Positions 1 through 64,000 of a stretch of 64,000 nt of DNA are shown in pieces; position 1 is the stretch's first letter, and the number at the start of each line of letters is the position of its first letter. The position numbers and the translations under genes are program-made. The notes below the pieces were generated by a model that worked only from the letters and a program-made list of their open reading frames with translations, was not told the origin of the DNA and ran no database searches. The DNA comes from a virus. The stretch covers positions 1-64,000 of IMG/VR virus record IMGVR_UViG_3300028837_003734; one strand, given 5' to 3'.

Positions 1-36
1 TTTTTTAAAAAAATAGAGTGTTTAGATAGGTATATC

Positions 37-210
37 TTTACTTTACATAAGTACCGTTATTAACGCAATATTCGATGAAATATTTTATGTAACCTTTATT
101 TTATAAAATAAATAGTTTACTTTACATAAGATATATTATAGGACTACTCATATGATGTATTATGTAATGAATTAGAAGGCAGAATACCTTAGATAATTTA
201 CTTTACATAA
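37..210 (+). repeat. Three direct copies of a 14-bp motif
   Basis: The motif TTTACTTTACATAA occurs at 37-50, 116-129 and 197-210, with start-to-start spacing of 79 and 81 bp. Partial inverted versions (TTATGTAA-like) lie between the copies near 84-91 and 160-167. A fourth full copy lies in inverted orientation at 4892-4905, upstream of the sigma/alpha-like gene. The regular spacing and the distant inverted copy suggest operators or iterons for one DNA-binding protein. No gene is seen in 1-370 apart from this and the terminator. Confidence 0.7.
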
Positions 211-263
211 AATATGTATATGACCTGTCATCTGACACCTTAAAAAAGCCAATAACCTAAGAA

Positions 264-345
264 TAATAACGATCAGATAACCTAAACACTTCTCTAAAAA
301 AAGAGAAGTATTTAGGTGTTTATCTGGTCGTTATTTTTTTTTAGA
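264..345 (+). terminator. Strong intrinsic terminator
   Basis: A long imperfect inverted repeat has its left arm at about 265-295 and its right arm at 302-335. It contains AATAACGA/TCGTTATT and CTTCTCT/AGAGAAG pairings and is followed by a run of Ts at 334-342. It stands before the first gene of the window, so it either ends transcription from the left or attenuates expression of the small genes to its right. Confidence 0.85.
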
Positions 346-370
346 AGAAAAAATAAGGAACTATATATTT

Positions 371-562
371 ATGAAATATAAAACACCTCTACAAGCAATA
401 AAACAATTCTGTTTTGAATGCTCAGGGAATAGTTATAAGGAACGGGAATCATGCGATATAACAGATTGCCCCCTGCATCCCTTTCGACTGGGTAAAAGAC
501 CAAAACAACCGGAAAGGAAAATTAGAAAACCATCGAAAAAATCAAAAATAAGACAATCCTGA
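371..562 (+). CDS. Small cysteine-rich phage protein (zinc-binding type)
   Basis: This 63-residue basic protein has cysteines in a CFEC...C...CPLHPFR arrangement, a pattern seen in small conserved phage proteins that end their cysteine cluster with CPL-P-R-G. Four cysteines and a nearby histidine could bind one zinc ion. The C-terminal third is Lys/Arg-rich, consistent with nucleic-acid contact. It is the first gene after the terminator, with an AAGGAA ribosome site about 13 nt upstream. The specific role is unknown. Confidence 0.75.
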   Translation: MKYKTPLQAIKQFCFECSGNSYKERESCDITDCPLHPFRLGKRPKQPERKIRKPSKKSKIRQS

Positions 563-650
563 CCATCGTAATTGAAAGAATTTGAGCTGATTGATACATT
601 CATACCAGAACTTTAATTGAAAAAATAAAAGGGCTGTTTTTTAGGAAAAT

Positions 651-896
651 ATGACCAAAAAAATAGACGAAACCCAATTAATCAAAGACTTTCATGAAGG
701 CAAGCTTTATGCAGAAATTGCCCTTAAGCATAAATGCAAGATAGGGACTATAGCCTATCGGTTAAGAAAGCTAGGTTTGAAAAGAAATAAGCAAGGCTGG
801 GAGCTCTTTTCAGCAGAAGAAAAAGATTTTTTGAGAGGTCTAATGGATACTTACCGGGGCAGGAAACAACTGCTTGATATCTTAACAGACAAATAA
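651..896 (+). CDS. Small helix-turn-helix protein
   Basis: The 81-residue protein has an N-terminal half that reads as a homeodomain-like helix-turn-helix. A helix (about residues 5-16) is followed by the Y-x-E-I-A motif and a recognition helix ending in YRLRKLGLKR. Such proteins in phages act as small DNA-binding regulators or terminase-like adaptors. The remaining half is helical and charged. A TAGGA ribosome site precedes the ATG. Target and effect are unknown. Confidence 0.7.
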   Translation: MTKKIDETQLIKDFHEGKLYAEIALKHKCKIGTIAYRLRKLGLKRNKQGWELFSAEEKDFLRGLMDTYRGRKQLLDILTDK

Positions 897-920
897 TAGA
901 AGAAAGAGAGAGAAGAACAG

Positions 921-1313
921 ATGGAAATAAACATTACCGGAGTAAATTTAATTGAATTTGTTAAAGAGGTATATGGGCTATCAGTTCCGGCAGGTTTGGG
1001 CTGGCTACATTTTACCGAAGGTGAGCTGACTGATGAAGAGGCAAAGGAAATATTAGATGTATGGAAAAATGATAAACAATTTGCCTTAGATATGGATTAC
1101 ATCAAAGGCCGGGCCTGCAAGATGACCGCATTTAGAAAAGAGAATAAATTGTATATTCGTTCTCCCTGGCATGATCATACGGATATACAACTAAAAAAAC
1201 TCTTAAAGGCGGTCTGGCCAGAAGATAAACCATTTCCAGAATTAAAAGCAGAGGAGCATGGTATCGGCTGCAATTGTATGCACTGTCAGAGCAAAAGGAG
1301 AACTAAAGCATGA
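921..1313 (+). CDS. Conserved-looking phage protein with C-terminal CxCxxC
   Basis: A 130-residue acidic protein of unknown function. It ends in a GIGCNCMHCQ cluster with three cysteines, which may bind metal together with nearby histidines (HDH near residue 92 and EEH near 113). No catalytic motif is recognised. Its last codons overlap the start of the next gene (ATGA type), so the two are probably translationally coupled. Confidence 0.7.
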   Translation: MEINITGVNLIEFVKEVYGLSVPAGLGWLHFTEGELTDEEAKEILDVWKNDKQFALDMDYIKGRACKMTAFRKENKLYIRSPWHDHTDIQLKKLLKAVWPEDKPFPELKAEEHGIGCNCMHCQSKRRTKA

Positions 1314-1876
1314 AAAAAGAGAGGGGTAAATTCTGCAGGGATTTGATAGTGAGTCTAGTAAAATTTTGTCAGCACTTTATAAATAAATACTTTAAAAAAG
1401 AGAAAAGTGAATTCGGCAGAGGTCTGGTAGTTTGCCTGGCTAAATTCTATCAGCACTTTTCTCCAGAATATTTAAAAGAAATAAATATTTGCAAAGAAGC
1501 ACTTTCTTCCTATTATGGCAATGAAGAAAAAGCTCTGAACCAGGGAATCACTTTATGGGCTAATGGCGCCTCGGATCACCTCTACGAAATAGAAGCACCA
1601 GAAGGAAAAGAATGGAATGAGGTAAGAGAGAAAGTAAAAATATTACAAGATTCAGGCTTGGAGATGGGCCATGGGATAGCCTGCTATACAAGGGGTACTA
1701 TCTATGCTTTAAAAGATGTTGAAAGGCTCCGGGAGCTAACTGAAGAGATATTAATGGCAGTGAATAATAAACTGAAATTAAATTTTCACTTTGCAGAATC
1801 GCAGGAGCTGGATATAAAAATGTTAATAAAAATAGACAATAAGCTAGGGTTAAAACCCGACTGGGGTGAGTGGTAG
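1310..1876 (+). CDS. Unknown protein with a duplicated N-terminal segment
   Basis: The 188-residue protein starts by a 4-nt overlap with the preceding gene. Residues about 5-30 and 35-60 are an internal repeat: both contain G-(K/R)-x-x-x-(D/G)-L-(I/V)-V-x-L-(V/A)-K-F-x-Q-H-F, followed by a charged linker, so an amphipathic helix has been duplicated. The remainder is mixed alpha/beta with an acidic C-terminus. No family is recognised. The repeat suggests a membrane-associated or oligomerising N-terminus. Confidence 0.7.
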   Translation: MKKERGKFCRDLIVSLVKFCQHFINKYFKKEKSEFGRGLVVCLAKFYQHFSPEYLKEINICKEALSSYYGNEEKALNQGITLWANGASDHLYEIEAPEGKEWNEVREKVKILQDSGLEMGHGIACYTRGTIYALKDVERLRELTEEILMAVNNKLKLNFHFAESQELDIKMLIKIDNKLGLKPDWGEW

Positions 1877-1885
1877 GAAGTCTCT

Positions 1886-2079
1886 TTTTTTGCCGATAAT
1901 CAATGTAACGCTTTATTTATAAGGGTTTCAGTGATTATATCCGATTCGACCAGAGCGTCCACAAGGCATTTTTTGGGATGATTTTTCGCTGAATCGATGA
2001 AAGCCTTTGTTTATAAGGGTTTCATCGTTTTTTTGCCGATGCACCACGAGCGCCCACACGGCATTATTTGAAAGGGGCT
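1886..2079. repeat. Imperfect 94-bp tandem repeat in a non-coding gap
   Basis: Two diverged copies (about 1886-1979 and 1981-2075) share TTTATAAGGGTTTCA and a GC-rich end of the form CCA..AGCG.CCACA.GGCATT. The gap 1877-2230 holds no convincing gene; a G-rich purine tract follows at 2071-2120. The repeat sits upstream of a consensus promoter. It could be a protein-binding region or an old duplication; function is unknown. Confidence 0.6.
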
Positions 2080-2231
2080 GGTAGGGTTGGCTAGGAAGGG
2101 GCAAAAGAGGGGGCTTAAAAGCGAAATTTGAAGGCCAAAATTTTCCCGGATGGCTTAAATAAGAGAAAACTAACAAAATGATAAAATATTTGGAGAATAT
2201 TGATAAATATGAGTATTTTTCGATAAAACAC

Positions 2232-2261
2232 TTGACAAATGACTATGCAAACGCTTATAAT
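2232..2261 (+). promoter_or_regulatory. Consensus sigma70-type promoter
   Basis: TTGACA at 2232-2237 and TATAAT at 2256-2261 are perfect -35 and -10 boxes separated by 18 bp. Transcription should start near 2268, which supports the downstream start codon at 2325. This is one of three near-perfect promoters found in the window. Confidence 0.85.
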
Positions 2262-2324
2262 GTAGTCAGGAATAAGGAAATCCTGAACTGGCAAAATTTA
2301 ATCTTAAAAATAGGTGGTAAATGT

Positions 2325-2549
2325 ATGAAAATGACAGAAGAGACAGAGCAGATGCTAGTGAAAAAGATAACCGAAATTTTTGAAGGACTTCCCGAGCAAG
2401 CCGGACGGGTTCACGGTAACATCTCCATCACGATTGAAGGAGATATCATTATAAGTTTTGATGATCCAGTAAAACGGGAATTAATCAGATTATTCAAGAA
2501 ACAATATATTTCACCACTGAAGCAGATTTCTAATTATAATAAGGTCTGA
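2325..2549 (+). CDS. Small protein of unknown function, first gene after a consensus promoter
   Basis: The frame is open from 2178. ATG 2325 is chosen because an AGGTGG site lies 7 nt upstream and because the promoter at 2232-2261 would start transcripts after the upstream ATG. This gives 74 residues: an acidic helical N-terminus, a beta segment (about 30-45) and a basic C-terminal helix. No family is recognised. Confidence 0.65.
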   Translation: MKMTEETEQMLVKKITEIFEGLPEQAGRVHGNISITIEGDIIISFDDPVKRELIRLFKKQYISPLKQISNYNKV

Positions 2550-2582
2550 TATTTAACTTAATCAGAAAGGGGGTGGAGCAAA

Positions 2583-2786
2583 TTGGCAAGGGCTAAAGAA
2601 CCACAAAAGTTTATCGATAAATTTGCGAAAAAAGCCTTCGGTAGATCCCCGGCCAAGGCCGAAGAAAAACAAGTCTGTGTTTCTGTGGCAAAGAAATCAA
2701 AATGTCTGACTTCAGGGATGAGTTATCTGAGAGAGAGTATAAAATCTCGGGCATTTGTCAAAAAGTGCCAGGATAAAACTTTTTAG
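2583..2786 (+). pseudogene. Phage zinc-ribbon protein (CxxC...CxxC) interrupted by paired frameshifts
   Basis: The frame opens with TTG 2583 after a GGGGGTGG ribosome site and reads to 2786. A different frame between about 2685 and 2760 reads CGKEIKMSDFRDELSEREYK followed by ISGICQK, a sequence typical of a small phage zinc-ribbon family. Adding one T near 2683 and removing one A from the A run 2760-2764 joins both frames. The result contains CVSC and CQKC, exactly the two metal knuckles such proteins need. As written, the middle is off-frame. Decay, a sequencing error in a homopolymer, or recoding are all possible. Confidence 0.65.
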
Positions 2787-2813
2787 AAAATATAAAATAA
2801 GGAGGAAATCTTA

Positions 2814-2894
2814 ATGGATAATAATAAAAAAAAATTCGATATTAGTAGGTATAGTGAGATTAAAGATGTAGATGTGAATGTGGCCAAGATTTAG
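2814..2894 (+). pseudogene. Truncated duplicate of the start of the gp3-like gene
   Basis: A 26-codon frame begins behind AAGGAGG with MDNNKKKFDISRYSEIKDV, nearly identical to the first 19 residues of the gene at 3431, then diverges and stops. The duplicated DNA includes the ribosome site (2799-2870 against 3412-3487). It is either a scar of a duplication that brought in the gene between the copies or a leader peptide. The remnant has no complete domain. Confidence 0.65.
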
Positions 2895-2951
2895 ATGTTA
2901 TGACTATAGGTGGTATAAGAATAGTAAGAGACATTTTGGAGGAGGGATAAA

Positions 2952-3398
2952 ATGAATAATGATAAAGACTACAAGGAATCGATAAGTTCGCTACTAAAGA
3001 TAACTGATGATATTAGTTTTCAGATTAAGCGTTTAAGGCACGATAATCAAGAAATGACCGAAGAGAATGATAAAATGATTGATGGTCTCCAAAAGAAACT
3101 AATATTTACAGAAAATCAGCTCAAAGAGATCTTAACCAAGTCTGAAGAGAATGTGATCAAAGTTAAATGTGGTTGGACTCATTGGAAAATACTGAAGGAT
3201 AAAATCGTGTTTACTGATAAGACGATAGAAGAAGTCGAAACAAAATATCCTGCAGAATCAGACAGATATGTCAAGACAGAGAAGAGCCTAAAGTTAAAAC
3301 CACTCAAAAGAGACATCGAATCTGGCGAAATTGTGCTGATGGAAATGACCAGAGAGACTCAGGAAAGGAAATTTGAATATAAATATACAGGAGATTAA
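2952..3398 (+). CDS. Coiled-coil phage protein, possible Gam- or Gp157-like
   Basis: The 148-residue protein has an N-terminal coiled coil (about residues 8-65), then a compact beta-rich part starting VKCGWTHWKIL and a Lys-rich segment ending LKLKPLKRD. Long coiled coil plus small globular end is the layout of Gam-like nuclease inhibitors and siphovirus Gp157, and the location beside recombination genes agrees, but no diagnostic motif was recognised. It is flanked by the two copies of the 72-bp duplication. Confidence 0.6.
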   Translation: MNNDKDYKESISSLLKITDDISFQIKRLRHDNQEMTEENDKMIDGLQKKLIFTENQLKEILTKSEENVIKVKCGWTHWKILKDKIVFTDKTIEEVETKYPAESDRYVKTEKSLKLKPLKRDIESGEIVLMEMTRETQERKFEYKYTGD

Positions 3399-3430
3399 AA
3401 TTTAAAAAATTTTAAGGAGGTAATTCTTAA

Positions 3431-4867
3431 ATGAATAATAATAAGAAAAAATTCGATATTAGTAGGTATAGTGAGATTAAAGATGTAACCAGTGTAGTAA
3501 AGTTGCCCATGGCGGAGGAGAAAATTAGACTGGGAGAAATAAGGATATCACCTAGAACCGGTGAGGAATATCCAGTTGAGTTAGACTACTTCAAATGTCC
3601 AAAGGAAGTCAGAGAGGTATTCGGGGATGAGCCCACCGAAATTACCGTGTTCTTTCCGATAGCTGATCGAAAAATAGTTTTTCAACAATCTTATGAAAAA
3701 TATGGGAAGAATAAGGCCATGCTATGTTGGGGAGACGGGATTACCGCACAACGGAAAAATCTCGAAGATGGGAGTTGGGAAGATAGAAAATGTCCCTGTG
3801 AATATTTAGGAAAAAGTTGTGACAAAAGGGGGCATCTGCGTTTTATGATGCCTTCAGTCTCCATAGGAAAATTCTATGAATGCCAAGTTGGGGGGACGGT
3901 TTCTTTCCAAGAACTAAATAGTGCTTTTTTTCTCGCTGAAAGAACCACTGGAGGCTACTGGGCTATGGTCCCCTTTAAGATGCGAAGGGTACAAAAAAGA
4001 TTGAAGATACCGGGAACAGCTAAAATGAAAACACATTGGGTGGTAACTTTAGAGCTTATGGCTACTTTAGAAGAAGTCAAGAGGGTTGCTGCCGGGGAAA
4101 TATTATATCTGGGCCAACGTAGAAAATATGAGCTCGAAATCCCCGATCTATCAGAACAAAAAGACGAAAGTAGAAAAGTTTATACCCAGGAGGAGCTGGA
4201 AAAAGAAGAACGAAAAGAAGCAGAGGCAAGGGGGATAACTGTGGAGGAATTAAGAGAATCAAAAGAAATAGAGGAGGCAGCAACAGAACGAACAGAGAGA
4301 GAGAACTCCAAAAAAGATTTTGAGGAATCAAAAGAACGTGAGGCCAAGTTACAGGAGGAGGTGGCTAAAGGTAAGCATAAAGTCAAATCATACCAGGAGA
4401 GTAAGACCATCTTCCAAAATAAAAAAGAAGAGGAGGCTCAAGTTATCGAAGGGGTGCTGAAAAAGGCCTCTGAGGTCGGTCTTAAAAATTGGGGACAGAT
4501 TATAAATTTTACCATAAAGAAGGGGTTACTACAGACTACACTTTCAGAAACCTCGTTCAAGAAGGTCTTGACCACCAATAAGGATATATATAATCGCTTA
4601 ATGAAGGCCCTGGAACCAACAGAGTCTGAGGAAGAGAAAGTGAAGTTAGATAAGATATTTAAGATCTTTAAAAAAGCAGGGATGTCTACCTGGAAAGAGA
4701 TAGCTTGGATTGCCTGTAAAGCGGATTTAAAAGAACCAGGAAGCCCGGTTGAAGAACTGCAACGAACCTTACTCGATAATCCGGAAGCGGTGGAAAAAAT
4801 AATAGAGATGGCAAAAATCGAAGAAAAAGAAGAGCAGGAAATTGCCGACGAGGATATACCGGAGTAA
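3431..4867 (+). CDS. Gp3-like (recombination directionality factor family) protein with long C-terminal extension
   Basis: Residues about 1-235 match the gp3-like family named after the phiC31 directionality factor: EYPVELDYFKCP, FGDEPTEITVFFPIADR, LCWGDGITA and the cysteine set CPCEYLGKSC, followed by a beta-barrel ending near TLELMATLEEVKR. Many members occur in phages without serine integrases, where a general ssDNA-binding or replication role is suspected. The C-terminal ~240 residues are Glu/Lys-rich, with coiled coil and two helical repeats about 90 residues apart (L-K-N-W-G-Q and M-S-T-W-K-E). The start follows TTAAGGAGG. It probably acts in replication or recombination with the SbcCD pair downstream. 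Confidence 0.7.
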   Translation: MNNNKKKFDISRYSEIKDVTSVVKLPMAEEKIRLGEIRISPRTGEEYPVELDYFKCPKEVREVFGDEPTEITVFFPIADRKIVFQQSYEKYGKNKAMLCWGDGITAQRKNLEDGSWEDRKCPCEYLGKSCDKRGHLRFMMPSVSIGKFYECQVGGTVSFQELNSAFFLAERTTGGYWAMVPFKMRRVQKRLKIPGTAKMKTHWVVTLELMATLEEVKRVAAGEILYLGQRRKYELEIPDLSEQKDESRKVYTQEELEKEERKEAEARGITVEELRESKEIEEAATERTERENSKKDFEESKEREAKLQEEVAKGKHKVKSYQESKTIFQNKKEEEAQVIEGVLKKASEVGLKNWGQIINFTIKKGLLQTTLSETSFKKVLTTNKDIYNRLMKALEPTESEEEKVKLDKIFKIFKKAGMSTWKEIAWIACKADLKEPGSPVEELQRTLLDNPEAVEKIIEMAKIEEKEEQEIADEDIPE

Positions 4868-4891
4868 TAAGGCATTAGCCTGTAGGATATA

Positions 4892-4905
4892 TTATGTAAA
4901 GTAAA
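4892..4905 (-). promoter_or_regulatory. Inverted copy of the 14-bp motif upstream of the sigma/alpha-like gene
   Basis: TTATGTAAAGTAAA is the exact reverse complement of the motif present three times at 37-210. It lies 144 nt before the sigma4/alpha-CTD gene. A shared operator controlling both the left end and this regulator is the simplest reading; the protein that binds it is not known. Confidence 0.5.
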
Positions 4906-4959
4906 TTAAATTGCCTATCCTGTGGTGTTATATTTAATCTTTAGTGATTAATATTAATG

Positions 4960-5037
4960 CCAGGTTTGGACTACGGTGCAGTAGGTGTGGAGAAGGTCGC
5001 AGGGTGGGGGTAGCCCTGCCGGGGTAGGCATGCCTTG
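4960..5037 (+). ncRNA. Structured leader of the sigma/alpha-like gene
   Basis: The GC-rich leader contains a hairpin GCAGGG (4999-5004) / CCCTGC (5014-5019) and a perfect palindrome AGGCATGCCT (5026-5035) immediately before the GGAGGTG ribosome site. Its base composition contrasts with the AT-rich surroundings. It may control translation of the gene at 5049; no known riboswitch class was recognised. Confidence 0.5.
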
Positions 5038-5048
5038 GAGGTGAAGAA

Positions 5049-5432
5049 ATGGGAATGACACAAATTAAAATTAGAGAGCGAGAAAAAAAGATATTACAAC
5101 TGAGAGCCGATCATACACTAGAAGAAATAGGTGAAATGTTCGGAGTAACTAGAGAAAGGATCCGTCAGATCGAAGCGAAGGCTTTAAGGAGAATCGCACT
5201 AAGCAAGAGGTTTAAAGGGGAGGGCCCAGTGACTGTGGAATCAGACATTGAAAGACTGGAACTATCCCTCAGAGCAGATAACTGCCTAAGGAAATCTGGT
5301 ATAAATACAGTAGGGGATATACTCGAAAGTGGCCTATTTAATCTATTGAAAATGAAGAATTTGGGGCGTAAATGCACACAGGAGATCAGAAACGCAATAC
5401 GACGTTGTGGATTCCGGGTATGGAACATTTAA
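5049..5432 (+). CDS. Sigma region 4 - RNA polymerase alpha C-terminal domain fusion
   Basis: Residues about 7-45 form a sigma70 region 4 helix-turn-helix: [22 protein letters not shown] is the standard signature. Residues about 66-125 match the alpha subunit C-terminal domain, with [25 protein letters not shown] and [15 protein letters not shown] as counterparts of the canonical LDLSVR-NCL-AGI-TV and L-KI-NLGRKSL-EI motifs. The -35 recognition module and the UP-element/activator-contact module are thus joined without sigma region 2. It probably redirects or anchors host RNA polymerase, as a phage transcription regulator. The start is fixed by GGAGGTG. A structured leader and an inverted repeat motif lie upstream. 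Confidence 0.85.
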
Positions 5433-5477
5433 AGCAATAAGGAAAAAATTTAAGTGAAAGATATTTGGAGGTAAAAA

Positions 5478-5723
5478 ATGAAAATAATCACCAGAGGCAA
5501 AAGAATATCTAAATATTCAAAGGTAAATGGCTTGATGACGGTGGATGTCACCAATGATATATTTTGGCTAAAATTGGATTTTGATTCCGGAAGCGGGCAG
5601 TGCATTGTGGAGCTTTCAGAATTTGAAGTTGCTCATATAATCAATGTAGGTTTAAAAGACGTTAAAATTGTTGCTGCCTGTAAGAGACAAGGACAAAGCT
5701 CTGTGGAGGATTTTTTAAAATGA
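5478..5723 (+). CDS. Small unknown protein
   Basis: The 81-residue protein is beta-rich with a hydrophobic core (IFWLKLDFDSG...CIVELSEFEVAHII) and a short basic tail. The ribosome site is GGAGGT. It overlaps the next gene by ATGA, the start of a run of coupled small genes that ends at 6117. No family is recognised. Confidence 0.7.
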   Translation: MKIITRGKRISKYSKVNGLMTVDVTNDIFWLKLDFDSGSGQCIVELSEFEVAHIINVGLKDVKIVAACKRQGQSSVEDFLK

Positions 5724-5884
5724 AAGACTACAATATAATTATAACTTCAGTAAAGAATAGTTTAAAATTCCATTCCGAAGACTATGTAATGGGATATATT
5801 TACGCTCTATTAGATTGGCGAGTGATAAGTTCAGAGACATTTGAAAGATTAAAAGATTTTATAAAAAAGAAGGAAAAAAAATGA
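5720..5884 (+). CDS. Very small coupled protein
   Basis: The 54-residue frame starts in the ATGA that ends the previous gene and itself ends in the ATGA that starts the next, so all three are probably coupled. The sequence is helical, with a hydrophobic stretch YVMGYIYALLDW and a Lys-rich end. Function is unknown; support comes from the exact overlaps on both sides. Confidence 0.65.
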   Translation: MKDYNIIITSVKNSLKFHSEDYVMGYIYALLDWRVISSETFERLKDFIKKKEKK

Positions 5885-6117
5885 AAGATGAAGGATTAAA
5901 ACTCTTACTACCTAAATCTGATTTATGTCAAGAGTGTGCTACAAAACACCATCTAAATGAACCTCATAATAAGGATAGCCTCTATTATCAAATGCATTTT
6001 AAAATAAAGTATGGGCGATTTCCAAATTGGGAAGATGCAATGGCTCATTGTGATGAGAGAACAAAACAATTATGGAGAAAGGAACTTGTTAAATTGGAGG
6101 TAATCCCATCAGGGTAG
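5881..6117 (+). CDS. Small Cys/His protein of a phage type
   Basis: A 78-residue protein with CQEC followed by H-H and a distal C (AHCDERTKQLW). The segment YYQMHFKIKYGRFPNWEDAMAHC resembles conserved small phage proteins found next to replication genes. A metal-binding fold is plausible from the CxxC and downstream Cys/His. The exact role is unknown. Confidence 0.7.
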   Translation: MKDEGLKLLLPKSDLCQECATKHHLNEPHNKDSLYYQMHFKIKYGRFPNWEDAMAHCDERTKQLWRKELVKLEVIPSG

Positions 6118-6137
6118 ACAAACAAAGAGGGAGTAAA

Positions 6138-6383
6138 ATGATGACAAATCAAGAAACAGTGCAGGAAAGATATAGAAGATGGTGGAAAGGGAAATACTGC
6201 AAGCTCAGACAGAATCCCGATGGCAAATTTAAATATGTACAGACGGTCGAATGGATTGGTCCACCGAGTGGCTTCTATGGCTCGGTACATCTTCATTATC
6301 TTGACGGAACGGGGGATAGGGTTATTGCCTTTGGTATATTCAGGCCAAGAAAAAGCGATGTGATAGTAGAAGGAGAGAAATAG
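6138..6383 (+). CDS. Small RYRRWW-motif protein, paralogue of the C-terminus of the 12 kb 3D-domain gene
   Basis: The 81-residue protein contains ERYRRWWKGKYCKL, KFKYVQT, WIGPPSGFYG and LHYLDGT. The same blocks in the same order form residues about 148-227 of the gene at 12028-12711, so the two are paralogues about 6 kb apart. The pattern suggests a small beta-barrel. Function is unknown. Confidence 0.75.
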   Translation: MMTNQETVQERYRRWWKGKYCKLRQNPDGKFKYVQTVEWIGPPSGFYGSVHLHYLDGTGDRVIAFGIFRPRKSDVIVEGEK

Positions 6384-6388
6384 ATAAA

Positions 6389-6793
6389 GTGAAAGACGTT
6401 TGGGAAGAAAAGAAAAAAAGAGAAGAAAAGGAAGCGATATTGAGAGGAATGAGTAGAGCTGGAAAGCACTGGGGTAGGATGGGAGCGTATAAACGTCGAG
6501 AAGGATTTCATCCTTTAGGATTGAAGAAGGCAAATAGATGGTTTATTGAAGGAAAGCTATTTTTTGATGATGTAGAAGAAAATAACAAAAGGAAAGCTCA
6601 TTGTAAAGTATGTGGTAAGGCGCTGATGAAAGAAGAGGGATATCGCATGCTTATTTATGCGTCTAACTGGTATAACTTATCCTTTTATTTTGGATGTGAA
6701 GAATGCAAGCATAAATTAGAGATCACCAGCTTTACGGAATCGGATCTCATCAAGATAGGAAATAAAAAAAAGAAGGGGGGAAGAAGAAAATGA
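6389..6793 (+). CDS. Zinc-ribbon-like small protein
   Basis: The 134-residue protein starts at GTG 6389, the only good start after the preceding stop. The N-terminus is basic and helical; the C-terminal half has CKVCGKAL...CEECKHKL, two CxxC knuckles about 33 residues apart that should bind one zinc. A Lys/Arg tail follows. It overlaps the next gene by ATGA. The role is unknown, probably nucleic-acid binding. Confidence 0.7.
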   Translation: MKDVWEEKKKREEKEAILRGMSRAGKHWGRMGAYKRREGFHPLGLKKANRWFIEGKLFFDDVEENNKRKAHCKVCGKALMKEEGYRMLIYASNWYNLSFYFGCEECKHKLEITSFTESDLIKIGNKKKKGGRRK

Positions 6794-7122
6794 AACCTGA
6801 AGAATTTATTAAATTAATGTATGAAAGGACACAAGGACTTCAGAGGAGTAAAGGCCAAAAAGAGGCTGACGAAATTCTAAACAAAATATCACGAAACTTA
6901 TATTCAGATGTACAACATGGTGCACTCCGCAGGTTAACAGTACGTAGCTTAAAAGAAATACTTAGAACCCTTCCCGAGAATCCTACCGAAGAGGATATCA
7001 ATACAACAACTAAGTTTATCGAATCTATAATTCTAACGGTCATATCCTGCATTTTGGGTGAAGGAGAAATATTAACTATAACTCCAGCTAAGGATACGAA
7101 TAAGAAGCAATCTGGAGATTAA
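6790..7122 (+). CDS. Small helical unknown protein
   Basis: The 110-residue protein begins in the ATGA overlap with the zinc-ribbon gene. It is all-helical by appearance, with a hydrophobic segment near residues 76-92 (FIESIILTVISCILG). That could be a single membrane segment or a buried helix. No family is recognised. Confidence 0.65.
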   Translation: MKPEEFIKLMYERTQGLQRSKGQKEADEILNKISRNLYSDVQHGALRRLTVRSLKEILRTLPENPTEEDINTTTKFIESIILTVISCILGEGEILTITPAKDTNKKQSGD

Positions 7123-7126
7123 AAAA

Positions 7127-7387
7127 ATGAATAATTACGTGCAATTAAATAGTCTCCTGGATAGTGAGATGGGCACTATGATAGCTGTGATTTGTTTTAT
7201 CGCATTAATTTTCGCTATGGGGTTCTTCCTGGGGAGGATTATGAGGATAAAAAAATTAGAGGATAGATGGGATAAGATACTTGCGGAATATCAGAAAGCT
7301 ATCAATGAGATTTTAGAAAAGGCAGGAATATCTAAAGAGATAAGTTTAAAAAGGGGGACAATAAACCTTGAAGAAGGAAGCATTTGA
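7127..7387 (+). CDS. Single-pass membrane protein
   Basis: The 86-residue protein has a clear transmembrane segment at about residues 17-36 (MIAVICFIALIFAMGFFLG). A charged helical tail follows that would lie in the cytoplasm. Small proteins of this shape are often lysis accessories or inner-membrane effectors in phages, but nothing here identifies one. Confidence 0.7.
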   Translation: MNNYVQLNSLLDSEMGTMIAVICFIALIFAMGFFLGRIMRIKKLEDRWDKILAEYQKAINEILEKAGISKEISLKRGTINLEEGSI

Positions 7388-7469
7388 ATTCTCAAATATT
7401 TTTTCACCAATCGCCGAGGATTTTGAAGCACGAAAAAATAGGATTGGAGAAAAGAAAGGAGGAAAAGAT

Positions 7470-8012
7470 ATGGCTTTCAATGAGGAGTATCACTTAGAAG
7501 GACGCCCAGAATGGATAAATGACCTTTATCTTGAGTTGGATAAATATATTATATCTCTGAAGCCTGGAATTAGAAAGGGGTATCTGCAAACCTACATCAA
7601 GTATAGTTTTTCGGGATTACTATTTACTTACATACAAATCCGGAAAGGAGAAATTTTAAAAATCTGGGCTAAAATTCCCTATTCAAGTTTGGAGGGCCCC
7701 GTTCCACTGTTTGTCCGTGATTACGAAGCTACTTCACGACGGCCTGGGGTGATGATAACCTTCGATGACCAAAGAGATTATCTCTCGGAGAAGTCAGCAA
7801 TGCTTTCTACCACCTTTGAGATACTGGAAAGTGCATTTAAAAGTCTAACTGGCAAAAGGGTCACTAAACCGAAAGAACCAATGGTAGTATTCAAAACATC
7901 ATCAGTAAACTTGTCTGTGGATAATGACGGCTATATCGAAGTCAATTTCAAAATCCATAAAAACCAGAAGGGATTATTGGAGAAAATCCTGCAAGATACC
8001 ATCTACAGATAG
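7470..8012 (+). CDS. Unknown protein upstream of sbcD
   Basis: ATG 7470 is chosen because a strong AAAGGAGG site lies 6 nt upstream; the frame is open back to TTG 7368, which overlaps the membrane protein gene. The product is 180 residues, mixed alpha/beta, with YSFSGLLFTYIQIRKGE and a later FEILESAFKSL. Its second half resembles small domains that follow nucleases, but no family is claimed. It lies 43 nt before sbcD, in the same apparent operon. Confidence 0.65.
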   Translation: MAFNEEYHLEGRPEWINDLYLELDKYIISLKPGIRKGYLQTYIKYSFSGLLFTYIQIRKGEILKIWAKIPYSSLEGPVPLFVRDYEATSRRPGVMITFDDQRDYLSEKSAMLSTTFEILESAFKSLTGKRVTKPKEPMVVFKTSSVNLSVDNDGYIEVNFKIHKNQKGLLEKILQDTIYR

Positions 8013-8055
8013 GGATGAAAAAGAGTAAAAAAATAATTTTAGGAGGTGAAATTAG

Positions 8056-9285
8056 ATGAAATTTCTTCATATAGCTGATGTTCATTTAGGTATGGAAAAT
8101 TATGGGCGGGTGGATCCCTCTACCGGACTGCACACCCGATTAAAAGATTTTATAAAATGTTTTAGTTTTGCTATCGATATTGCCCTGGATGAAAAAGTGG
8201 ATTTAGTGATATTCACCGGTGATGCCTATAAAAATAGCAATCCCAATCCTACCCATCAACGTGAATTTGCCCAGCAGGCCTACCGACTAAGTAAAGCCCA
8301 GATTCCAGTAGTAATGATAAATGGGAATCACGATAATCCGGTATCTTTTGGTAAAGCTACCTCTTTGGATATCTTCGATACTTTAAACGTCTCCGGGATA
8401 AGGATAGTAACCGCACCCGAGTTATTAGATATTGAAACTAAAGGGGGACCGGTTCAAGTTTTTGGTCTGCCCTGGCCCACCAAGAATCTATTTCTTAGCA
8501 AGGAAGAATATAGGGGTTTTACTGATGAGGAAATTACTAAGGAGATTCAGAAAAGGGCGGGTAAAAAGATTAAGAAATATGCCCTGATGATGAAGCCGGG
8601 TATTCCCGCGATTTTTGCTGCTCACCTGGCTGCTGCAGAAGCAACTTATTCCGGTTCAGAGAGGTCGGCAATAATAGGGAGGGATCCGGTATTTTCCACT
8701 CAGGTATTGGCTCAAAAAGAATTTGATTATGTAGCTTTGGGACATATCCATAAATTTCAGGATTTAAATCTTAACAATCACCCTCCGGTAGTCTATCCGG
8801 GGAGTATCGAAAGAATAAATTTTGGTGAAGAGAAGGATGACAAAGGAGTCTGTTTGGTAAATATAGAAAAAGGCCAGACTTCTTATGAATTTATTCCGGT
8901 CCCCGCCAGAAAGTTCGTTACTATAGACGTTACTATTCCCCAAGGGCAAGACCCTACCGATACTTTAATTAAGGAGATCGAAAAGTGTGACTTAGCTGAA
9001 GCAGTAGCAAGAATATTTTATACCCTGCCAGGAGAGAAAAAGAACTTACTGGATTTTAATAGAATAAATACTGCTTTAGAAGAGGCTTTCTTGATAACCA
9101 CCATTGCCGAAAAGACTAGACCTCTTGAGCGAGTTCAAAGGGTAGAAATTTCGGAGAACTTAGGGATGCTAGAAGCCATGGATAAATATATCCAGAATAA
9201 TCCTGATTTAGTTCCTTTGTCTGGCGAATTAAAAACTTACGCCCAGAAACTTGAGCGAGAATTAGAAGATACGGAAGGAGGATAA
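8056..9285 (+). CDS. sbcD: SbcD/Mre11-like exonuclease subunit
   Basis: A 409-residue metallophosphoesterase. Phosphodiesterase motifs are all visible: D8-x-H10 in IADVHLG, GD56 in FTGDAYK, N91-H92-D93 in GNHDNP, AHLAAAEATYSG, and GHIHK near residue 236. The C-terminal ~150 residues form the capping and Rad50-binding region. With its Rad50-like partner it acts on DNA ends and hairpins in genome processing and recombination, like T4 gp47. It sits 4 nt from the partner gene, behind an AGGAGGTG ribosome site. Confidence 0.97.
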   Translation: MKFLHIADVHLGMENYGRVDPSTGLHTRLKDFIKCFSFAIDIALDEKVDLVIFTGDAYKNSNPNPTHQREFAQQAYRLSKAQIPVVMINGNHDNPVSFGKATSLDIFDTLNVSGIRIVTAPELLDIETKGGPVQVFGLPWPTKNLFLSKEEYRGFTDEEITKEIQKRAGKKIKKYALMMKPGIPAIFAAHLAAAEATYSGSERSAIIGRDPVFSTQVLAQKEFDYVALGHIHKFQDLNLNNHPPVVYPGSIERINFGEEKDDKGVCLVNIEKGQTSYEFIPVPARKFVTIDVTIPQGQDPTDTLIKEIEKCDLAEAVARIFYTLPGEKKNLLDFNRINTALEEAFLITTIAEKTRPLERVQRVEISENLGMLEAMDKYIQNNPDLVPLSGELKTYAQKLERELEDTEGG

Positions 9286-9289
9286 AAGA

Positions 9290-11878
9290 ATGATACCAGT
9301 AAAATTAACTCTGAAAAATTTTTTAAGTTACGGTGAAGATGTGCCCCCTCTTGATTTTACCCAGTTCCATGTAGCCTGTCTAGCCGGAAATAACGGACAG
9401 GGCAAATCCGCCCTACTGGACGCCTTAACCTGGACGGTATGGGGAGAAGGAAGAAAGGCCAGCCAGGAGAAGAAGGCCGATAACAGTCTTATTCGGATGG
9501 GCCAGAGGGACATGCAAACAGAATTTGTATTTGATTTAGAGGGTGATAGATATCGTGTTATTAGAGGTTTTTTCCTAGCCCCGAAGAGCTCTCGCTCTAG
9601 CTTGGAATTTCAAGTTTATGACCAAGAAGATAATAAATACGTCTCTCTTACTTGCCCCACCGTTCGCAAAACTCAGGAGAGGATTATTAAAACTTTAGGG
9701 ATAGACTATCAGACCTTCATTAATTCCGCCTTTATTCTCCAAGGACGGATAGACGAGTTTAGCCGAAAAGGTGCTCGGGAAAGGAAAGAAGTTTTATCCG
9801 AGATTTTAGGGCTTTCTCGCTATGATGAACTGGTCGATCTGGCTAAATCCCACCTTAAAGAAGTAAACAATATTATTATGACCAAAGATAGCAGGTTAGA
9901 ATATATCGCTCAGGAATTGGCCCAGGTCGATTTTTATAAAGAGAGGATAAAGGAATTATCCGAGGATCATTCCCGGGTCTCACAAAAAATAGAAGAAAAA
10001 GAAGAACAGATAAATAAATTAAAAGATAGAGTAAACTTCTTAAAACATAAAGGTGAACAATTTGATGAATCGATAAGAAGGATAGAACGGCTAGGACAGG
10101 AGATTACGCGAGGGCAGAAGGAGATTGAATCAAAGAAGGAAGAGATAATATCTTGTGAAGGGATAATCTCCCAGAAAGAGACTATCCTGCTTGGATTTAA
10201 GGATTACCAGAGATTCAATAGCGAAAATAATGAGCTTGTTTTAAAGCTACAGAAGATCAGAAAAGTGGAAGAGGAGAAGATTCTTATCGAGAGAAAGATA
10301 GAAGGTGAGAGGGCTGATCTGGTAATAGAGATTAGGAATAAAGAAGATAGGCATAAAGATTTACAGATTAAGGCTTTCCAGATAGAGGAATGGAAAACCG
10401 AGCTTTCAAAATTAGAAAAAAAGATTAAAGATATAAAATCTCTCGAAAAGGAGAGCGAAGAGATTCAGGAGAAAGGTAATAAACTTAAGGTGAGGTTAAG
10501 TAGTCTTAAAAATCAGATAGCAGGACTAGAAAAGGACATTGGGGATAATGAAGAAAAAATACGTCTATTAAGAGAGAATCCGGAAGGAGAATGTCCTTTG
10601 TGTGAGGCTAAGTTAAATGCCGATAGAAAGAAGAAGATTGAAGCCAATCTAGACGGAGAAATAAAGTTAAACCTTACTGGGATAGAGAAATTAAAGAGAG
10701 AGGAAGAAGAATCAGATATTCAAAGAGAAAAATTGGTAAATAGATGGAAAGAGATTAGAGAGGGCATAAAAGATAAAGATGCTTGGCAACAGCAATTAAG
10801 CAAGGCGCAGTTTGGACTTAAGGAATCTGAGCAAGCAACAAAGGTGATAATCGGTTTGCAGGAGGAGATTAAAAAAATTGAAAAAATAATAGCAGAGAAG
10901 AATTATGCCCTGGAGGAACAGAAAGAATTAAAAGGGCTTGAGGAACAGATTAAAAATATCGGTTATGATGAAGAAAGGTATCGTCAGCTTAATCGTAAGA
11001 TTGAAGAGCTGCATAATGCTCCGGTGGAGAGAGCGAGACTAGAAGAGGCGGAAAAGAAGATTGATTCTTTAAGGACAGCACTTGCTGAATGGCTGGAAAA
11101 TTACCAACAGAAAGACTTGGATTTTAAAGATCTGGAAAAAAAGATAGAGGAAATAAAAATAGAATTAAAGGAATTACCTTCACTGAAAGAAAGGCTAGCC
11201 CAAGAAGAACAATTATTGAAATCTGACCTCATCTCCAGGGAAGGGATCCTAGAAGAAAGAGGCGGGTATCAGGGCAAATTTGAGCAGTGCCTAAAATTAG
11301 AAAAAGAGAAGAAAGATATAGAAGAAGAATTAGAAAAAAGTCGGCAGGAGAAAAACATCTATGAAAAATTGGTGGTGGCCTTCGGGAAGAATGGAATTCA
11401 GGCCCTGATCATCGAAAATGCTTTACCTGAAATTGAAGAAGAAGCTAATAACCTCTTGGCTAAATTAACCAATAATGGAACTCAGATAACCATTGAATCT
11501 CTTCGAGACCTAAAGAGCGGGAGGATAAAAGAGACTTTAGATATAAAGATAAGTGATGAGATGGGCGTCCGGGACTATGAGATGTATAGTGGGGGAGAGG
11601 CTTTTCGGATAGATTTTTCTATAAGGATTGCTCTATCTAAATTACTGGCTAGAAGGGCTGGGACTAGACTGAGGAGCTTGGTCATAGATGAGGGGTTTGG
11701 AACTCAGGATGAAGAGGGCCTGGATAATATAGTACAGGCTATCCAGTCCATAAGTGATGATTTCGATAAGATATTAGTCATTACCCACCTGGAATCAATA
11801 AAAGAGGCCTTCCCGGTAAGGATTGAAGTAACTAAACTTCCAGAAATAGGGTCCCGCTACAAAATCACTAAGGATTAG
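9290..11878 (+). CDS. sbcC: SbcC/Rad50-like ATPase
   Basis: This 862-residue SMC-type ATPase carries a Walker A loop GNNGQGKS at residues 33-40, long coiled coils from about 190 to 740, and a zinc hook CPLC near residue 435. The ABC signature YSGGEAFRID lies near 765 and the Walker B LVIDEGFG near 796. It pairs with the SbcD nuclease for ATP-regulated processing of DNA ends, as T4 gp46 does with gp47. The hook position gives two nearly equal coiled-coil arms. The gene is complete and shows no damage. Confidence 0.97.
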   Translation: MIPVKLTLKNFLSYGEDVPPLDFTQFHVACLAGNNGQGKSALLDALTWTVWGEGRKASQEKKADNSLIRMGQRDMQTEFVFDLEGDRYRVIRGFFLAPKSSRSSLEFQVYDQEDNKYVSLTCPTVRKTQERIIKTLGIDYQTFINSAFILQGRIDEFSRKGARERKEVLSEILGLSRYDELVDLAKSHLKEVNNIIMTKDSRLEYIAQELAQVDFYKERIKELSEDHSRVSQKIEEKEEQINKLKDRVNFLKHKGEQFDESIRRIERLGQEITRGQKEIESKKEEIISCEGIISQKETILLGFKDYQRFNSENNELVLKLQKIRKVEEEKILIERKIEGERADLVIEIRNKEDRHKDLQIKAFQIEEWKTELSKLEKKIKDIKSLEKESEEIQEKGNKLKVRLSSLKNQIAGLEKDIGDNEEKIRLLRENPEGECPLCEAKLNADRKKKIEANLDGEIKLNLTGIEKLKREEEESDIQREKLVNRWKEIREGIKDKDAWQQQLSKAQFGLKESEQATKVIIGLQEEIKKIEKIIAEKNYALEEQKELKGLEEQIKNIGYDEERYRQLNRKIEELHNAPVERARLEEAEKKIDSLRTALAEWLENYQQKDLDFKDLEKKIEEIKIELKELPSLKERLAQEEQLLKSDLISREGILEERGGYQGKFEQCLKLEKEKKDIEEELEKSRQEKNIYEKLVVAFGKNGIQALIIENALPEIEEEANNLLAKLTNNGTQITIESLRDLKSGRIKETLDIKISDEMGVRDYEMYSGGEAFRIDFSIRIALSKLLARRAGTRLRSLVIDEGFGTQDEEGLDNIVQAIQSISDDFDKILVITHLESIKEAFPVRIEVTKLPEIGSRYKITKD

Positions 11879-11929
11879 AATAATTATTAAAAATTACTAA
11901 GGAGAAAAAAATAAAAGGGCTGATGAAAT

Positions 11930-12022
11930 ATGATTAAAACAATCCAGATATTTAAGGTAATGTCTGATTTTATAATAAGGATCCTCGATAATTTTGGACG
12001 GGGATGCAAACTGCGGTGGTAG
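11930..12022 (+). CDS. Possible 30-residue peptide
   Basis: A short frame after sbcC begins MIKTIQIFKVMSDF and ends just before the 3D-domain gene. It is amphipathic and helical. A weak GGGCTGATGA lies upstream. It could be a leader peptide or chance; there is no paralogue or overlap to support it. Confidence 0.3.
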   Translation: MIKTIQIFKVMSDFIIRILDNFGRGCKLRW

Positions 12023-12027
12023 CAATG

Positions 12028-12711
12028 AATAGATTGATTTATATAGTGCTTATAGGCATGCTACTATCAATAACCTATGCTATTTATACCCTGCCAATCC
12101 CGATAGAAGCCGAAGAGTCAAAATACTTTATTATGACTTCGACGGCTTATAGTAATCACCAAAATTGTATTGCTGATAAATGGCGGGATGGCAAAACTGC
12201 AACTGGGACCCCTATAAGGGAAGGTATTGTAGCTATTAATGTGGATCTGATTGATGGTAAATGGGTAGTTAAAAGTCCTCTCAAACTTGGTCAAAAGATA
12301 TATATTGAAGGAATGGGATATTTTAGTGTAGAAGACACGGGGCCATTTACTGAGAAAGATTTTCATTTCGATATCTGGAATCTTGATGTCTATAAAGAAA
12401 ATTATGAACAGGCCAAAGAATGGGGAATTAAAAGAATCAAAGTTTATGTATTAGGGGGGATTAAAAGAATGAGAAGAGATGAAACAGTACGGGAAAGATA
12501 TAAAAGATGGTGGGAAGGGAAATATTGTAAGTTGGCAAAACAAGACAGGAAATTCAAATACGTACAAACGGCAGAGTTCATTGGTCCTCCAAGCGGTGTT
12601 TATGGCACTGTAATTCTTCATTATTTAGATGGTACTTTTGAACACGTTATTCCATTTAACCCGAATGCATTCAAGCCAAGAAAAATGGATGTTGAGGTGG
12701 AGGATGAATAA
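12028..12711 (+). CDS. Exported 3D-domain (wall hydrolase-like) protein fused to an RYKRWW-type domain
   Basis: ATG 12028 gives 227 residues, starting with a signal anchor MNRLIYIVLIGMLLSI. Residues about 33-145 match the 3D domain (double-psi barrel of MltA/Sps-type transglycosylases): TSTAYS, D-G-K-TATGTPIREG-IVAIN, EDTGP and FDIW supply the conserved aspartates. It likely acts on peptidoglycan during entry or lysis. Residues about 148-227 are a paralogue of the protein at 6138. An internal AGGGGGGA (12453-12460) sits 8 nt before an in-frame ATG at 12469, so the second part may also be made alone. The fusion looks like loss of a stop codon. Confidence 0.75.
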   Translation, partial: NRLIYIVLIGMLLSITYAIYTLPIPIEAEESKYFIMTSTAYSNHQNCIADKWRDGKTATGTPIREGIVAINVDLIDGKWVVKSPLKLGQKIYIEGMGYFSVEDTGPFTEKDFHFDIWNLDVYKENYEQAKEWGIKRIKVYVLGGIKRMRRDETVRERYKRWWEGKYCKLAKQDRKFKYVQTAEFIGPPSGVYGTVILHYLDGTFEHVIPFNPNAFKPRKMDVEVEDE

Positions 12712-12969
12712 ATGGAAATAATAGGCAAAGAATATAAAAAAAAACTGGTAAGTTCTAAGGTTGAGGTTACGCATTTTGTTAAAGTAAAATGTTCAATGAA
12801 AACCGAATTAACAAGGTTTATTTGGGGCAAAAAAAAATGTTTTATATGTGGTGGCAAATTCAAAGATGGAGATAAACCGATAGCCTGCATTACTAAAAAG
12901 GGAAAGAATAAAATAATCTGTGAAAAATGTTACCTAGGTTTACCTAAGGAAAAAAGAGGAAATGAATAG
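12712..12969 (+). CDS. Small zinc-binding protein
   Basis: The 85-residue protein starts directly at the stop of the previous gene (TAAATG). Two knuckles, CFICGGKF and CEKCYLG, are separated by about 30 residues, a standard zinc-ribbon layout. The N-terminal 35 residues are basic. Function is unknown; it resembles other small metal-binding proteins of this phage without close sequence identity. Confidence 0.7.
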   Translation: MEIIGKEYKKKLVSSKVEVTHFVKVKCSMKTELTRFIWGKKKCFICGGKFKDGDKPIACITKKGKNKIICEKCYLGLPKEKRGNE

Positions 12970-12974
12970 TAAAA

Positions 12975-13241
12975 ATGTGTGATTGTATTAATGTAAAAAT
13001 GGATAGTTATGATAATCAAATTACATTAAAAATGCCTAATGGTGAGTTGATGGGGATAGACAAATGTATAGCTGAAGAAATCAAACATTTGTGGTCATTA
13101 AAAATTAGTACAAATGGTTGTTGTTGTGGGCACAATATTAAAAAAGGCTATATAGGGGTTGATGATAAAGATATTGAGTTTATGAAAAAATTAGGATACA
13201 AAACAATTAAGTATTCTAAGAGAGTTTTGAATTTAGACTAA
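12975..13241 (+). CDS. Small cysteine-rich protein
   Basis: The 88-residue protein has CDC at the N-terminus and a CCCGH cluster in the middle (residues about 49-53), followed by GYIGVDDKDIEFMKKLGY. Similar small phage proteins carry this Cys/His core. It probably binds a metal. It ends the small-gene run before the structured RNA at 13.3 kb. Confidence 0.65.
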   Translation: MCDCINVKMDSYDNQITLKMPNGELMGIDKCIAEEIKHLWSLKISTNGCCCGHNIKKGYIGVDDKDIEFMKKLGYKTIKYSKRVLNLD

Positions 13242-13320
13242 AAGGAGATAAATTTAGGCCGTATTTGGCATAGTAGAGTCTGGCAGATCAGTAAGCTGGG
13301 CGTCAGAAAGATAAAAATTT

Positions 13321-13418
13321 AATCAAGGCAGATAAAATAATAGATTGTGGGTCCAAAAGCCTGCTAATTTAGCGGGTAGCACCTCCACGGTTTTTATTTG
13401 TTTGCCTTGATTTTTTGG
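13321..13418 (+). ncRNA. Structured RNA D, copy 1 (terminator-like with conserved inner domain)
   Basis: An outer stem AATCAAGGCA (13321-13330) pairs with TGCCTTGATT and is followed by Ts. Inside, ATTGTGG (13344-13350) pairs with CCACGGT (13385-13391), and CCTGCT pairs with AGCGGG. The linker TAGCACCTCCACGGT is identical in copy 2 at 14.2 kb, while the outer stem differs in sequence but still pairs. The conserved linker contains CACCTCC, the complement of a ribosome-binding site. No Rfam family is recognised. Apart from this RNA, I see nothing in 13242-13518. Confidence 0.75.
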
Positions 13419-13518
13419 ACATTTAGATCGTAAAGAGAATTAGATAACTAAGATACATAATATGATTAACTAGGCAGAGTCCCGGCGGGAGACCTGAATT
13501 AAAAAAAGAGGTAAATTT

Positions 13519-13869
13519 ATGGATGCAATAGATATATTAACCAATTTTATGAACGCCTGGAAAGCTAACAACTGGTCAGAGATGCTTAAATATACCCAGA
13601 AGACCTGGAGAAGTAAAGAAAATAACAATAGTGAACTGCTAAAGAACTGGTTTTATTTAAAGGATTTACTTACTTTTAAAATATTAAAAATAAATCAAAT
13701 AAGTGAATCTTGTGTGGATGTACTTCTCAGCATAAGATATGTATTTGGTGATTCAAAACTAAGAGAAACGAAGATTAGGGCCCGGGTAATCTGTGAAATT
13801 GAGCCTTATAAGCCTGGCAAGGACGGGGAATGGGGAGTTAATCCAGTCGGTATATTAAGAGAATTTTAA
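13519..13869 (+). CDS. Unknown protein, possibly NTF2/SnoaL-like
   Basis: The 116-residue protein begins DAIDILTNFMNAWKANNWSEML, the helical start common to NTF2-like folds. It continues with curved beta segments (CVDVLLSIRYVFGD, KIRARVICEIEPY) and a C-terminal WGVNPVGILREF. The fold guess rests on pattern only. It is the first gene after structured RNA copy 1. Confidence 0.55.
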   Translation: MDAIDILTNFMNAWKANNWSEMLKYTQKTWRSKENNNSELLKNWFYLKDLLTFKILKINQISESCVDVLLSIRYVFGDSKLRETKIRARVICEIEPYKPGKDGEWGVNPVGILREF

Positions 13870-13891
13870 AATTAAATAAGGGGAGAGATTA

Positions 13892-14104
13892 ATGGAATTT
13901 TTTGATAATTTTAGGTCATTTACCGTGACTGAAATAGCGGAGATAACTGGTTTTAAGGTGGATAAAATAACCTTACTATTGAGGAAGGGGACATTGAAAG
14001 GCAGGAAGATAGGCCGGGTCTGGTACAGTAAAGGATGGGAAATTAGAAGGCTGATATCAGAAAATAGGAAGTTAGAAGAGCTAAAAAATAGATTTAGAAA
14101 ATGA
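13892..14104 (+). CDS. Excisionase/MerR-type helix-turn-helix protein
   Basis: The 70-residue protein has FTVTEIAEITGFKVDKITLLLRKG, then LKGRKIGRVWY, the winged-helix pattern of excisionase and HTH_17 domains. It ends in a basic helix. It may regulate transcription or DNA architecture near the replication genes. An AAGGGGAGA site precedes the ATG. Confidence 0.75.
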   Translation: MEFFDNFRSFTVTEIAEITGFKVDKITLLLRKGTLKGRKIGRVWYSKGWEIRRLISENRKLEELKNRFRK

Positions 14105-14164
14105 TAAAAATCAGTGAATTAGTGTGGAAAAGTGTTATATCATTGCCCCTGGAAGGTGTTAATT

Positions 14165-14251
14165 ATGAAGCAAGAACCAAAAAATAAAGACTTAATTAGG
14201 GCAAACATTCTTATAAAATTGTGGATTCATAAGCCTGCTATTAGCAGGTAG
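14165..14251 (+). CDS. Possible leader peptide overlapping structured RNA D
   Basis: A 28-codon frame follows a good GGAAGGTG site by 6 nt and runs into the RNA D stem, ending at a TAG inside the inner hairpin. Its position suggests translation could affect folding of the terminator-like RNA, as in attenuators. No equivalent ATG frame is seen in copy 1, which weakens the case. Confidence 0.4.
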   Translation: MKQEPKNKDLIRANILIKLWIHKPAISR

Positions 14252-14287
14252 CACCTCCACGGTTGGGTGTTTGCCTTAATTTTTTTA
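14196..14287 (+). ncRNA. Structured RNA D, copy 2
   Basis: The outer stem TTAGGGCAAACA (14196-14207) pairs with TGTTTGCCTTAA (14268-14279) and is followed by seven Ts. Inner pairs are ATTGTGG/CCACGGT and CCTGCT/AGCAGG. Between copies the outer helix changes on both sides while pairing is kept, and one inner pair changes between G-U and A-U. It sits 35 nt before the replication protein gene and can act as an intrinsic terminator. Confidence 0.8.
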
Positions 14288-14321
14288 TATCAGCCATCTA
14301 AAAAAAAGGGGTATTTATCTG

Positions 14322-15191
14322 ATGCAAAAAAAAGGCTGGATTAAGCTTTGGAGGAAGCTACAAAATAGTAATATCTGGAAGAGCAAGCCATTTTCTAAGG
14401 GGCAGGCTTGGGTGGACTTATTACTCAGAGCCAGCCACGATGACTATACTTTCGATTTTAAGGCTGCAAAAATAAAGATAAAATCTGGGCAAATAAAAAA
14501 CATGAAAATAAAGATAAAATCTGGGCAAATCTTTGTTTTTAAGAAGTCTCTGGCTACAGATTGGGGCTGGTCTAGACATAAAGTGAGCAATTTTTTAAAC
14601 GGACTAGCCGGAAACAACGGTAAAATAAAGGAAAATGACGCGTCGCAAATGAAGAAAAAAGGACACCATCGCATCAAAATTGGGACACCTTCAGGGACAC
14701 CTTATGGGGTGCTTGTAACTATTATAAATTGGGGGCCATATCAATTTAAAGAAAAAGAAGAGACGACTTCAGGGACACCTACCCTAAAACGCAAACGAAT
14801 TGAAAAGGACACTAACAAGAATGTTCTTAACAAGAAGATAATACATATATACTCCGGATTGCTAAATTTCTGGAATAGTAGGGATATTGTGATTCATACC
14901 AGTTTATCTCCCAAGACCGAAAAAAATATCCAGGACCGGATAAAAAGGATGTTGAAATATACCACTATTAAAGAAGTTAAGCAACGAATATCTAATTATG
15001 CAATTTTACTAAAGGGAGAAGAATATGACTTATGTACTTATACCTGGACTTTTCAAGAATTTCTCACCCGCTTCGAAAATGGGAGGACCGATAAGTTTGC
15101 AGACCTAGAAAAGGCTAAGCTTAATTTGAGAAAAAATAAGGGTGATGGAATGGAGGAATCTTTAAGAAAGATGGAGGAAGAAGATGGATAA
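14322..15191 (+). CDS. Phage replication protein (DnaD/initiator-like)
   Basis: The 289-residue protein starts KKGWIKLWRKLQNSNIWKSK, then FSKGQAWVDLLLRASHDD, the usual N-terminus of phage winged-helix replication proteins. WGWSRHKVSNFLNGL is the recognition helix. The C-terminal ~110 residues are helical and may bind helicase or loader. A 26-nt segment is duplicated in frame at 14469-14494 and 14505-14530, adding 12 residues (KIKIKSGQI twice) to the wing. It precedes a G39P-like loader and DnaB, making a replication block. Confidence 0.8.
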   Translation: MQKKGWIKLWRKLQNSNIWKSKPFSKGQAWVDLLLRASHDDYTFDFKAAKIKIKSGQIKNMKIKIKSGQIFVFKKSLATDWGWSRHKVSNFLNGLAGNNGKIKENDASQMKKKGHHRIKIGTPSGTPYGVLVTIINWGPYQFKEKEETTSGTPTLKRKRIEKDTNKNVLNKKIIHIYSGLLNFWNSRDIVIHTSLSPKTEKNIQDRIKRMLKYTTIKEVKQRISNYAILLKGEEYDLCTYTWTFQEFLTRFENGRTDKFADLEKAKLNLRKNKGDGMEESLRKMEEEDG

Positions 15192-15420
15192 GAAAAATTT
15201 TAACGAGATGATGAAGATATTCGGTAAGGTGTACGAAAAGAATCTGAACCCCGATGTCTTAAAAATATATTTTGAAATATTTAAAGAGATATCTGACGAT
15301 AAAACCGAATTTATTACCAAAGAATGCCTTAAAAAGTGCAGATACTTTCCCAGACCAGCCGATGTTTTTGAGTGTCTTGAAGAGGAAGGTCAAGCTTCTG
15401 ATTTACCCGATCTGGAATAA
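15184..15420 (+). CDS. G39P-like helicase loader
   Basis: The 78-residue helical protein ends in FPRPADVFECLEEE, the P-x-x-AD(I/V)-E pattern of phage helicase loaders of the SPP1 G39P type. It overlaps the replication protein by 8 nt and sits 10 nt before DnaB, the usual place for a loader. Low similarity is normal for this family, so the call rests on size, the motif and the neighbours. Confidence 0.6.
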   Translation: MDKKNFNEMMKIFGKVYEKNLNPDVLKIYFEIFKEISDDKTEFITKECLKKCRYFPRPADVFECLEEEGQASDLPDLE

Positions 15421-15430
15421 GGAGAAAATT

Positions 15431-16711
15431 ATGTTACCGATAGAATCAGAACGGAATATTTCGGCGGAACAAGCCTCTTTAGGCTCGATGTTACTATCCC
15501 CGAGGGCCGTCTATGCTAGTGTGGAAATTCTGGAGCCTAATGATTACTATAAGACTTCTCATAGTAGAATATACCAGGTAATCCTCGAGCTATTCAATAA
15601 AAATATAGCTGTGGATCTGGTGACTTTATCAGAAGAATTGCAGAACAAAAACAAACTAATAGATATAGGAGGAATAACCTATCTGACCCAGCTGGTTAAT
15701 AGTGTACCTACTCCCGAGAATATAGAATTCTATAACCAGATTATTAAGAAAAAATCTAATCAACGAAAAATATTATTTATTTTAGAGGAACTAAAGTTAG
15801 AGAAGATAGACACCCAGAAGGCACTTGAAAAAATATCCCTGATACCGATAATCGAGATAAAGGAAGAAAACTTAAAAACACTATTGAAGAATACCTTAAA
15901 AATATCGGCAGAAGGAGTAGCCCACCGGTTTAAGATGGGACATCTTAATAGATACCTCGGGGGGATAGACAAAGGAGAAATAATAACTATTGGAGGATTT
16001 ACCAGCCAGGGGAAAACCTCATTTGCTATACAACTGGCTATAGATTTTATAGATGTGGTGGAAGAAAAAAAGATTCTTTATTTATCTTCAGAGATGACTG
16101 CACTAGAAATTTCTCGAAGATTGTTATCCAACTTGATGCCCAAGAATATCATGGATTTTAGGAAGGGAATATTCGATAAAGGAGAGAGAGAGGCCCTGGA
16201 TAGCATCGCTACCATAGTAGGGGATCATTGGAATTTGAATATCAAGAAGGTATTTGATATAGAGGACATAAGAAGATATATTCAAAAATATAATCCTGAA
16301 ATAGTATTCATGGATTACCTCCAGAACCTAGATAGGAAGAAGGCACTAACCGATTATCAGAAAGTGACTGGGAACATAAAAGACTTGCAGGGCATAACCC
16401 TGGGACGAGAAATATCCACTTTTGTGGTGAGTCAACTATCACGAGGCAATAAGAACATAATTAGAAAACCTAGACTCTCTGACCTTAGGGATAGTGGAAG
16501 AATTGAGGAATGCTCTCCCATCGTCCTTTTTGTTTACTGGGAAGAGCGACTCAAAGAAAAGATTGAGATGAGGACAGGTGGCGAATTACCAGAAAAGATG
16601 GAAATTCTGATTGCGAAGAATAGAGATGGGACGATTGGAAAATTTGCCTTAGATTTTTATCCAGAATATTGCCGGATAAAAGAAAGGGAATATACAGCAC
16701 ATGAGTATTAA
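15431..16711 (+). CDS. dnaB: Replicative DNA helicase, DnaB family
   Basis: ATG 15431 is chosen over upstream in-frame starts because AAGGAG lies just before it and the N-terminal DnaB motif SAEQASLGSMLL follows at once. The 426-residue hexameric helicase has the N-terminal helical domain (1-130), Walker A GGFTSQGKTS (about 188-197), LYLSSEMTALEI, Walker B IVFMDYLQNL and VVSQLSRG. It unwinds the phage replication fork. The gene is complete and preceded by loader and initiator-like genes. Confidence 0.97.
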   Translation: MLPIESERNISAEQASLGSMLLSPRAVYASVEILEPNDYYKTSHSRIYQVILELFNKNIAVDLVTLSEELQNKNKLIDIGGITYLTQLVNSVPTPENIEFYNQIIKKKSNQRKILFILEELKLEKIDTQKALEKISLIPIIEIKEENLKTLLKNTLKISAEGVAHRFKMGHLNRYLGGIDKGEIITIGGFTSQGKTSFAIQLAIDFIDVVEEKKILYLSSEMTALEISRRLLSNLMPKNIMDFRKGIFDKGEREALDSIATIVGDHWNLNIKKVFDIEDIRRYIQKYNPEIVFMDYLQNLDRKKALTDYQKVTGNIKDLQGITLGREISTFVVSQLSRGNKNIIRKPRLSDLRDSGRIEECSPIVLFVYWEERLKEKIEMRTGGELPEKMEILIAKNRDGTIGKFALDFYPEYCRIKEREYTAHEY

Positions 16712-16874
16712 ACCGTTCGCAAATCAAAAGAATAAGATGCATAGAGATAATAAATGGGAGACCTATGAGCAGAACAAGAAAAAATTATCCCATAAATATG
16801 GTTGGGATTCGAAACAGAATCCGGGCAGATATGGGCGGGCAGTAAAGTTGTTATGCAAGATAATGAAATTATAA
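16701..16874 (+). CDS. Small basic phage protein
   Basis: The 57-residue frame starts 11 nt before the end of dnaB. It has many Lys/Arg and contains YGWDSKQNPGRYGRAVKLL, a pattern typical of tiny conserved phage proteins following replication genes. No domain is recognised. The overlap with dnaB suggests coupled translation. Confidence 0.6.
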   Translation: MSIKPFANQKNKMHRDNKWETYEQNKKKLSHKYGWDSKQNPGRYGRAVKLLCKIMKL

Positions 16875-16921
16875 GATCCAATAAAAAGGAACTTTTTAAG
16901 GGAGAGGAGAGGGATGTAGCG

Positions 16922-17107
16922 ATGAGAAAAACATCTGGAGGAGCAAAGAAGCACGGCCGGAATAAGGAAAAATGCCAAAAATATAAGGAAGCGAATCGGA
17001 GGGAAGAGAATAAGATCAGGAAATGGAAGAAGCTAATTAAGAATTTATCCCCAGATAATAGCATGAGAAGACAGTTGGAAAAACGGATTAAAGAGGTGGA
17101 GAGATGA
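16922..17107 (+). CDS. Small basic protein of a common phage type
   Basis: ATG 16922 follows AGAGGAGAGGG. The 61-residue product begins MRKTSGGAKKHGRNKEKCQK and stays highly basic and helical. Near-identical layouts (KTSGG...GRNK..C..Y) occur in many phages without known function. The frame is open further upstream, but that part overlaps the previous gene and lacks a ribosome site. It overlaps the next gene by ATGA. Confidence 0.75.
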   Translation: MRKTSGGAKKHGRNKEKCQKYKEANRREENKIRKWKKLIKNLSPDNSMRRQLEKRIKEVER

Positions 17108-17346
17108 GAAAGTTCGAGAATCTATTAATTGTGCTTATAGTCATAATGGTTTTAGTAGGATTATGGGTCTCGTATTTGAGCTTTAAGATAGAAAAGAATG
17201 AACTTCTAATTAAGATTTTAATTAGCCGGGATGGGACCAACGTAGAGCTGATTGGAGCAATACAGGACAGGCTGGAGAGGCTGGAAGAAAGGTACAGTGA
17301 TTTTAAAGAGAACAGAGGATTGCTACTGTTAAGAGGATATCCTTGA
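17104..17346 (+). CDS. Single-pass membrane protein with coiled coil
   Basis: The 80-residue protein has a transmembrane segment at about residues 6-27 (LLIVLIVIMVLVGLWVSYL) and a short coiled coil (LIGAIQDRLERLEERY). The layout resembles small phage spanin-like or lysis accessory proteins, but no lysis cassette surrounds it. It starts in an ATGA overlap. Confidence 0.65.
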   Translation: MRKFENLLIVLIVIMVLVGLWVSYLSFKIEKNELLIKILISRDGTNVELIGAIQDRLERLEERYSDFKENRGLLLLRGYP

Positions 17347-17399
17347 CTAATGTATTGAGCAAATAAGAGGCAGAAAACTAAATTAGAAAGGAAGGCAGT

Positions 17400-17633
17400 A
17401 TGCAGAAAGCGATTAGAAAATATCTCAAGAAAGAGGCTGAAAGGATAGATAGTAGCATGGGTAAGGACTATATTAATCAGACCTTCGATATGCTCGATTC
17501 TGAGATCGACAAGGCAAAGAGAAGGGAAATTAAGAGGGCCAGAAGGAAGAAGTTAGGAGAATGGAAGCGAATAGAGAAAATGAACTGCGGGCATGATAAG
17601 AAAAGAAGGTTAAAAGGGAGGTCGAGAAGATGA
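17400..17633 (+). CDS. Small basic helical protein
   Basis: The 77-residue Lys/Arg-rich protein has a ribosome site GAAAGGAAGG. The C-terminal half (KRREIKRARRKKLGEWKR, then CGHDKKRRLKGRSRR) is strongly basic and could bind nucleic acid. It overlaps the next gene by ATGA. The role is unknown. Confidence 0.65.
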   Translation: MQKAIRKYLKKEAERIDSSMGKDYINQTFDMLDSEIDKAKRREIKRARRKKLGEWKRIEKMNCGHDKKRRLKGRSRR

Positions 17634-17848
17634 CAAATAAAAGAGAAGAATTTAATCTGATTACAATTTATGGGGATGAAATTAAAATCATAACAGATTT
17701 AGACTGTATTGATGCTGTATATACAGAAATGCTAAGTGATCTAGACGCTAATAATATTTATTATGTCGGGGGGAATGGCGAATCAGCGATATTCAAAGGT
17801 CATGAATTAAGCGTGATAGATTTCAAAAAAGTTATAGGAAGAGATTAA
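17630..17848 (+). CDS. Small acidic unknown protein
   Basis: The 72-residue beta-rich protein contains ITIYGDEIKIITDLDCID and FKGHELSVIDFKKV. Acidic small proteins of this kind include anti-host or DNA-mimic proteins, but there is nothing specific here. It starts in an ATGA overlap with a strongly basic neighbour. Confidence 0.65.
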   Translation: MTNKREEFNLITIYGDEIKIITDLDCIDAVYTEMLSDLDANNIYYVGGNGESAIFKGHELSVIDFKKVIGRD

Positions 17849-17899
17849 AAAGAAGAAATGAAATTTAAAAAAAAGTATTTTTATTGGAGGTTAAATAAA

Positions 17900-18073
17900 A
17901 TGATAATAATTAGGAATATTATTATTGGTTTACTTCTACTTTTTATGTTATTTGTCTTAATAGACCAATTTAAAAGAAGTAGAATGCTGAATGAAAGACG
18001 AAAAAAAAGAATAATTGATAGTAAGCAAAAATTAAAACCAGAGATGCGAGATCCAATATTAAAAAGAGGTTAG
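17900..18073 (+). CDS. Small membrane protein
   Basis: ATG 17900 follows TTGGAGG by about 10 nt and is preferred to ATG 17858. The 57-residue product is a hydrophobic N-terminal segment (IIIRNIIIGLLLLFMLFVLI) and a basic cytoplasmic tail. Function is unknown; holin-like and other inner-membrane roles are possible. Confidence 0.65.
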   Translation: MIIIRNIIIGLLLLFMLFVLIDQFKRSRMLNERRKKRIIDSKQKLKPEMRDPILKRG

Positions 18074-18087
18074 AATGCAGGCTAAGA

Positions 18088-18420
18088 ATGAAAATTAGAA
18101 ACCGGCTTTTAGATAAAAGAGAATATAAAGGGCGATTGACTGGGGCAGCAGATAAAATGTGCCCTTGCCGGGTCTGTTGGAATCCCCACGATTGCGGGTA
18201 CCGAGCAGGCAATGGTAAATGGATAACGGTAATGCGTTGTGTGACAAATTATAAAAGTGGCTGCCCATTCGATATCAATAAAGAACTACCAAGACCGATT
18301 CATGTTATCCGCGCAAAAGCTGGAAGGAAGGGGCAGACAAGAATATGTTTAAGGTGTGGCCAGAGAATAGTTATTGGAGAGGCCGATTTTATTACATTTG
18401 AAGCATATAAAAAATTATGA
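18088..18420 (+). CDS. Cysteine-rich zinc-binding protein
   Basis: The 110-residue protein contains CPCRVCWNPHDCGYR, then MRCVTNYKSGC and a final CLRCGQRI knuckle, nine cysteines in all, enough for two zinc sites. The C-terminal CLRCGQRIVIGEADF looks like a ribbon end. No family is recognised. It lies in the run of small genes following the replication block. Confidence 0.65.
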   Translation: MKIRNRLLDKREYKGRLTGAADKMCPCRVCWNPHDCGYRAGNGKWITVMRCVTNYKSGCPFDINKELPRPIHVIRAKAGRKGQTRICLRCGQRIVIGEADFITFEAYKKL

Positions 18421-18429
18421 GGAGGCAAG

Positions 18430-18612
18430 ATGATGTTTCCTACCATAAAGACTTATTATGAGCAGATAAAAAGAAACAGTGAATTCAATGATTTTTCGAA
18501 GAGACTTAAAAAAAATATTGAGAAATTAGTGGTGAAGGATAAGAAATATTCCTGGGAAGATGAAGCTGACGTAAATTTTAGAAAGGCTGCGGTGGAAGAA
18601 AATGAAAAATAA
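18430..18612 (+). CDS. Small helical protein
   Basis: The 60-residue charged helical protein has a GGAGGC ribosome site 6 nt upstream. It overlaps the start of the radical-SAM-like gene by 11 nt. No motif is seen; the strong ribosome site and tight packing support it as real. Confidence 0.6.
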   Translation: MMFPTIKTYYEQIKRNSEFNDFSKRLKKNIEKLVVKDKKYSWEDEADVNFRKAAVEENEK

Positions 18613-19330
18613 AATCGGGTGGTGTTCGATGACGTGGAATCCGTGCTGGGGCTGCAGGAACAACTGTAGCTATTGTTACGCCAGGGCAATAGCAAAGAGG
18701 TTTTGGAAACAGAGATATAGTGATGAGTTTAATTTTTATTATATGGCACATCCTAATTGGGTTTGGACAGGAGGTTACTTATCGGGTTTAAAGAATTTTA
18801 AACCTACATTTTTATATTCTCAATATGCTAAAAAATTTCCCCAAAAGACCCAAAAGATATTCGTGGGATCAATGAGCGAAATAGCTCATTGGAAAGATGA
18901 GTGGTTAGAAAAAGTGTTGGAAAAAGTAAAACAATATCCCCAACATATCTTCCAATTTCTGACAAGATATCCGGAGGTTTATGATAGATATATTTTCCCG
19001 AGAAACTGCTGGCTGGGAGTAACCATAACAAGAGAAAAAGATTTTGAGAGAGGGATCCCTTATCTATTTATTACGAGCTGCAATATAACCTTTGTGTCAA
19101 TCGAACCTATACTCGAATATATTAACCCCGGACCTTTTTTAAATGCAAATATTGATTGGGTGATCCTGGGAGCAGAGACCGGGAAGAGGAAGGGGAAGGT
19201 CATACCAAAAAGAGATTGGGTAGAGAATATAGTAAATTATTGTAAATGGAATAATATCTCGGTCTACTTGAAAGATAGTCTGAAAGAAATCTATCCGGAA
19301 AAGATAAAAATGTTTCCTAAAATTAATTAA
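18602..19330 (+). CDS. Phage Gp37/Gp68 family (DUF5131) radical-SAM-like protein
   Basis: The 242-residue protein opens with IGWCSMTWNPCWGCRNNCSYCYARA. The CxxxCxxC arrangement holds the 4Fe-4S cluster typical of the Gp37/Gp68 (DUF5131) family, and later blocks IFVGSMSE, FQFLTRYPE, WLGVTI and WVILGAETG also match. Members are common in phages; the substrate is unknown, with DNA or tRNA base modification suspected from related radical SAM enzymes. It overlaps the preceding small gene. Confidence 0.9.
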   Translation: MKNKIGWCSMTWNPCWGCRNNCSYCYARAIAKRFWKQRYSDEFNFYYMAHPNWVWTGGYLSGLKNFKPTFLYSQYAKKFPQKTQKIFVGSMSEIAHWKDEWLEKVLEKVKQYPQHIFQFLTRYPEVYDRYIFPRNCWLGVTITREKDFERGIPYLFITSCNITFVSIEPILEYINPGPFLNANIDWVILGAETGKRKGKVIPKRDWVENIVNYCKWNNISVYLKDSLKEIYPEKIKMFPKIN

Positions 19331-19348
19331 GAAAGGAGGAAAGAAGAG

Positions 19349-19645
19349 ATGACAGGAGAATTAAGCAGTGGAGAAAGTAAGAAACCAGCGACTACTGGGG
19401 ATATATCAAAAGTCGTTTTTTCCGTATTAGATCGGGCTAAAGAACTGAATATAATTATATCTGAAGTAAATAGCGAGCTAGTTGGTTCCCCGATGGAAGT
19501 GCAAGAGGAAAAGGATCTTGCCAAGAAGGCTTCCGAAGGATGGATTGAAAATGAATATAAAAGACTCTGCGAAATTAGAGAACAAATGAATAGAGTATCA
19601 GAGAGAATGCAGTTATTAAAAAGCCGGCTAAAGACGGAGAAATAA
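19349..19645 (+). CDS. Small coiled-coil protein
   Basis: The 98-residue protein has an AAGGAGG ribosome site. A flexible N-terminus is followed by two helices with heptad character (VLDRAKELNIIISEVNSEL; EIREQMNRVSERMQLL). The pattern recurs in small phage structural or replication accessories. No family is assigned. Confidence 0.65.
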   Translation: MTGELSSGESKKPATTGDISKVVFSVLDRAKELNIIISEVNSELVGSPMEVQEEKDLAKKASEGWIENEYKRLCEIREQMNRVSERMQLLKSRLKTEK

Positions 19646-19660
19646 GAGAGGTGAACAAAG

Positions 19661-19732
19661 ATGTGGTATTGGTTCATAGGAATTGTAGTAGTGGTGGCAA
19701 TAGTAACATATTTAATATTAAAAAGAAGATAG
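19661..19732 (+). CDS. Tiny membrane peptide
   Basis: The 23-residue frame behind an AGAGGTG site is a single hydrophobic helix (WYWFIGIVVVVAIVTYLIL) ending in KRR. Its composition and ribosome site support expression. It is the last gene before the structured RNA array. Confidence 0.5.
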   Translation: MWYWFIGIVVVVAIVTYLILKRR

Positions 19733-19742
19733 AAATGAGAAT

Positions 19743-20585
19743 GGGGCGGAGTACTATTGGTATGTTATGTCTAAAGAGCTAATAGAAGAGGCATGTCTCT
19801 GTCCTAGTGGACCGGAAAGCTATAATAAAATTGCTTAAATTGCTACAATAAAGATGCTTCCGGTAGAGGATCGTGAGGCAGAATGCTAAAGGAATGGTGA
19901 TATAAAAAAGCTTGTAATATATCTGCTTTTGCCTCCCAAAAAAAAGAAAATTGAGAGATAGAACGCTAATAGGGAACTGTAGACTGGAGAATTGCTACTA
20001 AATATATGCTTCTATTATTAGATGACAGAAAGATCAAAGAGATGGGCAGAGAGCTAGGATGGTATTGATTTATTTAGTTGGCGAATGCCTCTGTCCGTCT
20101 CTAAGGATGGGGAGGCGGAGTACTGAAAAACATTTTATTCCGAAGATAGATAAAAGCCTTATGTCTCTGCCTAAATCTCCTCGGAAAGCTAAAAGGAAGA
20201 TGCTTAACATGCTATTAGCGAGGTTACTTCCGAGAAGAAGATACTGTGGGCAGAATGCTACTAATTCGATATCGATAGACTAAAGAATGTTTGCTTCTGC
20301 CTTAATAAAAGCTGGGACAGGCAAAGAGCTAAAATTATAATGACTTATTCGTTTAGGCCAAAATTGCCTTTTGTCTATCTTAGATATTAGAAAAAAAGGG
20401 AAGGAGAACTATTATAGCATTATATTCGAAGGGATTACTAATAGAAATATGTCTCTGACTGACAAAACGGAAAGTTAAAGCGATAATGTTTAATGTGCTG
20501 ATCAAGAATTGCTTCCGAATAAAATACTGCAGACAGAATGCTAGCGTAAGAATACGAAAAAGCTATTTATAGATTGCTTCTGCCT
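19743..20585 (+). ncRNA. RNA array A, left part: about 12 related hairpins
   Basis: No supported gene lies in 19733-20611. Hairpins are at 19743-19805, 19811-19864, 19875-19935, 19957-20016, 20038-20102 (14-bp stem), 20113-20172, 20180-20234, 20248-20302, 20315-20376, 20403-20456 (weak), 20468-20517 and 20531-20585. Stems differ in sequence but pair. Each is followed on the 5' side by one unpaired base and GC, AC or GT plus TA, and preceded on the 3' side by T plus GC or GT. That gives two further covarying pairs (G-C/C-G, A-U/C-G, G-C/U-G) and a variable TA...T loop. A three-hairpin superunit of about 190 nt recurs three times. A Cys-poor frame at 20059-20283 inside the array is rejected as coding. 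Confidence 0.85.
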
Positions 20586-20611
20586 CGCTAAAGAAAGAAA
20601 GGTGATTTAAA

Positions 20612-21544
20612 ATGTATTTTGTTAAATGGTCCATTAAAAAGGAATTAAAGGTCTTTGATCTCGCGAATGAGAAATCCAAAACCATGGCCCCGAGCGTCGG
20701 AGAATTCTCCAAATTTCTGGATAAGATTGAAAAGGAAAATTCCTTCTATTTCGAGGAAGGTGGCGGAGACTCCTTTAAACTCTTAGCTAGGAGAAGGGGC
20801 CATCAGGTATTTACACTGCCGGGAATCAGAACTAAGGAGTGCCGGGAGAACCTGAAGCTACCAAAAACAGACAAGAACGACGCTTTTGCCGTAAAACATT
20901 TAATTAAGGAGCACCCTGAAGATTTTTATGAATTCAAAGAGCTAGACGAAATGACTGCCCGGATCAGCATAATATTCAAAGAGCGTGCTGATACTGAAAA
21001 GATTATGGTGGCGACTAAATTAAGGCTGTTCGCTCTAAAGAATAGATTAGAATTGGTGAATCTGAACGGATACGAGAAAGAGGCGGTGGAGAAAAAGGAG
21101 GCAGTTATCCAGGCCCTAGAAGAAGATTTCGAACTTCAAACTAAACTATTACAAGCAGAAGTAAGGAAACATCCTGTCTGGAAGGATTATCTAAAGGGGA
21201 TAAAGGGAGTCGGACCTGCAGTAGCCGGTGGCCTGATAACCGGTATTAAAAGGGCTTCCCGGTTTAGCGATAAGTATGCCCTGAGACATTATGCCGGAAT
21301 GGTAGCCAAGAAGGGGAATCAGAGATTTAACCACCAATTGAAGAGGGCATTATTTCATTTTGCCGAACAGGTTATACGACAGAATACTCCGATCTGGCGA
21401 AAGCTATATGATGATATGAAGATTTTTTATGGCAATAAACACCCGGATTGGAGTAAAGGCAAGATAAATAATTACAGCAAAAAGTTTATAGAAACACGAT
21501 TCTTGAATGAATTATTCGAAGAGATAAAGATGGTGGAGAGATGA
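20612..21544 (+). CDS. IS110-family DEDD transposase-like protein with altered catalytic residues
   Basis: The 310-residue protein has the IS110 layout: an N-terminal RuvC-like DEDD domain (PF01548 type), a coiled coil (about 110-185) and a C-terminal Transposase_20 domain starting IKGVGPAVAGG (about 196) and FSDKYALRHYAGM (about 217-230). KTDKNDA (D87, D90) and the glutamate region FYFEEGGGD (E48/E49) are present. In the first strand, where active members have G-I-D-W-S, this protein has F-V-K5-W-S, so the first aspartate is Lys. The segment with the catalytic Ser-Gly is also absent: AGM is followed by VAKKGNQRF. DNA cleavage is therefore doubtful while RNA and DNA binding may remain. It starts behind AAAGGTGA. 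Structured RNAs flank it on both sides and its stop codon lies in the first downstream hairpin. Confidence 0.85.
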   Translation: MYFVKWSIKKELKVFDLANEKSKTMAPSVGEFSKFLDKIEKENSFYFEEGGGDSFKLLARRRGHQVFTLPGIRTKECRENLKLPKTDKNDAFAVKHLIKEHPEDFYEFKELDEMTARISIIFKERADTEKIMVATKLRLFALKNRLELVNLNGYEKEAVEKKEAVIQALEEDFELQTKLLQAEVRKHPVWKDYLKGIKGVGPAVAGGLITGIKRASRFSDKYALRHYAGMVAKKGNQRFNHQLKRALFHFAEQVIRQNTPIWRKLYDDMKIFYGNKHPDWSKGKINNYSKKFIETRFLNELFEEIKMVER

Positions 21545-21973
21545 TGCTAAAAGCAATGTGCCCTTAGGCTAGAGTATGATTGCTCATCTCCGATAAAAAA
21601 ATGGAAAGTTGAAAATGTTAGGATGTAAATGTGAATTAGCATATCATTAATAACTTGTTGCTTTTTGACTTTCTAACTGAGGGGCCGGGTTATAAGGAAT
21701 GTTAGATATTGCATGTAATAAAATATTTACTGCTGGTCTTGTGCCTCCTCATAATCCAGTCTGAGCTACTGTAACGGAATAATATAGGGAAGGGATAAGG
21801 AAATGAAAATGGTGGAGAGAGGCTGACAATGAGAGGCTGACAATGACGAACTGAGCTGTTGAGATGACGTTATTTTTAATCTGCTCTAAACAGAATGATA
21901 TAGGAAAAAAAAGAATAGAGAGATAATGCTACAGATGAAGTGCTTTTAAGCTAATTAGAATATGCTTATTTCT
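21538..21973 (+). ncRNA. RNA array A, right part: four to five hairpins
   Basis: Hairpins of the same class lie at 21538-21590 (GAGATGA/TCATCTC, overlapping the recombinase stop codon), 21604-21673 (12-bp stem), 21678-21751 and 21919-21973 (8-bp stem). A weak one lies near 21850-21890. All four clear members keep the 1-nt bulge, GC or GT plus TA on the 5' side and TGC on the 3' side. A 14-bp tandem repeat (GAGAGGCTGACAAT, 21817-21844) lies between them. No gene is seen in 21545-21992. Confidence 0.8.
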
Positions 21974-21992
21974 AAGAAAAGGAGGAATAAAT

Positions 21993-22277
21993 ATGTTAAC
22001 CATCTATAAATATCCGATCCCTGTAGAAGACCATTTCACTTTAGAATTGCCTAAGGATGCTAAAATACTGACGGTCCAAACTCAAAGAGGCGCTCCTTAT
22101 TTATGGGCAATGGTAGATTCAGAAACAGAAAAGGAAACTAGGTATTTTAGGCTAAGTGGGACCGGTCATCCTTTGGGTGAAGATTACCTCAGAATAATTA
22201 ATTATATAGGAACTTTTCAAATAGAAAATGGGGCATTAGTATTTCATTTGTTCGAGATTAAGAAAGGAGAATTTTAA
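21993..22277 (+). CDS. DUF7352-type small phage protein
   Basis: The 94-residue protein contains IYKYPIPVEDHFTLELPKDAKIL, VQTQRGAPYLWAMVD, FRLSGTGHPL and YIGTFQIENGALVFHLFE, the complete pattern of a widespread small beta-rich phage/plasmid family. Function is unknown. An AAAGGAGG site fixes the start right after the RNA array. It is followed 2 nt later by the ClpP-like gene. Confidence 0.8.
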   Translation: MLTIYKYPIPVEDHFTLELPKDAKILTVQTQRGAPYLWAMVDSETEKETRYFRLSGTGHPLGEDYLRIINYIGTFQIENGALVFHLFEIKKGEF

Positions 22278-22279
22278 AA

Positions 22280-22900
22280 ATGAGCGATTTTTATTGGGGG
22301 AAGAAAGAAGAAATACCACCCAAAGAGGACTCGAAGTCTCAGCAGGAAGAGAAAGCCCGTCCGTCTTTTGTCGAAGTGGTAGAAAATAGGATTTATTTCT
22401 ATTCTCGTATTGAAACAGAAAAAATATTACAACTTAATAGAAATATATTGAGCATGGGAATTAATTTGCAACGCGAGGCCACAATTCAAAATCGGGAGCC
22501 TGCTAATATCTATCTTCATATCCAAAGTTACGGTGGCAGTATCTTTGCAGGGATGGCGGGAATGGATGAAATAATTAAGAGCGTTGTTCCTGTCCATACA
22601 ATGATTGATGGGTGTTGTGCTAGTGCAGCAACCTTCTTGAGCGTTTGTGGAAAAAGGAGATTTATCAATCGTCATGCTTATATGCTCATCCATCAACTGA
22701 GTTCCTTTATGTGGGGCAAGTATGAGGAGTTTAAGGATGAGATCCAGAATCTGGATAAGATTATGGTGATGATAAAGCAAGTCTATAAAGAATATACGCA
22801 GATTCCCATGAGCAAACTTGACGGAATATTGAAGCATGACCTTTGGTTTGACGCTGGCCAATGCAAGGAATATGGTTTGGTGGATGAAATCATTGTTTAA
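22280..22900 (+). CDS. ClpP-like serine protease
   Basis: The 206-residue protein has the ClpP/crotonase fold motifs IYLHIQSYGGSIFAGMAG and the catalytic Ser115 in GCCASAATF. His138 lies in MLIHQLSS, and a C-terminal acidic residue near WFDAGQCKEYGLVDEI completes the triad. Its N-terminal 30 residues are extended and charged. It is not beside head genes, so it is more likely a protein-turnover enzyme acting in the infected cell than a prohead protease. Confidence 0.9.
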   Translation: MSDFYWGKKEEIPPKEDSKSQQEEKARPSFVEVVENRIYFYSRIETEKILQLNRNILSMGINLQREATIQNREPANIYLHIQSYGGSIFAGMAGMDEIIKSVVPVHTMIDGCCASAATFLSVCGKRRFINRHAYMLIHQLSSFMWGKYEEFKDEIQNLDKIMVMIKQVYKEYTQIPMSKLDGILKHDLWFDAGQCKEYGLVDEIIV

Positions 22901-22946
22901 AATTTGGGGAAGATATTTAAAAAAAAAGAAAAGGAGATTTCTTATC

Positions 22947-23333
22947 ATGGATAAACACTATAGACACGGAGATATTTTGTTAATTAAAATTGATAAATTA
23001 CCTGAAAACATAAAATTTAAGGCTGAAGAGGATAAAATAATTCTAAGAGGAGAAGTTACCGGGCATGCTCACAGATTAAAGGGAAATGCTAAGATATTGG
23101 AAGTAGCCGAAAGGATTGCTAATAATCCGATTGGAGTTTGGGATGGGCAGATGCTCGTGGTGAACCCCGTTACGGCAGAACCAAAATCACAGGTAATAGG
23201 CTACGCAATGGTTAAAGAGCCAACAGAATTAATCCATGAAGAGCATAATGCCATAACTTTGCCTGTTGGAACTTATGAAATTAGGAGACAAAGAGAGTAT
23301 GATACAGATTATATCAAATTCGTTGAGGACTAG
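22947..23333 (+). CDS. Conserved-type phage protein (GEVTGHAHR motif)
   Basis: ATG 22947 is chosen because AAGGAG lies 11 nt upstream and the family-like start YRHGDILLIKIDKLPE follows. The 128-residue beta-rich protein has LRGEVTGHAHRL, MLVVNPVTAEP and HNAITLPVGTYEIRRQREYD, blocks shared by a phage/plasmid family of unknown function. Its end overlaps the next gene by 35 nt. Confidence 0.75.
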   Translation: MDKHYRHGDILLIKIDKLPENIKFKAEEDKIILRGEVTGHAHRLKGNAKILEVAERIANNPIGVWDGQMLVVNPVTAEPKSQVIGYAMVKEPTELIHEEHNAITLPVGTYEIRRQREYDTDYIKFVED

Positions 23334-24141
23334 ATTAAATTCATGGAAAACTGGGGAGAATGTAAGGCATACCGAATATGGGGTCTACTACATACTGGAG
23401 GGGAGAGTAAGTGAATCGGATTTAAGATCATCACATTTTAATCCTTATGTTATTGAATTATATTTTGAGGTGGGAGAGGAAAGATTATGTAGTTATCATA
23501 TAGGGATACCTCCGATAAATGTGGCAAGTAGAATTCATACCATAATATTTTTTCCCTGGGATATAACTCTAGGAATTCTAAACAAGAGGAACTTAGCTGA
23601 AATCCTCTCCGAGGATATGAGCTTATTTAGTAACTTTCTGGATATAAGATTAATTCTTGGGGAGAGTTTGAGTTTGGGAAGAGATAGTATTATTTCTCGT
23701 GGATTTAAAACTTATCTGGAACGGTATCTCCAGGATATAGAGACGAAAATAAAACTGGAGATGGATTATCCTATAACATTTGGGGATATAGAAGGAACAG
23801 AAAATCTAGAATTAAGGGAGCAGGCATTAAGGAAATTTGGCTATGGGAACTATATAAGAGAAGGATTTGAGATGAATAAAATTCAATATATCATTCTTGG
23901 AGATGCCACCTTTCAGTATCCTCCTGATTTTTATGGTAGTATTCCAAGAGGGTATTTTAATGACAGAGAGGATAAAATCATAATCTTAACAGATGGCATA
24001 GCATTTTTACAGGTTAAAGATTCTTCAACTGGCAAACGATATTTTCTCAAGGTGCCTCCTGATATGTGTAGTGTGCAAGAGGCAAAAGCCTGGACCTTTG
24101 GATTAGAAAAGGATGAATATGATCCCACGATAGAAACTTAG
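23299..24141 (+). CDS. Protein with a C-terminal DUF6745-like segment
   Basis: The start at ATG 23299 overlaps the previous gene; AGGAG lies about 12 nt upstream. The 280-residue protein has an N-terminal beta-rich part. Its C-terminus, from LREQALRKFGYGNYI to LKVPPDMCSVQEAKAWTFGL, then Y-D-P, resembles the DUF6745 module found behind leucine-rich repeats in bacteria. Function is unknown. Confidence 0.65.
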   Translation: MIQIISNSLRTRLNSWKTGENVRHTEYGVYYILEGRVSESDLRSSHFNPYVIELYFEVGEERLCSYHIGIPPINVASRIHTIIFFPWDITLGILNKRNLAEILSEDMSLFSNFLDIRLILGESLSLGRDSIISRGFKTYLERYLQDIETKIKLEMDYPITFGDIEGTENLELREQALRKFGYGNYIREGFEMNKIQYIILGDATFQYPPDFYGSIPRGYFNDREDKIIILTDGIAFLQVKDSSTGKRYFLKVPPDMCSVQEAKAWTFGLEKDEYDPTIET

Positions 24142-24154
24142 GAGGAAGTAATAG

Positions 24155-24409
24155 ATGAGAAAACATAGACCGGTAAGTGACGAAGAATATAAAGACATTT
24201 TACAATGGCTAAACGAAGAAGTAGATATTAGGGCAGTATCACTTTGTGAGGAGCAAATTATAGTGATGAGGAATACTTTTTCATTCCAGAGATGGCAGTT
24301 GAGGAAGGCTTATCGTGAACTTGTGGTAGCCATGAGAGGAACCCGTATAGGTTCTATTTTAATATCGGTTGTAGAAAGAATTGACAAGATATGTGAAAAA
24401 ATATTTTAA
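24155..24409 (+). CDS. Small helical unknown protein
   Basis: The 84-residue helical protein starts behind AGGAGG. It contains SFQRWQLRKAYRELVVAMRG, an amphipathic Trp/Arg-rich helix. No family is recognised. It sits in a co-directional series of small genes with strong ribosome sites. Confidence 0.65.
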   Translation: MRKHRPVSDEEYKDILQWLNEEVDIRAVSLCEEQIIVMRNTFSFQRWQLRKAYRELVVAMRGTRIGSILISVVERIDKICEKIF

Positions 24410-24435
24410 AAAATAGCGATCAGGAGGTTTTTTAA

Positions 24436-24690
24436 TTGAAGGTAAATGAAGTTGAACCTGGACAAATTTTTACTACTGATAAGACCCTCACCTATCCGAA
24501 GCTAAAACTTCATAAGGGATTTATAAGTATGGGGACCCAATATGTTTATTTATGCAGAGGGGACGTTTTGGCTTGGCCACTATCAGAGACTCAACTTAGA
24601 AAGATTATGAATAACTGGAGAATGAGCCAGGAGGAATTTGATAAATATAGGGAGGAGTTAATTAAGAAATATGACGTCCTTGAAATGTGA
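24436..24690 (+). CDS. Small unknown protein, TTG start
   Basis: TTG 24436 is preferred because CAGGAGG lies 10 nt upstream and no ATG is nearby. The 84-residue product begins with a beta part resembling small SH3-like phage proteins (EVEPGQIFTTDKTLTYPKL) and ends helical. It overlaps the next gene by 20 nt. Confidence 0.65.
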   Translation: MKVNEVEPGQIFTTDKTLTYPKLKLHKGFISMGTQYVYLCRGDVLAWPLSETQLRKIMNNWRMSQEEFDKYREELIKKYDVLEM

Positions 24691-25036
24691 TTACGAAAAG
24701 GCTTGGAAGGAAATTGAAGAGATGTTCGGTGATGAAATAGTATATTACGAAGATAAAAAAGTGGGTAATACTGCAGGAAAATTAAAGCTTTACATGAAAG
24801 AGATTGAGGGAAGGCATAGGAACATAATAGATATCAGAAGGCGTAGTAATGAAGAGGTAGCCGGGCTTTTTATGAGGAAGTTCATGAATCTATTTGCCAA
24901 ATACCTTAATTTGAAGAATAGGTTAGAGGAATTAAATCAAGAAAGTATGGATGAAAAGGAAGAGATCTCTTATTTTAGACATGAGCTAAATCAGATCTAT
25001 CAATCTGTTAGGAGGGATATTGAGGAATATAAATAA
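24671..25036 (+). CDS. Small coiled-coil protein
   Basis: The 121-residue helical protein has heptad-like segments (FMNLFAKYLNLKNRLEELNQE) and an acidic, Glu-rich middle. It begins within the end of the preceding gene. No domain is recognised; a structural or replication accessory role is possible but not shown. Confidence 0.6.
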   Translation: MTSLKCDYEKAWKEIEEMFGDEIVYYEDKKVGNTAGKLKLYMKEIEGRHRNIIDIRRRSNEEVAGLFMRKFMNLFAKYLNLKNRLEELNQESMDEKEEISYFRHELNQIYQSVRRDIEEYK

Positions 25037-25057
25037 AATAAGAAAGGAGGTAAAACG

Positions 25058-25315
25058 ATGATTAAAATAGGCGATAAAGTAAAAGATACGGTTACAGGAC
25101 TTGAAGGTATGGTTGTTGCTAAGATTATTTATATGAACGGTTGTATTCAATATGAAATTCAACCTAAAGGATTAAAGGATGGCAAGATTATCAAGAGTGC
25201 ATGGATCGATGAAGGACAGCTCATCGTCAAAAGTAGAGCAAAGATGCAAGGGGAGAAAAAAGAGCTCCCCGGTGGGTCTGGCCATTTACCTGGTGAATTT
25301 AGCCATCCAGATTAA
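25058..25315 (+). CDS. Small KOW/SH3-like phage protein
   Basis: The 85-residue protein starts after AAAGGAGG. GDKVKDTVTGLEGMVVAKI is a KOW-like turn, followed by INYEIQP-type strands (CIQYEIQPKGLKDGKI) and WIDEGQL. This pattern marks a common small phage family of unknown role. A Gly/Pro/His tail is added here. Confidence 0.75.
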   Translation: MIKIGDKVKDTVTGLEGMVVAKIIYMNGCIQYEIQPKGLKDGKIIKSAWIDEGQLIVKSRAKMQGEKKELPGGSGHLPGEFSHPD

Positions 25316-25333
25316 GGGGAGGAGAGTAATCAA

Positions 25334-25567
25334 ATGGGTATTGAAGGACTGAACGGTAGTGAAAAATTACATAGGTTAGGGAATAAAAATAGGATGACGG
25401 ATTATAATTTGCAATGTGTTAATTGCAGAAAAGAACGAAATATAAATTTAGTAGCACATCGAAATGACAAAGGATATATTACCGGATTTGTGATAGTTTG
25501 TAATGATTGTCTTAGGCTATTAGAGAAATTAAATAAAGCGGTTAAGATAGTTATAGAGAATGAATAA
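25334..25567 (+). CDS. Small zinc-ribbon protein
   Basis: The 77-residue protein has CVNCRKER and CNDCLRLL knuckles 31 residues apart, with a beta hairpin between, a typical small zinc ribbon. The ribosome site is GGGGAGG. Function is unknown. Confidence 0.7.
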   Translation: MGIEGLNGSEKLHRLGNKNRMTDYNLQCVNCRKERNINLVAHRNDKGYITGFVIVCNDCLRLLEKLNKAVKIVIENE

Positions 25568-25593
25568 TTAAAACTAAAGAGGAAGGTGATTAA

Positions 25594-25746
25594 ATGAAAT
25601 TAAAGATAGGCGAAGAAAAAATTAAAGGATTCAGCAATCCGGTTAAAAAAGCAGAGAGAACTAACGATTGGTGTTGGTGGACTTTGTTTGGTGCAGTAGT
25701 GTTTATGATAATTTTGGTGATATTAAAAATGCTGGGGAAGATATGA
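25594..25746 (+). CDS. Small membrane protein
   Basis: The 50-residue frame sits behind GGAAGGTGA. The basic N-terminus is followed by a Trp-rich entry and one transmembrane helix (TLFGAVVFMIILVILKML). It ends in the ATGA that starts the next gene. It is too short for a family call, but the signals are strong. Confidence 0.6.
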   Translation: MKLKIGEEKIKGFSNPVKKAERTNDWCWWTLFGAVVFMIILVILKMLGKI

Positions 25747-26069
25747 TAAATGACAATTTAAAAACTCAAATAGGTGAATATTGTTATCTGGTACAAAGAG
25801 GAAAACCTTCTGCAATGCTGCCAGTGCAAAATAGATATGTCAATGAAGCAATGGAAATTGTAGAGGGATATAAAGATTTATATTATATTAACAAATATCT
25901 TTCAGATGGCTGGAGGGAATTTTGGATTTATAGAAAAACATTTATGTCGGAGGTAATAAAAAATTTACCGGAAAAGCCGAAGACGATATATGATCATTGG
26001 ATTATAGGTAAAGCTTTTGGCTACTCAGACGAGGCAATTGAAGAATATATTAATAAGGAGCAATTATGA
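25743..26069 (+). CDS. Conserved-type small protein
   Basis: ATG 25743 overlaps the stop of the membrane protein gene. The 108-residue product contains YVNEAMEIVEGYKDLYYINKYLSDGW, then WIIGKAFGYSDEAIEEYI; the second block is typical of small phage proteins with a helical C-terminus. The role is unknown. It is the last gene before RNA array B. Confidence 0.65.
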   Translation: MINDNLKTQIGEYCYLVQRGKPSAMLPVQNRYVNEAMEIVEGYKDLYYINKYLSDGWREFWIYRKTFMSEVIKNLPEKPKTIYDHWIIGKAFGYSDEAIEEYINKEQL

Positions 26070-26136
26070 TGCACATATTTGTGATGGCATTCGAAAGAAA
26101 AGGAAAAAATAAAATTGATGAAAATTAAATAACAAT

Positions 26137-27025
26137 ATAATGCTCCTGCAAGAGCATTAGAATGTTATTAAAAATTGATGAAAAATAAAGATATGCCTAA
26201 AAATGAAGTTCTGTAATGCTTATTATGTAAGGCTTTCGGAGTGCAAAAAACAAAATTAATTGTACCTCTAGAAAAAAGACTAAAAATATTGAAACGAAAC
26301 GCTAAAAAAGTATAAAAAAAGAGAAGTACAATTTGGGTTTGTAAGGGGTCAAACGCAGTGCTCAAAAATATCTTATTTTATTTTTAAGGAAAAAAACAGC
26401 ATTAAAAATGACCTCTGCAAAACTCTAATCTACACCTTAAAAAAAAAAAAAACGAAATTCGGAAAATCACAAAAAAATGAGCATTAGAATCGAGTCTTGC
26501 AAAAACAAGATCTAATGCTCCAAAATCTCTTAAAAATATTTTAAGGAAAATCTGAGCATTAGAAATGAGTCTTGCAGAACCGAAATGTAGTGCTCTAAAA
26601 ATGCTAAAAATAAAAATAGGGATTTTTCGAGAGATAGAAATAGCCACCTGCAAAACCGAATTCTAGATCTCTTTTTTTTCCCGGAAACTAAATTTAAAAA
26701 TTCTGAAAACGAAAGACGTTTTTTAACCTCTTGCAGGAGCATTAGAAAGACGATAGAAAAAGCACGAAAAATAAAATAAGGGAATTTCTGCGGGTGCTGA
26801 AACGCTTATAAATAAAGAGTTACAAGACACTAAAAAAGGTTTTAATTGTACTTCTCTAAAACTACGCCAAAAATAAAATAACTAACGGTAAAAATGAAGG
26901 TAAAAAAGAGATGTAGGTTTTGGGTCTGCAAGGGGTCAAATGCAATGCTCGAAAAAACCTTAAAATATTTTTAAGGAAAAAAAGAGAAGTAGTTTTACTG
27001 TTTGCGAATGACAGAATGTTGCTGC
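26137..27025 (+). ncRNA. RNA array B: about ten hairpin units
   Basis: The gap 26070-27072 holds no supported gene. Hairpin units about 40 nt long, usually 75-85 nt apart, share a central YTGCAA-like motif near 26146, 26340, 26415, 26498, 26572, 26648, 26731, 26788, 26928 and 27002. The clearest are 26479-26520 (10-bp GAGCATTAGA/TCTAATGCTC with an inner CTTG/CAAG), 26554-26595 (8 bp with a G-U change) and 26630-26672 (AGAGAT/ATCTCT, followed by eight Ts). Linkers repeatedly contain a CTTAAAA..TTTTAAG palindrome. Segments 26319-26400 and 26906-26990 are close copies. No known RNA family is recognised. Confidence 0.7.
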
Positions 27026-27072
27026 CCAAAATATTGTAAAAATAAAATAAGAAAATTTGGGAGAAAAAGTAT

Positions 27073-27948
27073 TTGAAAATTGGCATTTTTGATATTGATA
27101 GCAAATATCATAATTTAGCTTTGATGAAATTATCAGCATGGCATAAGAATTTTGGGGATCATACGGAAATATATTTGCCATTAATGAAAAAAACTTATGA
27201 TAAGGTTTATGTTTCAAAGATATTTTCAAAGGGAAATATTAAAGAAGAATATATTCCTGAAAATGCTATTATCGGCGGATCGGGTTTTAATCTAAAAACT
27301 GTTTTACCTTATGATATGGAACATATTAAGCCAGATTATTCTCTTTATAATCTTGATTATTCTCTGGGCTTTACTACCCGGGGCTGTATAAGAAATTGCA
27401 AATTTTGTATTGTAAGGGAAAAGGAAGGCTACATAAAGGAACACGCAGAAGTGGAGGAATTTTTAAATTCTAAATCAAATGTAGTGGTTCTGTTGGATAA
27501 TAACTTTTTAGCCTTACCGAGCCATATTAAAAAATTAAAAAAATATATAGATAAGGGCTGGATAATGGATTTTAACCAGGGGCTGGATATAAGATTGATT
27601 AATGAAGAGAATGCTGAATTGCTGGCCAGAGTGAAACATCTAAAGCAAATACATTTTGCCTGGGACCTGATGGATTATGAAAAAGAAGTAAAAGAAGGAT
27701 TAAAAATATTATTTAAAGCAAGAGTCAAGCCGTATAGGATAATGGTATATATCTTATGCAACTACAATACTAATTTTAAAGAAGATATGTATCGGTTTGA
27801 AGAATTAATCAATTTAGGCATAGATCCCTTTATAATGATTTATGAAAATGGGAATAAAAAAATAAGAGACTTTGCCCGGTGGGTAAATAAGAGATTATAT
27901 AAGGTTTGCGATTGGGATAATTATAAAAGGAGCAGTGATAATAAATGA
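27073..27948 (+). CDS. Radical SAM protein
   Basis: TTG 27073 follows GGGAGAA, directly after array B. The 291-residue protein has an N-terminal Rossmann-like part (KIGIFDIDSKYHNLALMKLS, typical of B12-binding-like domains). The radical SAM motif is CIRNCKFC in FTTRGCIRNCKFCIVREKEG, with barrel elements VVVLLDNNFLA and DFNQGLDIRLI after it. It should bind a 4Fe-4S cluster and SAM; the substrate is unknown. Similar short radical SAM proteins are common in phages. It overlaps the next, broken gene by ATGA. Confidence 0.9.
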   Translation: MKIGIFDIDSKYHNLALMKLSAWHKNFGDHTEIYLPLMKKTYDKVYVSKIFSKGNIKEEYIPENAIIGGSGFNLKTVLPYDMEHIKPDYSLYNLDYSLGFTTRGCIRNCKFCIVREKEGYIKEHAEVEEFLNSKSNVVVLLDNNFLALPSHIKKLKKYIDKGWIMDFNQGLDIRLINEENAELLARVKHLKQIHFAWDLMDYEKEVKEGLKILFKARVKPYRIMVYILCNYNTNFKEDMYRFEELINLGIDPFIMIYENGNKKIRDFARWVNKRLYKVCDWDNYKRSSDNK

Positions 27949-28191
27949 ATCTTATTAAATGGTTAAAAATAAATAGCGATATAAAATTAGGAAAACTTAA
28001 AAACAGGGATTAAAAAGGATGATGTAATAGTAATTGAATCTGTATCTCCTATTGGAGATTATATTAAAAAAAATTTTGTAGATCAGTGGCGTAAGATATT
28101 TCCGGATAATCTCATTATATTCCTTGCCGGAGATGTTAATTTAGAATATCTGGATGAGAAAGAAATGAATAGAGCTGGATGGTATAGATAA
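27945..28191 (+). pseudogene. Small phage protein interrupted by a 1-nt shift in an A run
   Basis: The frame from ATG 27945 (MNLIKWLKINSDIKLGKLK) stops at 28011. If the A run 27999-28003 had one base less, it would continue as TGIKKDDVIVIESVSP to a stop at 28189-28191, giving about 81 residues. KxGDVIVI-like strands are typical of a small phage protein family. The stop overlaps the start of the next gene, as expected for an intact ancestor. Sequencing error, decay or slippage cannot be separated here. Confidence 0.6.
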
Positions 28192-28628
28192 TGAGGAATG
28201 TAGCGAGGGGCGGTTACCGGGAAGATTTAAAACAATATTTCAGGTCAAAGATGGAGGCTAATATTTGCAGGTATTATAAACTTACTGAGATCGACTATAT
28301 CTATGAACCGAAAGAATTTGAATTTAAGACCATTAAACGTGGTAATCGATATTATAAACCAGATTTTTATTTACCTATAATAGATTTATGGGTAGAATGT
28401 AAGGGATGGTTTCGACCAGAAGATAAAACTAAACTTAGACGATTCAAGAAATATTATCCAAAATTATTCAAGAAATTAAGATTTATAATACCGGATAAAT
28501 ATTCAAGAAGTAAATCAAATGGTGAGATGATTAAATTCTTGTGTGATGATTTAGGAATAGATTTTGATGATATAATAAGCTACAAGGAAATAGAAGAGCA
28601 CGGTAAGCTGATCCCCGGGTGGGAATAA
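28191..28628 (+). CDS. PD-(D/E)XK endonuclease-like protein
   Basis: The 145-residue protein contains KMEANICRYY, then YEPKEFEF, YYKPDFYLP and WVECKGW. PD followed by E-C-K is the PD-(D/E)XK catalytic core, and the upstream Glu in KMEAN fits the phage endonuclease arrangement related to T7 endonuclease I and VSR-like nucleases. It probably cuts branched or foreign DNA. The gene overlaps the preceding stop codon. Confidence 0.8.
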   Translation: MRNVARGGYREDLKQYFRSKMEANICRYYKLTEIDYIYEPKEFEFKTIKRGNRYYKPDFYLPIIDLWVECKGWFRPEDKTKLRRFKKYYPKLFKKLRFIIPDKYSRSKSNGEMIKFLCDDLGIDFDDIISYKEIEEHGKLIPGWE

Positions 28629-28647
28629 TTGGCTAACCCAAATTATG

Positions 28648-28823
28648 AGGCATAGGTAGTTCCTAAAAAATACATTGGCGTAAATTACTACCCGCCTTTA
28701 AAATCATAAGGCATAAGTGGTTCCTATAAACAATTCTGAACAATTGAAATTACCACTCGCCTTAATTAAAAAACATAGGGCATAGGCAGTTCCTATAATT
28801 CAGGTTTGATTTACTGCCCGCCC
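28648..28823 (+). ncRNA. RNA array C: three tandem hairpins with compensatory changes
   Basis: Units lie at 28648-28697, 28708-28763 and 28778-28823. Each has an outer helix (AGGC/GCCT, AAGGC/GCCTT, GGGC/GCCC), an identical asymmetric internal loop (ATA opposite C) and an inner 6-bp helix (GGTAGT/ACTACC, AGTGGT/ACCACT, GGCAGT/ACTGCC). A loop starting TCCTA follows. Several pairs change on both strands between units, which is direct evidence for RNA pairing. The third unit ends 5 nt before the AAGGAGG of the next gene. No known family is recognised. Nothing else is seen in 28629-28839. Confidence 0.88.
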
Positions 28824-28839
28824 GAAAAAGGAGGTAAAA

Positions 28840-30834
28840 ATGTTAGCGACAATTCGGTTATTTAAGGCCTTGCCAATTAAAACAAAACAAAAAAAATCAC
28901 CCACTGAAGAATTATTGAAAGAAACTATTAAACGGGGGTTTATCTTTTCCCCGACAGTTATTAGTAACTATTCGGAAAGTCAATTACATGAATTCATAAA
29001 ATTAGTTGGAGAAATAGAAGGGATAACTAAAGAAGAGCTCAACGCCTCTTTTCATAAATCTTGGAAGAAGGTAAAGGAAGCAGACATAGAGCAGTTGGTT
29101 GTAGAGCAGGTTGCCCATTATCTCACGACTTATGGCAAAAAAGACCCCATAAGATATCTATTTCAAAAGGAACATTTGGAGAATTGGAAAGTACAAAATC
29201 TATCTGAAAAAATATTTAGCTTAAAGGATTTTGATACAAGTAAGATTTACGATAAAGATTACGTCTACATTCCTAAAGAAATATTGGAAATCCCTGAAAT
29301 AAATGTAGATGAAATAAAATTGGTAGTTATAAAAGGATATACCAAACATGAAATTAAAGATAAATTGATGAAACTGCTTAATTCTGGGATTGCCTTAAAA
29401 GAAGACACGATAAATGATGTTGTAGATGTGGCTTTGTTTGTAGATATAAATGAAAAAGAAATCGAGACTGTAAAAAATAAGGAAGTCAGGGTTATTTTAT
29501 ATGAATATCTGAATCTGATTCCCGAAAAACCTGTCGAATTCCTTCGGTATCTTGTTTATGTTGCAACAGATAAAACATTATTGATTAAAAACAAAGAATT
29601 AATAGATGAGATAAAGGAAAAGAAGAATATCAAGATTGTTAAACTTTTTAGAGATTATGATAAAAAATACGGATTAGAAAAATTAGCGGAAATATTTCTG
29701 AGATTCAAGCCCCTATTTTTGGGTTTTCGTACTAATAGAGAATTAAAAACAATTATTAATCGGATAAGGAAACTTGCCATCAAATATCATCGGCCAATGC
29801 CAGAAGACTTTTTAAATTGTGTAACAGCAAAAATCAAAAAGGGTGAGAAAATCGATAGGGATAAATTAGAAAGTGAATTAGAAAGGGTTAATGTTTGGAG
29901 AAAAGTAAGATTGGCTTATGCCTTAAAATTCAGGACGAAAGAAGACATCGACTCGATTTTATACAGAATACGGAATGGAAAAGCGTTCGCTGAAGACTTC
30001 TATTTTAAGAACAAAGAGATGGCAAAAAATATTTTAGATATTGTCTTAGATTCTACCATTAAAGACATTGGGAAAAATCTAAAAGGCAAGAAAATTTATA
30101 TCCCCGATTTTATGCATTATGCTTTACCTACCTCCTTAAAACAATTCACGGGTAACTTTCCCTCAGGGACGTATATCTCTGTTCCACAGGATATGATTGT
30201 TGGAATTCATTGGGGAAATGTTAAACATAATAGGATAGATTTAGACCTTTCTTTAATCTCTCCATCAGTTGGAAAGATTGGCTGGGATGCTAATTATAGG
30301 ACAAACGAAGGGAATATTTTATTTTCAGGTGATGTTACCGACGCGCGTGAACCTAAAGGGGCTACAGAATTATTTTATGTGGAAAGACAATCAAAAGATG
30401 AGTTCATCCTTTTCTTAAACTACTTTAATTATGATAGTGAAATAAAAGTCCCTTTTAAAATAATTGTTGCTAAAGAGAAGGTCAAAAATTTCAGAGAAAA
30501 TTATATGGTTAATCCCAATAACATTGTTTCAGTTGTCCAGTCTGAGATTAGTCAAAAACAAAAGATACTGGGATTATTGATTACTACAGTAAATAGAAGT
30601 AGATTCTATTTTGCCGAGACATCAATAGGCATGTCAATCACGTCACGTAATAATGAAGTTGCTGAAAATGCCAGAAAATATCTTATAAATTTCTATCAGA
30701 ATAGTATAGAACTCAAAGATATTTTATTGAAAGCTGGAGCTAAATTAGTTGACGATAAGGATAAGAGCGATATTGATTTATCTCCTGAAGTATTAGAAAA
30801 AGATACAATTTTGAATTTACTAATTGAAAAATAA
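28840..30834 (+). CDS. Large protein with a C-terminal TerD-like domain
   Basis: The 664-residue protein has a long helical N-terminal part (about 1-390, with repeat-like helices and LNLIPEKPVEFLRYLVYVAT). Its C-terminus contains IHWGNVKHNRIDLDLSLISP, GWDANYR, FSGDVTDA and PKGATELFYV, the DLDLS...GD...E pattern of TerD-like beta-sandwiches. TerD-linked proteins occur in stress and phage-response systems and bind metal. Lysine-rich surfaces and the adjacent RNA structures make RNA binding possible, but that is inference. The start is fixed by AAGGAGG. Confidence 0.6.
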   Translation: MLATIRLFKALPIKTKQKKSPTEELLKETIKRGFIFSPTVISNYSESQLHEFIKLVGEIEGITKEELNASFHKSWKKVKEADIEQLVVEQVAHYLTTYGKKDPIRYLFQKEHLENWKVQNLSEKIFSLKDFDTSKIYDKDYVYIPKEILEIPEINVDEIKLVVIKGYTKHEIKDKLMKLLNSGIALKEDTINDVVDVALFVDINEKEIETVKNKEVRVILYEYLNLIPEKPVEFLRYLVYVATDKTLLIKNKELIDEIKEKKNIKIVKLFRDYDKKYGLEKLAEIFLRFKPLFLGFRTNRELKTIINRIRKLAIKYHRPMPEDFLNCVTAKIKKGEKIDRDKLESELERVNVWRKVRLAYALKFRTKEDIDSILYRIRNGKAFAEDFYFKNKEMAKNILDIVLDSTIKDIGKNLKGKKIYIPDFMHYALPTSLKQFTGNFPSGTYISVPQDMIVGIHWGNVKHNRIDLDLSLISPSVGKIGWDANYRTNEGNILFSGDVTDAREPKGATELFYVERQSKDEFILFLNYFNYDSEIKVPFKIIVAKEKVKNFRENYMVNPNNIVSVVQSEISQKQKILGLLITTVNRSRFYFAETSIGMSITSRNNEVAENARKYLINFYQNSIELKDILLKAGAKLVDDKDKSDIDLSPEVLEKDTILNLLIEK

Positions 30835-30841
30835 ATATTTA

Positions 30842-31062
30842 CCTGCCCTGCGTGCATTGCGGTAACAATGCTGAAAGTGGAACTAAGGTTAACCGGCGAA
30901 AGGGCGTCGTCTTAGTCTGGGATAAGTTACTAAATGTCGGCCAGAGGCTAAGTCCCGACCGTCTTGCAAAGGTTAGTAGCTGGATATTGCCTTTGCGTAG
31001 CGACCCTAAAAATGCGTTGGCGGAAAAAAGTAACAAAGCAGGTTTAACCCTGTCAGGGCAGG
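30842..31062 (+). ncRNA. 220-nt multi-helix structured RNA
   Basis: The closing helix CCTGCCCTG (30842-30850) pairs with CAGGGCAGG (31054-31062). Inside are GCATTG/CAATGC (30854-30871), ACTAAG/CTTAGT (30882-30916), GTTACT/AGTAAC (30926-30931 with 31029-31034), GTCGG/CCGAC (30936-30959) and GCAAAGG/CCTTTGC (30966-30996). The segment is much richer in GC than its surroundings. Frames through it on both strands have no family features and are rejected. It is not recognised as tmRNA, RNase P RNA or 6S RNA. The rest of 30835-31151 is empty. Confidence 0.75.
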
Positions 31063-31151
31063 CGAAAAAGAAATAGAAAGAATAATTACAAATTTTCGTG
31101 ATGCCATATTAAACTATAATAATCAAAATTGGGAACGGAAAAAGGGGCTAG

Positions 31152-31418
31152 ATGATAATAATATTTAGGAGTCTGTCTATCGCTATACTTATTTGGATGC
31201 TAATATTTTTTCTACATGGCTTCTTTAGAGAGCTTTATAAGATTTTAAAAGAAAGATATGAAGATTGGGAAAATAAGAAAAGGATTTTACATGAAGTAGA
31301 CAAATTAATTAAAGAAGGTTTTTTTGAGCGGGAAAATAGAAAAAAAGGAAGTATGAGAATAACGGTAAAAGGAAATAAAATAGTTATAAAAGAAGAAAAA
31401 GGGGGAATAAGGGAATAA
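31152..31418 (+). CDS. Small membrane protein
   Basis: The 88-residue protein has an N-terminal transmembrane segment (LSIAILIWMLIFFLHGFF), a charged helical middle and a small C-terminal beta segment (MRITVKGNKIVIKEEK). An AAAGGGGCT site precedes the ATG. The role is unknown. Confidence 0.6.
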   Translation: MIIIFRSLSIAILIWMLIFFLHGFFRELYKILKERYEDWENKKRILHEVDKLIKEGFFERENRKKGSMRITVKGNKIVIKEEKGGIRE

Positions 31419-31443
31419 CAATAACAATGGATTGATTCTGTTT

Positions 31444-31472
31444 TTGACAGAAATCAATTAGTTTGATAAAAT
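31444..31472 (+). promoter_or_regulatory. Consensus-like promoter before the methyltransferase block
   Basis: TTGACA at 31444-31449 and TAAAAT at 31467-31472 are separated by 17 bp. Transcription would start near 31480 and meet the terminator at 31515-31576 before reaching the PP-loop and methyltransferase genes. Confidence 0.75.
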
Positions 31473-31514
31473 TCAATTAGACAATCGAATAAGATAAGGT
31501 CTAAAAGTTAGGTC

Positions 31515-31576
31515 AATGGCCTAGGCTCTTTAGGATTATTTAAGAATAATTTGAAAGGGTTTAGGTCATTTTTTAT
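31515..31576 (+). terminator. Intrinsic terminator / attenuator
   Basis: AATGGCCTAGGCTCTTT (31515-31531) pairs with AAAGGGTTTAGGTCATT (31554-31570) over 17 pairs including wobbles. It encloses a GATTATT/AATAAT sub-hairpin and is followed by Ts. It lies 43 nt behind the promoter -10 box, so most transcripts would end early unless terminator function is overridden. Confidence 0.85.
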
Positions 31577-31596
31577 TTCTTAGGAGTAAACCATCA

Positions 31597-32292
31597 ATGG
31601 ACAATAGAAGGCATGTAGTTAATGTATCAGGGGGTAAAGATAGTGTAGCGATGTTGCTTAGAATGTTAGAGCTGGGCCAAAGAGTTGACGAGATCCTATT
31701 TATGGACTCTCAATTGGAATTATCAGATACCTACAAATATATAGATAAGTTAGAAAATCATATCGGAAGGAAGATAACCAGACTAAGGTCGGAAAAGAAT
31801 TTTTTTAGGCTTTTCTATACTCTAATTACTCGAGGCAAGATGGAAGGAAGAATCAGAGGTTTCCCCATGGTAAATTTCCCTTGCTGGTGGGAGCGGGACG
31901 GCAAGGGCAAGATAATGGACCGACATAATCGAGGGCAGATTGTCTATGTAGGATATGCAGCAGACGAGGAGAGGAGACTGAAAAGATTTTCTGATAAAGG
32001 TAAAAATATTGAATTTAGGTTCCCTTTGATCGAATGGGGATGGGAAGAGAAGGATTGTTTTAAATATCTAGAAAAGAAGGCCCTAGTTAATCCCATTTAC
32101 AGGCAGGGATATAAGAGAAATGGCTGCTGGTTATGCCCCAGGCAAAACAAAGAAGCTCTGAGATGCTTATATAATAATTATCCGAATTTATGGAGAATAT
32201 TAAGGACATTGGAAGAAGATAGCCCCTTGGGATTCGGGTTTCATTCTCCTCTGAATAAGCTTGAGGAGGAATGGAATAAGAAATATTTTTAA
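31597..32292 (+). CDS. PP-loop ATPase, PAPS reductase-like
   Basis: The 231-residue protein begins VNVSGGKDSVAML, the PP-loop SGGKDS. EILFMDSQLE follows, and the C-terminus has GCWLCPRQNKEALRCL, with cysteines as in phage and DndC-like members of the PAPS reductase family. Such enzymes adenylate a substrate, often for sulfur transfer. Being first in a block of DNA methyltransferases, a DNA or nucleotide modification role is possible but unproven. The start follows TAGGAG. Confidence 0.85.
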   Translation: MDNRRHVVNVSGGKDSVAMLLRMLELGQRVDEILFMDSQLELSDTYKYIDKLENHIGRKITRLRSEKNFFRLFYTLITRGKMEGRIRGFPMVNFPCWWERDGKGKIMDRHNRGQIVYVGYAADEERRLKRFSDKGKNIEFRFPLIEWGWEEKDCFKYLEKKALVNPIYRQGYKRNGCWLCPRQNKEALRCLYNNYPNLWRILRTLEEDSPLGFGFHSPLNKLEEEWNKKYF

Positions 32293-32311
32293 AACTAGGG
32301 AGATATTTTGA

Positions 32312-33748
32312 ATGAAATATCCCGAAGATTTTATAAATAAAATAATATGTACTGATTGCCGGGAAGGCATGAGAGATATTCTGGATGGGAGTATTGATTT
32401 GATGGTAACGGATCCCCCTTATGGTTACGCATTCATGCAACGGAATTGGGATAAAGCTTTAGTAAATATGGGCACTTGGAGGGAATGTTTAAGGGTGTTA
32501 AAACCAGGAGCCTTTGCCTTTATTATGTGTGCTCCCAGACAAGACGTATTAAGCAGACAGATAATAAATCTAGAGGAAGCGGGATTTATAACTGGATTTA
32601 CAAGTCTATATTGGGCCTATGCCAGTGGTTTCCCGAAGGCAAGTAATATTGGGAAAATGGTAGATAAGAGATTGGGAGTAGAAAGAGAAAATGGAATTAA
32701 AGTACCTAGACACTATCCGGACCAACAGCATTGGGGGAAACCTACAAGTAGAAACATAATAGCACCATTTACTCCAGGCGGAAAATATGAAGGAGAAATT
32801 GAAATTGCTATGAAAGAAATAACAATTCCCGCTACTCCCCAAGCTAAAGTTCTAGATGGCTCTTACAGTGGATTCCAACCTAAACCTGCAGTAGAAGTTA
32901 TCCTTGTGGTGATGAAACCATTATCAGAGAAAACTTATATGGAGCAGGCCCTAAAGAATAGGAAAGGGATAACTTGGCTTGATAAGGGGAGGATACCTTA
33001 TAAGGGGAAAAATGATTTTATAATTTCCCACCATAATAAACAATTAAAAGAGAAGGATAAATCAACGGGAATGTTTGGAGCTACAAATGGATTCGGATTA
33101 CTCGAATCAAATATATCCCAAGGCCGTTTCCCTGCCAATCTTTTAGTAAGTGATGATGTATTAAATGATGGAAATAAACATTCATCAAAACATACTCGAT
33201 TACGAGAACGATTTAAACAGTATAGACAGAGAAGCAATATTTATATGGATACAAATAAGATGCTTAATTGGAAGAATATTTATTACGATTCTGGCTCATT
33301 TTCTCGTTATTTTGACCTCGATAAGTGGTGGGTAGAGAAGATCAAACAACTACCTGAATCAGTCCAAAAGACTTTTCCTTTTCTAATTGTGCCAAAGGCA
33401 AGCAAGACTGAGAAGAACAGAGGATGTGAGAAATTAGAGGAGAAAGCAAGGGCAAATATAAATAAAATGATGGGAGAAGCAGGGAATTTTAAAACTGGGA
33501 GTGGCAATGTAAGGACTGTTAAATTTAAAAACCACCATCCCACCGTGAAACCAATCAAACTAATGAGCTATTTAATTATTTTAGGCAGCCGTACAAATGA
33601 TATTATACTGGATCCCTTTGTAGGAAGCGGGACGACTTGTATTGCAGCTAAGATGCTAAACAGAAGATATATCGGATTTGATAATGACGGGGGATATGTC
33701 GAGATTGCACGGTCTAGAGTAAGAGCGATAGAAGCAGTTTTAATTTAA
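32312..33748 (+). CDS. DNA methyltransferase (DPPY type, N6-adenine or N4-cytosine)
   Basis: The 478-residue protein has VTDPPYGYAF (motif IV) near residue 34. A long middle region acts as target recognition domain, and ILDPFVGSGTTCIAAKMLNRRYIGFDND (motifs I and X) lies near 435. This beta-class order (IV before I) suits N6-adenine or N4-cytosine methylation. Its first 38 residues resemble those of the gene at 37025 (MKYPEDFIN-IIC), so the two are paralogues. It probably protects phage DNA from host restriction. Confidence 0.92.
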   Translation: MKYPEDFINKIICTDCREGMRDILDGSIDLMVTDPPYGYAFMQRNWDKALVNMGTWRECLRVLKPGAFAFIMCAPRQDVLSRQIINLEEAGFITGFTSLYWAYASGFPKASNIGKMVDKRLGVERENGIKVPRHYPDQQHWGKPTSRNIIAPFTPGGKYEGEIEIAMKEITIPATPQAKVLDGSYSGFQPKPAVEVILVVMKPLSEKTYMEQALKNRKGITWLDKGRIPYKGKNDFIISHHNKQLKEKDKSTGMFGATNGFGLLESNISQGRFPANLLVSDDVLNDGNKHSSKHTRLRERFKQYRQRSNIYMDTNKMLNWKNIYYDSGSFSRYFDLDKWWVEKIKQLPESVQKTFPFLIVPKASKTEKNRGCEKLEEKARANINKMMGEAGNFKTGSGNVRTVKFKNHHPTVKPIKLMSYLIILGSRTNDIILDPFVGSGTTCIAAKMLNRRYIGFDNDGGYVEIARSRVRAIEAVLI

Positions 33749-33786
33749 ATGATATTCTTTGGGTATTTTTGAGGAAATTATAACCA

Positions 33787-34413
33787 ATGTCAAAAATAAT
33801 TCTTGATTTATGCGGTGGAACAGGGGCTTGGAGTAAAAAATATAAAGAGGCTGGATATATCGTGATAAATGTTACTTTACCTTTTTATGATGTTTTAAAG
33901 ACTGAGATAAAAGGCAAATATATAATCTTCAAAGGTGGGATCGAAAAACCGCTCAGGTTTAGGATTGATGATATCTATGGAATATTAGCCTCACCTGTTT
34001 GTACTATGTTTAGCCTGGCTAGGACAAGTGCTAAAACACCGAGAGATTTTAGGCAAGGTATGGAATTGGTAATAGCCTGCCTAAATATAATTTGGGAATG
34101 CCGTTATGATCATAAATTAGCTTTTTGGTGTTTAGAAAATCCGATGGGCTATTTAAGACAATTTTTAGGTAAGCCGGTATTTACTTTTGACCCTTGCGAC
34201 TTTGGGGATTCTTACACGAAAAAAACTGATTTATGGGGATACTTTAATATACCAAAAAAGAAGCCAGTAGAACCTATTTTTGTTACAGACAGTAAGAGTA
34301 GAAAGAGATATAGCCAAATACATTTTTCGGCCGGAAGTGGTCAAAAATCCAAAATGTTAAGAAGCATTACCCCATCGGGTTTTGCTCGAGCATTCTTTGA
34401 AACGAATAAATAA
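33787..34413 (+). CDS. C5-cytosine methyltransferase-like protein (short, divergent)
   Basis: The 208-residue protein starts ILDLCGGTGAWSKKYKEAGY, a SAM-binding motif. It has ILASPVCTMFS where C5 methylases carry PCQ, then ENPMGYLRQFLGKP and FGDSYTKKTDLWGYF. The family of short Dcm-like phage proteins shows this pattern. The cysteine is preceded by Val rather than Pro, so catalytic competence is uncertain. Confidence 0.7.
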   Translation: MSKIILDLCGGTGAWSKKYKEAGYIVINVTLPFYDVLKTEIKGKYIIFKGGIEKPLRFRIDDIYGILASPVCTMFSLARTSAKTPRDFRQGMELVIACLNIIWECRYDHKLAFWCLENPMGYLRQFLGKPVFTFDPCDFGDSYTKKTDLWGYFNIPKKKPVEPIFVTDSKSRKRYSQIHFSAGSGQKSKMLRSITPSGFARAFFETNK

Positions 34414-34450
34414 ATGATGGCTCGGGATCTCGACTAAAGGAAGTTTATCA

Positions 34451-36064
34451 ATGATTAATACAATAATTTTAGGACACGCTTTAGATGTCTTACCACAATT
34501 ACCAGCAGAATCAGTCAGTTGTATCACTACCTCGCCACCTTATTGGGGTCTCCGGGATTATGGAATTGAGCCGGTAATATGGGATGGGGATAAAAACTGT
34601 AAGCATGACTTTGGCGAATATAACTCAAAATTGTTACATGAAAATAGGCAAAATTTAGATGGTGGCACGTTAGGCAATCCAAAATATAGAGAAAATCTGC
34701 ATGGTTTTGGTAATGCAAAAGCAGGATTTTGCTCTAAATGCGGAGCTTGGCGCGGTAGCCTTGGCCTTGAACCGACCTTTGAATTGTATGTAAAGCATTT
34801 ATGCAACATCTTTGACAGAGTAAAACGGGTATTAAGGAAAGACGGAACCTGCTGGGTAAATATAGGAGACAGCTATGGAGGCAGTGGGAATGCTTCAGGA
34901 CACAGAGAGGACACAAGAAATTTAGGCTATAAAACTTCAGAGATGGGAGCTACTAAGGGTAATCAAAAAACTACTAGACAATATGCTAAAAGTTTATTGG
35001 ATATCCCCTATCGCTTTTCAATAGAGATGATTAACCGGGGTTGGATCAAGAGGAATACAATTATCTGGTGGAAACCGAATTGTATGCCTGCAAGTGCAAA
35101 TGACCGGTTTACCATAGATTTTGAATATTTATTTTTCTTTACCAAAAACAATAAAGCTATATTCTGGACCAACGAAAAGACTTTAGAATGTGTAGATAAA
35201 AAACCACTGGGAATTAAGGGGGTAGAGGGAGAAGACTGGGAATGGAGACTAATCGGAGAAAATTATAATACTAAAATAAGCAGGGAGGATGCTGAAAGAT
35301 ATAATTCTCTTAAAGCAAGAAAATATAGAAAGAAAGAATGGAAAAAGGTTTCATTATGGAAAGGACATGATTATTGGTTTGAGCAGCAGTTTGATAAATA
35401 TGCACTTAGTACGTTACCTCGGATGAAAAGAGGAGTCAACGTTAATAAATGGACATTCGGGGCTGATGGACAGACCCCACATAATTTGAGCCAACCGAGA
35501 TTAAATAAGAAGAGGGGATACAAAACAAAGCAGCCGGAGAAGGAAATACAAGGACCGCAATATCATGGCAAAGATATCAGTTATGGCAAACAAGGCCGCA
35601 ATAAACGTTGTGTCTGGAAGATACCAACAAAAAGTTTTAAGGCAACCCATTTTGCAACTTTCCCCGAAACATTAATCGAACCGATTATTAAAGCAGGATG
35701 CCCTGAATTTGTCTGTAAGAAGTGTGGGAAGGCAAGGTTAAGGATATATAAGTTTACAGGAAAGTATGAAAAATGTGGGGGCAAAGATAGCATAACAGCA
35801 GAGAAAATACATAAAGCTAGTCCCACAAGCACATTATTGACCGGTAAGAGAAAAGTTAATGAAGAAATTGGTTACACTAACTGTGGCTGCGATGCAGGTT
35901 TTGAGGGCGGTATAGTTTTAGATCCCTTTATGGGGGCCGGGACTACCGCGTTGGTAGCCTTAAAACAGAGAAAAAGATTTATAGGGATTGAAATAAAGCG
36001 AGAATATATAGATATGACAAATAGGAGAATCAGAAAGGTTCAGCAAGAATTCAATTTAGGATGA
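34451..36064 (+). CDS. DNA methyltransferase (SPPY type) with a large insert
   Basis: The 537-residue protein has TTSPPYWGLRDYG near residue 27 and VLDPFMGAGTTALVALKQRKRFIGIEI near 495. SPPY is usual for N4-cytosine and some N6-adenine enzymes. The insert holds several cysteines (CSKCGAW, CKKCGKARL, CGCDAG) that likely form zinc sites in the target-recognition region. It overlaps the next gene by ATGA. Confidence 0.9.
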   Translation: MINTIILGHALDVLPQLPAESVSCITTSPPYWGLRDYGIEPVIWDGDKNCKHDFGEYNSKLLHENRQNLDGGTLGNPKYRENLHGFGNAKAGFCSKCGAWRGSLGLEPTFELYVKHLCNIFDRVKRVLRKDGTCWVNIGDSYGGSGNASGHREDTRNLGYKTSEMGATKGNQKTTRQYAKSLLDIPYRFSIEMINRGWIKRNTIIWWKPNCMPASANDRFTIDFEYLFFFTKNNKAIFWTNEKTLECVDKKPLGIKGVEGEDWEWRLIGENYNTKISREDAERYNSLKARKYRKKEWKKVSLWKGHDYWFEQQFDKYALSTLPRMKRGVNVNKWTFGADGQTPHNLSQPRLNKKRGYKTKQPEKEIQGPQYHGKDISYGKQGRNKRCVWKIPTKSFKATHFATFPETLIEPIIKAGCPEFVCKKCGKARLRIYKFTGKYEKCGGKDSITAEKIHKASPTSTLLTGKRKVNEEIGYTNCGCDAGFEGGIVLDPFMGAGTTALVALKQRKRFIGIEIKREYIDMTNRRIRKVQQEFNLG

Positions 36065-37024
36065 TGCAAAAGGAGGTTGAAATCGAGTTAGAATTTATCG
36101 AATTATTTGCAGGGATAGGGGGTTTTAGATATGGACTTGAAAATTGTAGAAATGTTTTACAAAGCAAGACTGCCAAGAATATACAAAAAACTATGCCCTG
36201 CGTTGAGAAAGGGGAGGCAAGGTTTGCTTGTGTTTTTGCCAACGAATGGGATAAATACGCCTGCAAAATCTACCGAAAAAACTTTGGGGAAGGAGAATTA
36301 TATGAAGGAGACATTAGAAAAATCCCAGCCGGGTCTATTCCAAACCACGACCTTCTCACTGCGGGATTCCCTTGTTAGGCTTTTCTCAATTGCTGGAAAA
36401 CGAAAAGGATTCAACGATACTCGCGGAACTCTGTTCTTCGAAATATGCAGGATTGCGGAAATTAAGAAACCTCGTTTACTTCTGCTTGAAAACGTCAAAG
36501 GGCTACTTAATCACAAAAAGGGGGACACTTTTAGAATTATCCTCGATTCGCTTTCAGAATTGGGGTATGACTGTGAATGGGAGGTGTTTAACAGCAAGAA
36601 TTTCGGAGTCCCGCATAACAGGGAAAGGGTGTTCATTGTCGGACATCTTAGAGGAAGAAGCGGACAAAAAATATTTCCTATCGGAGGAATCAGAGAAGCT
36701 CCTCGTAAACAGGATGGGATTGACTTTAAGATAATACACAATATATATGGAGGCTTCGGGGAAAAAACGGTTAGAGAATTTAAAAAATATTCTCCAACAA
36801 TTAGGACATCCAAGGGCGGAGGACACCTGCCCATGATAGTGAAAGATAATAAAATACGAAAGATAACCCCGATAGAATGTGAAAGATTACAAGGCTTTCC
36901 TGATAACTGGACGAAAGGAATAAGTGATATTCAGAGATTAAAGTGTTTAGGGAATGCAGTTACAGTGAATGTGGTTGAAGAGATAGGAAAGAGAATTGCC
37001 AAAGTTCAGCAGGAGATATTTTAA
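36061..37024 (+). pseudogene. C5-cytosine methyltransferase split at its catalytic PC motif
   Basis: The first frame (36061-36378) reads FIELFAGIGGFRYGLE to LLTAGFPC and then hits TAG. The second frame, open to 37024, continues LFSIAGKRKGFNDTRGTLF, LLLENVKGLL, NFGVPHNRERVFIVG and the C-terminal RLQGFPDNW, all C5 methylase motifs. Removing one T at about 36376 joins them as FPC-RLFSIAG, in register with the usual FPCQPFSIAG. The lesion falls exactly at the nucleophile motif. It could be decay, a sequencing error or a +1 recoding site. Confidence 0.8.
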
Positions 37025-37858
37025 ATGAAGTATCCTGAAGATTTTATAAATAGAATAATATGTGGGGACCATTTAATAGCAATTAAAGATATTCTCAATG
37101 ATGTAATTGATTTAACAGTAACAAGTCCACCCTATGAGGAATTGAGAGACTATAGAGGGTTTATATTTGATCATAAAAAATTGATAAAAGAATTGTTTAG
37201 AATTACTAAGATAGGTGGGGTATTGGTTTGGGTGGTAGGAGACCAAACCATTGATGGTAGCGAATCAGGTAATTCTTTTCGGCAAGCTCTTTACGCTAAA
37301 GAGATTGGATTTAATTTACACGATACAATGATTTATGAGAAGAATAATTGCAGATACCCAGCAGGAAAAAGATCTGTAAGATATAGTAATTTTTTTGAAT
37401 ATATGTTTGTATTTTCAAAAGAAAAACCTAAAACAATAAATCTTATTAAAGATAGAAAAAATAGATGGGCAGGAACTAAAGGCTTTGGTTTACAAAGTTT
37501 TAGGCAGAAAAATGGGTCATTATTAAGGGAAAATCATAATGAAATTTCAAGAAGAAAGAGGACCGATTTTTATGGATGTAGGAGTAATATCTGGCGTATG
37601 AATACAGGATATGGATATAGCACAAAAGACAAAATAGCTTTTGAACATCCTGCAATATTTCCAGAACAGCTAGCACAAGACCATATAATCAGTTGGAGCG
37701 ATAAAAATGATATTGTTTTAGATCCGATGTGTGGAAGCGGAACAACTTGCAAGATGGCAAAAAAATTGGGTAGGAGATTTATTGGAATTGATATAGGTCC
37801 AGAATATTGTGAAATTGCAAGAAAAAGGGTTAATTCTATTCCAGAATCTTTATTTTAG
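37025..37858 (+). CDS. DNA methyltransferase (SPPY type)
   Basis: The 277-residue protein begins MKYPEDFINRIICGDHL, with VTSPPYEELRDY (motif IV) near residue 36 and VLDPMCGSGTTCKMAKKLGRRFIGIDI near 235. It is a compact beta-class N4-cytosine or N6-adenine enzyme, paralogous in its N-terminus to the gene at 32312. It is the last of five methyltransferase genes in a row. Confidence 0.92.
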   Translation: MKYPEDFINRIICGDHLIAIKDILNDVIDLTVTSPPYEELRDYRGFIFDHKKLIKELFRITKIGGVLVWVVGDQTIDGSESGNSFRQALYAKEIGFNLHDTMIYEKNNCRYPAGKRSVRYSNFFEYMFVFSKEKPKTINLIKDRKNRWAGTKGFGLQSFRQKNGSLLRENHNEISRRKRTDFYGCRSNIWRMNTGYGYSTKDKIAFEHPAIFPEQLAQDHIISWSDKNDIVLDPMCGSGTTCKMAKKLGRRFIGIDIGPEYCEIARKRVNSIPESLF

Positions 37859-37867
37859 AGGTTAGTT

Positions 37868-38059
37868 ATGGAAAAAATAAAAATAGAATTCATGGCGAGT
37901 CTTCCACCGATACAGTCGGCAATAAATATTGACGGCCAGGGAGATGGGGCGAGGATAAAGCTGGATATCCCGGCAAGCGAGATGGAACAGGTAATAGAAT
38001 TGCAAAAATTAACTAGGAAGTCCTTTAAAGTTATTATCGAGGAGATGTCAGATTATTGA
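37868..38059 (+). CDS. Small unknown protein before the terminase
   Basis: The 63-residue protein has a GAGGT ribosome site. It contains beta segments (KIEFMASLPPIQSAINIDGQG) and a C-terminal helix. Small proteins of this pattern commonly lie just upstream of terminase genes. Function is unknown. Confidence 0.65.
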   Translation: MEKIKIEFMASLPPIQSAINIDGQGDGARIKLDIPASEMEQVIELQKLTRKSFKVIIEEMSDY

Positions 38060-38074
38060 GGTGAGATCTAGATA

Positions 38075-38494
38075 ATGCATGAATCAAATGAGATGGAAAT
38101 GGAAAAAAGAATATTAGAGGTATCGGGGATGCTCTTAAGTGGATTATCTACCAAAGAAATACTTCACTATGCTTCACAAAATTGGGGTGTTTCAGATAGG
38201 CAAATCAAAACATATATAAGGCGTTGCTATACCTTGTGGCGTCGAGATTTTCAGAAGAAGAGAAAAGCGGGTTTAGACTATCATTTGGCTAAACGAGAAG
38301 TCCTATATAATAAAAATTTTAAGAGGGGGGATTTTAACGCTTGTTTGGAAATTGCTAAGGATGAAGCGAGATTGGAAGGATTATACGTAGAACGAAAAGA
38401 AGTTGGGACTCCTGGCTCTTTTGCAGAATGGGTCAAAGCGGTAAAAGAGGAGAAGGAAAGGAGACGAAAGAAAAATTCTAGCTCAAATAGATGA
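38075..38494 (+). CDS. terS: Terminase small subunit-like protein
   Basis: The 139-residue protein contains LLSGLSTKEILHYASQNWGVSDRQIKTYIRRCY, a helix-turn-helix typical of small terminases. Helices and a basic tail (KEEKERRRKKNSSSNR) follow. Its position directly before the large subunit supports a role in recognising the packaging site. Its 3' end overlaps the likely true start of the large subunit. Confidence 0.75.
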   Translation: MHESNEMEMEKRILEVSGMLLSGLSTKEILHYASQNWGVSDRQIKTYIRRCYTLWRRDFQKKRKAGLDYHLAKREVLYNKNFKRGDFNACLEIAKDEARLEGLYVERKEVGTPGSFAEWVKAVKEEKERRRKKNSSSNR

Positions 38495-38555
38495 AAAAGA
38501 TATACATCTATACGATGAATATGATAATGACTGGAATAAGTTTGCCAGGGATGGT

Positions 38556-39941
38556 TTGGGAGTTCGGCTAGACCGAAAGCAAAGACAGATATTGGAAACA
38601 ATACAGGTATACCGGAGAACATCGGTCAGATCGGGCCACGCAGCAGGAAAAGACTATATGGCAGCGGTTGCCTCTTTGTGTTTTTTATATCTTAATGTTC
38701 CCTCAAAGGTTATCAATACAGCACCGACCGATAGACAAGTTATTAATATTATGATGGCTGAGATAGGCAGGATATATAGAAATGCCCAGATAGATTTGGG
38801 GGGGGACCTATGGACTCATAAGATAACCTTCGGAGATCCAGACTGGTTTTTGTTGGGCTTTAAGACCAAAGACAAGAAGCCAGAAGACTGGACTGGTTTT
38901 CACTCTCCCAATCTTATGGTAGTGGTTACTGAGGCGAGCGGGATAGATCAGGTAACTTTTGATGCTATAGAGGGAATACTTACTGGTAATAGCAGATTAG
39001 TTTTGATATTTAATCCGAATAGGACTACCGGAGAGGCATACCAAAGTACCAGAAGTCCTCTATATAAAGGAAAGTTTAAGATAAGCTGTCTAAATTGTGT
39101 GAACGTCAGGGCTAAAAAAATATTGATCCCCGGACAGGTGGATTGGGAGTGGATTGATGAGAAGATCAGAAAGCCAGGCTGGGTAGTAGAAATTAGCGAG
39201 GGAGAAGTGAATGGAGACTCCTATGATTTTAAATGGGAAGGCAAATGGTATAGGCCTAACGATTTGTTCTTAGTTAAGGTTATGGGAGAATTCCCTCGAG
39301 CAACTGAAGACACCCTAATTCCTTTAAACTGGATAGAGATGGCCAATGATAGATGGCGAGATTTAAAAGGTAAAGGAGAAGGCGCTTTAAAGTTAGGGGT
39401 CGACGTAGCCGGCATGGGAAGGGACCTTACCGTATTCGCTTTCAGAAGGGGAAGTGTTATTGAAAGAGTGAAAGCTTACAGTAAACAGGATCATATGGTG
39501 ACCGTGGGGAGAGCAAAAAATGAATTAATAAAGAAAGAGGATATCACCTATATAGATTCAGCAGGAGAAGGGGCTGGAGTCTTTTCGAGATTAATAGAAC
39601 TAAAGGCTAACGCGGTCGGAGTTAAGGCCTCAGAATCAGCAAAGGGCATGACCGATCTAACTGAGCAGAGGACCTTTGCCAATATGAGAGCCTATCTATA
39701 TTGGGCTGTAAGAGATGCCTTAGATCCCGCATTAGATGGGGAGTTAGCTCTGCCTCCCGTAGATGAGTTGACTCAGGACTTAACCGAGGTGCATTGGAGC
39801 ACCAGAAGTAACGGAGATATCCTAATCGAAGAGAAGGATAAAATTAAAAAGAGATTAGGCCGGTCCCCGGACTACGGAGATGCGGTAGCCAACACCTTCT
39901 CGGGGAAGAAGAAGCGAAAAGAGGCGGAGGTATTCGTTTAA
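38556..39941 (+). CDS. terL: Terminase large subunit
   Basis: The packaging ATPase-nuclease has Walker A SGHAAGKD, VVVTEASGID as Walker B region, and a C-terminal RNase H-like nuclease with GVDVAGMGRDLTVFA, YIDSAGEGAGV and GDAVANTF. The first standard start is TTG 38556, but the frame is open upstream. It encodes NDWNKFARDGLGVRL, the family's usual N-terminus, without any ATG, GTG or TTG. A rare ATT at 38475, 11 nt behind AAAGGAG, is a candidate start. Confidence 0.92.
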   Translation: MGVRLDRKQRQILETIQVYRRTSVRSGHAAGKDYMAAVASLCFLYLNVPSKVINTAPTDRQVINIMMAEIGRIYRNAQIDLGGDLWTHKITFGDPDWFLLGFKTKDKKPEDWTGFHSPNLMVVVTEASGIDQVTFDAIEGILTGNSRLVLIFNPNRTTGEAYQSTRSPLYKGKFKISCLNCVNVRAKKILIPGQVDWEWIDEKIRKPGWVVEISEGEVNGDSYDFKWEGKWYRPNDLFLVKVMGEFPRATEDTLIPLNWIEMANDRWRDLKGKGEGALKLGVDVAGMGRDLTVFAFRRGSVIERVKAYSKQDHMVTVGRAKNELIKKEDITYIDSAGEGAGVFSRLIELKANAVGVKASESAKGMTDLTEQRTFANMRAYLYWAVRDALDPALDGELALPPVDELTQDLTEVHWSTRSNGDILIEEKDKIKKRLGRSPDYGDAVANTFSGKKKRKEAEVFV

Positions 39942-39968
39942 TATTTGATTAAGTGAGGCGAAAAAAAT

Positions 39969-41462
39969 ATGACCGAAGAAATAAAGAAAAAAAAGCAGGC
40001 CGCCGAGGTTCACGTTACCCTTACCAAAGGGCAACAATTTATACAGACTTCAAAAGGAGTTTATCCTTTGTCTGCTCTAAAGAAATACGAAGTCAAAAAG
40101 ACTTCCAAACAGATTAAAGAGGAAGAGCAATTTGGAATTAATGAGCTGGTTGCTCCCCCCAATTCTCCCACCAGTCTGCTTCAATTATACGATATGAATT
40201 CGACCTTTAGTGCTTGCGTAAATCAGATAGCCGAAGATGTAGCTGGACTGGGCTGGAGGCTGGAGTTAAAAGAGGGGGAAGAAGAAGATGAAGATGAGAA
40301 AAAGAAGATTAACGGACTCTTGGATAAACCCAATCCGGAAGAGTATTTAAGGCACATATTGAAAGAAATGCTTATCGATGTAGGGATAATAGGCTGGGGT
40401 GGATTCGAGATAGTGAAAAATAGAATCGAAGAAGTAGCCGAGATATGGCATATTGCTGGACATACTTTCAGGATCCATAAAAAGAAGAAGAAATTCTGCC
40501 AACAAAGAAATAATGATAAGGTCTGGTTTAAGAGGTATGGGGAAGAAAAAGATATCTCTCCAGAGACTGGAAAGGTAAGCAAACTTGGCTTAGAGGATAG
40601 AGCAAGCGAGTTAATCTATTACAAAAGATACTACCCGAGATCGGATTATTATGGAGCCCCTCCTATCCTATCAGCAGTAGGTTCTCTGGTCGGACTTATT
40701 GGGATCAGGGATTATAATTTATCTTTCTTTGAAAACTACGGGGTTCCTGCAGCCTTAATCACCCTCACCGGAAAATGGAAAGATGGTTCAGCGAAAAAAA
40801 TTAAGAATTTCTTGGATACCGAGATTAGGGGATCCGAAAATATGCATAGGACTATGGTCTTCCAGGTCCCGGATGAGAACGCTAAATTTCAATGGCAGCA
40901 ATTGTCCGTGGACATAAAAGAGGGAAGCTTCAGGCTGTATAGAGAATCCTTGCAAGAAGATATACTCATTGCCTATTCCATGCCTGGGGAACGAATTGGA
41001 GTTAGGCCAAGAGTAGGAAAATTAGGTGGGGGTAGTATGACTACGGAAGCGACTAAGATATATATAGAATCGGTAGTAGAACCCTTACAGAAGGATATGG
41101 AAGACATTATTAATGGCCCGATTATCGAGCAAGGACTGAACTGCCATAAATATGTGTTTAAACTTAATACTCTGGACATTCGAAATATTGATGCAGAAGG
41201 AGATAGATATATTAAGTATATTGAACATGCCATGATGACCCCCAACCAGGCTAGAAATAAATTAGGTCTGGGAAAGCCCTATATTGGTGGAAATAATTAC
41301 TACATGAAGAGCGGTCTGGAAGTAGTAGGTGAAGAGGAGCTGGAAAAGAGGGAAGACAAATTTATTAAGGCGATGGAAGATCTTAAAGAGGGAATTAACA
41401 GATTAACTGAAGATGATTTTCTTAAAGAAGTGGGGAAAGACGAAGGAAAGTTAGGGGACTAA
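39969..41462 (+). CDS. Portal protein
   Basis: The 497-residue protein has SLLQLYDMNSTFSACVNQIAEDVAGLGWRLE, EMLIDVGIIGWGGFEIVKN and YYGAPPILSAVGSLVGLIGI, the pattern of PBSX-type portals. It ends in an acidic helical tail. Twelve copies would form the DNA entry ring at one capsid vertex. It follows terL and precedes the head morphogenesis gene, the standard order. Confidence 0.88.
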   Translation: MTEEIKKKKQAAEVHVTLTKGQQFIQTSKGVYPLSALKKYEVKKTSKQIKEEEQFGINELVAPPNSPTSLLQLYDMNSTFSACVNQIAEDVAGLGWRLELKEGEEEDEDEKKKINGLLDKPNPEEYLRHILKEMLIDVGIIGWGGFEIVKNRIEEVAEIWHIAGHTFRIHKKKKKFCQQRNNDKVWFKRYGEEKDISPETGKVSKLGLEDRASELIYYKRYYPRSDYYGAPPILSAVGSLVGLIGIRDYNLSFFENYGVPAALITLTGKWKDGSAKKIKNFLDTEIRGSENMHRTMVFQVPDENAKFQWQQLSVDIKEGSFRLYRESLQEDILIAYSMPGERIGVRPRVGKLGGGSMTTEATKIYIESVVEPLQKDMEDIINGPIIEQGLNCHKYVFKLNTLDIRNIDAEGDRYIKYIEHAMMTPNQARNKLGLGKPYIGGNNYYMKSGLEVVGEEELEKREDKFIKAMEDLKEGINRLTEDDFLKEVGKDEGKLGD

Positions 41463-41465
41463 AAG

Positions 41466-41660
41466 ATGGTGGATATAGAAAAATTCATTAAAAAGATAGA
41501 ATTAGAAGGTTATGTAAAGGAGACCCTGGCGGAGATAGTGCAGATGTTAGATAGGAAGATTAAAGAGGATATGCCGGGAGTCAGGATAGCCATCAGAGTA
41601 GAATTGGGAATAGCAGATGGCCGGACTCCCCAGAGGAAAAATAATGAACGAAATAGTTAA
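41466..41660 (+). CDS. Small unknown protein
   Basis: The 64-residue protein begins 3 nt after the portal stop. It has an N-terminal helix (IEKFIKKIELEGYVKETLAEIVQML) and a basic C-terminus. No family is recognised; it lies between portal and head morphogenesis genes. Confidence 0.6.
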   Translation: MVDIEKFIKKIELEGYVKETLAEIVQMLDRKIKEDMPGVRIAIRVELGIADGRTPQRKNNERNS

Positions 41661-41799
41661 TAAAGCAAACTGCCGAATAATACACTATTATGGTTCGGCG
41701 TCTTTTACCAATGGTTCTTACTTTTTATACGGATATGAGGAAGGTAAAGACTTGACTGGAAATGTTGTAGTAAAGGAGCTAAGGGAAGTATGCCGTTAA
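41644..41799 (+). CDS. Small unknown protein
   Basis: ATG 41644 follows AGAGGA. The 51-residue product contains CRIIHYYGSASFTNGSYFLYGY, a probable beta hairpin. It overlaps its neighbours on both sides, consistent with coupled translation. Function is unknown. Confidence 0.5.
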   Translation: MNEIVNKANCRIIHYYGSASFTNGSYFLYGYEEGKDLTGNVVVKELREVCR

Positions 41800-43355
41800 C
41801 CAGTGAAACTGCAGAAGAATTAGATAGACTTTTGGATATATTCTTTGAAAAGATTGGCCGCAAAGAAAGGATGAGGAAGCAGATACTTAAATTGATGGAT
41901 GAGTGTGAGGCCTATCTCTATCCTAAGATCCGGGATTGTATGCAACTATCTCGGAAACAGATTATCAGGGATATCAAAAATAGGATCTTAAAATTTGAAA
42001 AGAAGTCCAAGTCTCAAATAATAGTGGATTACGTGGACTGGGAGACCATAGAAAGAAGTGAAACGAGCATAATCAAACCGGCCTATCTAAATATAATGGA
42101 GAGAGCTGGCAATTTATCCCTTGCTCAGGCCAGGATCGAGGCCTCTTTTGACGTAATAAATCCCCGTTCGGTAAAGTGGGCCGAGAAATACTCCTCAGAA
42201 TTGGTCACCCTGGTAGGCAAAGAGACAAAAAAGGGATTACGAGAAATAGTGACTCAAGGGGTAAAAGAAGGAAAGACTCTTAAAGGGATAGCAAAAGATA
42301 TTGAGAAGATGGGCATTGGACTTAATGGAAGGCAGACTAAGGCTTTGTATAAATATAGGGATTTGATGGAAACCCAGAAATTGCCTTCAAAAGTAATTAA
42401 GGATAAGTTTGACAAATACTACAATAGGCTACTAAGGGAACGTAGCGAAATGATATCCAGGACAGAAGTTAACCGGAGTGTAAATGAAGGATATTTGGAT
42501 TCACTGGAGGGAACTCGGTATGAAGAAGTAGAGATATCTTCAGCCGGAGATGCCTGTCACCTATGTTTAGATATGGCCGGGATAAGGTATAAAAGAGCTG
42601 AGGCAAGAGGGCGCTTGCCCGCTCATCCTGATTGTCGATGTCATTGGATTGTAGTAATTCCCAGAGCAAAGAAACCAAAAGTCCCCAAGAAACCCAAAAA
42701 ACCGGCACTTGAGATTCCGGGTTTTTCACCTGCCCGGACTTTTAAAGAAGCGGAAAGATATGGGGAAAACTTAGTTAAACCCGAAGGGAATATATCTGGG
42801 GCTAACTTTGGTAGGATGAGCTTGGATAATGCTAATATGGTTAATGAACGGCTAACCGGTTTAATAAACGATTATAAAATTAAACCTGATTTTATCGGGA
42901 GTTCTCAGGCTGTAAGAAGGGCGATTAAAAGAGTGTATCCAGGGGTAAAGTTTTTCCCGGTTAGTGGCCATACATTTGCTGAAACAGTAACTCTACCAAA
43001 TAATGAAATAGCTATAGCTTTTAATGAGAAATATTTTAAAAAGGGTGGGGAGGTTCTGTTAAAACAACAATTAGAAAATTGTTTTGCTAGCGGCTTCCAT
43101 AAATTAAAGAATATAGAGCATATAGTTGACCATGAATATGCTCATATTTTGGATATAGTTAAAAAGTTATCTGTAAAGTCTGATTTTGTAAAACATTATA
43201 CCTTCTTAAAAGACAGGTCTTTGGTAAAAATGGCGATAAGTGGGTATGCTGAGGCCGATGGTTTAACCGAAAGTTGGGCTGAAATATTCGCTCTTTATAG
43301 GGCGGATAAACTGCCACCTTTAAGAAAAACATTAGTTGAGGAGTTATTAAAATGA
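41790..43355 (+). CDS. Mu gpF/SPP1 gp7-type head morphogenesis protein fused to a zincin-like protease
   Basis: The 521-residue protein's middle has SRTEVNRSVNEGYLDSLEG, CHLCLDMAGIRY and LPAHPDCRCHW, the Phage_Mu_F domain found in minor head proteins. After a Pro/Lys linker (KKPKVPKKPKKPA), residues about 330-521 form a new domain with HIVDHEYAHILD, an HExxH zinc site, and downstream LTESWAEIFALY, a possible third ligand. Such C-terminal additions are thought to be effectors carried in the virion. The next gene may be its partner. Confidence 0.82.
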   Translation: MPLTSETAEELDRLLDIFFEKIGRKERMRKQILKLMDECEAYLYPKIRDCMQLSRKQIIRDIKNRILKFEKKSKSQIIVDYVDWETIERSETSIIKPAYLNIMERAGNLSLAQARIEASFDVINPRSVKWAEKYSSELVTLVGKETKKGLREIVTQGVKEGKTLKGIAKDIEKMGIGLNGRQTKALYKYRDLMETQKLPSKVIKDKFDKYYNRLLRERSEMISRTEVNRSVNEGYLDSLEGTRYEEVEISSAGDACHLCLDMAGIRYKRAEARGRLPAHPDCRCHWIVVIPRAKKPKVPKKPKKPALEIPGFSPARTFKEAERYGENLVKPEGNISGANFGRMSLDNANMVNERLTGLINDYKIKPDFIGSSQAVRRAIKRVYPGVKFFPVSGHTFAETVTLPNNEIAIAFNEKYFKKGGEVLLKQQLENCFASGFHKLKNIEHIVDHEYAHILDIVKKLSVKSDFVKHYTFLKDRSLVKMAISGYAEADGLTESWAEIFALYRADKLPPLRKTLVEELLK

Positions 43356-43531
43356 ACGAGATAATTTGCGCAAGATGTATTCATTTTATTAAATCTGAAA
43401 AGAAATTTAATAAATGTAAAGCGTTTCCCGAATTGCCTGGAATCCCCTGGGAAGTTGTATCGGGGGAAAACGACCATAGTCGTAAAATAAAAGGCCAGAC
43501 AGGCGATTATGTGTTTAAAGAAAAAAGATAG
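43352..43531 (+). CDS. Small Cys-rich companion of the head protein
   Basis: The 59-residue protein contains CARCIHFI, KCKAFPELPGIPWEVVSGEN, DHSRKI and GDYVFKEK. CxxCxHF...C-AFP-GIP-EI-SG-H...GD-(G/Y)-F is a recurrent small family encoded next to phage head proteins carrying effector domains; an immunity or assembly role is suspected. It overlaps the preceding stop codon. Confidence 0.7.
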   Translation: MNEIICARCIHFIKSEKKFNKCKAFPELPGIPWEVVSGENDHSRKIKGQTGDYVFKEKR

Positions 43532-43602
43532 ACTTTAAGATTAAAAAATTAACTGATATACCAGATTTGGTATGTTAGTTATTAGATAAGTAGGTGATAC
43601 TA

Positions 43603-46488
43603 TTGAAATTAGAAGATATAACGAAATCGAACTTAAAAAAAGTTACTGATTTAGGGTTATATGAATTGAGATTAAGGTTTGAAGGAGTACATCATAGTCT
43701 TCATCACAGATATCTGAAATTTGAAAAAAAGGAGCCTTTAATTCAAATAAATTGGGATAATTTCTTCAAGAGATATAAGTGGCTAGCGGAAGAACTTGCG
43801 ACCAGAAGACTGATATACAGTCGGAAATCTATCGATTTAGATTTAGAAAAAAGCGAAAAAAAATTTGATATAGAAATATTAGGAACTTATGCCCAACTTA
43901 ATTCCCCTCTCGGCAAACACTTTTCTCTGCTTATCCGTCACAAGGATAAAAGGATTCTTATCGACCCGGCAGTACATAAGAAAGATATAAAAGAGGACTT
44001 GGATCTTATAGTTGTGACTCAAGCCGATAAGGATCACTGGGAATATCTTAATGAATACAAAGGTATCTCGGTCTATACGGTAGGAGCAATATTCGACCGG
44101 CTACCCAAGAGCGAGGATACGCATTTATTCCTTAAACTGCTAAAGATTGACGGGTTAGAGATTATCCCGATCAAGACTACTCCGGCAGTCGGAACACCCT
44201 CCATGGGTTTAAGATTAGGCCTAGGAAAGAAGAAAATATCGATCTTACCCGAATTCTTAGAATTAGGGAGGGCGCAGAAGGACCTGATACGAGGGACTGT
44301 CTGGATTTGTGGAGTGGGAGATTATGAGACAGATCCGGAGAAAGAGGAAAAGAAACTTTCCTTTCTCTCTCTCCTGCGATTGGCAGAGGAATTGAAACCG
44401 AAGGCAATATATCTTACTAATTTAAGAAAGGATATTTTAAGACAAAAAGAGAAAGTTAATACCGGACTTAGGTTATGGAATGGTAAAATTTTATATGATG
44501 GTGATATCTTGGAAGAGAAGGATTTTGAGAAGAGAGAAAAATGGGGCTTGAACAAGCCGGCCTATCGAATATTTACTTTCGAGGATCTTAAGAATACTCC
44601 CCATTTCCAGGAAGGAAAAGCAGTTGTAGAAGCCAAGTTTGATGGGATGAGAACGAAAATTATAAAGAAAGGCAAAGATATAATTATAATGAGTGATCCC
44701 GAAGATATTAAAGGCTCTCCTATCAAGACTGAGAGATTACCCTGGCAGGTAGAAGAGCTTGAGAAGATGAAGGGAGATTTTGTAGGTGATGCAGAAGTTA
44801 TAATGATAGATAAGGAAAAGAATGAATGCTTACATAGAACCGCTACTAATTCTCTCTTAAACGGGAAATTTGACCCGACTGAAGCTAGTAAGAAAGCTCA
44901 TATTTACATTTTTGATATTGTGGAATATGAGGAAAAAGATATTAAAGACTGGCCCCTTAAAGAACGAAAAGAGCTACTTAGCAAATTCAAGGATTCTGAG
45001 CACATTCATTTTCTCACAAGTTCAACCAATTTACAGAAAGATGCCTTATCTTATATTATGAATTTAGAGGATCTCAAGCAGATCGAAAAGGCTAAAGATA
45101 AAATAATGGGCTATGCTCATAAAGGCGGTCCTTATCCCAAATATATTGCCGAGGGGGTAATGGTTAAATTACTCAATACCCCTTACGAAGTGCCTCAAGA
45201 CCATGGTGCTTGCAAATGGAAAGAAAAGTATGAGATTGATTGCCTGGTAGTAGGCAAAGAGGAAATTATCAGGGAAGGAAAGAAGACCGGGAATTGGAAT
45301 TATGAATTAGTTGTAGGACCCATCGATGAAGAGTGGGCAGAGGCCATAGGCAGAAAAGACAAGAAGGCAGTAACAGAATTTAAAGGAAAGTTTTATAACC
45401 ATATAGGAAAGTCAGATAATACGAAACAGGATGTGGCGATAGGCTCGATACTAAGGGTGGCCAGCGAAGATGTTAATAGTTACGAGACCGACGTTCCTAA
45501 ATATCCCTATTATAAAGCTTATGTGAGCGTGGTATTACAACCGGTTCCGGAAAAGAATGTACCTGATAAGATATTTGTATTGGAAAGACTCTCCGGATTC
45601 ACTCCGCGGAGAGAGGCCCTTGTAGAGAAAGGAATTAAAGATGATGTCAAAATTAGCATAGACGAGGGGAAGATCCCAAAAGAAATATATAAAACACATG
45701 CCAAGGAAAATGAACCACTTCCTAAGGAATTTTATAATGATTACCGGGAGGGGGAGGCCTTTATGCAGACCCACATCCGGGGATTGGAGCCGGAGGAAGT
45801 AGAGAAATACAAAAAGGGGAAGATAACCTTAGCCAAGCTTTTCGAGGGTCATTCGATACATCTTGATGATAGGATGAGCTTCTCCGGATTGAAAAGGCTG
45901 GTGCAATGGGTAATTACCGATAATAATGTAGAAAGTTATTTACGGATGTTGAAAGGTGAATTAGTAGAGACGGCAAGTGGAGTGAAGAATGTGGCAAAAT
46001 CCTTTGCCTTAGTAAAGCCCAGTGCCGAAGAACCGGGAATGGTTAAGAAAATAGAGGGGATAAAAGAACCGAGCATAAGCAAGAAGGGAGCAAAGATACT
46101 TGCTGATTTACAGATAGTGAAGGGTTCGTATTTTATCTCTCCGGGAGAAGTAGGGGCTACTGCATACAAATATGCCTGGATGGGCCTTATCTGGCGAGGG
46201 AAAGTTAAGAGCGGAATCGGAAGGAAAGATTATCATGAGTATTTTTATTATCCTGATGAAAAATTGCCAGAAAAGAATAAAGAATTAGTAAAAGGAAGAT
46301 ATGTTGTTAAGGCTTTTAAGAGGCCGAAAGGAGCAGGTAATTACTGGCAGATTTGGAAAGCTACAGAAGGATTCCCAGCAGATCCTATCGAGCATAAGGA
46401 TTCGGGATATTATATCCTCGTACCTGCTGGGGAGCTTAAAGCGATTGGCCGGGAGCACTATGAATATGGGAGGAAAGAACCAGAGTGA
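43603..46488 (+). CDS. Large polyvalent protein: MBL-like, ATP-dependent DNA ligase and LigD-PE-like domains
   Basis: TTG 43603 is preferred because TAGGTGA lies just upstream (GTG 43594 is also in frame). The ~961-residue product has an MBL-like fold (about 86-300: ILIDPAVH, LIVVTQADKDHWEYL, AIYLTNL). A DNA ligase/nucleotidyltransferase domain follows, with VVEAKFDGMRTKI (lysine near 344), FVGDAEVI, IYIFDIVEY and AEGVMVK as motifs I-IV. The C-terminal part has FEGHSIHLDDRMSF..LKRLVQWVI, resembling the LigD phosphoesterase-type segment, and GYYILVPAGE. Sited among head genes, it may be packaged and injected with the DNA to repair or seal it. Confidence 0.8.
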   Translation: MKLEDITKSNLKKVTDLGLYELRLRFEGVHHSLHHRYLKFEKKEPLIQINWDNFFKRYKWLAEELATRRLIYSRKSIDLDLEKSEKKFDIEILGTYAQLNSPLGKHFSLLIRHKDKRILIDPAVHKKDIKEDLDLIVVTQADKDHWEYLNEYKGISVYTVGAIFDRLPKSEDTHLFLKLLKIDGLEIIPIKTTPAVGTPSMGLRLGLGKKKISILPEFLELGRAQKDLIRGTVWICGVGDYETDPEKEEKKLSFLSLLRLAEELKPKAIYLTNLRKDILRQKEKVNTGLRLWNGKILYDGDILEEKDFEKREKWGLNKPAYRIFTFEDLKNTPHFQEGKAVVEAKFDGMRTKIIKKGKDIIIMSDPEDIKGSPIKTERLPWQVEELEKMKGDFVGDAEVIMIDKEKNECLHRTATNSLLNGKFDPTEASKKAHIYIFDIVEYEEKDIKDWPLKERKELLSKFKDSEHIHFLTSSTNLQKDALSYIMNLEDLKQIEKAKDKIMGYAHKGGPYPKYIAEGVMVKLLNTPYEVPQDHGACKWKEKYEIDCLVVGKEEIIREGKKTGNWNYELVVGPIDEEWAEAIGRKDKKAVTEFKGKFYNHIGKSDNTKQDVAIGSILRVASEDVNSYETDVPKYPYYKAYVSVVLQPVPEKNVPDKIFVLERLSGFTPRREALVEKGIKDDVKISIDEGKIPKEIYKTHAKENEPLPKEFYNDYREGEAFMQTHIRGLEPEEVEKYKKGKITLAKLFEGHSIHLDDRMSFSGLKRLVQWVITDNNVESYLRMLKGELVETASGVKNVAKSFALVKPSAEEPGMVKKIEGIKEPSISKKGAKILADLQIVKGSYFISPGEVGATAYKYAWMGLIWRGKVKSGIGRKDYHEYFYYPDEKLPEKNKELVKGRYVVKAFKRPKGAGNYWQIWKATEGFPADPIEHKDSGYYILVPAGELKAIGREHYEYGRKEPE

Positions 46489-46503
46489 AGGAGGAAATAT
46501 TCG

Positions 46504-46692
46504 GTGGCTCGTTTTGATTGGATGGAGAAGATAAAGAGGAAAGAAGACAAAATCACAATAGATCAAGCAATAGAATGGTTAGAGAGTCAGCCTAGAATAG
46601 GACGTAATGTGAATAATTGTTATATTGAGCCTGAGGATGATGCATTGGATAAAATTATTGATTTACTCAAGCGTTTGAGAAAAGGAAAATAA
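46504..46692 (+). CDS. Small unknown protein
   Basis: GTG 46504 lies 7 nt behind GGAGGAAA. The 62-residue helical product contains ITIDQAIEWLESQPRI and ALDKIIDLLKRLRKG. No family is recognised. It fills the gap before the tRNA-like element. Confidence 0.6.
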   Translation: MARFDWMEKIKRKEDKITIDQAIEWLESQPRIGRNVNNCYIEPEDDALDKIIDLLKRLRKGK

Positions 46693-46698
46693 TTAATA

Positions 46699-46801
46699 GC
46701 TTGCCTAGCGTTTTGGACGTAGGGGATAGGTCTGTTCCACGATATCTAAGATATGGAGGCTGATCACCACCGATATAGGTTCGAATCCTATCAAGACAAG
46801 C
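46699..46801 (+). tRNA. tRNA-like element, non-canonical
   Basis: A clear T-arm (ATAGG-TTCGAAT-CCTAT, 46775-46791) and a matching end helix (GCTTG 46699-46703 / CAAGC 46797-46801) enclose about 100 nt. They include a small ATATC/GATAT hairpin where a long variable arm would be. Three extra bases separate the T-arm from the acceptor strand, and no clean D-arm or anticodon stem was found. It is therefore a decayed tRNA or tRNA mimic rather than a standard tRNA; the amino acid cannot be assigned. The surrounding gap 46693-46855 has no gene. Confidence 0.4.
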
Positions 46802-46855
46802 GTCTTAATAATCAGTAGGCAGATAGACAGATAGAAAGAAAGGAGACAGATAGAT

Positions 46856-47164
46856 ATGATATTGAAATTTAGAATGATGACTCATGGAAAACCGGCTGCT
46901 TGGAGAATAATTGATAAGGTTAGAAGGGTGGATTGGGAATATGTAGATGCAACAGACGTTTTAAAGAAAAGAGCCGAGAAAGCGGGAATTGTGTTTATAT
47001 GTTTACGTAAGGAAGACCCTGATGCGCCAGGAAGTAAGCGAGTGGCCGAGGTGCGGATTATGTTTGAAAGTGGAAATCAAGATATGTTTTATACTGATGA
47101 AATGGTGTTTATTTTAAACGATGAAGGAAAGACTTGCGATACTATTAATAGCCCAGTTCATTAA
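46856..47164 (+). CDS. Small unknown protein
   Basis: The 102-residue mixed alpha/beta protein has an AAGGAG ribosome site. It contains RRVDWEYVDATDVLKKRAEKAG and VAEVRIMFESGNQDMF. An inverted repeat (CAGTAGGCAG near 46814 and CTGCCTACTG near 47174) brackets the gene. Function is unknown. Confidence 0.6.
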   Translation: MILKFRMMTHGKPAAWRIIDKVRRVDWEYVDATDVLKKRAEKAGIVFICLRKEDPDAPGSKRVAEVRIMFESGNQDMFYTDEMVFILNDEGKTCDTINSPVH

Positions 47165-47220
47165 ATAAATCTTACTGCCTACTGGTTGTTCATTTTAAGG
47201 AAAGAGATGAGGTGATTTAA

Positions 47221-50200
47221 ATGGAGTTAAAAGAAATAAAAAAATTAACAGAACAGGGAGAGGGAGAATATTTTGAGGATGTAGAAAAGGGTTGCAGACC
47301 AGCCTTTGGATCTCCTGGTGGTAAAAGGTATTTAGCTAAGACTATAGTTAGTTATATTCCAGAACATAAAACTTACGTTGAGAATTTTGTGGGTGGCGGG
47401 GCAGTATTTTTTGCTAAAGAACCGAGTGAAGTCGAAGTTATAAATGATTTGGATAAAGATATCGCTTTTGCCTATAGGTTTATGAAAAAAATTAGTGATG
47501 AGGATTTAAAAAAACTAAAAAAGAAAAATTGGGTAGGGAATAAAAATCATTTTGATAACCTTAAAAAAAGTAAACCCGAAAATGATTTAGAGCGATTTTA
47601 TAAATTCGTATACACGATGAGATTTTCAAGATTTAAAAATTATGTTAGTTCCTTTGAAGGTCAAGAAGCTGACTGCACCTCCGCACTCCCCAACGTAAAA
47701 GAGAGATTAAAAAATGTAAAGATAGAGAATAATGATTATAAAGAAAGTATTAATTATGATTCTAAAGAAACTTTTTATTATCTGGACCCACCCTACCCTG
47801 ATACCGAGAATAAAACAATTGGTGGTAATATCAGTCTAGTAGAACTTCATGATTTTTGCAAAAAAATAAAAGGAAAATTTATACTTTCTCTTAATGATGT
47901 TAACACAATTAAGGAAGCATTTAAAGATTTTCACATAAAAAAAGTTAAGGTATTACAAAGCTTTTCTAATACGGAAGGAACACAAGAATTCAGGAGGGAA
48001 CTTCTTATCTCTAATTTCCCACTTAAGAAAGAAAACATCTATTTATCAAAGAGTGATGAAGTTTTAATTGAGGACCTTCCTTCATTTGTGTGGATCCCTG
48101 AGTTTATAAATATTGCCGGGTCTCTCTTTTACGAGAGGGAGGGCAATCGAAAGCCTAATGATATCGATATCTTAGTGAGAGCAAAAGAAGAAGACGATAA
48201 ATTTACCATAACTCTGGATAAATCTTTAAGACTAAAGATAGATAGGATCTTGGAGCAGAGGGTGGGAAAGATGTCCGGAAAATGGTTAACTCCGGAATGG
48301 CTGGGATCGACTTTCGGGCCCAACTGGAGATACCAGACCGGCTGGGATTTAGTATTAGTGCCCCATCAGCCACAGGAGATTAGAGAGATGAATGAACCGG
48401 AGTTCGCATCAGAATTTTATAAAGAAGAAAATTACGAGGAATTTTGTGATTTTGGGGGCGGGCACTTCTCTAAATTTGTTGAGGAACACCCAGAATTTGA
48501 ATCTGAGGAATTTAGAGAGTATGTGATTGTGCATAATAGAGCGGACCGGGACTCTGGAGAATTAGAAGACATTGCTGCTTCTGAGATTTTAAGACTCGCA
48601 AAAGAATTTGCCCAGGAGAAAAATATCCAAATTAATAAAAGACATAGCAGAGAAAAGTGTATGGAATGTGACAAGCCACCCTTTTGGGAATGTTTATGGG
48701 CTGAAGGAATAGGCCATGCTTGGTTTTGTAAGAAGCATTTTAAAGAATGGGCCACAACCGGTGACGGCAAGGGTGAAATAGTTTATGTCAAAGAAGTAAA
48801 AGATGGCATAGCAGCCAAGAAATTTGGGGAAAATAGAAATCCAAATATCTGGGCTGAATTAAAGAGAGAATTCGCCAAGGAATTTTATAAGAAATTATCA
48901 GATAAACAAAGAGAAGAATATGAGAAAGAGACAGCCGTTATTAATGAGAATAAAAAGAAACCTCAAGCTGAGAAAGTTCACAGGTTTAAATCAGCTAAAT
49001 GGACACACCCTAATGGGCATCCACGTTGTTTGATATGTGGCAGTGATTCTCCAGTAGGTGGAGTTTGTAATATGCCAAATAGTTGGTATGAAAAACATAG
49101 ATACGACGATGAGGAAGCCTGGAAAAAAGAAAGAGAAATTCTAAGGGAAAAGGGGATAATAAAACAGGGAATAGATTGGGTAAATTCTCCCACTTTAGCC
49201 TACTTGAGCGTATATGGAGAAATGCCTAATACACCTTTAAGAGGCAGAAGTAATTATCCTAAACGAATATGGAATGATAAAGAGGTTGATAAAGAATTTA
49301 AGGATAATTGGTTAGAAGACTTAAATAGTATTCCTGATATAGAAGTAAGAGCAACTGATATCGGGCATTCTGCTGATAGAGTTGCTTTTGTAGTATTTAG
49401 ATTTAAAGACAAAAAGAATGATAGCAAAGCTAAAGATATAGCGGATAGTCTGAATAAATTAGCGGAACTATATTGTAAAAGCGATATTGGAACAGAAGGA
49501 CGACCTCGAATTTGTGTAGCTGGCAAAATAAAATTAGGAGATAAAAATTGGGAGGAATGGTGGAATAGTTTAGCCGGGAAGATTAAGGGAATTGTTAAAG
49601 AAGAGTTTGAAAAGCTTGACCTTGAACAATTTAAAGCAGAGGGAATAGACGATGATCTTAAAAATCCTGCAAAGCGATGGCGGGAATTACTGGCCGACAT
49701 TAGATATTTATTCAATAGTGGTTATCCCAAACTCAAAGAAGGAGAAAAATGGGGAGAATGGGATTTAACTATACTACTTAAATATGGATCTAAAATTGTG
49801 GATACGCTTAGAAATAAATGTTATTTCACTTTGATACCGGCAAAGATAGGAGAAAAAGAATATAAAAGTTCATATTGGAAAGCATACAGAGAAGCAAGAG
49901 AAAAAGGGTATATAAAATCTAAACCGCCCACGGAGAGAGAAGTTAAAGAATGGGATGAGAAGCGAAAAGAAATAATTAAGGATGGGCAAGAAATAGCCAA
50001 ATTTACTTTTAAGAAGATCGATGAGGCAGAGCATATAGTTGGTGGAGTAGTCTATTTTAGTTATAAAACGGATTCGCAGCAGGACTGGACCTCGCCTCCG
50101 GAAGTCTGGAAAGCTCTAAAGCATTTTATGCTCAAGAAAAAGACTATAAAAGTTATGCACCAAGGAGTTAAAAGAGATATACCAATTATAGAGAATTATT

Positions 50201-50376
50201 TTTCGGAAGAACAGCACCATAAAGGTGGCATGTCTCCAAAGAATCTTTTGGAAAAAGGAGATTGGTGGATGAGCGTATATCTTGGGGATAAAGAAAACAA
50301 AGATATTTGGGAAAGAGTATTAAAAAAAGAACTGACTGGATTTAGCATGGCCGGGAGGGCTTCGAGTCCTAGATAA
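47221..50376 (+). CDS. Large polyvalent protein: D12 adenine methyltransferase, NTase-like, zinc and XkdF-like parts
   Basis: The 1051-residue protein starts with a D12-class N6-adenine methyltransferase: FGSPGGKRYLAKTIV, ENFVGGGAVFF near residue 58 and YYLDPPYPDT near 190. Residues about 285-400 carry INIAGSLFYEREGNRKPNDIDILV, a GS-x-D-x-D nucleotidyltransferase-like motif. Two cysteine/histidine clusters follow (CMECDKPPFWEC..CKKH; CLICGSDSPVGGVC). The C-terminal ~120 residues (HIVGGVVYFSY to KKELTGFSMAGRA) match the XkdF phage protease-like domain. An intrinsic terminator follows. Like the ligase protein, it is a candidate for virion packaging. Confidence 0.8.
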   Translation: MELKEIKKLTEQGEGEYFEDVEKGCRPAFGSPGGKRYLAKTIVSYIPEHKTYVENFVGGGAVFFAKEPSEVEVINDLDKDIAFAYRFMKKISDEDLKKLKKKNWVGNKNHFDNLKKSKPENDLERFYKFVYTMRFSRFKNYVSSFEGQEADCTSALPNVKERLKNVKIENNDYKESINYDSKETFYYLDPPYPDTENKTIGGNISLVELHDFCKKIKGKFILSLNDVNTIKEAFKDFHIKKVKVLQSFSNTEGTQEFRRELLISNFPLKKENIYLSKSDEVLIEDLPSFVWIPEFINIAGSLFYEREGNRKPNDIDILVRAKEEDDKFTITLDKSLRLKIDRILEQRVGKMSGKWLTPEWLGSTFGPNWRYQTGWDLVLVPHQPQEIREMNEPEFASEFYKEENYEEFCDFGGGHFSKFVEEHPEFESEEFREYVIVHNRADRDSGELEDIAASEILRLAKEFAQEKNIQINKRHSREKCMECDKPPFWECLWAEGIGHAWFCKKHFKEWATTGDGKGEIVYVKEVKDGIAAKKFGENRNPNIWAELKREFAKEFYKKLSDKQREEYEKETAVINENKKKPQAEKVHRFKSAKWTHPNGHPRCLICGSDSPVGGVCNMPNSWYEKHRYDDEEAWKKEREILREKGIIKQGIDWVNSPTLAYLSVYGEMPNTPLRGRSNYPKRIWNDKEVDKEFKDNWLEDLNSIPDIEVRATDIGHSADRVAFVVFRFKDKKNDSKAKDIADSLNKLAELYCKSDIGTEGRPRICVAGKIKLGDKNWEEWWNSLAGKIKGIVKEEFEKLDLEQFKAEGIDDDLKNPAKRWRELLADIRYLFNSGYPKLKEGEKWGEWDLTILLKYGSKIVDTLRNKCYFTLIPAKIGEKEYKSSYWKAYREAREKGYIKSKPPTEREVKEWDEKRKEIIKDGQEIAKFTFKKIDEAEHIVGGVVYFSYKTDSQQDWTSPPEVWKALKHFMLKKKTIKVMHQGVKRDIPIIENYFSEEQHHKGGMSPKNLLEKGDWWMSVYLGDKENKDIWERVLKKELTGFSMAGRASSPR

Positions 50377-50382
50377 ATTATT

Positions 50383-50414
50383 AAAAAATATCCCTTGACT
50401 GGGGTATTTTTTTA
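50383..50414 (+). terminator. Intrinsic terminator
   Basis: AAATATCCC and GGGGTATTT form a hairpin around TTGACT, followed by seven Ts. It ends transcripts of the polyvalent-protein block 7 nt after the stop codon at 50376. Confidence 0.85.
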
Positions 50415-50470
50415 TATTAATCGGGTTTGGTGCGGTGTGGCGTGGTGAGCGACTGCCTTTCGGGCAAGAT

Positions 50471-50499
50471 TTGACAAAGTATATTTTTTTTAGTATTAT
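50471..50499 (+). promoter_or_regulatory. Consensus promoter of the capsid block
   Basis: TTGACA at 50471-50476 and TATTAT at 50494-50499 are 17 bp apart; an overlapping TATAAT (50497-50502) gives a 20-bp spacing. Transcripts would start near 50507 and meet two terminators before the capsid genes. Confidence 0.85.
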
Positions 50500-50555
50500 A
50501 ATTACGAAAATAGAATAGAGCTTTAAATAGGGAAATAATGTTCAGGAGTTAAAGC

Positions 50556-50607
50556 AAAACGCTTTAGGCTTTCTAAAATTATTAGAAAAGTTTAAGGCGT
50601 TTTTTTA
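50556..50607 (+). terminator. First capsid-leader terminator
   Basis: AAAACGC-TTTAGG-CTTTCT pairs with AGAAAAG-TTTAAG-GCGTTTT around an AAAATTATT loop and continues into seven Ts. It lies 57 nt behind the promoter -10 box. Confidence 0.85.
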
Positions 50608-50660
50608 TTTTAAAATTTAATATTCAAAAAGCAAGTTTAGGAAGATGAGATCCTGAAGAA

Positions 50661-50727
50661 AAAGCGGATGCTCAGGCTTTTAAATTGTAATGAAAATTTA
50701 AAGGTTTGGGCGTCCGCTTTTTTTTAT
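50661..50727 (+). terminator. Second capsid-leader terminator, 26-bp stem
   Basis: AAAGCGGA (50661-50668) pairs with TCCGCTTT (50713-50720). The stem continues with 18 more pairs (50669-50686 with 50695-50712), several of them G-U, around the loop GTAATGAA, and eight Ts follow. It ends 35 nt before the next start codon. Confidence 0.9.
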
Positions 50728-50761
50728 TTTCGAGGCACCCTAGCTAGTAGAAGGTGATTAG

Positions 50762-51649
50762 ATGCCGAGAGAATTATTGGATATCGATATTGACGAAATT
50801 AGTCTGGTCGATATTCCGGCAATAAAACGAAAATTTCTAATTGTTAAAAAAGATAAAAAAGATATGCAGAAGTCAATTGAGCAAAGACAAGGTGATTCTG
50901 ATATCGAAAATTTAAATAAGGAGGGAAAACTCGAAATGAAAGAACTGATAGAGATTTATAAAAGTTTAACTGGTGATAAAGAAGATTTTTCTGAAGAGCA
51001 AATTGAAATCCTAAAGCGGCTTTCTCCCGAGGATGTTAAAGCCATCAAAAATGCTATAGGCGTCCTAACTAAATTCAAGGGAGATATGTCCAAAGAATTA
51101 CAAGATGCCATAGCAGTCTTAGCTAAATTCACAGCAAAATATCCTTACCCCTATCCTTACCCAGCTAAGAAATCTGACGAAGACTTAGAGAAAGCGGGAA
51201 GGAAAATTTCTAAGGATACTCTGGCGGCGATTAAAAAGGCTATCAATATACTCAGTGGCGTTCTCACCAAGGGAGATGAGACTAAAAAGGCTATTGCTGT
51301 CCTTTCTGATCTCCTTTCTGAGGAAGAGCAGAAAGCCCTTAAGAAATCTGATGAGGAAAAAGAAAGAGACGATAGGGAAAAAGAAATGGTCGATAAAGAA
51401 AAAGAACGAGATGAAAAGTTTGATAGTGCTATAAAAGGTGCCAGCGAGACCATAGAAAAATTAGGAAAGGATTTAGGGGAAAAGGATAAGAACATATCTG
51501 AACTAACTAAAAGACTGGAGACTTTGGAAAAAGCTAAGGGCACTAAGAAACAGATAGAAGGTCAAGATGAAGACGATGGAGACGGAGAGGTCAAGAAAAG
51601 TGATGACCCCTGGCCTTCTTTTAACTTTGAAGTAGTAGCCGAAGAATAA
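50762..51649 (+). CDS. Scaffold-like protein carrying an XkdF-type tail at its N-terminus
   Basis: The 295-residue protein starts LLDIDIDEISLVDIPAIKRK, then FLIVKK, the sequence that normally ends XkdF proteins. The preceding gene ends where that segment should begin, so the family looks split between two genes. The remainder is Lys/Glu-rich coiled coil with a PYPYPYP stretch and an acidic C-terminus, typical of capsid scaffolds. AAGGTGATT precedes the start. It lies immediately before the major capsid gene. Confidence 0.72.
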   Translation: MPRELLDIDIDEISLVDIPAIKRKFLIVKKDKKDMQKSIEQRQGDSDIENLNKEGKLEMKELIEIYKSLTGDKEDFSEEQIEILKRLSPEDVKAIKNAIGVLTKFKGDMSKELQDAIAVLAKFTAKYPYPYPYPAKKSDEDLEKAGRKISKDTLAAIKKAINILSGVLTKGDETKKAIAVLSDLLSEEEQKALKKSDEEKERDDREKEMVDKEKERDEKFDSAIKGASETIEKLGKDLGEKDKNISELTKRLETLEKAKGTKKQIEGQDEDDGDGEVKKSDDPWPSFNFEVVAEE

Positions 51650-51679
51650 TTTTAACCATAAAGAATCGAGGTGAAAAAA

Positions 51680-52801
51680 ATGATAACTAATAAAGCATTA
51701 TTAAATAAAAGGAGCTTTTTAAAAGCCATGAAGGCTCTGCCGGATATTACTCTGCTTCCAGAAGAGGCCGATAAGTTTATTGATTACGTAGTGGACCAAT
51801 CCTTCTGGAAGAATAATGCCCGGATCGTAAAAATGGAAAAGGTCGAAAAGAACTTAAGGTACCTAGGGTTTAAAGCCGGCACCAGGTTTTTAAAGCCGGC
51901 AAATAAATTTGCCGCTTCGGATTATCTAAAAGAGTTTGCAGAGGGCAAGGTTACCCTACAAGCACAGAAAGTGCGGGGTGCGGTGGTAATCTATGATGAT
52001 GACCTGGAAGAGGGCATCGAGGGACAGGCCTTTGCCGATCATCTTATGAAGATAATAGCCAAGAAGGTAGCCAACGAGATCGATGAGGCGTCCTATTGCT
52101 CCCATCCTGGATTTGCCGATACGGATATTAGAAGCCTGTGGGAAGGTTTTAGATATAGACTCTTATACGGATTTCTTTCGGAAGGAGGGAGAGAAAAAAC
52201 TGGGACTTTCCCGAAAGCAGCAACCATTCTGGATGCTTCCAATAGCTTAGCTGGACACGATTCCGACTTTGCCAAGACCGGCAAGATAGCTGAAAGGATT
52301 AAAGTGGATACTACTTATACCGGAGACTGGGAATTCAAGTTTTCCAAGATGCTGGCAGTAATGCCTTCTAGGTATAAATTACTGGGATTGAAAAATCTGA
52401 GGTTCTTCTGCAATGACATCATTCCTAATGATTATGCCGAGGCCTTAGCTACTCGAGCCACTATCTTAGGGGATAAGGCCCTCTTAGGTGAAAATGACTT
52501 ACCATTCAGGACTGTTCCCATTGCATCAGTACCACTTATGCCTATCACTTACCAAAAGGTAGGGGCAGTGGGATCCACCCTCGGGCGAGAAGCCTATGAA
52601 GGAGACGATGCTGATGTGTACGCCGATGCTATTTTAACTCCTAAGAACAATTTCATCATCGGCATCCAGAAGGAGCTGACTCTGGAGAGCAAGCGTGCCC
52701 CAGAAGACCAGGCCCAATACGTCTTCTACAACCTGAAGATAGACATAGCAGTTGAAAACCCCGAGGCAGCGGTAATATTGGTAAATGTGACTCATGGCTA
52801 A
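51680..52801 (+). CDS. Major capsid protein
   Basis: ATG 51680 lies behind GAGGTG. The 373-residue protein contains EADKFIDYVVDQSFWKNNARIVKM, FAEGKVTLQAQKVRGAVVIYDDDLEEGIEGQAF and YEGDDADVYADAILTPKNNFIIGIQ. These fit an HK97-fold capsid protein with N-arm, E-loop and P-domain. Its position between scaffold and connector genes agrees. No separate decoration protein precedes it. Confidence 0.8.
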   Translation: MITNKALLNKRSFLKAMKALPDITLLPEEADKFIDYVVDQSFWKNNARIVKMEKVEKNLRYLGFKAGTRFLKPANKFAASDYLKEFAEGKVTLQAQKVRGAVVIYDDDLEEGIEGQAFADHLMKIIAKKVANEIDEASYCSHPGFADTDIRSLWEGFRYRLLYGFLSEGGREKTGTFPKAATILDASNSLAGHDSDFAKTGKIAERIKVDTTYTGDWEFKFSKMLAVMPSRYKLLGLKNLRFFCNDIIPNDYAEALATRATILGDKALLGENDLPFRTVPIASVPLMPITYQKVGAVGSTLGREAYEGDDADVYADAILTPKNNFIIGIQKELTLESKRAPEDQAQYVFYNLKIDIAVENPEAAVILVNVTHG

Positions 52802-52818
52802 AATGAAGGAGAATAACT

Positions 52819-53094
52819 ATGCGATTTAAGATAATCAACCGGGCAGGTTCTCGGGATATATTTTCGGGCGGGGTGAGGTATTATCTCGCTCGAAATGAGA
52901 TATTTCCCACCAATGATCCTCAACTTGCTGGGGATGCAGGCAAACTGCCCTTTATAAGTGTAGTTAAAGACTTATCAGAGTATGAAGCGATGAATTTCTT
53001 CAAGCTAAAGAAAATAGCTAAAGGGAAAGGAATCGAATTTGATAAGAGAATTAAAAAGAGAGAACTAATTAATAGGTTAAGTGAGGTGAAATAG
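52819..53094 (+). CDS. Small protein with SAP/HeH-like C-terminus
   Basis: The 91-residue protein ends FFKLKKIAKGKGIEFDKRIKKRELINRL, a helix-extended loop-helix pattern found in small phage head proteins. The N-terminus is beta-rich. It follows the capsid gene by 17 nt, with a GAAGGAGA site. It may be a head-completion or DNA-contacting protein. Confidence 0.6.
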   Translation: MRFKIINRAGSRDIFSGGVRYYLARNEIFPTNDPQLAGDAGKLPFISVVKDLSEYEAMNFFKLKKIAKGKGIEFDKRIKKRELINRLSEVK

Positions 53095-53095
53095 A

Positions 53096-54178
53096 ATGAA
53101 AAGGGATTTAAGTACCTTAGATAGAGACATAGGTCAACCTTGGAGCAGAATAATTCAGGAGGCATTCAAGCATGGGATTGACTGCACTATAATGCAAGGT
53201 GGTTTGCTACCGGGTAGGAAAGTTCAAGGCATTCACGAAGTGAGTAAGACCCAGAATTATCTTTTAGAGTCACGTCTCATGACAAGGGATGGTAGGGTAT
53301 TTTATTATGCTAAGGCAGGTGCTGCTTGTTCTGCTGGCATAGGTTGTAAATTTTACGGCACCTTGAAGTGGGATGGTGGTACCGCCGTAGCTGTTAAAAC
53401 TAAAGGCAAGACTGTAATGATTAGAAACGACGGTGTCAATTTTACGAAAGATGAGCTTTATGGTGGATACCTTTTACTGCACCATGTTACCAATATGCAG
53501 AACAGGCGTATAATCGCTAACGATGCAAATCCTGCTGCAACTGCTCAAACCATAACCGTTGTTACTGCAGGAGCAGCGGGGGCAGGTAGTTTTGGAGTAG
53601 CAGATGATAAGTCATTGCTATTTACTAAAGGCACAAAAATAGAAGTATATGGTGACACAGCCAATGACGGATTTTATACCGTGAAAGCCGATGCAACTTT
53701 TTCGGTAGACACCACAACAATAACTGTTGAAGAAGCAGTACCATCAGCTACTGTCGCTGGAACCATCACAGGCATAGTAACTCTTACTCTCGAGGAGGCT
53801 TTATCGGGAGATTTTGCTGTAAATAACTGGACGGAAATACTTCCAAACCCCTACGCTGATTTACGAGGGGCAAAACTAGCTAATGAGAGAGTTTCACATG
53901 CAGGTATACCAGGAACTGAGGCCGCAGTAGATGAATATTTCTGGGTGCAGACTTGGGGACCTTGCTGGATTGAACCAGGTGGCGGTTCTCCTAATGGAGT
54001 GGGAGTTGGAGTTAATGAACGGACTGTCGTCTTTGTAGGTGACGGTAGTGTAAATGCGGTAACAGATATTTCACCTGCAGCTGCCTCTGAAGTTGGCTAC
54101 CAAGTTGCAGGGTTTATCATTCAGAACGATAGTGGCGGCGCAGGCCCTCCATTAGTTATGCTCCAGATTAGACCTTAA
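53096..54178 (+). CDS. Probable virion surface/decoration protein
   Basis: The 360-residue protein is rich in Gly, Ala, Thr and beta segments. Residues about 148-230 form an insert (TITVVTAGAAGAGSFGV, then TKGTKIEVYGDTANDGFYTV and TTTITVEEAV) that looks like a small beta-sandwich. The C-terminus has WVQTWGPCWIEPGG. Its position after capsid genes suggests a capsid-surface role. A terminator follows. Confidence 0.6.
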   Translation: MKRDLSTLDRDIGQPWSRIIQEAFKHGIDCTIMQGGLLPGRKVQGIHEVSKTQNYLLESRLMTRDGRVFYYAKAGAACSAGIGCKFYGTLKWDGGTAVAVKTKGKTVMIRNDGVNFTKDELYGGYLLLHHVTNMQNRRIIANDANPAATAQTITVVTAGAAGAGSFGVADDKSLLFTKGTKIEVYGDTANDGFYTVKADATFSVDTTTITVEEAVPSATVAGTITGIVTLTLEEALSGDFAVNNWTEILPNPYADLRGAKLANERVSHAGIPGTEAAVDEYFWVQTWGPCWIEPGGGSPNGVGVGVNERTVVFVGDGSVNAVTDISPAAASEVGYQVAGFIIQNDSGGAGPPLVMLQIRP

Positions 54179-54193
54179 TAGGAAAGGCTTTTT

Positions 54194-54231
54194 AGGGGTT
54201 GTGCCGTAAACAGCCCCTTTAAACTTTTTTG
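54194..54231 (+). terminator. Intrinsic terminator between capsid and connector genes
   Basis: AGGGGTTGT (54194-54202) pairs with ACAGCCCCT (54210-54218), followed by TTAAAC and six Ts. Partial termination here would keep capsid and decoration proteins abundant relative to connector and tail proteins. Confidence 0.8.
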
Positions 54232-54269
54232 TAAGTGAAGAGAATTAATTGGATTGCGAGTGATCTTTA

Positions 54270-55892
54270 ATGCCAGAAAAAGCTAAAGGCAATTATATAA
54301 CCGAAGATGATGTAGATAACTGGGGATTAGCGATCAGTGCTACTGCTGGATTTGTTCCAGATAATGTGGATACCACAACCGAGCAAATTACGGTGGGTCT
54401 AGATATTCCTACCGGTTCGAAGATAAGGTTTAGTTCTACCGGGGTCCTGCCAGGGGGACTTGAGGCAGATATAATTTACTATGCAATCAAAATTAGCACT
54501 ACTGACTCTATTACCATTATCCAGGTCGCAAGGTCTCCGGTTAATGCTGCTGCTGAAACTCCTGTTGCTATCGATATAACTTCACTGGGAGTAGGAACCC
54601 ACACCATAGATGTTGGCGAAGGAGAAACTCTAGCCGACCGTCAAGCCGTCATAGACGAAGTGGAAGCCCAAGTCGAACGGATAACCAAGGACTATTTTTA
54701 TCCCAAGACCTTTTATGACTTTTTAGATGGCAACGGCAGGGATAGGCTATTTCTTCCTATCAGGCAGAAAATATTATCGATTAACTATATGGCCATAAGC
54801 CAGGTCGAAGTTTCTACCATAGATAAAACTGGCACAGATATAACGAGCGCTAGTTTGTTTGTTAATGATGATAAGGCTAATAATAAAGCTTTTACCGACG
54901 GCGTTGGTGATTGGAAGGTTACCAGTACCGGAGGAGCAACTTTTGCAAGTTCTACTGGTGGAGAGACCGACAATGGTGGTAAATACACATTTGATGATAG
55001 TGGAGTAACGACTATTTTAACATTAGACGACAAGGACGGGACTGTTTTAAAATATTTAGAAGTAGGAAAAAAATATGGGATTACAATTTATGCTAAAAAA
55101 GGAGCTAACTGGACTGGTGGAAAGATAACTATAAAGTGCGACGGACAGAGTAAGGAATTACCTGATTTAACTGCGGAGTTCGTTAAGACAGTATTCGATT
55201 TTACGGCTAATGGAATTGACGCCACTATAACTATCGATTGTGCTACTCCAGCTGCGGATGATGAATTATGGATTGATACTCTGGAATTTGTCCAATATAC
55301 CGGAATAGCAGGGAGATACACAGCTACTCTAACCATTTCTACTACTGCAGATTACTATAAAGGCAATTATCTGGGGATCAAGGACGCTTCAGAACGAGTA
55401 AACAATTTATGGGGTAGCAGGATTTTAGGCAATACCGCAACTGATCCGGTCACGAAAAAATCCGTCTTTACCTTAGAACAGCCACTTAAAGCTACACTGG
55501 TAGAAGAAGATGTCGTATCGATTATAACCAACTGGAACTGGGATAATGATTGTATTTATCGAAGTCCACTGGGCATTACCCGCGAACTGGGAGCCCTTAT
55601 GGAACCGTCGGAGTTTTTTCTTAACGGTTATTTCCCTAAAGGCCATGGCAATATAGAAGTTAAGGGAACTATAGGCCATTATAGCTGTCCCGAGGCGATT
55701 AAAAATGCCTGCATAATCTTGGCTAGGGATGAGAATGATCCGACCTTATATGAGCATTATGAATTTGAAAAGGAGTCCATGGGCCGGGTCTATTCCTATG
55801 ACCGGGGAGGAGAAGAATACTTGAGTGGGATTATCGAATGCGATAGATACCTAAAACGGTATGTTAATCGAAAACCGATATTAGTAGCTTAG
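54270..55892 (+). CDS. Head-tail connector protein with two inserted beta domains
   Basis: The 540-residue protein is far longer than usual gp6-like connectors (about 100-250). Connector-like helices are at about 120-160 (ADRQAVIDEVEAQVERITKDYF) and in the C-terminus (CPEAIKNACIILARD, MGRVYSYDRGGEEYLSGI). Insert 1 (about 50-115) contains RFSSTGVLPGGLEADIIYYA and THTIDVG. Insert 2 (about 205-342) contains NKAFTDGVGDWKVTSTGG, DNGGKYTF, VGKKYGITIYAKKG and DELWIDTLEF, a carbohydrate-binding-module-like sandwich that recurs in the tail tube gene. The inserts probably display on the virion surface. Confidence 0.7.
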   Translation: MPEKAKGNYITEDDVDNWGLAISATAGFVPDNVDTTTEQITVGLDIPTGSKIRFSSTGVLPGGLEADIIYYAIKISTTDSITIIQVARSPVNAAAETPVAIDITSLGVGTHTIDVGEGETLADRQAVIDEVEAQVERITKDYFYPKTFYDFLDGNGRDRLFLPIRQKILSINYMAISQVEVSTIDKTGTDITSASLFVNDDKANNKAFTDGVGDWKVTSTGGATFASSTGGETDNGGKYTFDDSGVTTILTLDDKDGTVLKYLEVGKKYGITIYAKKGANWTGGKITIKCDGQSKELPDLTAEFVKTVFDFTANGIDATITIDCATPAADDELWIDTLEFVQYTGIAGRYTATLTISTTADYYKGNYLGIKDASERVNNLWGSRILGNTATDPVTKKSVFTLEQPLKATLVEEDVVSIITNWNWDNDCIYRSPLGITRELGALMEPSEFFLNGYFPKGHGNIEVKGTIGHYSCPEAIKNACIILARDENDPTLYEHYEFEKESMGRVYSYDRGGEEYLSGIIECDRYLKRYVNRKPILVA

Positions 55893-55905
55893 TGAGGATT
55901 AGGAA

Positions 55906-56232
55906 ATGAGAATTATCGGACCTCGAAAGAGATTTATTCTGATAGAAAGAAGTACTGTGGGAGAAGAAACATCCGAAGGGCAGGCAATCACCTGGAAAGA
56001 AACCGAAGAATTCGGAGGAGTGTTTGATTCGCTAAGAGGAAGGGAAGGCATCTCTTACGACAAGACCGGGGTGATTGCTGATTACCGTCTTTATACTGAA
56101 CACCCTAATATCACCGAAAAGCATAGAGTGAAGCTAAAGGGAACGAGCAGGATTTTTGACGTTAAATATGTCGATCCCAAGCTCTTAAAAAATAAGATAT
56201 GGGTGGTGGATCTGTTTGAAAGGAAAGAGTGA
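55906..56232 (+). CDS. Head closure protein (SPP1 gp16-like)
   Basis: The 108-residue beta-barrel protein contains SEGQAITWKETEEFGGVFDSL, YRLYTEHPNITEKHRVKLKG and IFDVKYVDPKLLKN, the layout of phage head-tail adaptors that plug the connector. It overlaps the next gene by 17 nt. Confidence 0.75.
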   Translation: MRIIGPRKRFILIERSTVGEETSEGQAITWKETEEFGGVFDSLRGREGISYDKTGVIADYRLYTEHPNITEKHRVKLKGTSRIFDVKYVDPKLLKNKIWVVDLFERKE

Positions 56233-56638
56233 ATTCAAATTTGAGTGGAAAGGTGACGAAGTTGAGGGGGTTATGAATAGAATTTCCCACACCCGACTTG
56301 ACGACCTAGGCCATCTTTTAGTTAGAGAAATTAGAGAGGCTATATCACAATTAGGAACAGGAAGGAAATATATAAGGAAGGGCAAGGTCCATATAGCTTC
56401 CGCCCCCGGAAAGCCACCAGTCATCTGGTATGGTGGGTTACATGGCTCAATTTTCTTTATGGAAGCTGTGAAAGGAAATATCTTTTTTATGCATGTGGGC
56501 ACCGGAGGAGAAATAGGAGAATATGGAAAATGTTTAGAGTTTGGAACAGAAAATATGGCTGCCCGGCCTTGGCTGGGAGTGACTTTAGAGAAATCTAGGG
56601 CCATGATTAAGGAATTCCTTGAGGAAGAGTGGTTTTAG
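56216..56638 (+). CDS. HK97 gp10-like neck/tail completion protein
   Basis: TTG 56216 is the first start after entering the frame. The 140-residue product has DLGHLLVREIREAISQLGTGRKYIRKGKVHIASAPGKPP and a C-terminal ENMAARPWLGVTLEKSR, the characteristic pair of gp10-like proteins. These join the tail to the head. Confidence 0.75.
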   Translation: MKGKSEFKFEWKGDEVEGVMNRISHTRLDDLGHLLVREIREAISQLGTGRKYIRKGKVHIASAPGKPPVIWYGGLHGSIFFMEAVKGNIFFMHVGTGGEIGEYGKCLEFGTENMAARPWLGVTLEKSRAMIKEFLEEEWF

Positions 56639-56639
56639 G

Positions 56640-57077
56640 ATGGATGTAATCGCCGCAATAAATGCCGAGATATTTAGATATTTAAGGGATGACAAGACCT
56701 TGCCTGGTAATTTAGCAGGAATAATGGGAAACAAAAATATCCGGGTCGGTCGGGCCTTAAGGTCAGATGTATTCCCTTATATCACTTTTGGGATCAGGCC
56801 TTTTGTGGACCCACTTATGCCCCTGTTAGGAACAGGGACTCTGGAAATCCATTTATGGGATAAACATAGTCTAACGACCAGAGTTAACAATATGAGGGAC
56901 AGACTAATTTGGCTAATGGACCTCCATGAGTTTCCTCTCCTAGGAGAAGAGGCGAAAGGGGTGAGAATATTTTTTGATAGTAGTGACATGATTGAAGAGG
57001 AAGAGGAATTTATTAGACATTTAGTTATTTTATGTACTGTGAAATATATCAGGAAATCAAATATAAATGTTAATTAA
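56640..57077 (+). CDS. Tail completion/terminator-like protein
   Basis: ATG 56640 begins right after the previous stop; a GAGGAAGAG lies upstream. The 145-residue protein contains VFPYITFGIRPFVDPLMPLLG, TLEIHLWDKHSLTTRVNNMRDRL and FPLLGEEAKGVRIFFDSSD, the DUF3168/gp17-type tail terminator pattern. Confidence 0.7.
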   Translation: MDVIAAINAEIFRYLRDDKTLPGNLAGIMGNKNIRVGRALRSDVFPYITFGIRPFVDPLMPLLGTGTLEIHLWDKHSLTTRVNNMRDRLIWLMDLHEFPLLGEEAKGVRIFFDSSDMIEEEEEFIRHLVILCTVKYIRKSNINVN

Positions 57078-57100
57078 AAAAAGAAACGAGGTGATAAAAA

Positions 57101-58351
57101 ATGACAGTTAAGAGTGGAATAAGTGAAAAGACCCCAGGTAGTATATTAGTGGACGCGGGTGCCATATATTTGAATTATGGTCTTCCGAATGTAAGGCTCT
57201 TGGGAGCTACTAGGGGCGGAAACGAATTTAATTTGAATAGAGTAACCAGAAATATAGAAATAGATGGTCTAAAAGGAGCAGTAAAAGGTTTAAAAAGAAT
57301 AACCGAAGTGAACCCTCAAATTACAGCAAACTTGATTGAACTTACAGTTGAAAATTTAGTATTAGCAATAGCAGGAGCGAAGGCTACGACTACTCCGACC
57401 ACAGATGTATTAGCTGAATATCTGGGAGTGGGAACTGCGGCAGTAGACGATTTTGATTGTAATCACCTTACGGTAGTACCTCTGTCGGAGAAAGTCTATA
57501 TAGATGAGGTTCTTGTGAGTAGAGTTCTGGTAGGAGATTCGCTTTTCATAGGCGTTAATGCAGCACAGAATAAAGGATTTGATTCAACAATAGGTGACTG
57601 GGCGGCAGGAACTGGTGGAACGTTCGTGAGTGCAGATGGAGGAGTAGTAGGTTTTGGAGGCAAATACACAGTAGGAGACGATCCTTCAACTGATTTACCG
57701 AGTTTGGATGATGACGATGGTTTGGTCTTGACGAATTTAGTAGCTAACAAGACTTACAAATTCGTTATCCGTGCAAAATTTGAAACTGCCTGGACCACTG
57801 GGGGAGTAGTAACTGTACACATAGATGGACAAGATTTCGCATTACCTGAGTTAACAGATTCTTATGCCCAAACTGTAATTTATTTTACAGCCTCAGGAAC
57901 AGATGCAACAATTACATTAACTTGCGCAACTGCACCGACGAAAAATGATATTTTATGGATAGACAGTTTAGAGTTTAATGAATATGAGGGAGATTACACC
58001 ATAGATTATACTACGGGAGATGTGCAGTTCATATTCGAAGGCGTTCCCGATGTAAATGAAGAAGTAACAATTGCGTATGCTTACTATACTCCCGGAACTC
58101 CAACCCACTATGCCATAACTGGAGGAGAAATAGAGGATTCCGACTATATAGATAACGTAGCACTAGTGGGTGAAATTTCTGGCAAGGGACAGCCGGTTAT
58201 CTGCGTAGTGAAAAATGCTCTTGCGGATGCAGGGTTCGCTTTAAGTACGGCACCAAGGGACGAATCGGTTCCGAGTATAGTTTTTACAGGCCATTACTCC
58301 GGAGCAACTGCAGACGAGGAACCCTGGGAAATAAGATACCCGCGAGTATAG
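57101..58351 (+). CDS. Major tail tube protein with inserted carbohydrate-binding-like domain
   Basis: The 416-residue protein keeps tail tube features at its ends: GATRGGNEFNLNRVTRNIEIDG, ITEVNPQITANLIELT and the C-terminal VVKNALADAGFALSTAPRDE..IVFTGHY. Residues about 155-297 (NKGFDSTIGDWAAGTGG, GGKYTVGDD, NKTYKFVIRAKFE, DILWIDSLEF) form the same domain as insert 2 of the connector protein. Repeated around the tube it would decorate the tail with many sugar-binding surfaces. An ACGAGGTGA site precedes the start. Confidence 0.78.
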   Translation: MTVKSGISEKTPGSILVDAGAIYLNYGLPNVRLLGATRGGNEFNLNRVTRNIEIDGLKGAVKGLKRITEVNPQITANLIELTVENLVLAIAGAKATTTPTTDVLAEYLGVGTAAVDDFDCNHLTVVPLSEKVYIDEVLVSRVLVGDSLFIGVNAAQNKGFDSTIGDWAAGTGGTFVSADGGVVGFGGKYTVGDDPSTDLPSLDDDDGLVLTNLVANKTYKFVIRAKFETAWTTGGVVTVHIDGQDFALPELTDSYAQTVIYFTASGTDATITLTCATAPTKNDILWIDSLEFNEYEGDYTIDYTTGDVQFIFEGVPDVNEEVTIAYAYYTPGTPTHYAITGGEIEDSDYIDNVALVGEISGKGQPVICVVKNALADAGFALSTAPRDESVPSIVFTGHYSGATADEEPWEIRYPRV

Positions 58352-58384
58352 TCTTAATTTAAAAATTAACTAAGGAGATTGGTA

Positions 58385-58870
58385 ATGCCTGAAGAAAAAA
58401 AAGATAAGAGGACCTTCGAGAAAGAAATAGAGCCACTTATTGGTGATACACCTATTGTTACAATTAAAGGCAAAGAATACAAGATGAGACGCCTGGGGAT
58501 GGCCGATACTTTCAAGCTGGCCCGGATTATAGCCATCGGTGCAGCCGGCATAGGAAAAGAAATCAGTAGCTTAGAGATGACTCCGGAGGCTGCAATCGGA
58601 TTATTGATTGTGGGATTTCCCTATGCAGACCAACAAATCTTAAATTTATTTGCTGATGTACTCGGGGTCAAGCCCGAGGAGATAAGGAACCCCGATATAT
58701 TCCCGATGGGGTCAGAAATAGAAATAATCAAGGCCTTAGTTGAGCATATAGACGTGAAGGCTTTTTTTACCAGATTAACCGGGTTGCTGGAGATGCCGAT
58801 ATTGAAGGAGTTTTTGAAAAAAACCTCGACCTCATCCAGGAACGATACGGCTGGACCGACGAAGAAATAA
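58385..58870 (+). CDS. Tail assembly chaperone, short form (G)
   Basis: ATG 58385 follows AAGGAG. The 161-residue protein, with KGKEYKMRRLGMADTFKLARI and a C-terminal helix LKEFLKK, lies between tail tube and tape measure as tail chaperones do. It coats the tape measure during assembly. Near its end lies a shift site producing the long G-T form. Confidence 0.75.
   Translation: MPEEKKDKRTFEKEIEPLIGDTPIVTIKGKEYKMRRLGMADTFKLARIIAIGAAGIGKEISSLEMTPEAAIGLLIVGFPYADQQILNLFADVLGVKPEEIRNPDIFPMGSEIEIIKALVEHIDVKAFFTRLTGLLEMPILKEFLKKTSTSSRNDTAGPTKK
58804..58824 (+). promoter_or_regulatory. -1 frameshift site with upstream stimulatory ribosome-binding sequence
   Basis: A run of seven As followed by C (58817-58824, A-AAA-AAC type) lies 6 nt behind GAAGGAG (58804-58810). 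This arrangement matches dnaX-type sites, where an internal Shine-Dalgarno sequence promotes -1 slippage. The new frame reads NLDLIQERYGWTDEEIKYHI, a normal chaperone continuation. Confidence 0.75.
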
Positions 58871-59157
58871 AATACCACATACCCTATGCCCGGTTTATGC
58901 AATTAGTCAGAGTCGCTTCCAGTCAAAAAGTAGAAGAGATTAGATTGAGGATGCGAGAACAGGCCTATCTGGGATGGCTGATATATCTATTGCAACCGAT
59001 TGCAATTAGAGAACACCGGATGACTTTTCAGGAATGGCTAAGAGGTTTGGGTCTTGCTGAAGGAGAGGAGAAAGTTGAAGACCTAGAATCAATGAAAAAG
59101 AAAGCCTTGCAGATAGCCAATAGAATAGTGGAGATGGATAAGAAACCTAGGAGTTGA
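58822..59157 (+). CDS. Tail assembly chaperone extension (T) made by -1 frameshift
   Basis: The -1 frame continues from the A run to 59157, about 111 residues: NLDLIQERYGWTDEEIKYHI, PYARFMQLVRVASSQK and a helical C-terminus. No ribosome site precedes the internal ATG 58897, while the reading before it is conserved-looking, so expression as a G-T fusion is more likely than a separate gene. The tape measure gene starts 7 nt later. Confidence 0.75.
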   Translation, partial: NLDLIQERYGWTDEEIKYHIPYARFMQLVRVASSQKVEEIRLRMREQAYLGWLIYLLQPIAIREHRMTFQEWLRGLGLAEGEEKVEDLESMKKKALQIANRIVEMDKKPRS

Positions 59158-59163
59158 TAAATA

Positions 59164-62037
59164 ATGGCAATGGAAATCTTTAAATTAATGGGAACGGTTG
59201 CCATAAATAAAGACCAGGCTTTAAAAGATATTAAGGCAGTACAAGATCAAGCCAAGCGAGCCTCTACAGAAATGGGAGGCTCTTTTACTAAATTTAGCGG
59301 ATATGTGGAGCAGCATTCTGCCCAGATAAAAAAGGCTGGCAAGATGATGACCATATTCGGCGGGATTGCCACTGCTGTCTTTACCGTTGCGGTTAAAGGT
59401 GCGGCTGATTTCGAGACCCAATTAGCCAATGTCTCCACCATGCTTGACGCTTCAGCCATGAGAATTTTGCCGGAGTACAGAAAGGGTTTGCAATCTTTAT
59501 CCGTAGAATTTGGGGAATCAACTGAAACACTTTCTAAAGGACTTTATGATATTCTATCAGCCAGTATACCTCCCGCTGAGGCCTTAGGTGTATTGGAAGT
59601 TTCTGCCAGAGCAGCAGCTGCCGGCATCACCGATACTGGAGTGGCAGCCGATGCTATAACTACCATATTAAATTCTTATGGGTTTAGTGCTGATAAGGCT
59701 GGGATGGTGAGTGATAAATTATTTGCCATCGTCAAGGAAGGTAAGACTACCTTTGCTGAGTTGGCACCTTCGATCGGAAAGGTGGCTGCCACCGCTTCAA
59801 TGGCCGGATTAAGTTTTGACGACTTAGGTGCCTGTATTGCCACTATGACTAGGGCTGGTATCCGGACAGAAGAAACCATGACCGCTATTAATGGTGTGCT
59901 GATAGCATTTCTCAAACCAACCGATGAGGCCATAGCAGCAGCGGGAAAATTCGGTTTAGAGCTTAATACCACAACCCTTCAGACCGAAGGCCTGACCGGA
60001 GTAATGGAGAAACTGACCGACGCAACTGCTGAACAGCTTGCCGAAATATTCCCTAACATCAGAGGTTTAAAAGGAATGGCCGCGGCTTTAGGAGATGCCG
60101 AAGGGTATGCTAGAAGTTATGCACTAATGTTAGAATCGGCTGGTCTTACCCAGGAAGCCTTTGCTAAACAATCGGATACCCTGAATTTTAAACTGGATCA
60201 ACTGAAATCAATGTTTAATGTCATAAGAGTTACTATAGGCGATGCATTGATTCCCGCTGTGGAAGATATCACTGAAAAAGTTATGGGAGCCATCATAAAA
60301 GTTAAAGAATGGACCGAAGCAAATAAACCTCTTACCGAGAGTTTAGTCAAATGGGGGGCCGGTGTTAGTGGGGTGATGTTAGTCTTAGGACCACTTATGA
60401 TGATGCTTCCGGGCTTGGTTATTGCTTTGCCCAAGATTGTTGTTGCAATAAAAGCAATAAGTTTGGCAATATCGGGAGCTGTTGGTGGGTTAGCCCTGCT
60501 TTCACCCCAAGTAGCCGGAGCAATATTATTGACCTTGGCGGTTTATGATATTTATACAAAAGTAGTAAAGGTTTTAAAGGAGGGCGAAGGGATTTTAGAG
60601 GAAGGCAAAAGAATCAGGGAGGCTGAAGCTGGAGCTATTGAAGCTCAAACTAGAGCAAATGAAAAGCTACGAGAAGCTTATAACCTAACTGATGAGGAGA
60701 TGCAATATTGGATTGAGAATCACAAATTATCGGCCTCTGTGTTGGAACGGGTCGCACAGCATTCAAGAGATTTAGCTAAAATTCAATATCAATTAATTAG
60801 TACTGGAAGTGACCTTAGTGAAGTTACAGCAGAGACTACAAAGTCTTTTGAGGAGCTCGATGGGGCTATCCTAAATACGATTATCAAGGGAGGCGAGCTT
60901 TCTGAACAGCAAGAGGATTATATGGAAAGACGTAAGCGGGTGTCTGATCTTGACCGCACAGTAACTCAAAGGAAGATTGACGATTTAGATATGGAATGCA
61001 TTACTTTATTAGCTAATATGGATACTAATTTAATGACGATGGAGCAGATTGATGAATATAGGCAACTTATGCTTGATCATATTATTGCAGGATCTTCAGA
61101 GAGAGAAGAACATTTAAGAAATTTGCAAGAAGTTGAGGATAAGTTATTTGAACTAGAACATACCCAAGTTGAGGTTAGAATTAGAGATTTAGAAAAGGAA
61201 CGAGATGCCCGAATTGAGGCTGCAAAAGAAGCTATGCTGTCAGCAGAAAAACAGGCTGAAGCAATTGAGAAATTTAAAGAAGCCTTTGACAGGGAGAAAG
61301 CCTCGATTTTGGAACTTGCAATTGCGAGAAGTGAGAAGGAGATAGCCGGTATAAATGAAGCTATTGAACGTCGTAAAGAGGCAGGCGAGTCAATTGATGA
61401 ACTAATTAAAAAACGAAATGCAGAGATTGAAAATCTTAATAAATTAAAAGGGTCTTACGGCGAGACGGCTGTGGCTGCAGAAAAACTTGCCGCTGCGGAG
61501 GCCAAAAAGAAATTATTTAAAGTGGTTGATGCCGAAGGAAAGACAATTGGATTTAGGTCTCAGCATCAGTTGAGTCAAGAGGAATCCGCTGCTGGCGTAA
61601 CCTTAGTGCCTATGATGAAGGGTGGTTTGGTTCAAACTTTTATAAATGCTATTAAACATTTGGCTGGTGGTGGAACCACAGATACCGTTCCCATTATGGC
61701 CACTCCCGGAGAATATGTGATTAAAAAAGAAATGGTAGATTTTATCAGAAGGACCGGAATGGTGACCGGGGGTTTAGTAGAAGCAATTAGAAAAGGCCTA
61801 CCTACACCGAATCCTGCTTTTGCTGAAGGAGGAATAGTAGGAAGATGGACAGGAGCTCAGCTGGGTACTGCCCCTTCTGGGGGAGTTTGGAGCGGTAGCC
61901 TTGTTTTTGGCAGTGGGTCCATTGTTATAAATGCCAAAACTCTTGATGATGCTACTATAGACCAAGCGGGTGACAAGATAATGCAGGTAGTGCACAAAAA
62001 AGCCAGAGACGCTGGTTGGGTTTTCGGGAGGAGTTAA
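59164..62037 (+). CDS. Tape measure protein (TP901 type)
   Basis: The 957-residue protein has a coiled N-terminus and the TP901 core: FETQLANVSTMLDAS, LSVEFGESTETLSKGLYDI, AADAITTILNSYGFSADKAG, GKTTFAELAPSIGKV and MTAINGVLIAFLKPTDE. Hydrophobic segments at about 395-465 (VMLVLGPLMMMLPGLVIALP) could insert into the host membrane. Charged coiled coils follow (about 480-770), with a Gly-rich end. It sets tail length; at about 0.15 nm per residue, a tail near 140 nm is expected. Confidence 0.92.
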   Translation: MAMEIFKLMGTVAINKDQALKDIKAVQDQAKRASTEMGGSFTKFSGYVEQHSAQIKKAGKMMTIFGGIATAVFTVAVKGAADFETQLANVSTMLDASAMRILPEYRKGLQSLSVEFGESTETLSKGLYDILSASIPPAEALGVLEVSARAAAAGITDTGVAADAITTILNSYGFSADKAGMVSDKLFAIVKEGKTTFAELAPSIGKVAATASMAGLSFDDLGACIATMTRAGIRTEETMTAINGVLIAFLKPTDEAIAAAGKFGLELNTTTLQTEGLTGVMEKLTDATAEQLAEIFPNIRGLKGMAAALGDAEGYARSYALMLESAGLTQEAFAKQSDTLNFKLDQLKSMFNVIRVTIGDALIPAVEDITEKVMGAIIKVKEWTEANKPLTESLVKWGAGVSGVMLVLGPLMMMLPGLVIALPKIVVAIKAISLAISGAVGGLALLSPQVAGAILLTLAVYDIYTKVVKVLKEGEGILEEGKRIREAEAGAIEAQTRANEKLREAYNLTDEEMQYWIENHKLSASVLERVAQHSRDLAKIQYQLISTGSDLSEVTAETTKSFEELDGAILNTIIKGGELSEQQEDYMERRKRVSDLDRTVTQRKIDDLDMECITLLANMDTNLMTMEQIDEYRQLMLDHIIAGSSEREEHLRNLQEVEDKLFELEHTQVEVRIRDLEKERDARIEAAKEAMLSAEKQAEAIEKFKEAFDREKASILELAIARSEKEIAGINEAIERRKEAGESIDELIKKRNAEIENLNKLKGSYGETAVAAEKLAAAEAKKKLFKVVDAEGKTIGFRSQHQLSQEESAAGVTLVPMMKGGLVQTFINAIKHLAGGGTTDTVPIMATPGEYVIKKEMVDFIRRTGMVTGGLVEAIRKGLPTPNPAFAEGGIVGRWTGAQLGTAPSGGVWSGSLVFGSGSIVINAKTLDDATIDQAGDKIMQVVHKKARDAGWVFGRS

Positions 62038-62388
62038 ATGGAGATTAAATTGGGCATTCTAGATTCAGAAATTCCTTTTTATTATGTAAATGTAAATGAC
62101 GAGACCATTAAGCCAAAATCTGAGCATGGAGTTATTTCAGGTGGTATTAAGTTTCAGGAAGCTCATAACTCCCACAAAGTTTATTCTTTTGAGTTTGTCT
62201 ATTTAACTTATGCTGAGAAAGTAGCTTTGGAAGCGATCTTTGTTCTACCAAATATTTTAAATGTCAAGTTTGAAACTGAGAGTTTTGATGTTAATCATAG
62301 CATAAAATTCAGAAATCCGTTTAGTGTGATCCGTAGCCAGAGAATACCATCTGGCTACGAAGCTACTATTGTGGGGGTGGAGGTTTAA
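62038..62388 (+). CDS. Small tail protein, distal tail region
   Basis: The 116-residue beta-rich protein begins at the tape measure stop codon. It contains HKVYSFEFVYLTYAEKVALEAIF and NHSIKFRNPFSVIRSQRIPSGYEATI, resembling the small tail proteins that follow tape measure genes in siphoviruses. It probably belongs to the tail tip. Confidence 0.65.
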   Translation: MEIKLGILDSEIPFYYVNVNDETIKPKSEHGVISGGIKFQEAHNSHKVYSFEFVYLTYAEKVALEAIFVLPNILNVKFETESFDVNHSIKFRNPFSVIRSQRIPSGYEATIVGVEV

Positions 62389-62391
62389 TTT

Positions 62392-64000
62392 GTGCAAGAT
62401 TTAAAGGGCTTGGCTACTACGGATTTTGATGTAAAGTCACATGTAGCTGTGGGAAAAATAAAGGTTGATACAACGGGTTGGAATAATTTTCAGGAATTAC
62501 CCGACGTCGAATCATGTAGAATTAGCAGCAATTTAATCGATGAAGTAATGTTGTTTTCAGCTGCAAGTTTTACTATAACCTGTTTGAATACTGATGATAG
62601 ATATTCGTGGTTAGATGAGGGGGCGACCCATTATAATTGGTTACGCCAGGGAAGAAAAATTAAATTATACATTGGAATTAGGGTAAGTGATACAAATTAC
62701 CATTGGAAATGGATTACCGGCAGGATAGATGAACCTAAATTTACTCAGGAGGCAGGCGAGGAGATTTGTACTATAACTGGCAGATGCCTTATGAGAATGC
62801 TCATTGAAAATAGAATGAAGCAAGTTTATTGGGGGGCTCAGAGATTTTTTAATACTTATGATAGTAAAGATGAATATCCAATGCCGGCAGGTTGTACGGG
62901 AGTTCGTTGTACGGGGGTTCACCGGGCTTTTCTCGATGCGAAATATCCTTATGATGGCACTAACTTGAAGGAAATTACTCTCAATTCGGGCTGGACTTAC
63001 GACTGGACAACTAATATATTCTTGTTATTAAGAAATATTATTCCTTATTATGACGGTAATAATAATTTGGTGGTTTATTATTTCAAATCTCAGGTTCCGG
63101 AGGAAGTAGTTGCCGATATTTTAGTTGAATCAGGATTTCTAAGAGAAGATGAACGTATATCCTGGCTTGCAAATAGTGATTACGTAACGCCTACCGGTAA
63201 AACTATTGACAGAGTTTGGTTTAATAAGGGAACCACTTGTTTGGAGGCCCTTAGGTTGGTAGCGGAGGCAGTTCAGTATCGATTTTATCCCGATCACGAT
63301 GGCAATCCTATTTTTAAGCCACCGCCAACTTCCAGCGCTGCGGTTAAGTTAATAACTGTAGATAATATTACTATTAATAATCGCAGGGAGTTAGTTGGTG
63401 AAGTTAAAAATCATATAATTGTTAAAGGTGAGGAGAGAAAGAAATTAGTTAAAATACCAACCGTTACCACTCATGCAGCAACTGTTGATGTTGATCTTGA
63501 AGTTGCGATATTGTATGGAGTAATGGATTCAGATGGTAAGGGTGGCGTGAATAGAAGAGGATTTCAGTGGGGTGTTGCTTTACTTGCTACCGGAGATTGG
63601 TATGAAGATGGTCCTTTTGAAATAGGACAGTTTGAGCATCAATTGACTGAATCGGAGTTAGATGATTTTGTGCTTGAGGACGGGAATATAACAATTTATG
63701 ATATTAGTGTTGCTGCGGATAAGATTAATGTATCCTTTAGCATTTCTACAGGCACGAAGATCTATTTTAGCTCAACTGACACTCTGCCTGACCCTCTGGT
63801 TGCGGGAACAGCATATTATGCCATTAAGACGGATCCGTTGCGTATTCAGGTAGCAGCAACAAAGGATGATGCTTTAGCGGGAATCCAGATAGATTTAATC
63901 GATCGGGGAATTGGAGTTCATACCGTGACATTGAGCATAGGTCACTGGTATCGGGCATTTGTAAGAAATTCACAAGGAATGTTTTTTGGTAAATGGATTT
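62392..64000 (+). CDS. Large tail-tip / receptor-binding-type protein, incomplete at the right edge
   Basis: GTG 62392 lies 8 nt behind GTGGAGG. At least 536 residues are present and the frame is still open at the edge. It has a gpD/baseplate-hub-like layout: KIKLYIGIRVSDTNYHWKWI, GRIDEPKFTQEAGEE, ICTITGRCLMRMLIE, LRNIIPYYDGNNNL and RRELVGEVKNHIIVKGEE. Near residues 450-515 it carries IYFSSTDTLPDPLVAGTAYYAIK and IGVHTVTL, the same small beta module as insert 1 of the connector protein. It probably forms the tail hub or fibre. Confidence 0.75.
   Translation, partial: MQDLKGLATTDFDVKSHVAVGKIKVDTTGWNNFQELPDVESCRISSNLIDEVMLFSAASFTITCLNTDDRYSWLDEGATHYNWLRQGRKIKLYIGIRVSDTNYHWKWITGRIDEPKFTQEAGEEICTITGRCLMRMLIENRMKQVYWGAQRFFNTYDSKDEYPMPAGCTGVRCTGVHRAFLDAKYPYDGTNLKEITLNSGWTYDWTTNIFLLLRNIIPYYDGNNNLVVYYFKSQVPEEVVADILVESGFLREDERISWLANSDYVTPTGKTIDRVWFNKGTTCLEALRLVAEAVQYRFYPDHDGNPIFKPPPTSSAAVKLITVDNITINNRRELVGEVKNHIIVKGEERKKLVKIPTVTTHAATVDVDLEVAILYGVMDSDGKGGVNRRGFQWGVALLATGDWYEDGPFEIGQFEHQLTESELDDFVLEDGNITIYDISVAADKINVSFSISTGTKIYFSSTDTLPDPLVAGTAYYAIKTDPLRIQVAATKDDALAGIQIDLIDRGIGVHTVTLSIGHWYRAFVRNSQGMFFGKWI

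Follow-up and report, generated by a model that had tools for sequence, protein, structure and literature searches.

A probable phage TIGR-Tas locus with a stem-loop array, in which hairpin superunits appear to record block duplication

Repeated hairpins in phage DNA may form one composite RNA or many separate ones, and the viral record IMGVR_UViG_3300028837_003734 (76,069 bases, with genes that include a terminase, a portal and a methyltransferase) raises this question in its first 64,000 nucleotides, the stretch analysed here as the window. A sequence-only reading had noticed that three kinds of hairpin recur three times in the same order (19743-19935, 20113-20302 and 20403-20585) and had proposed that each superunit of about 190 nt is one functional RNA resembling an IS110 bridge RNA, with its hairpins as separate guide loops. 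The repeated order is present at these positions, and we consider it likely that this tailed phage carries a TIGR-Tas system with a stem-loop array, the superunits being traces of duplication. The terminase of this phage is only distantly similar to those of known phages, with a best match of 34% to a Methanosarcinales-associated virus.

Twelve hairpins, whose borders were set by hand, occupy 19743-20584 and approximately four more of the same anatomy lie at 21538-21972, with a gene for a 310-aa protein (20612-21544) in between (Table 1). The region has an excess of stems, with 9 hairpins and a score of 194 versus 5.6 hairpins and 103 ± 18 in dinucleotide-shuffled copies, while an Rfam search at gathering and relaxed thresholds gave no match and no promoter or terminator was found above chance.

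Table 1. Positions of the array hairpins, the tas gene and the variable cassette in the window
Feature	Position	Strand	Remark
TIGR/tas cassette, differs among relatives	19733..21992	+	missing between same flanking genes in L012, L010; tas missing there in L062/L063, L064
U1 hairpin, class A, superunit 1	19743..19806	+	box spacing less regular in class A (11-12 nt)
U2 hairpin, class B	19812..19863	+	spacers TAATAAAAT / CAATAAAGA; L003 identical in both
U3 hairpin, class C	19877..19933	+	spacers AAGGAATGG / TAATATATC; L003 differs in both
U4 hairpin, own class	19958..20015	+	spacers ATAGGGAAC / CTAAATATA; same in L003 despite altered loop
U5 hairpin, class E	20038..20102	+	spacers GGATGGTAT / GTTGGCGAA
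U6 hairpin, class A, superunit 2	20113..20172	+	
U7 hairpin, class B	20178..20236	+	
U8 hairpin, class C	20248..20301	+	L003 stem of other sequence, pairing retained
U9 hairpin, class E	20316..20375	+	spacers AAATTATAA / GGCCAAAAT; 8/9 and 9/9 in L003
U10 hairpin, class A, superunit 3	20403..20460	+	
U11 hairpin, class B	20467..20517	+	
U12 hairpin, class C	20532..20584	+	L003 differs in both spacers
tas gene, 310 aa	20612..21544	+	Tas Nop/RNA-binding domain; RuvC-like N-terminus without first Asp
U13 hairpin, overlaps tas stop codon	21538..21590	+	TGA in window, TAA in L003; other arm compensates
U14 hairpin	21603..21673	+	9/9 spacers
U15 hairpin	21688..21757	+	9/9 spacers, weaker fit
U16 hairpin, class shared with U13	21920..21972	+	

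Thirteen of the approximately 16 window hairpins, together with 10 hairpins of the related contig L003, share one layout, in which a stem, usually with a one-base bulge, leads through G, box C, the 9-nt spacer A and box D into the loop, and the loop leads through a second box C, the 9-nt spacer B, box D and C into the other stem arm. Box C is mostly CUA, box D mostly UG, and the first and last loop bases pair. Of 34 CTAs, 15 are part of a CTA-N9-TG pattern versus a background of about 5% (P ~ 8e-11), and the distance from CTA to TG peaks sharply at nine (15 cases, against 0-3 for other spacings) on the plus strand only, no such 9-nt peak being found on the minus strand. The boxes of these 23 units were picked by eye, but their 9-nt spacing agrees with the published one, and the pair that closes the loop played no part in the picking. 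This pair is present in 22 units versus 12.5 ± 1.8 after shuffling, the edge pair beside the boxes is present in all 23, and edge-stem pairs number 127 versus 101 ± 3.3. The C/D boxes are alike at the edge and at the loop, each with an adjoining closing pair. In U7 and the class A units the spacers are longer or uneven and do not keep the exact 9 nt. The stem of U8 is wholly different in sequence in L003 yet pairs, and in U13 of L003 the tas stop codon is TAA instead of TGA and the opposite arm has TTA in place of TCA; RNA structure is thus supported by the changes themselves. In the stem-loop TIGR array described earlier, every processed RNA consists of one stem-loop (PMC12045711), and it is very probable that the hairpin is also the guide unit here.

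The protein encoded between the two groups of hairpins matched the NCBIfam model TIGR_Tas_endo (NF052498; 9e-22, 78 bits, below the NCBIfam cut-off of 100 bits) and the cryo-EM protein TasR (PDB 9mty; 3.3e-13 over residues 80-272), and a TIGR-Tas identity is very likely in our judgement. Alignment to four IS110 transposases revealed that a Glu is retained along with both Asp of the K-T-D-x-N-D-A motif, so that of the four acidic RuvC residues of an active TasR nuclease E48/E49, D87 and D90 are present and the first Asp is absent, and that the IS110 Ser-Gly motif is absent from Tas. The protein starts with MYFVKW[SA]I in the two relatives, without an Asp at the G-[IV]-D position of the IS110 proteins; the MAFFT alignment is gapped at the extreme N-terminus, and either Trp6 or Ser7 is taken as the equivalent of the first Asp. 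As mutation of that residue in TaTasR (D11A) abolishes cutting (PMC12045711), its absence predicts a non-cutting Tas. The L003 Tas is 90% identical, with 32% difference at fourfold sites, and dN of 0.06 against dS of 0.36-0.65 indicates purifying selection on tas. AlphaFold predictions built on 2-3 sequences were too poor to use (pLDDT 39) and did not confirm the fold. No relatives of Tas were found in phage, plasmid and genome collections, a single genome motif match being rejected as a sigma-like factor. In a separate observation, L007 carries a distant Tas gene at 3577-4680 on the minus strand, whose predicted N-terminus is a translated upstream dual-repeat array (repeats ending GAGCCA / AGAAACCCA), and this viral contig apparently harbours a canonical TIGR-TasA locus of the dual-repeat kind.

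Unit-by-unit alignment bears out the hairpin classes behind the repeated order. U1, U6 and U10 form the ACTA/ATGT type, class A (Z 5.0-7.9), U2, U7 and U11 the CGGAA class B (Z 6.3-6.8), and U3, U8 and U12 the CAGAA class C (Z 5.6-10.5), and three such triples arise by chance with P = 7e-5 when the order of the 12 units is shuffled. The loop interiors had been called unrelated, which holds, as spacers of the same class match at 0-4 of 9 positions versus 3.0/9 for any unrelated spacers; paralogous hairpins have common stems (75-100%) and unrelated spacers. Pairwise comparison places U13 and U16 in a further class, and U5 and U9 form a class E (Z 8.0), missed by the sequence-only reading, directly before superunits 2 and 3. 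As U5-8 of one phage also align with U9-12 of the other over approximately 284 columns (63-64%), the repeat is a four-hairpin block, E-A-B-C. Most likely the array grew by duplication of this block, leaving the three superunits as traces, after which each hairpin would have kept its stem class and had both of its spacers altered. The superunit would then exist as a record of duplication and probably not as an RNA of its own, and its bridge-RNA-like size most likely arose by coincidence from block duplication. We suggest, very tentatively, that TIGR stem-loop arrays might renew their guides by a dedicated route of block duplication followed by paired rewriting of spacers, with the stem, boxes and much of the loop untouched, unlike CRISPR, in which guides are added by insertion at the leader end.

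The array of L003, which keeps the hairpin order of the window, reveals how the spacers change. Those of U2, U4, U9 and U13 are kept at 70/72 positions (97%), those of U3, U5 and U12 at 20/54, near the unrelated level of 3/9, and U8, U10 and U11 are intermediate; the variation among hairpins exceeds binomial expectation (dispersion P 6e-9). The linkers are 75% identical, with the kept spacers higher (P 1.3e-5) and the changed spacers lower even with gaps permitted (27/49, P 0.018). The two spacers of one hairpin are kept or changed jointly (r = 0.93), and in U4 both are identical on either side of an altered loop, a pattern that one would expect if each hairpin were one two-part guide. Within superunit 1, U2 kept both spacers (9/9 and 9/9) and its neighbour U3 neither (3/9 and 3/9), which speaks against a function of the superunit as a whole and, with the paired turnover, for the hairpin as the guide. 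A single hairpin carries both half-guides with their boxes C and D, and the proposal that a superunit is one functional RNA is probably wrong, its hairpins turning over independently. A related possibility is that three or four adjacent hairpins stay joined as a multi-guide RNA, for example with guides for neighbouring sites on one transcript, as the A-B-C order is retained in both relatives and occurs three times in the array. We regard this as improbable, since block duplication predicts the order equally well, spacers inside a superunit change separately, the C-class stem of superunit 2 has been replaced in L003, and the published stem array gives single hairpins (PMC12045711).

In the published geometry, spacer A pairs with one target strand and spacer B with the other, with a gap of 0-2 bp (PMC12045711); the target orientation used here, A followed by the reverse complement of B, was deduced from the 8-nt 3' overhangs and the C-5 rule. 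Searches of the phage itself and its relatives in four layouts gave no target above a null of spacers paired across different hairpins. Exact scans of viral contigs gave 3 matches for U4, 10 for U13 and 8 for U9, which we judge to be chance-like: those of U13 and U9 are scattered over gap sizes, and those of U4 fall at two distinct sites in unrelated coding regions. A 17/18 match of the U3 spacer pair at window position 12308, inside the phage's own ORF 12004-12711, was not significant against the null. The missing targets, the many differing spacers and the absence of the first RuvC Asp in both relatives would also fit a decayed locus in which protein and array are functionless remnants. Such decay is unlikely, however, given purifying selection on tas, the constraint on spacers and the compensatory stem changes, including the one at the tas stop codon.

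The remaining alternatives are scarcely credible. An IS110-type transposon, in which each superunit would serve as a single bridge RNA whose loops specify target and donor, draws on the common RuvC/Nop ancestry of the two protein families (Pfam Transposase_20, 4e-7; NCBIfam IS110, 47 bits against a cut-off of 140) and on the superunit length of about 190 nt. This reading is already largely refuted, as the protein has neither the first RuvC Asp nor the catalytic serine motif, the Tas model outscores the IS110 model (78 versus 47 bits), the hairpins of one superunit turn over separately, and the guide anatomy is unlike that of IS110, with approximately 16 separate dual-spacer hairpins flanking the gene on either side versus a single two-loop RNA beside it. 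What stands of the earlier guide-loop proposal is that an IS110-related (Nop-domain) protein very probably uses the hairpins as guide RNAs, with the guides in their loop interiors; the unit and the system were misassigned. Intergenic hairpins are common in phages, and these could act in a phage transcript as attenuators or as sites of RNA processing instead of guides, a reading opposed by the fixed 9-nt box spacing, found twice per hairpin and on one strand only, and by the position of the Tas gene between the arrays.

Among the closest known systems is a stem-loop array on a Peromyscus leucopus gut contig, where 13 hairpins in subarrays lie beside a nuclease-less Tas gene (TIGR-TasA; Faure et al. 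2025, PMC12045711). Both have a hairpin array by a Tas gene, and in both each hairpin holds two short spacers flanked by box C and box D, whereas the phage protein keeps a RuvC-like N-terminus and its locus has CUA/UG boxes, 9-nt spacers and a four-hairpin block duplication. The inactive-RuvC TasR clade of CPR bacteria (PMC12045711), compared by its description, likewise combines such a Tas with a stem-loop array, but the present protein is in a phage genome and has 310 aa with no obvious large Nop insertions. TaTasR (PDB 9mty) shares a homologous Nop/RNA-binding region, the DxxD motif, 9-nt spacers and the UG box D, and differs in its active nuclease, its box C of CCA and a dual-repeat array built of edge and loop repeats instead of stems. 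We regard the locus as a further instance of an already described kind of system, resolved in unusual detail, with a TasR-like protein that is probably nuclease-dead.

The array hairpins, their boxes and spacing, the homology and the turnover are supported by sequence, and their function can be proposed by analogy to characterised systems. The array transcript would be cut into single hairpins, and a Tas dimer would bind one hairpin, with one C/D pair per protomer. Because the first catalytic Asp is missing from the RuvC-like domain, the complex would probably leave the DNA that it binds and bends uncut, and we lean towards such non-cutting binding. The most likely function would then be RNA-guided binding of DNA, without cleavage, by a phage cassette absent from some relatives; it might, for example, act as a roadblock or silencer of a host gene or a competing element. 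Array origin, expansion and natural targets are listed as open by the discoverers of TIGR-Tas (PMC12045711). The two phages with 90%-identical Tas and their cassette-free relatives show an array changing hairpin by hairpin, with a four-hairpin block duplication, some guides strictly kept and others wholly changed as pairs, so that array evolution and the role of a nuclease-dead phage Tas become testable.

Comparison of relatives revealed that the cassette is variable. In L012 and L010, an upstream small gene or other phage genes lead directly to the gene at 21993, with tas and the array absent, and L062/L063 and L064 have no tas between the same two flanking genes. The cassette-free relatives are from the same two metagenomes as the two phages with the cassette (3300008517, 3300024262); L012 shares a sample with the identical contig L002 and L064 with L003, so relatives with and without the cassette co-occur in samples. 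The interval between the DUF5131 and DUF7352 genes (window 18602-21992; L010, L012, L062, L064) is a variable-gene hotspot in related phages.

Two other structured repeats were observed in the window. At 28648-28822, upstream of a gene for a 664-aa protein without a Pfam or PHROG match, lie three tandem hairpins of the form GGCATA-stem-TTCCTA...stem-C-GCC, with covarying stems (GGTAGT/ACTACC, AGTGGT/ACCACT and GGCAGT/ACTGCC) and no match in Rfam; L012 also has three copies, with differing loops. At 26129-27070, non-coding diverged repeats and hairpins, such as GAGCATTAGA...TCTAATGCTC with TTGCA loops, precede a radical-SAM gene, and similar sequence is present in L003.
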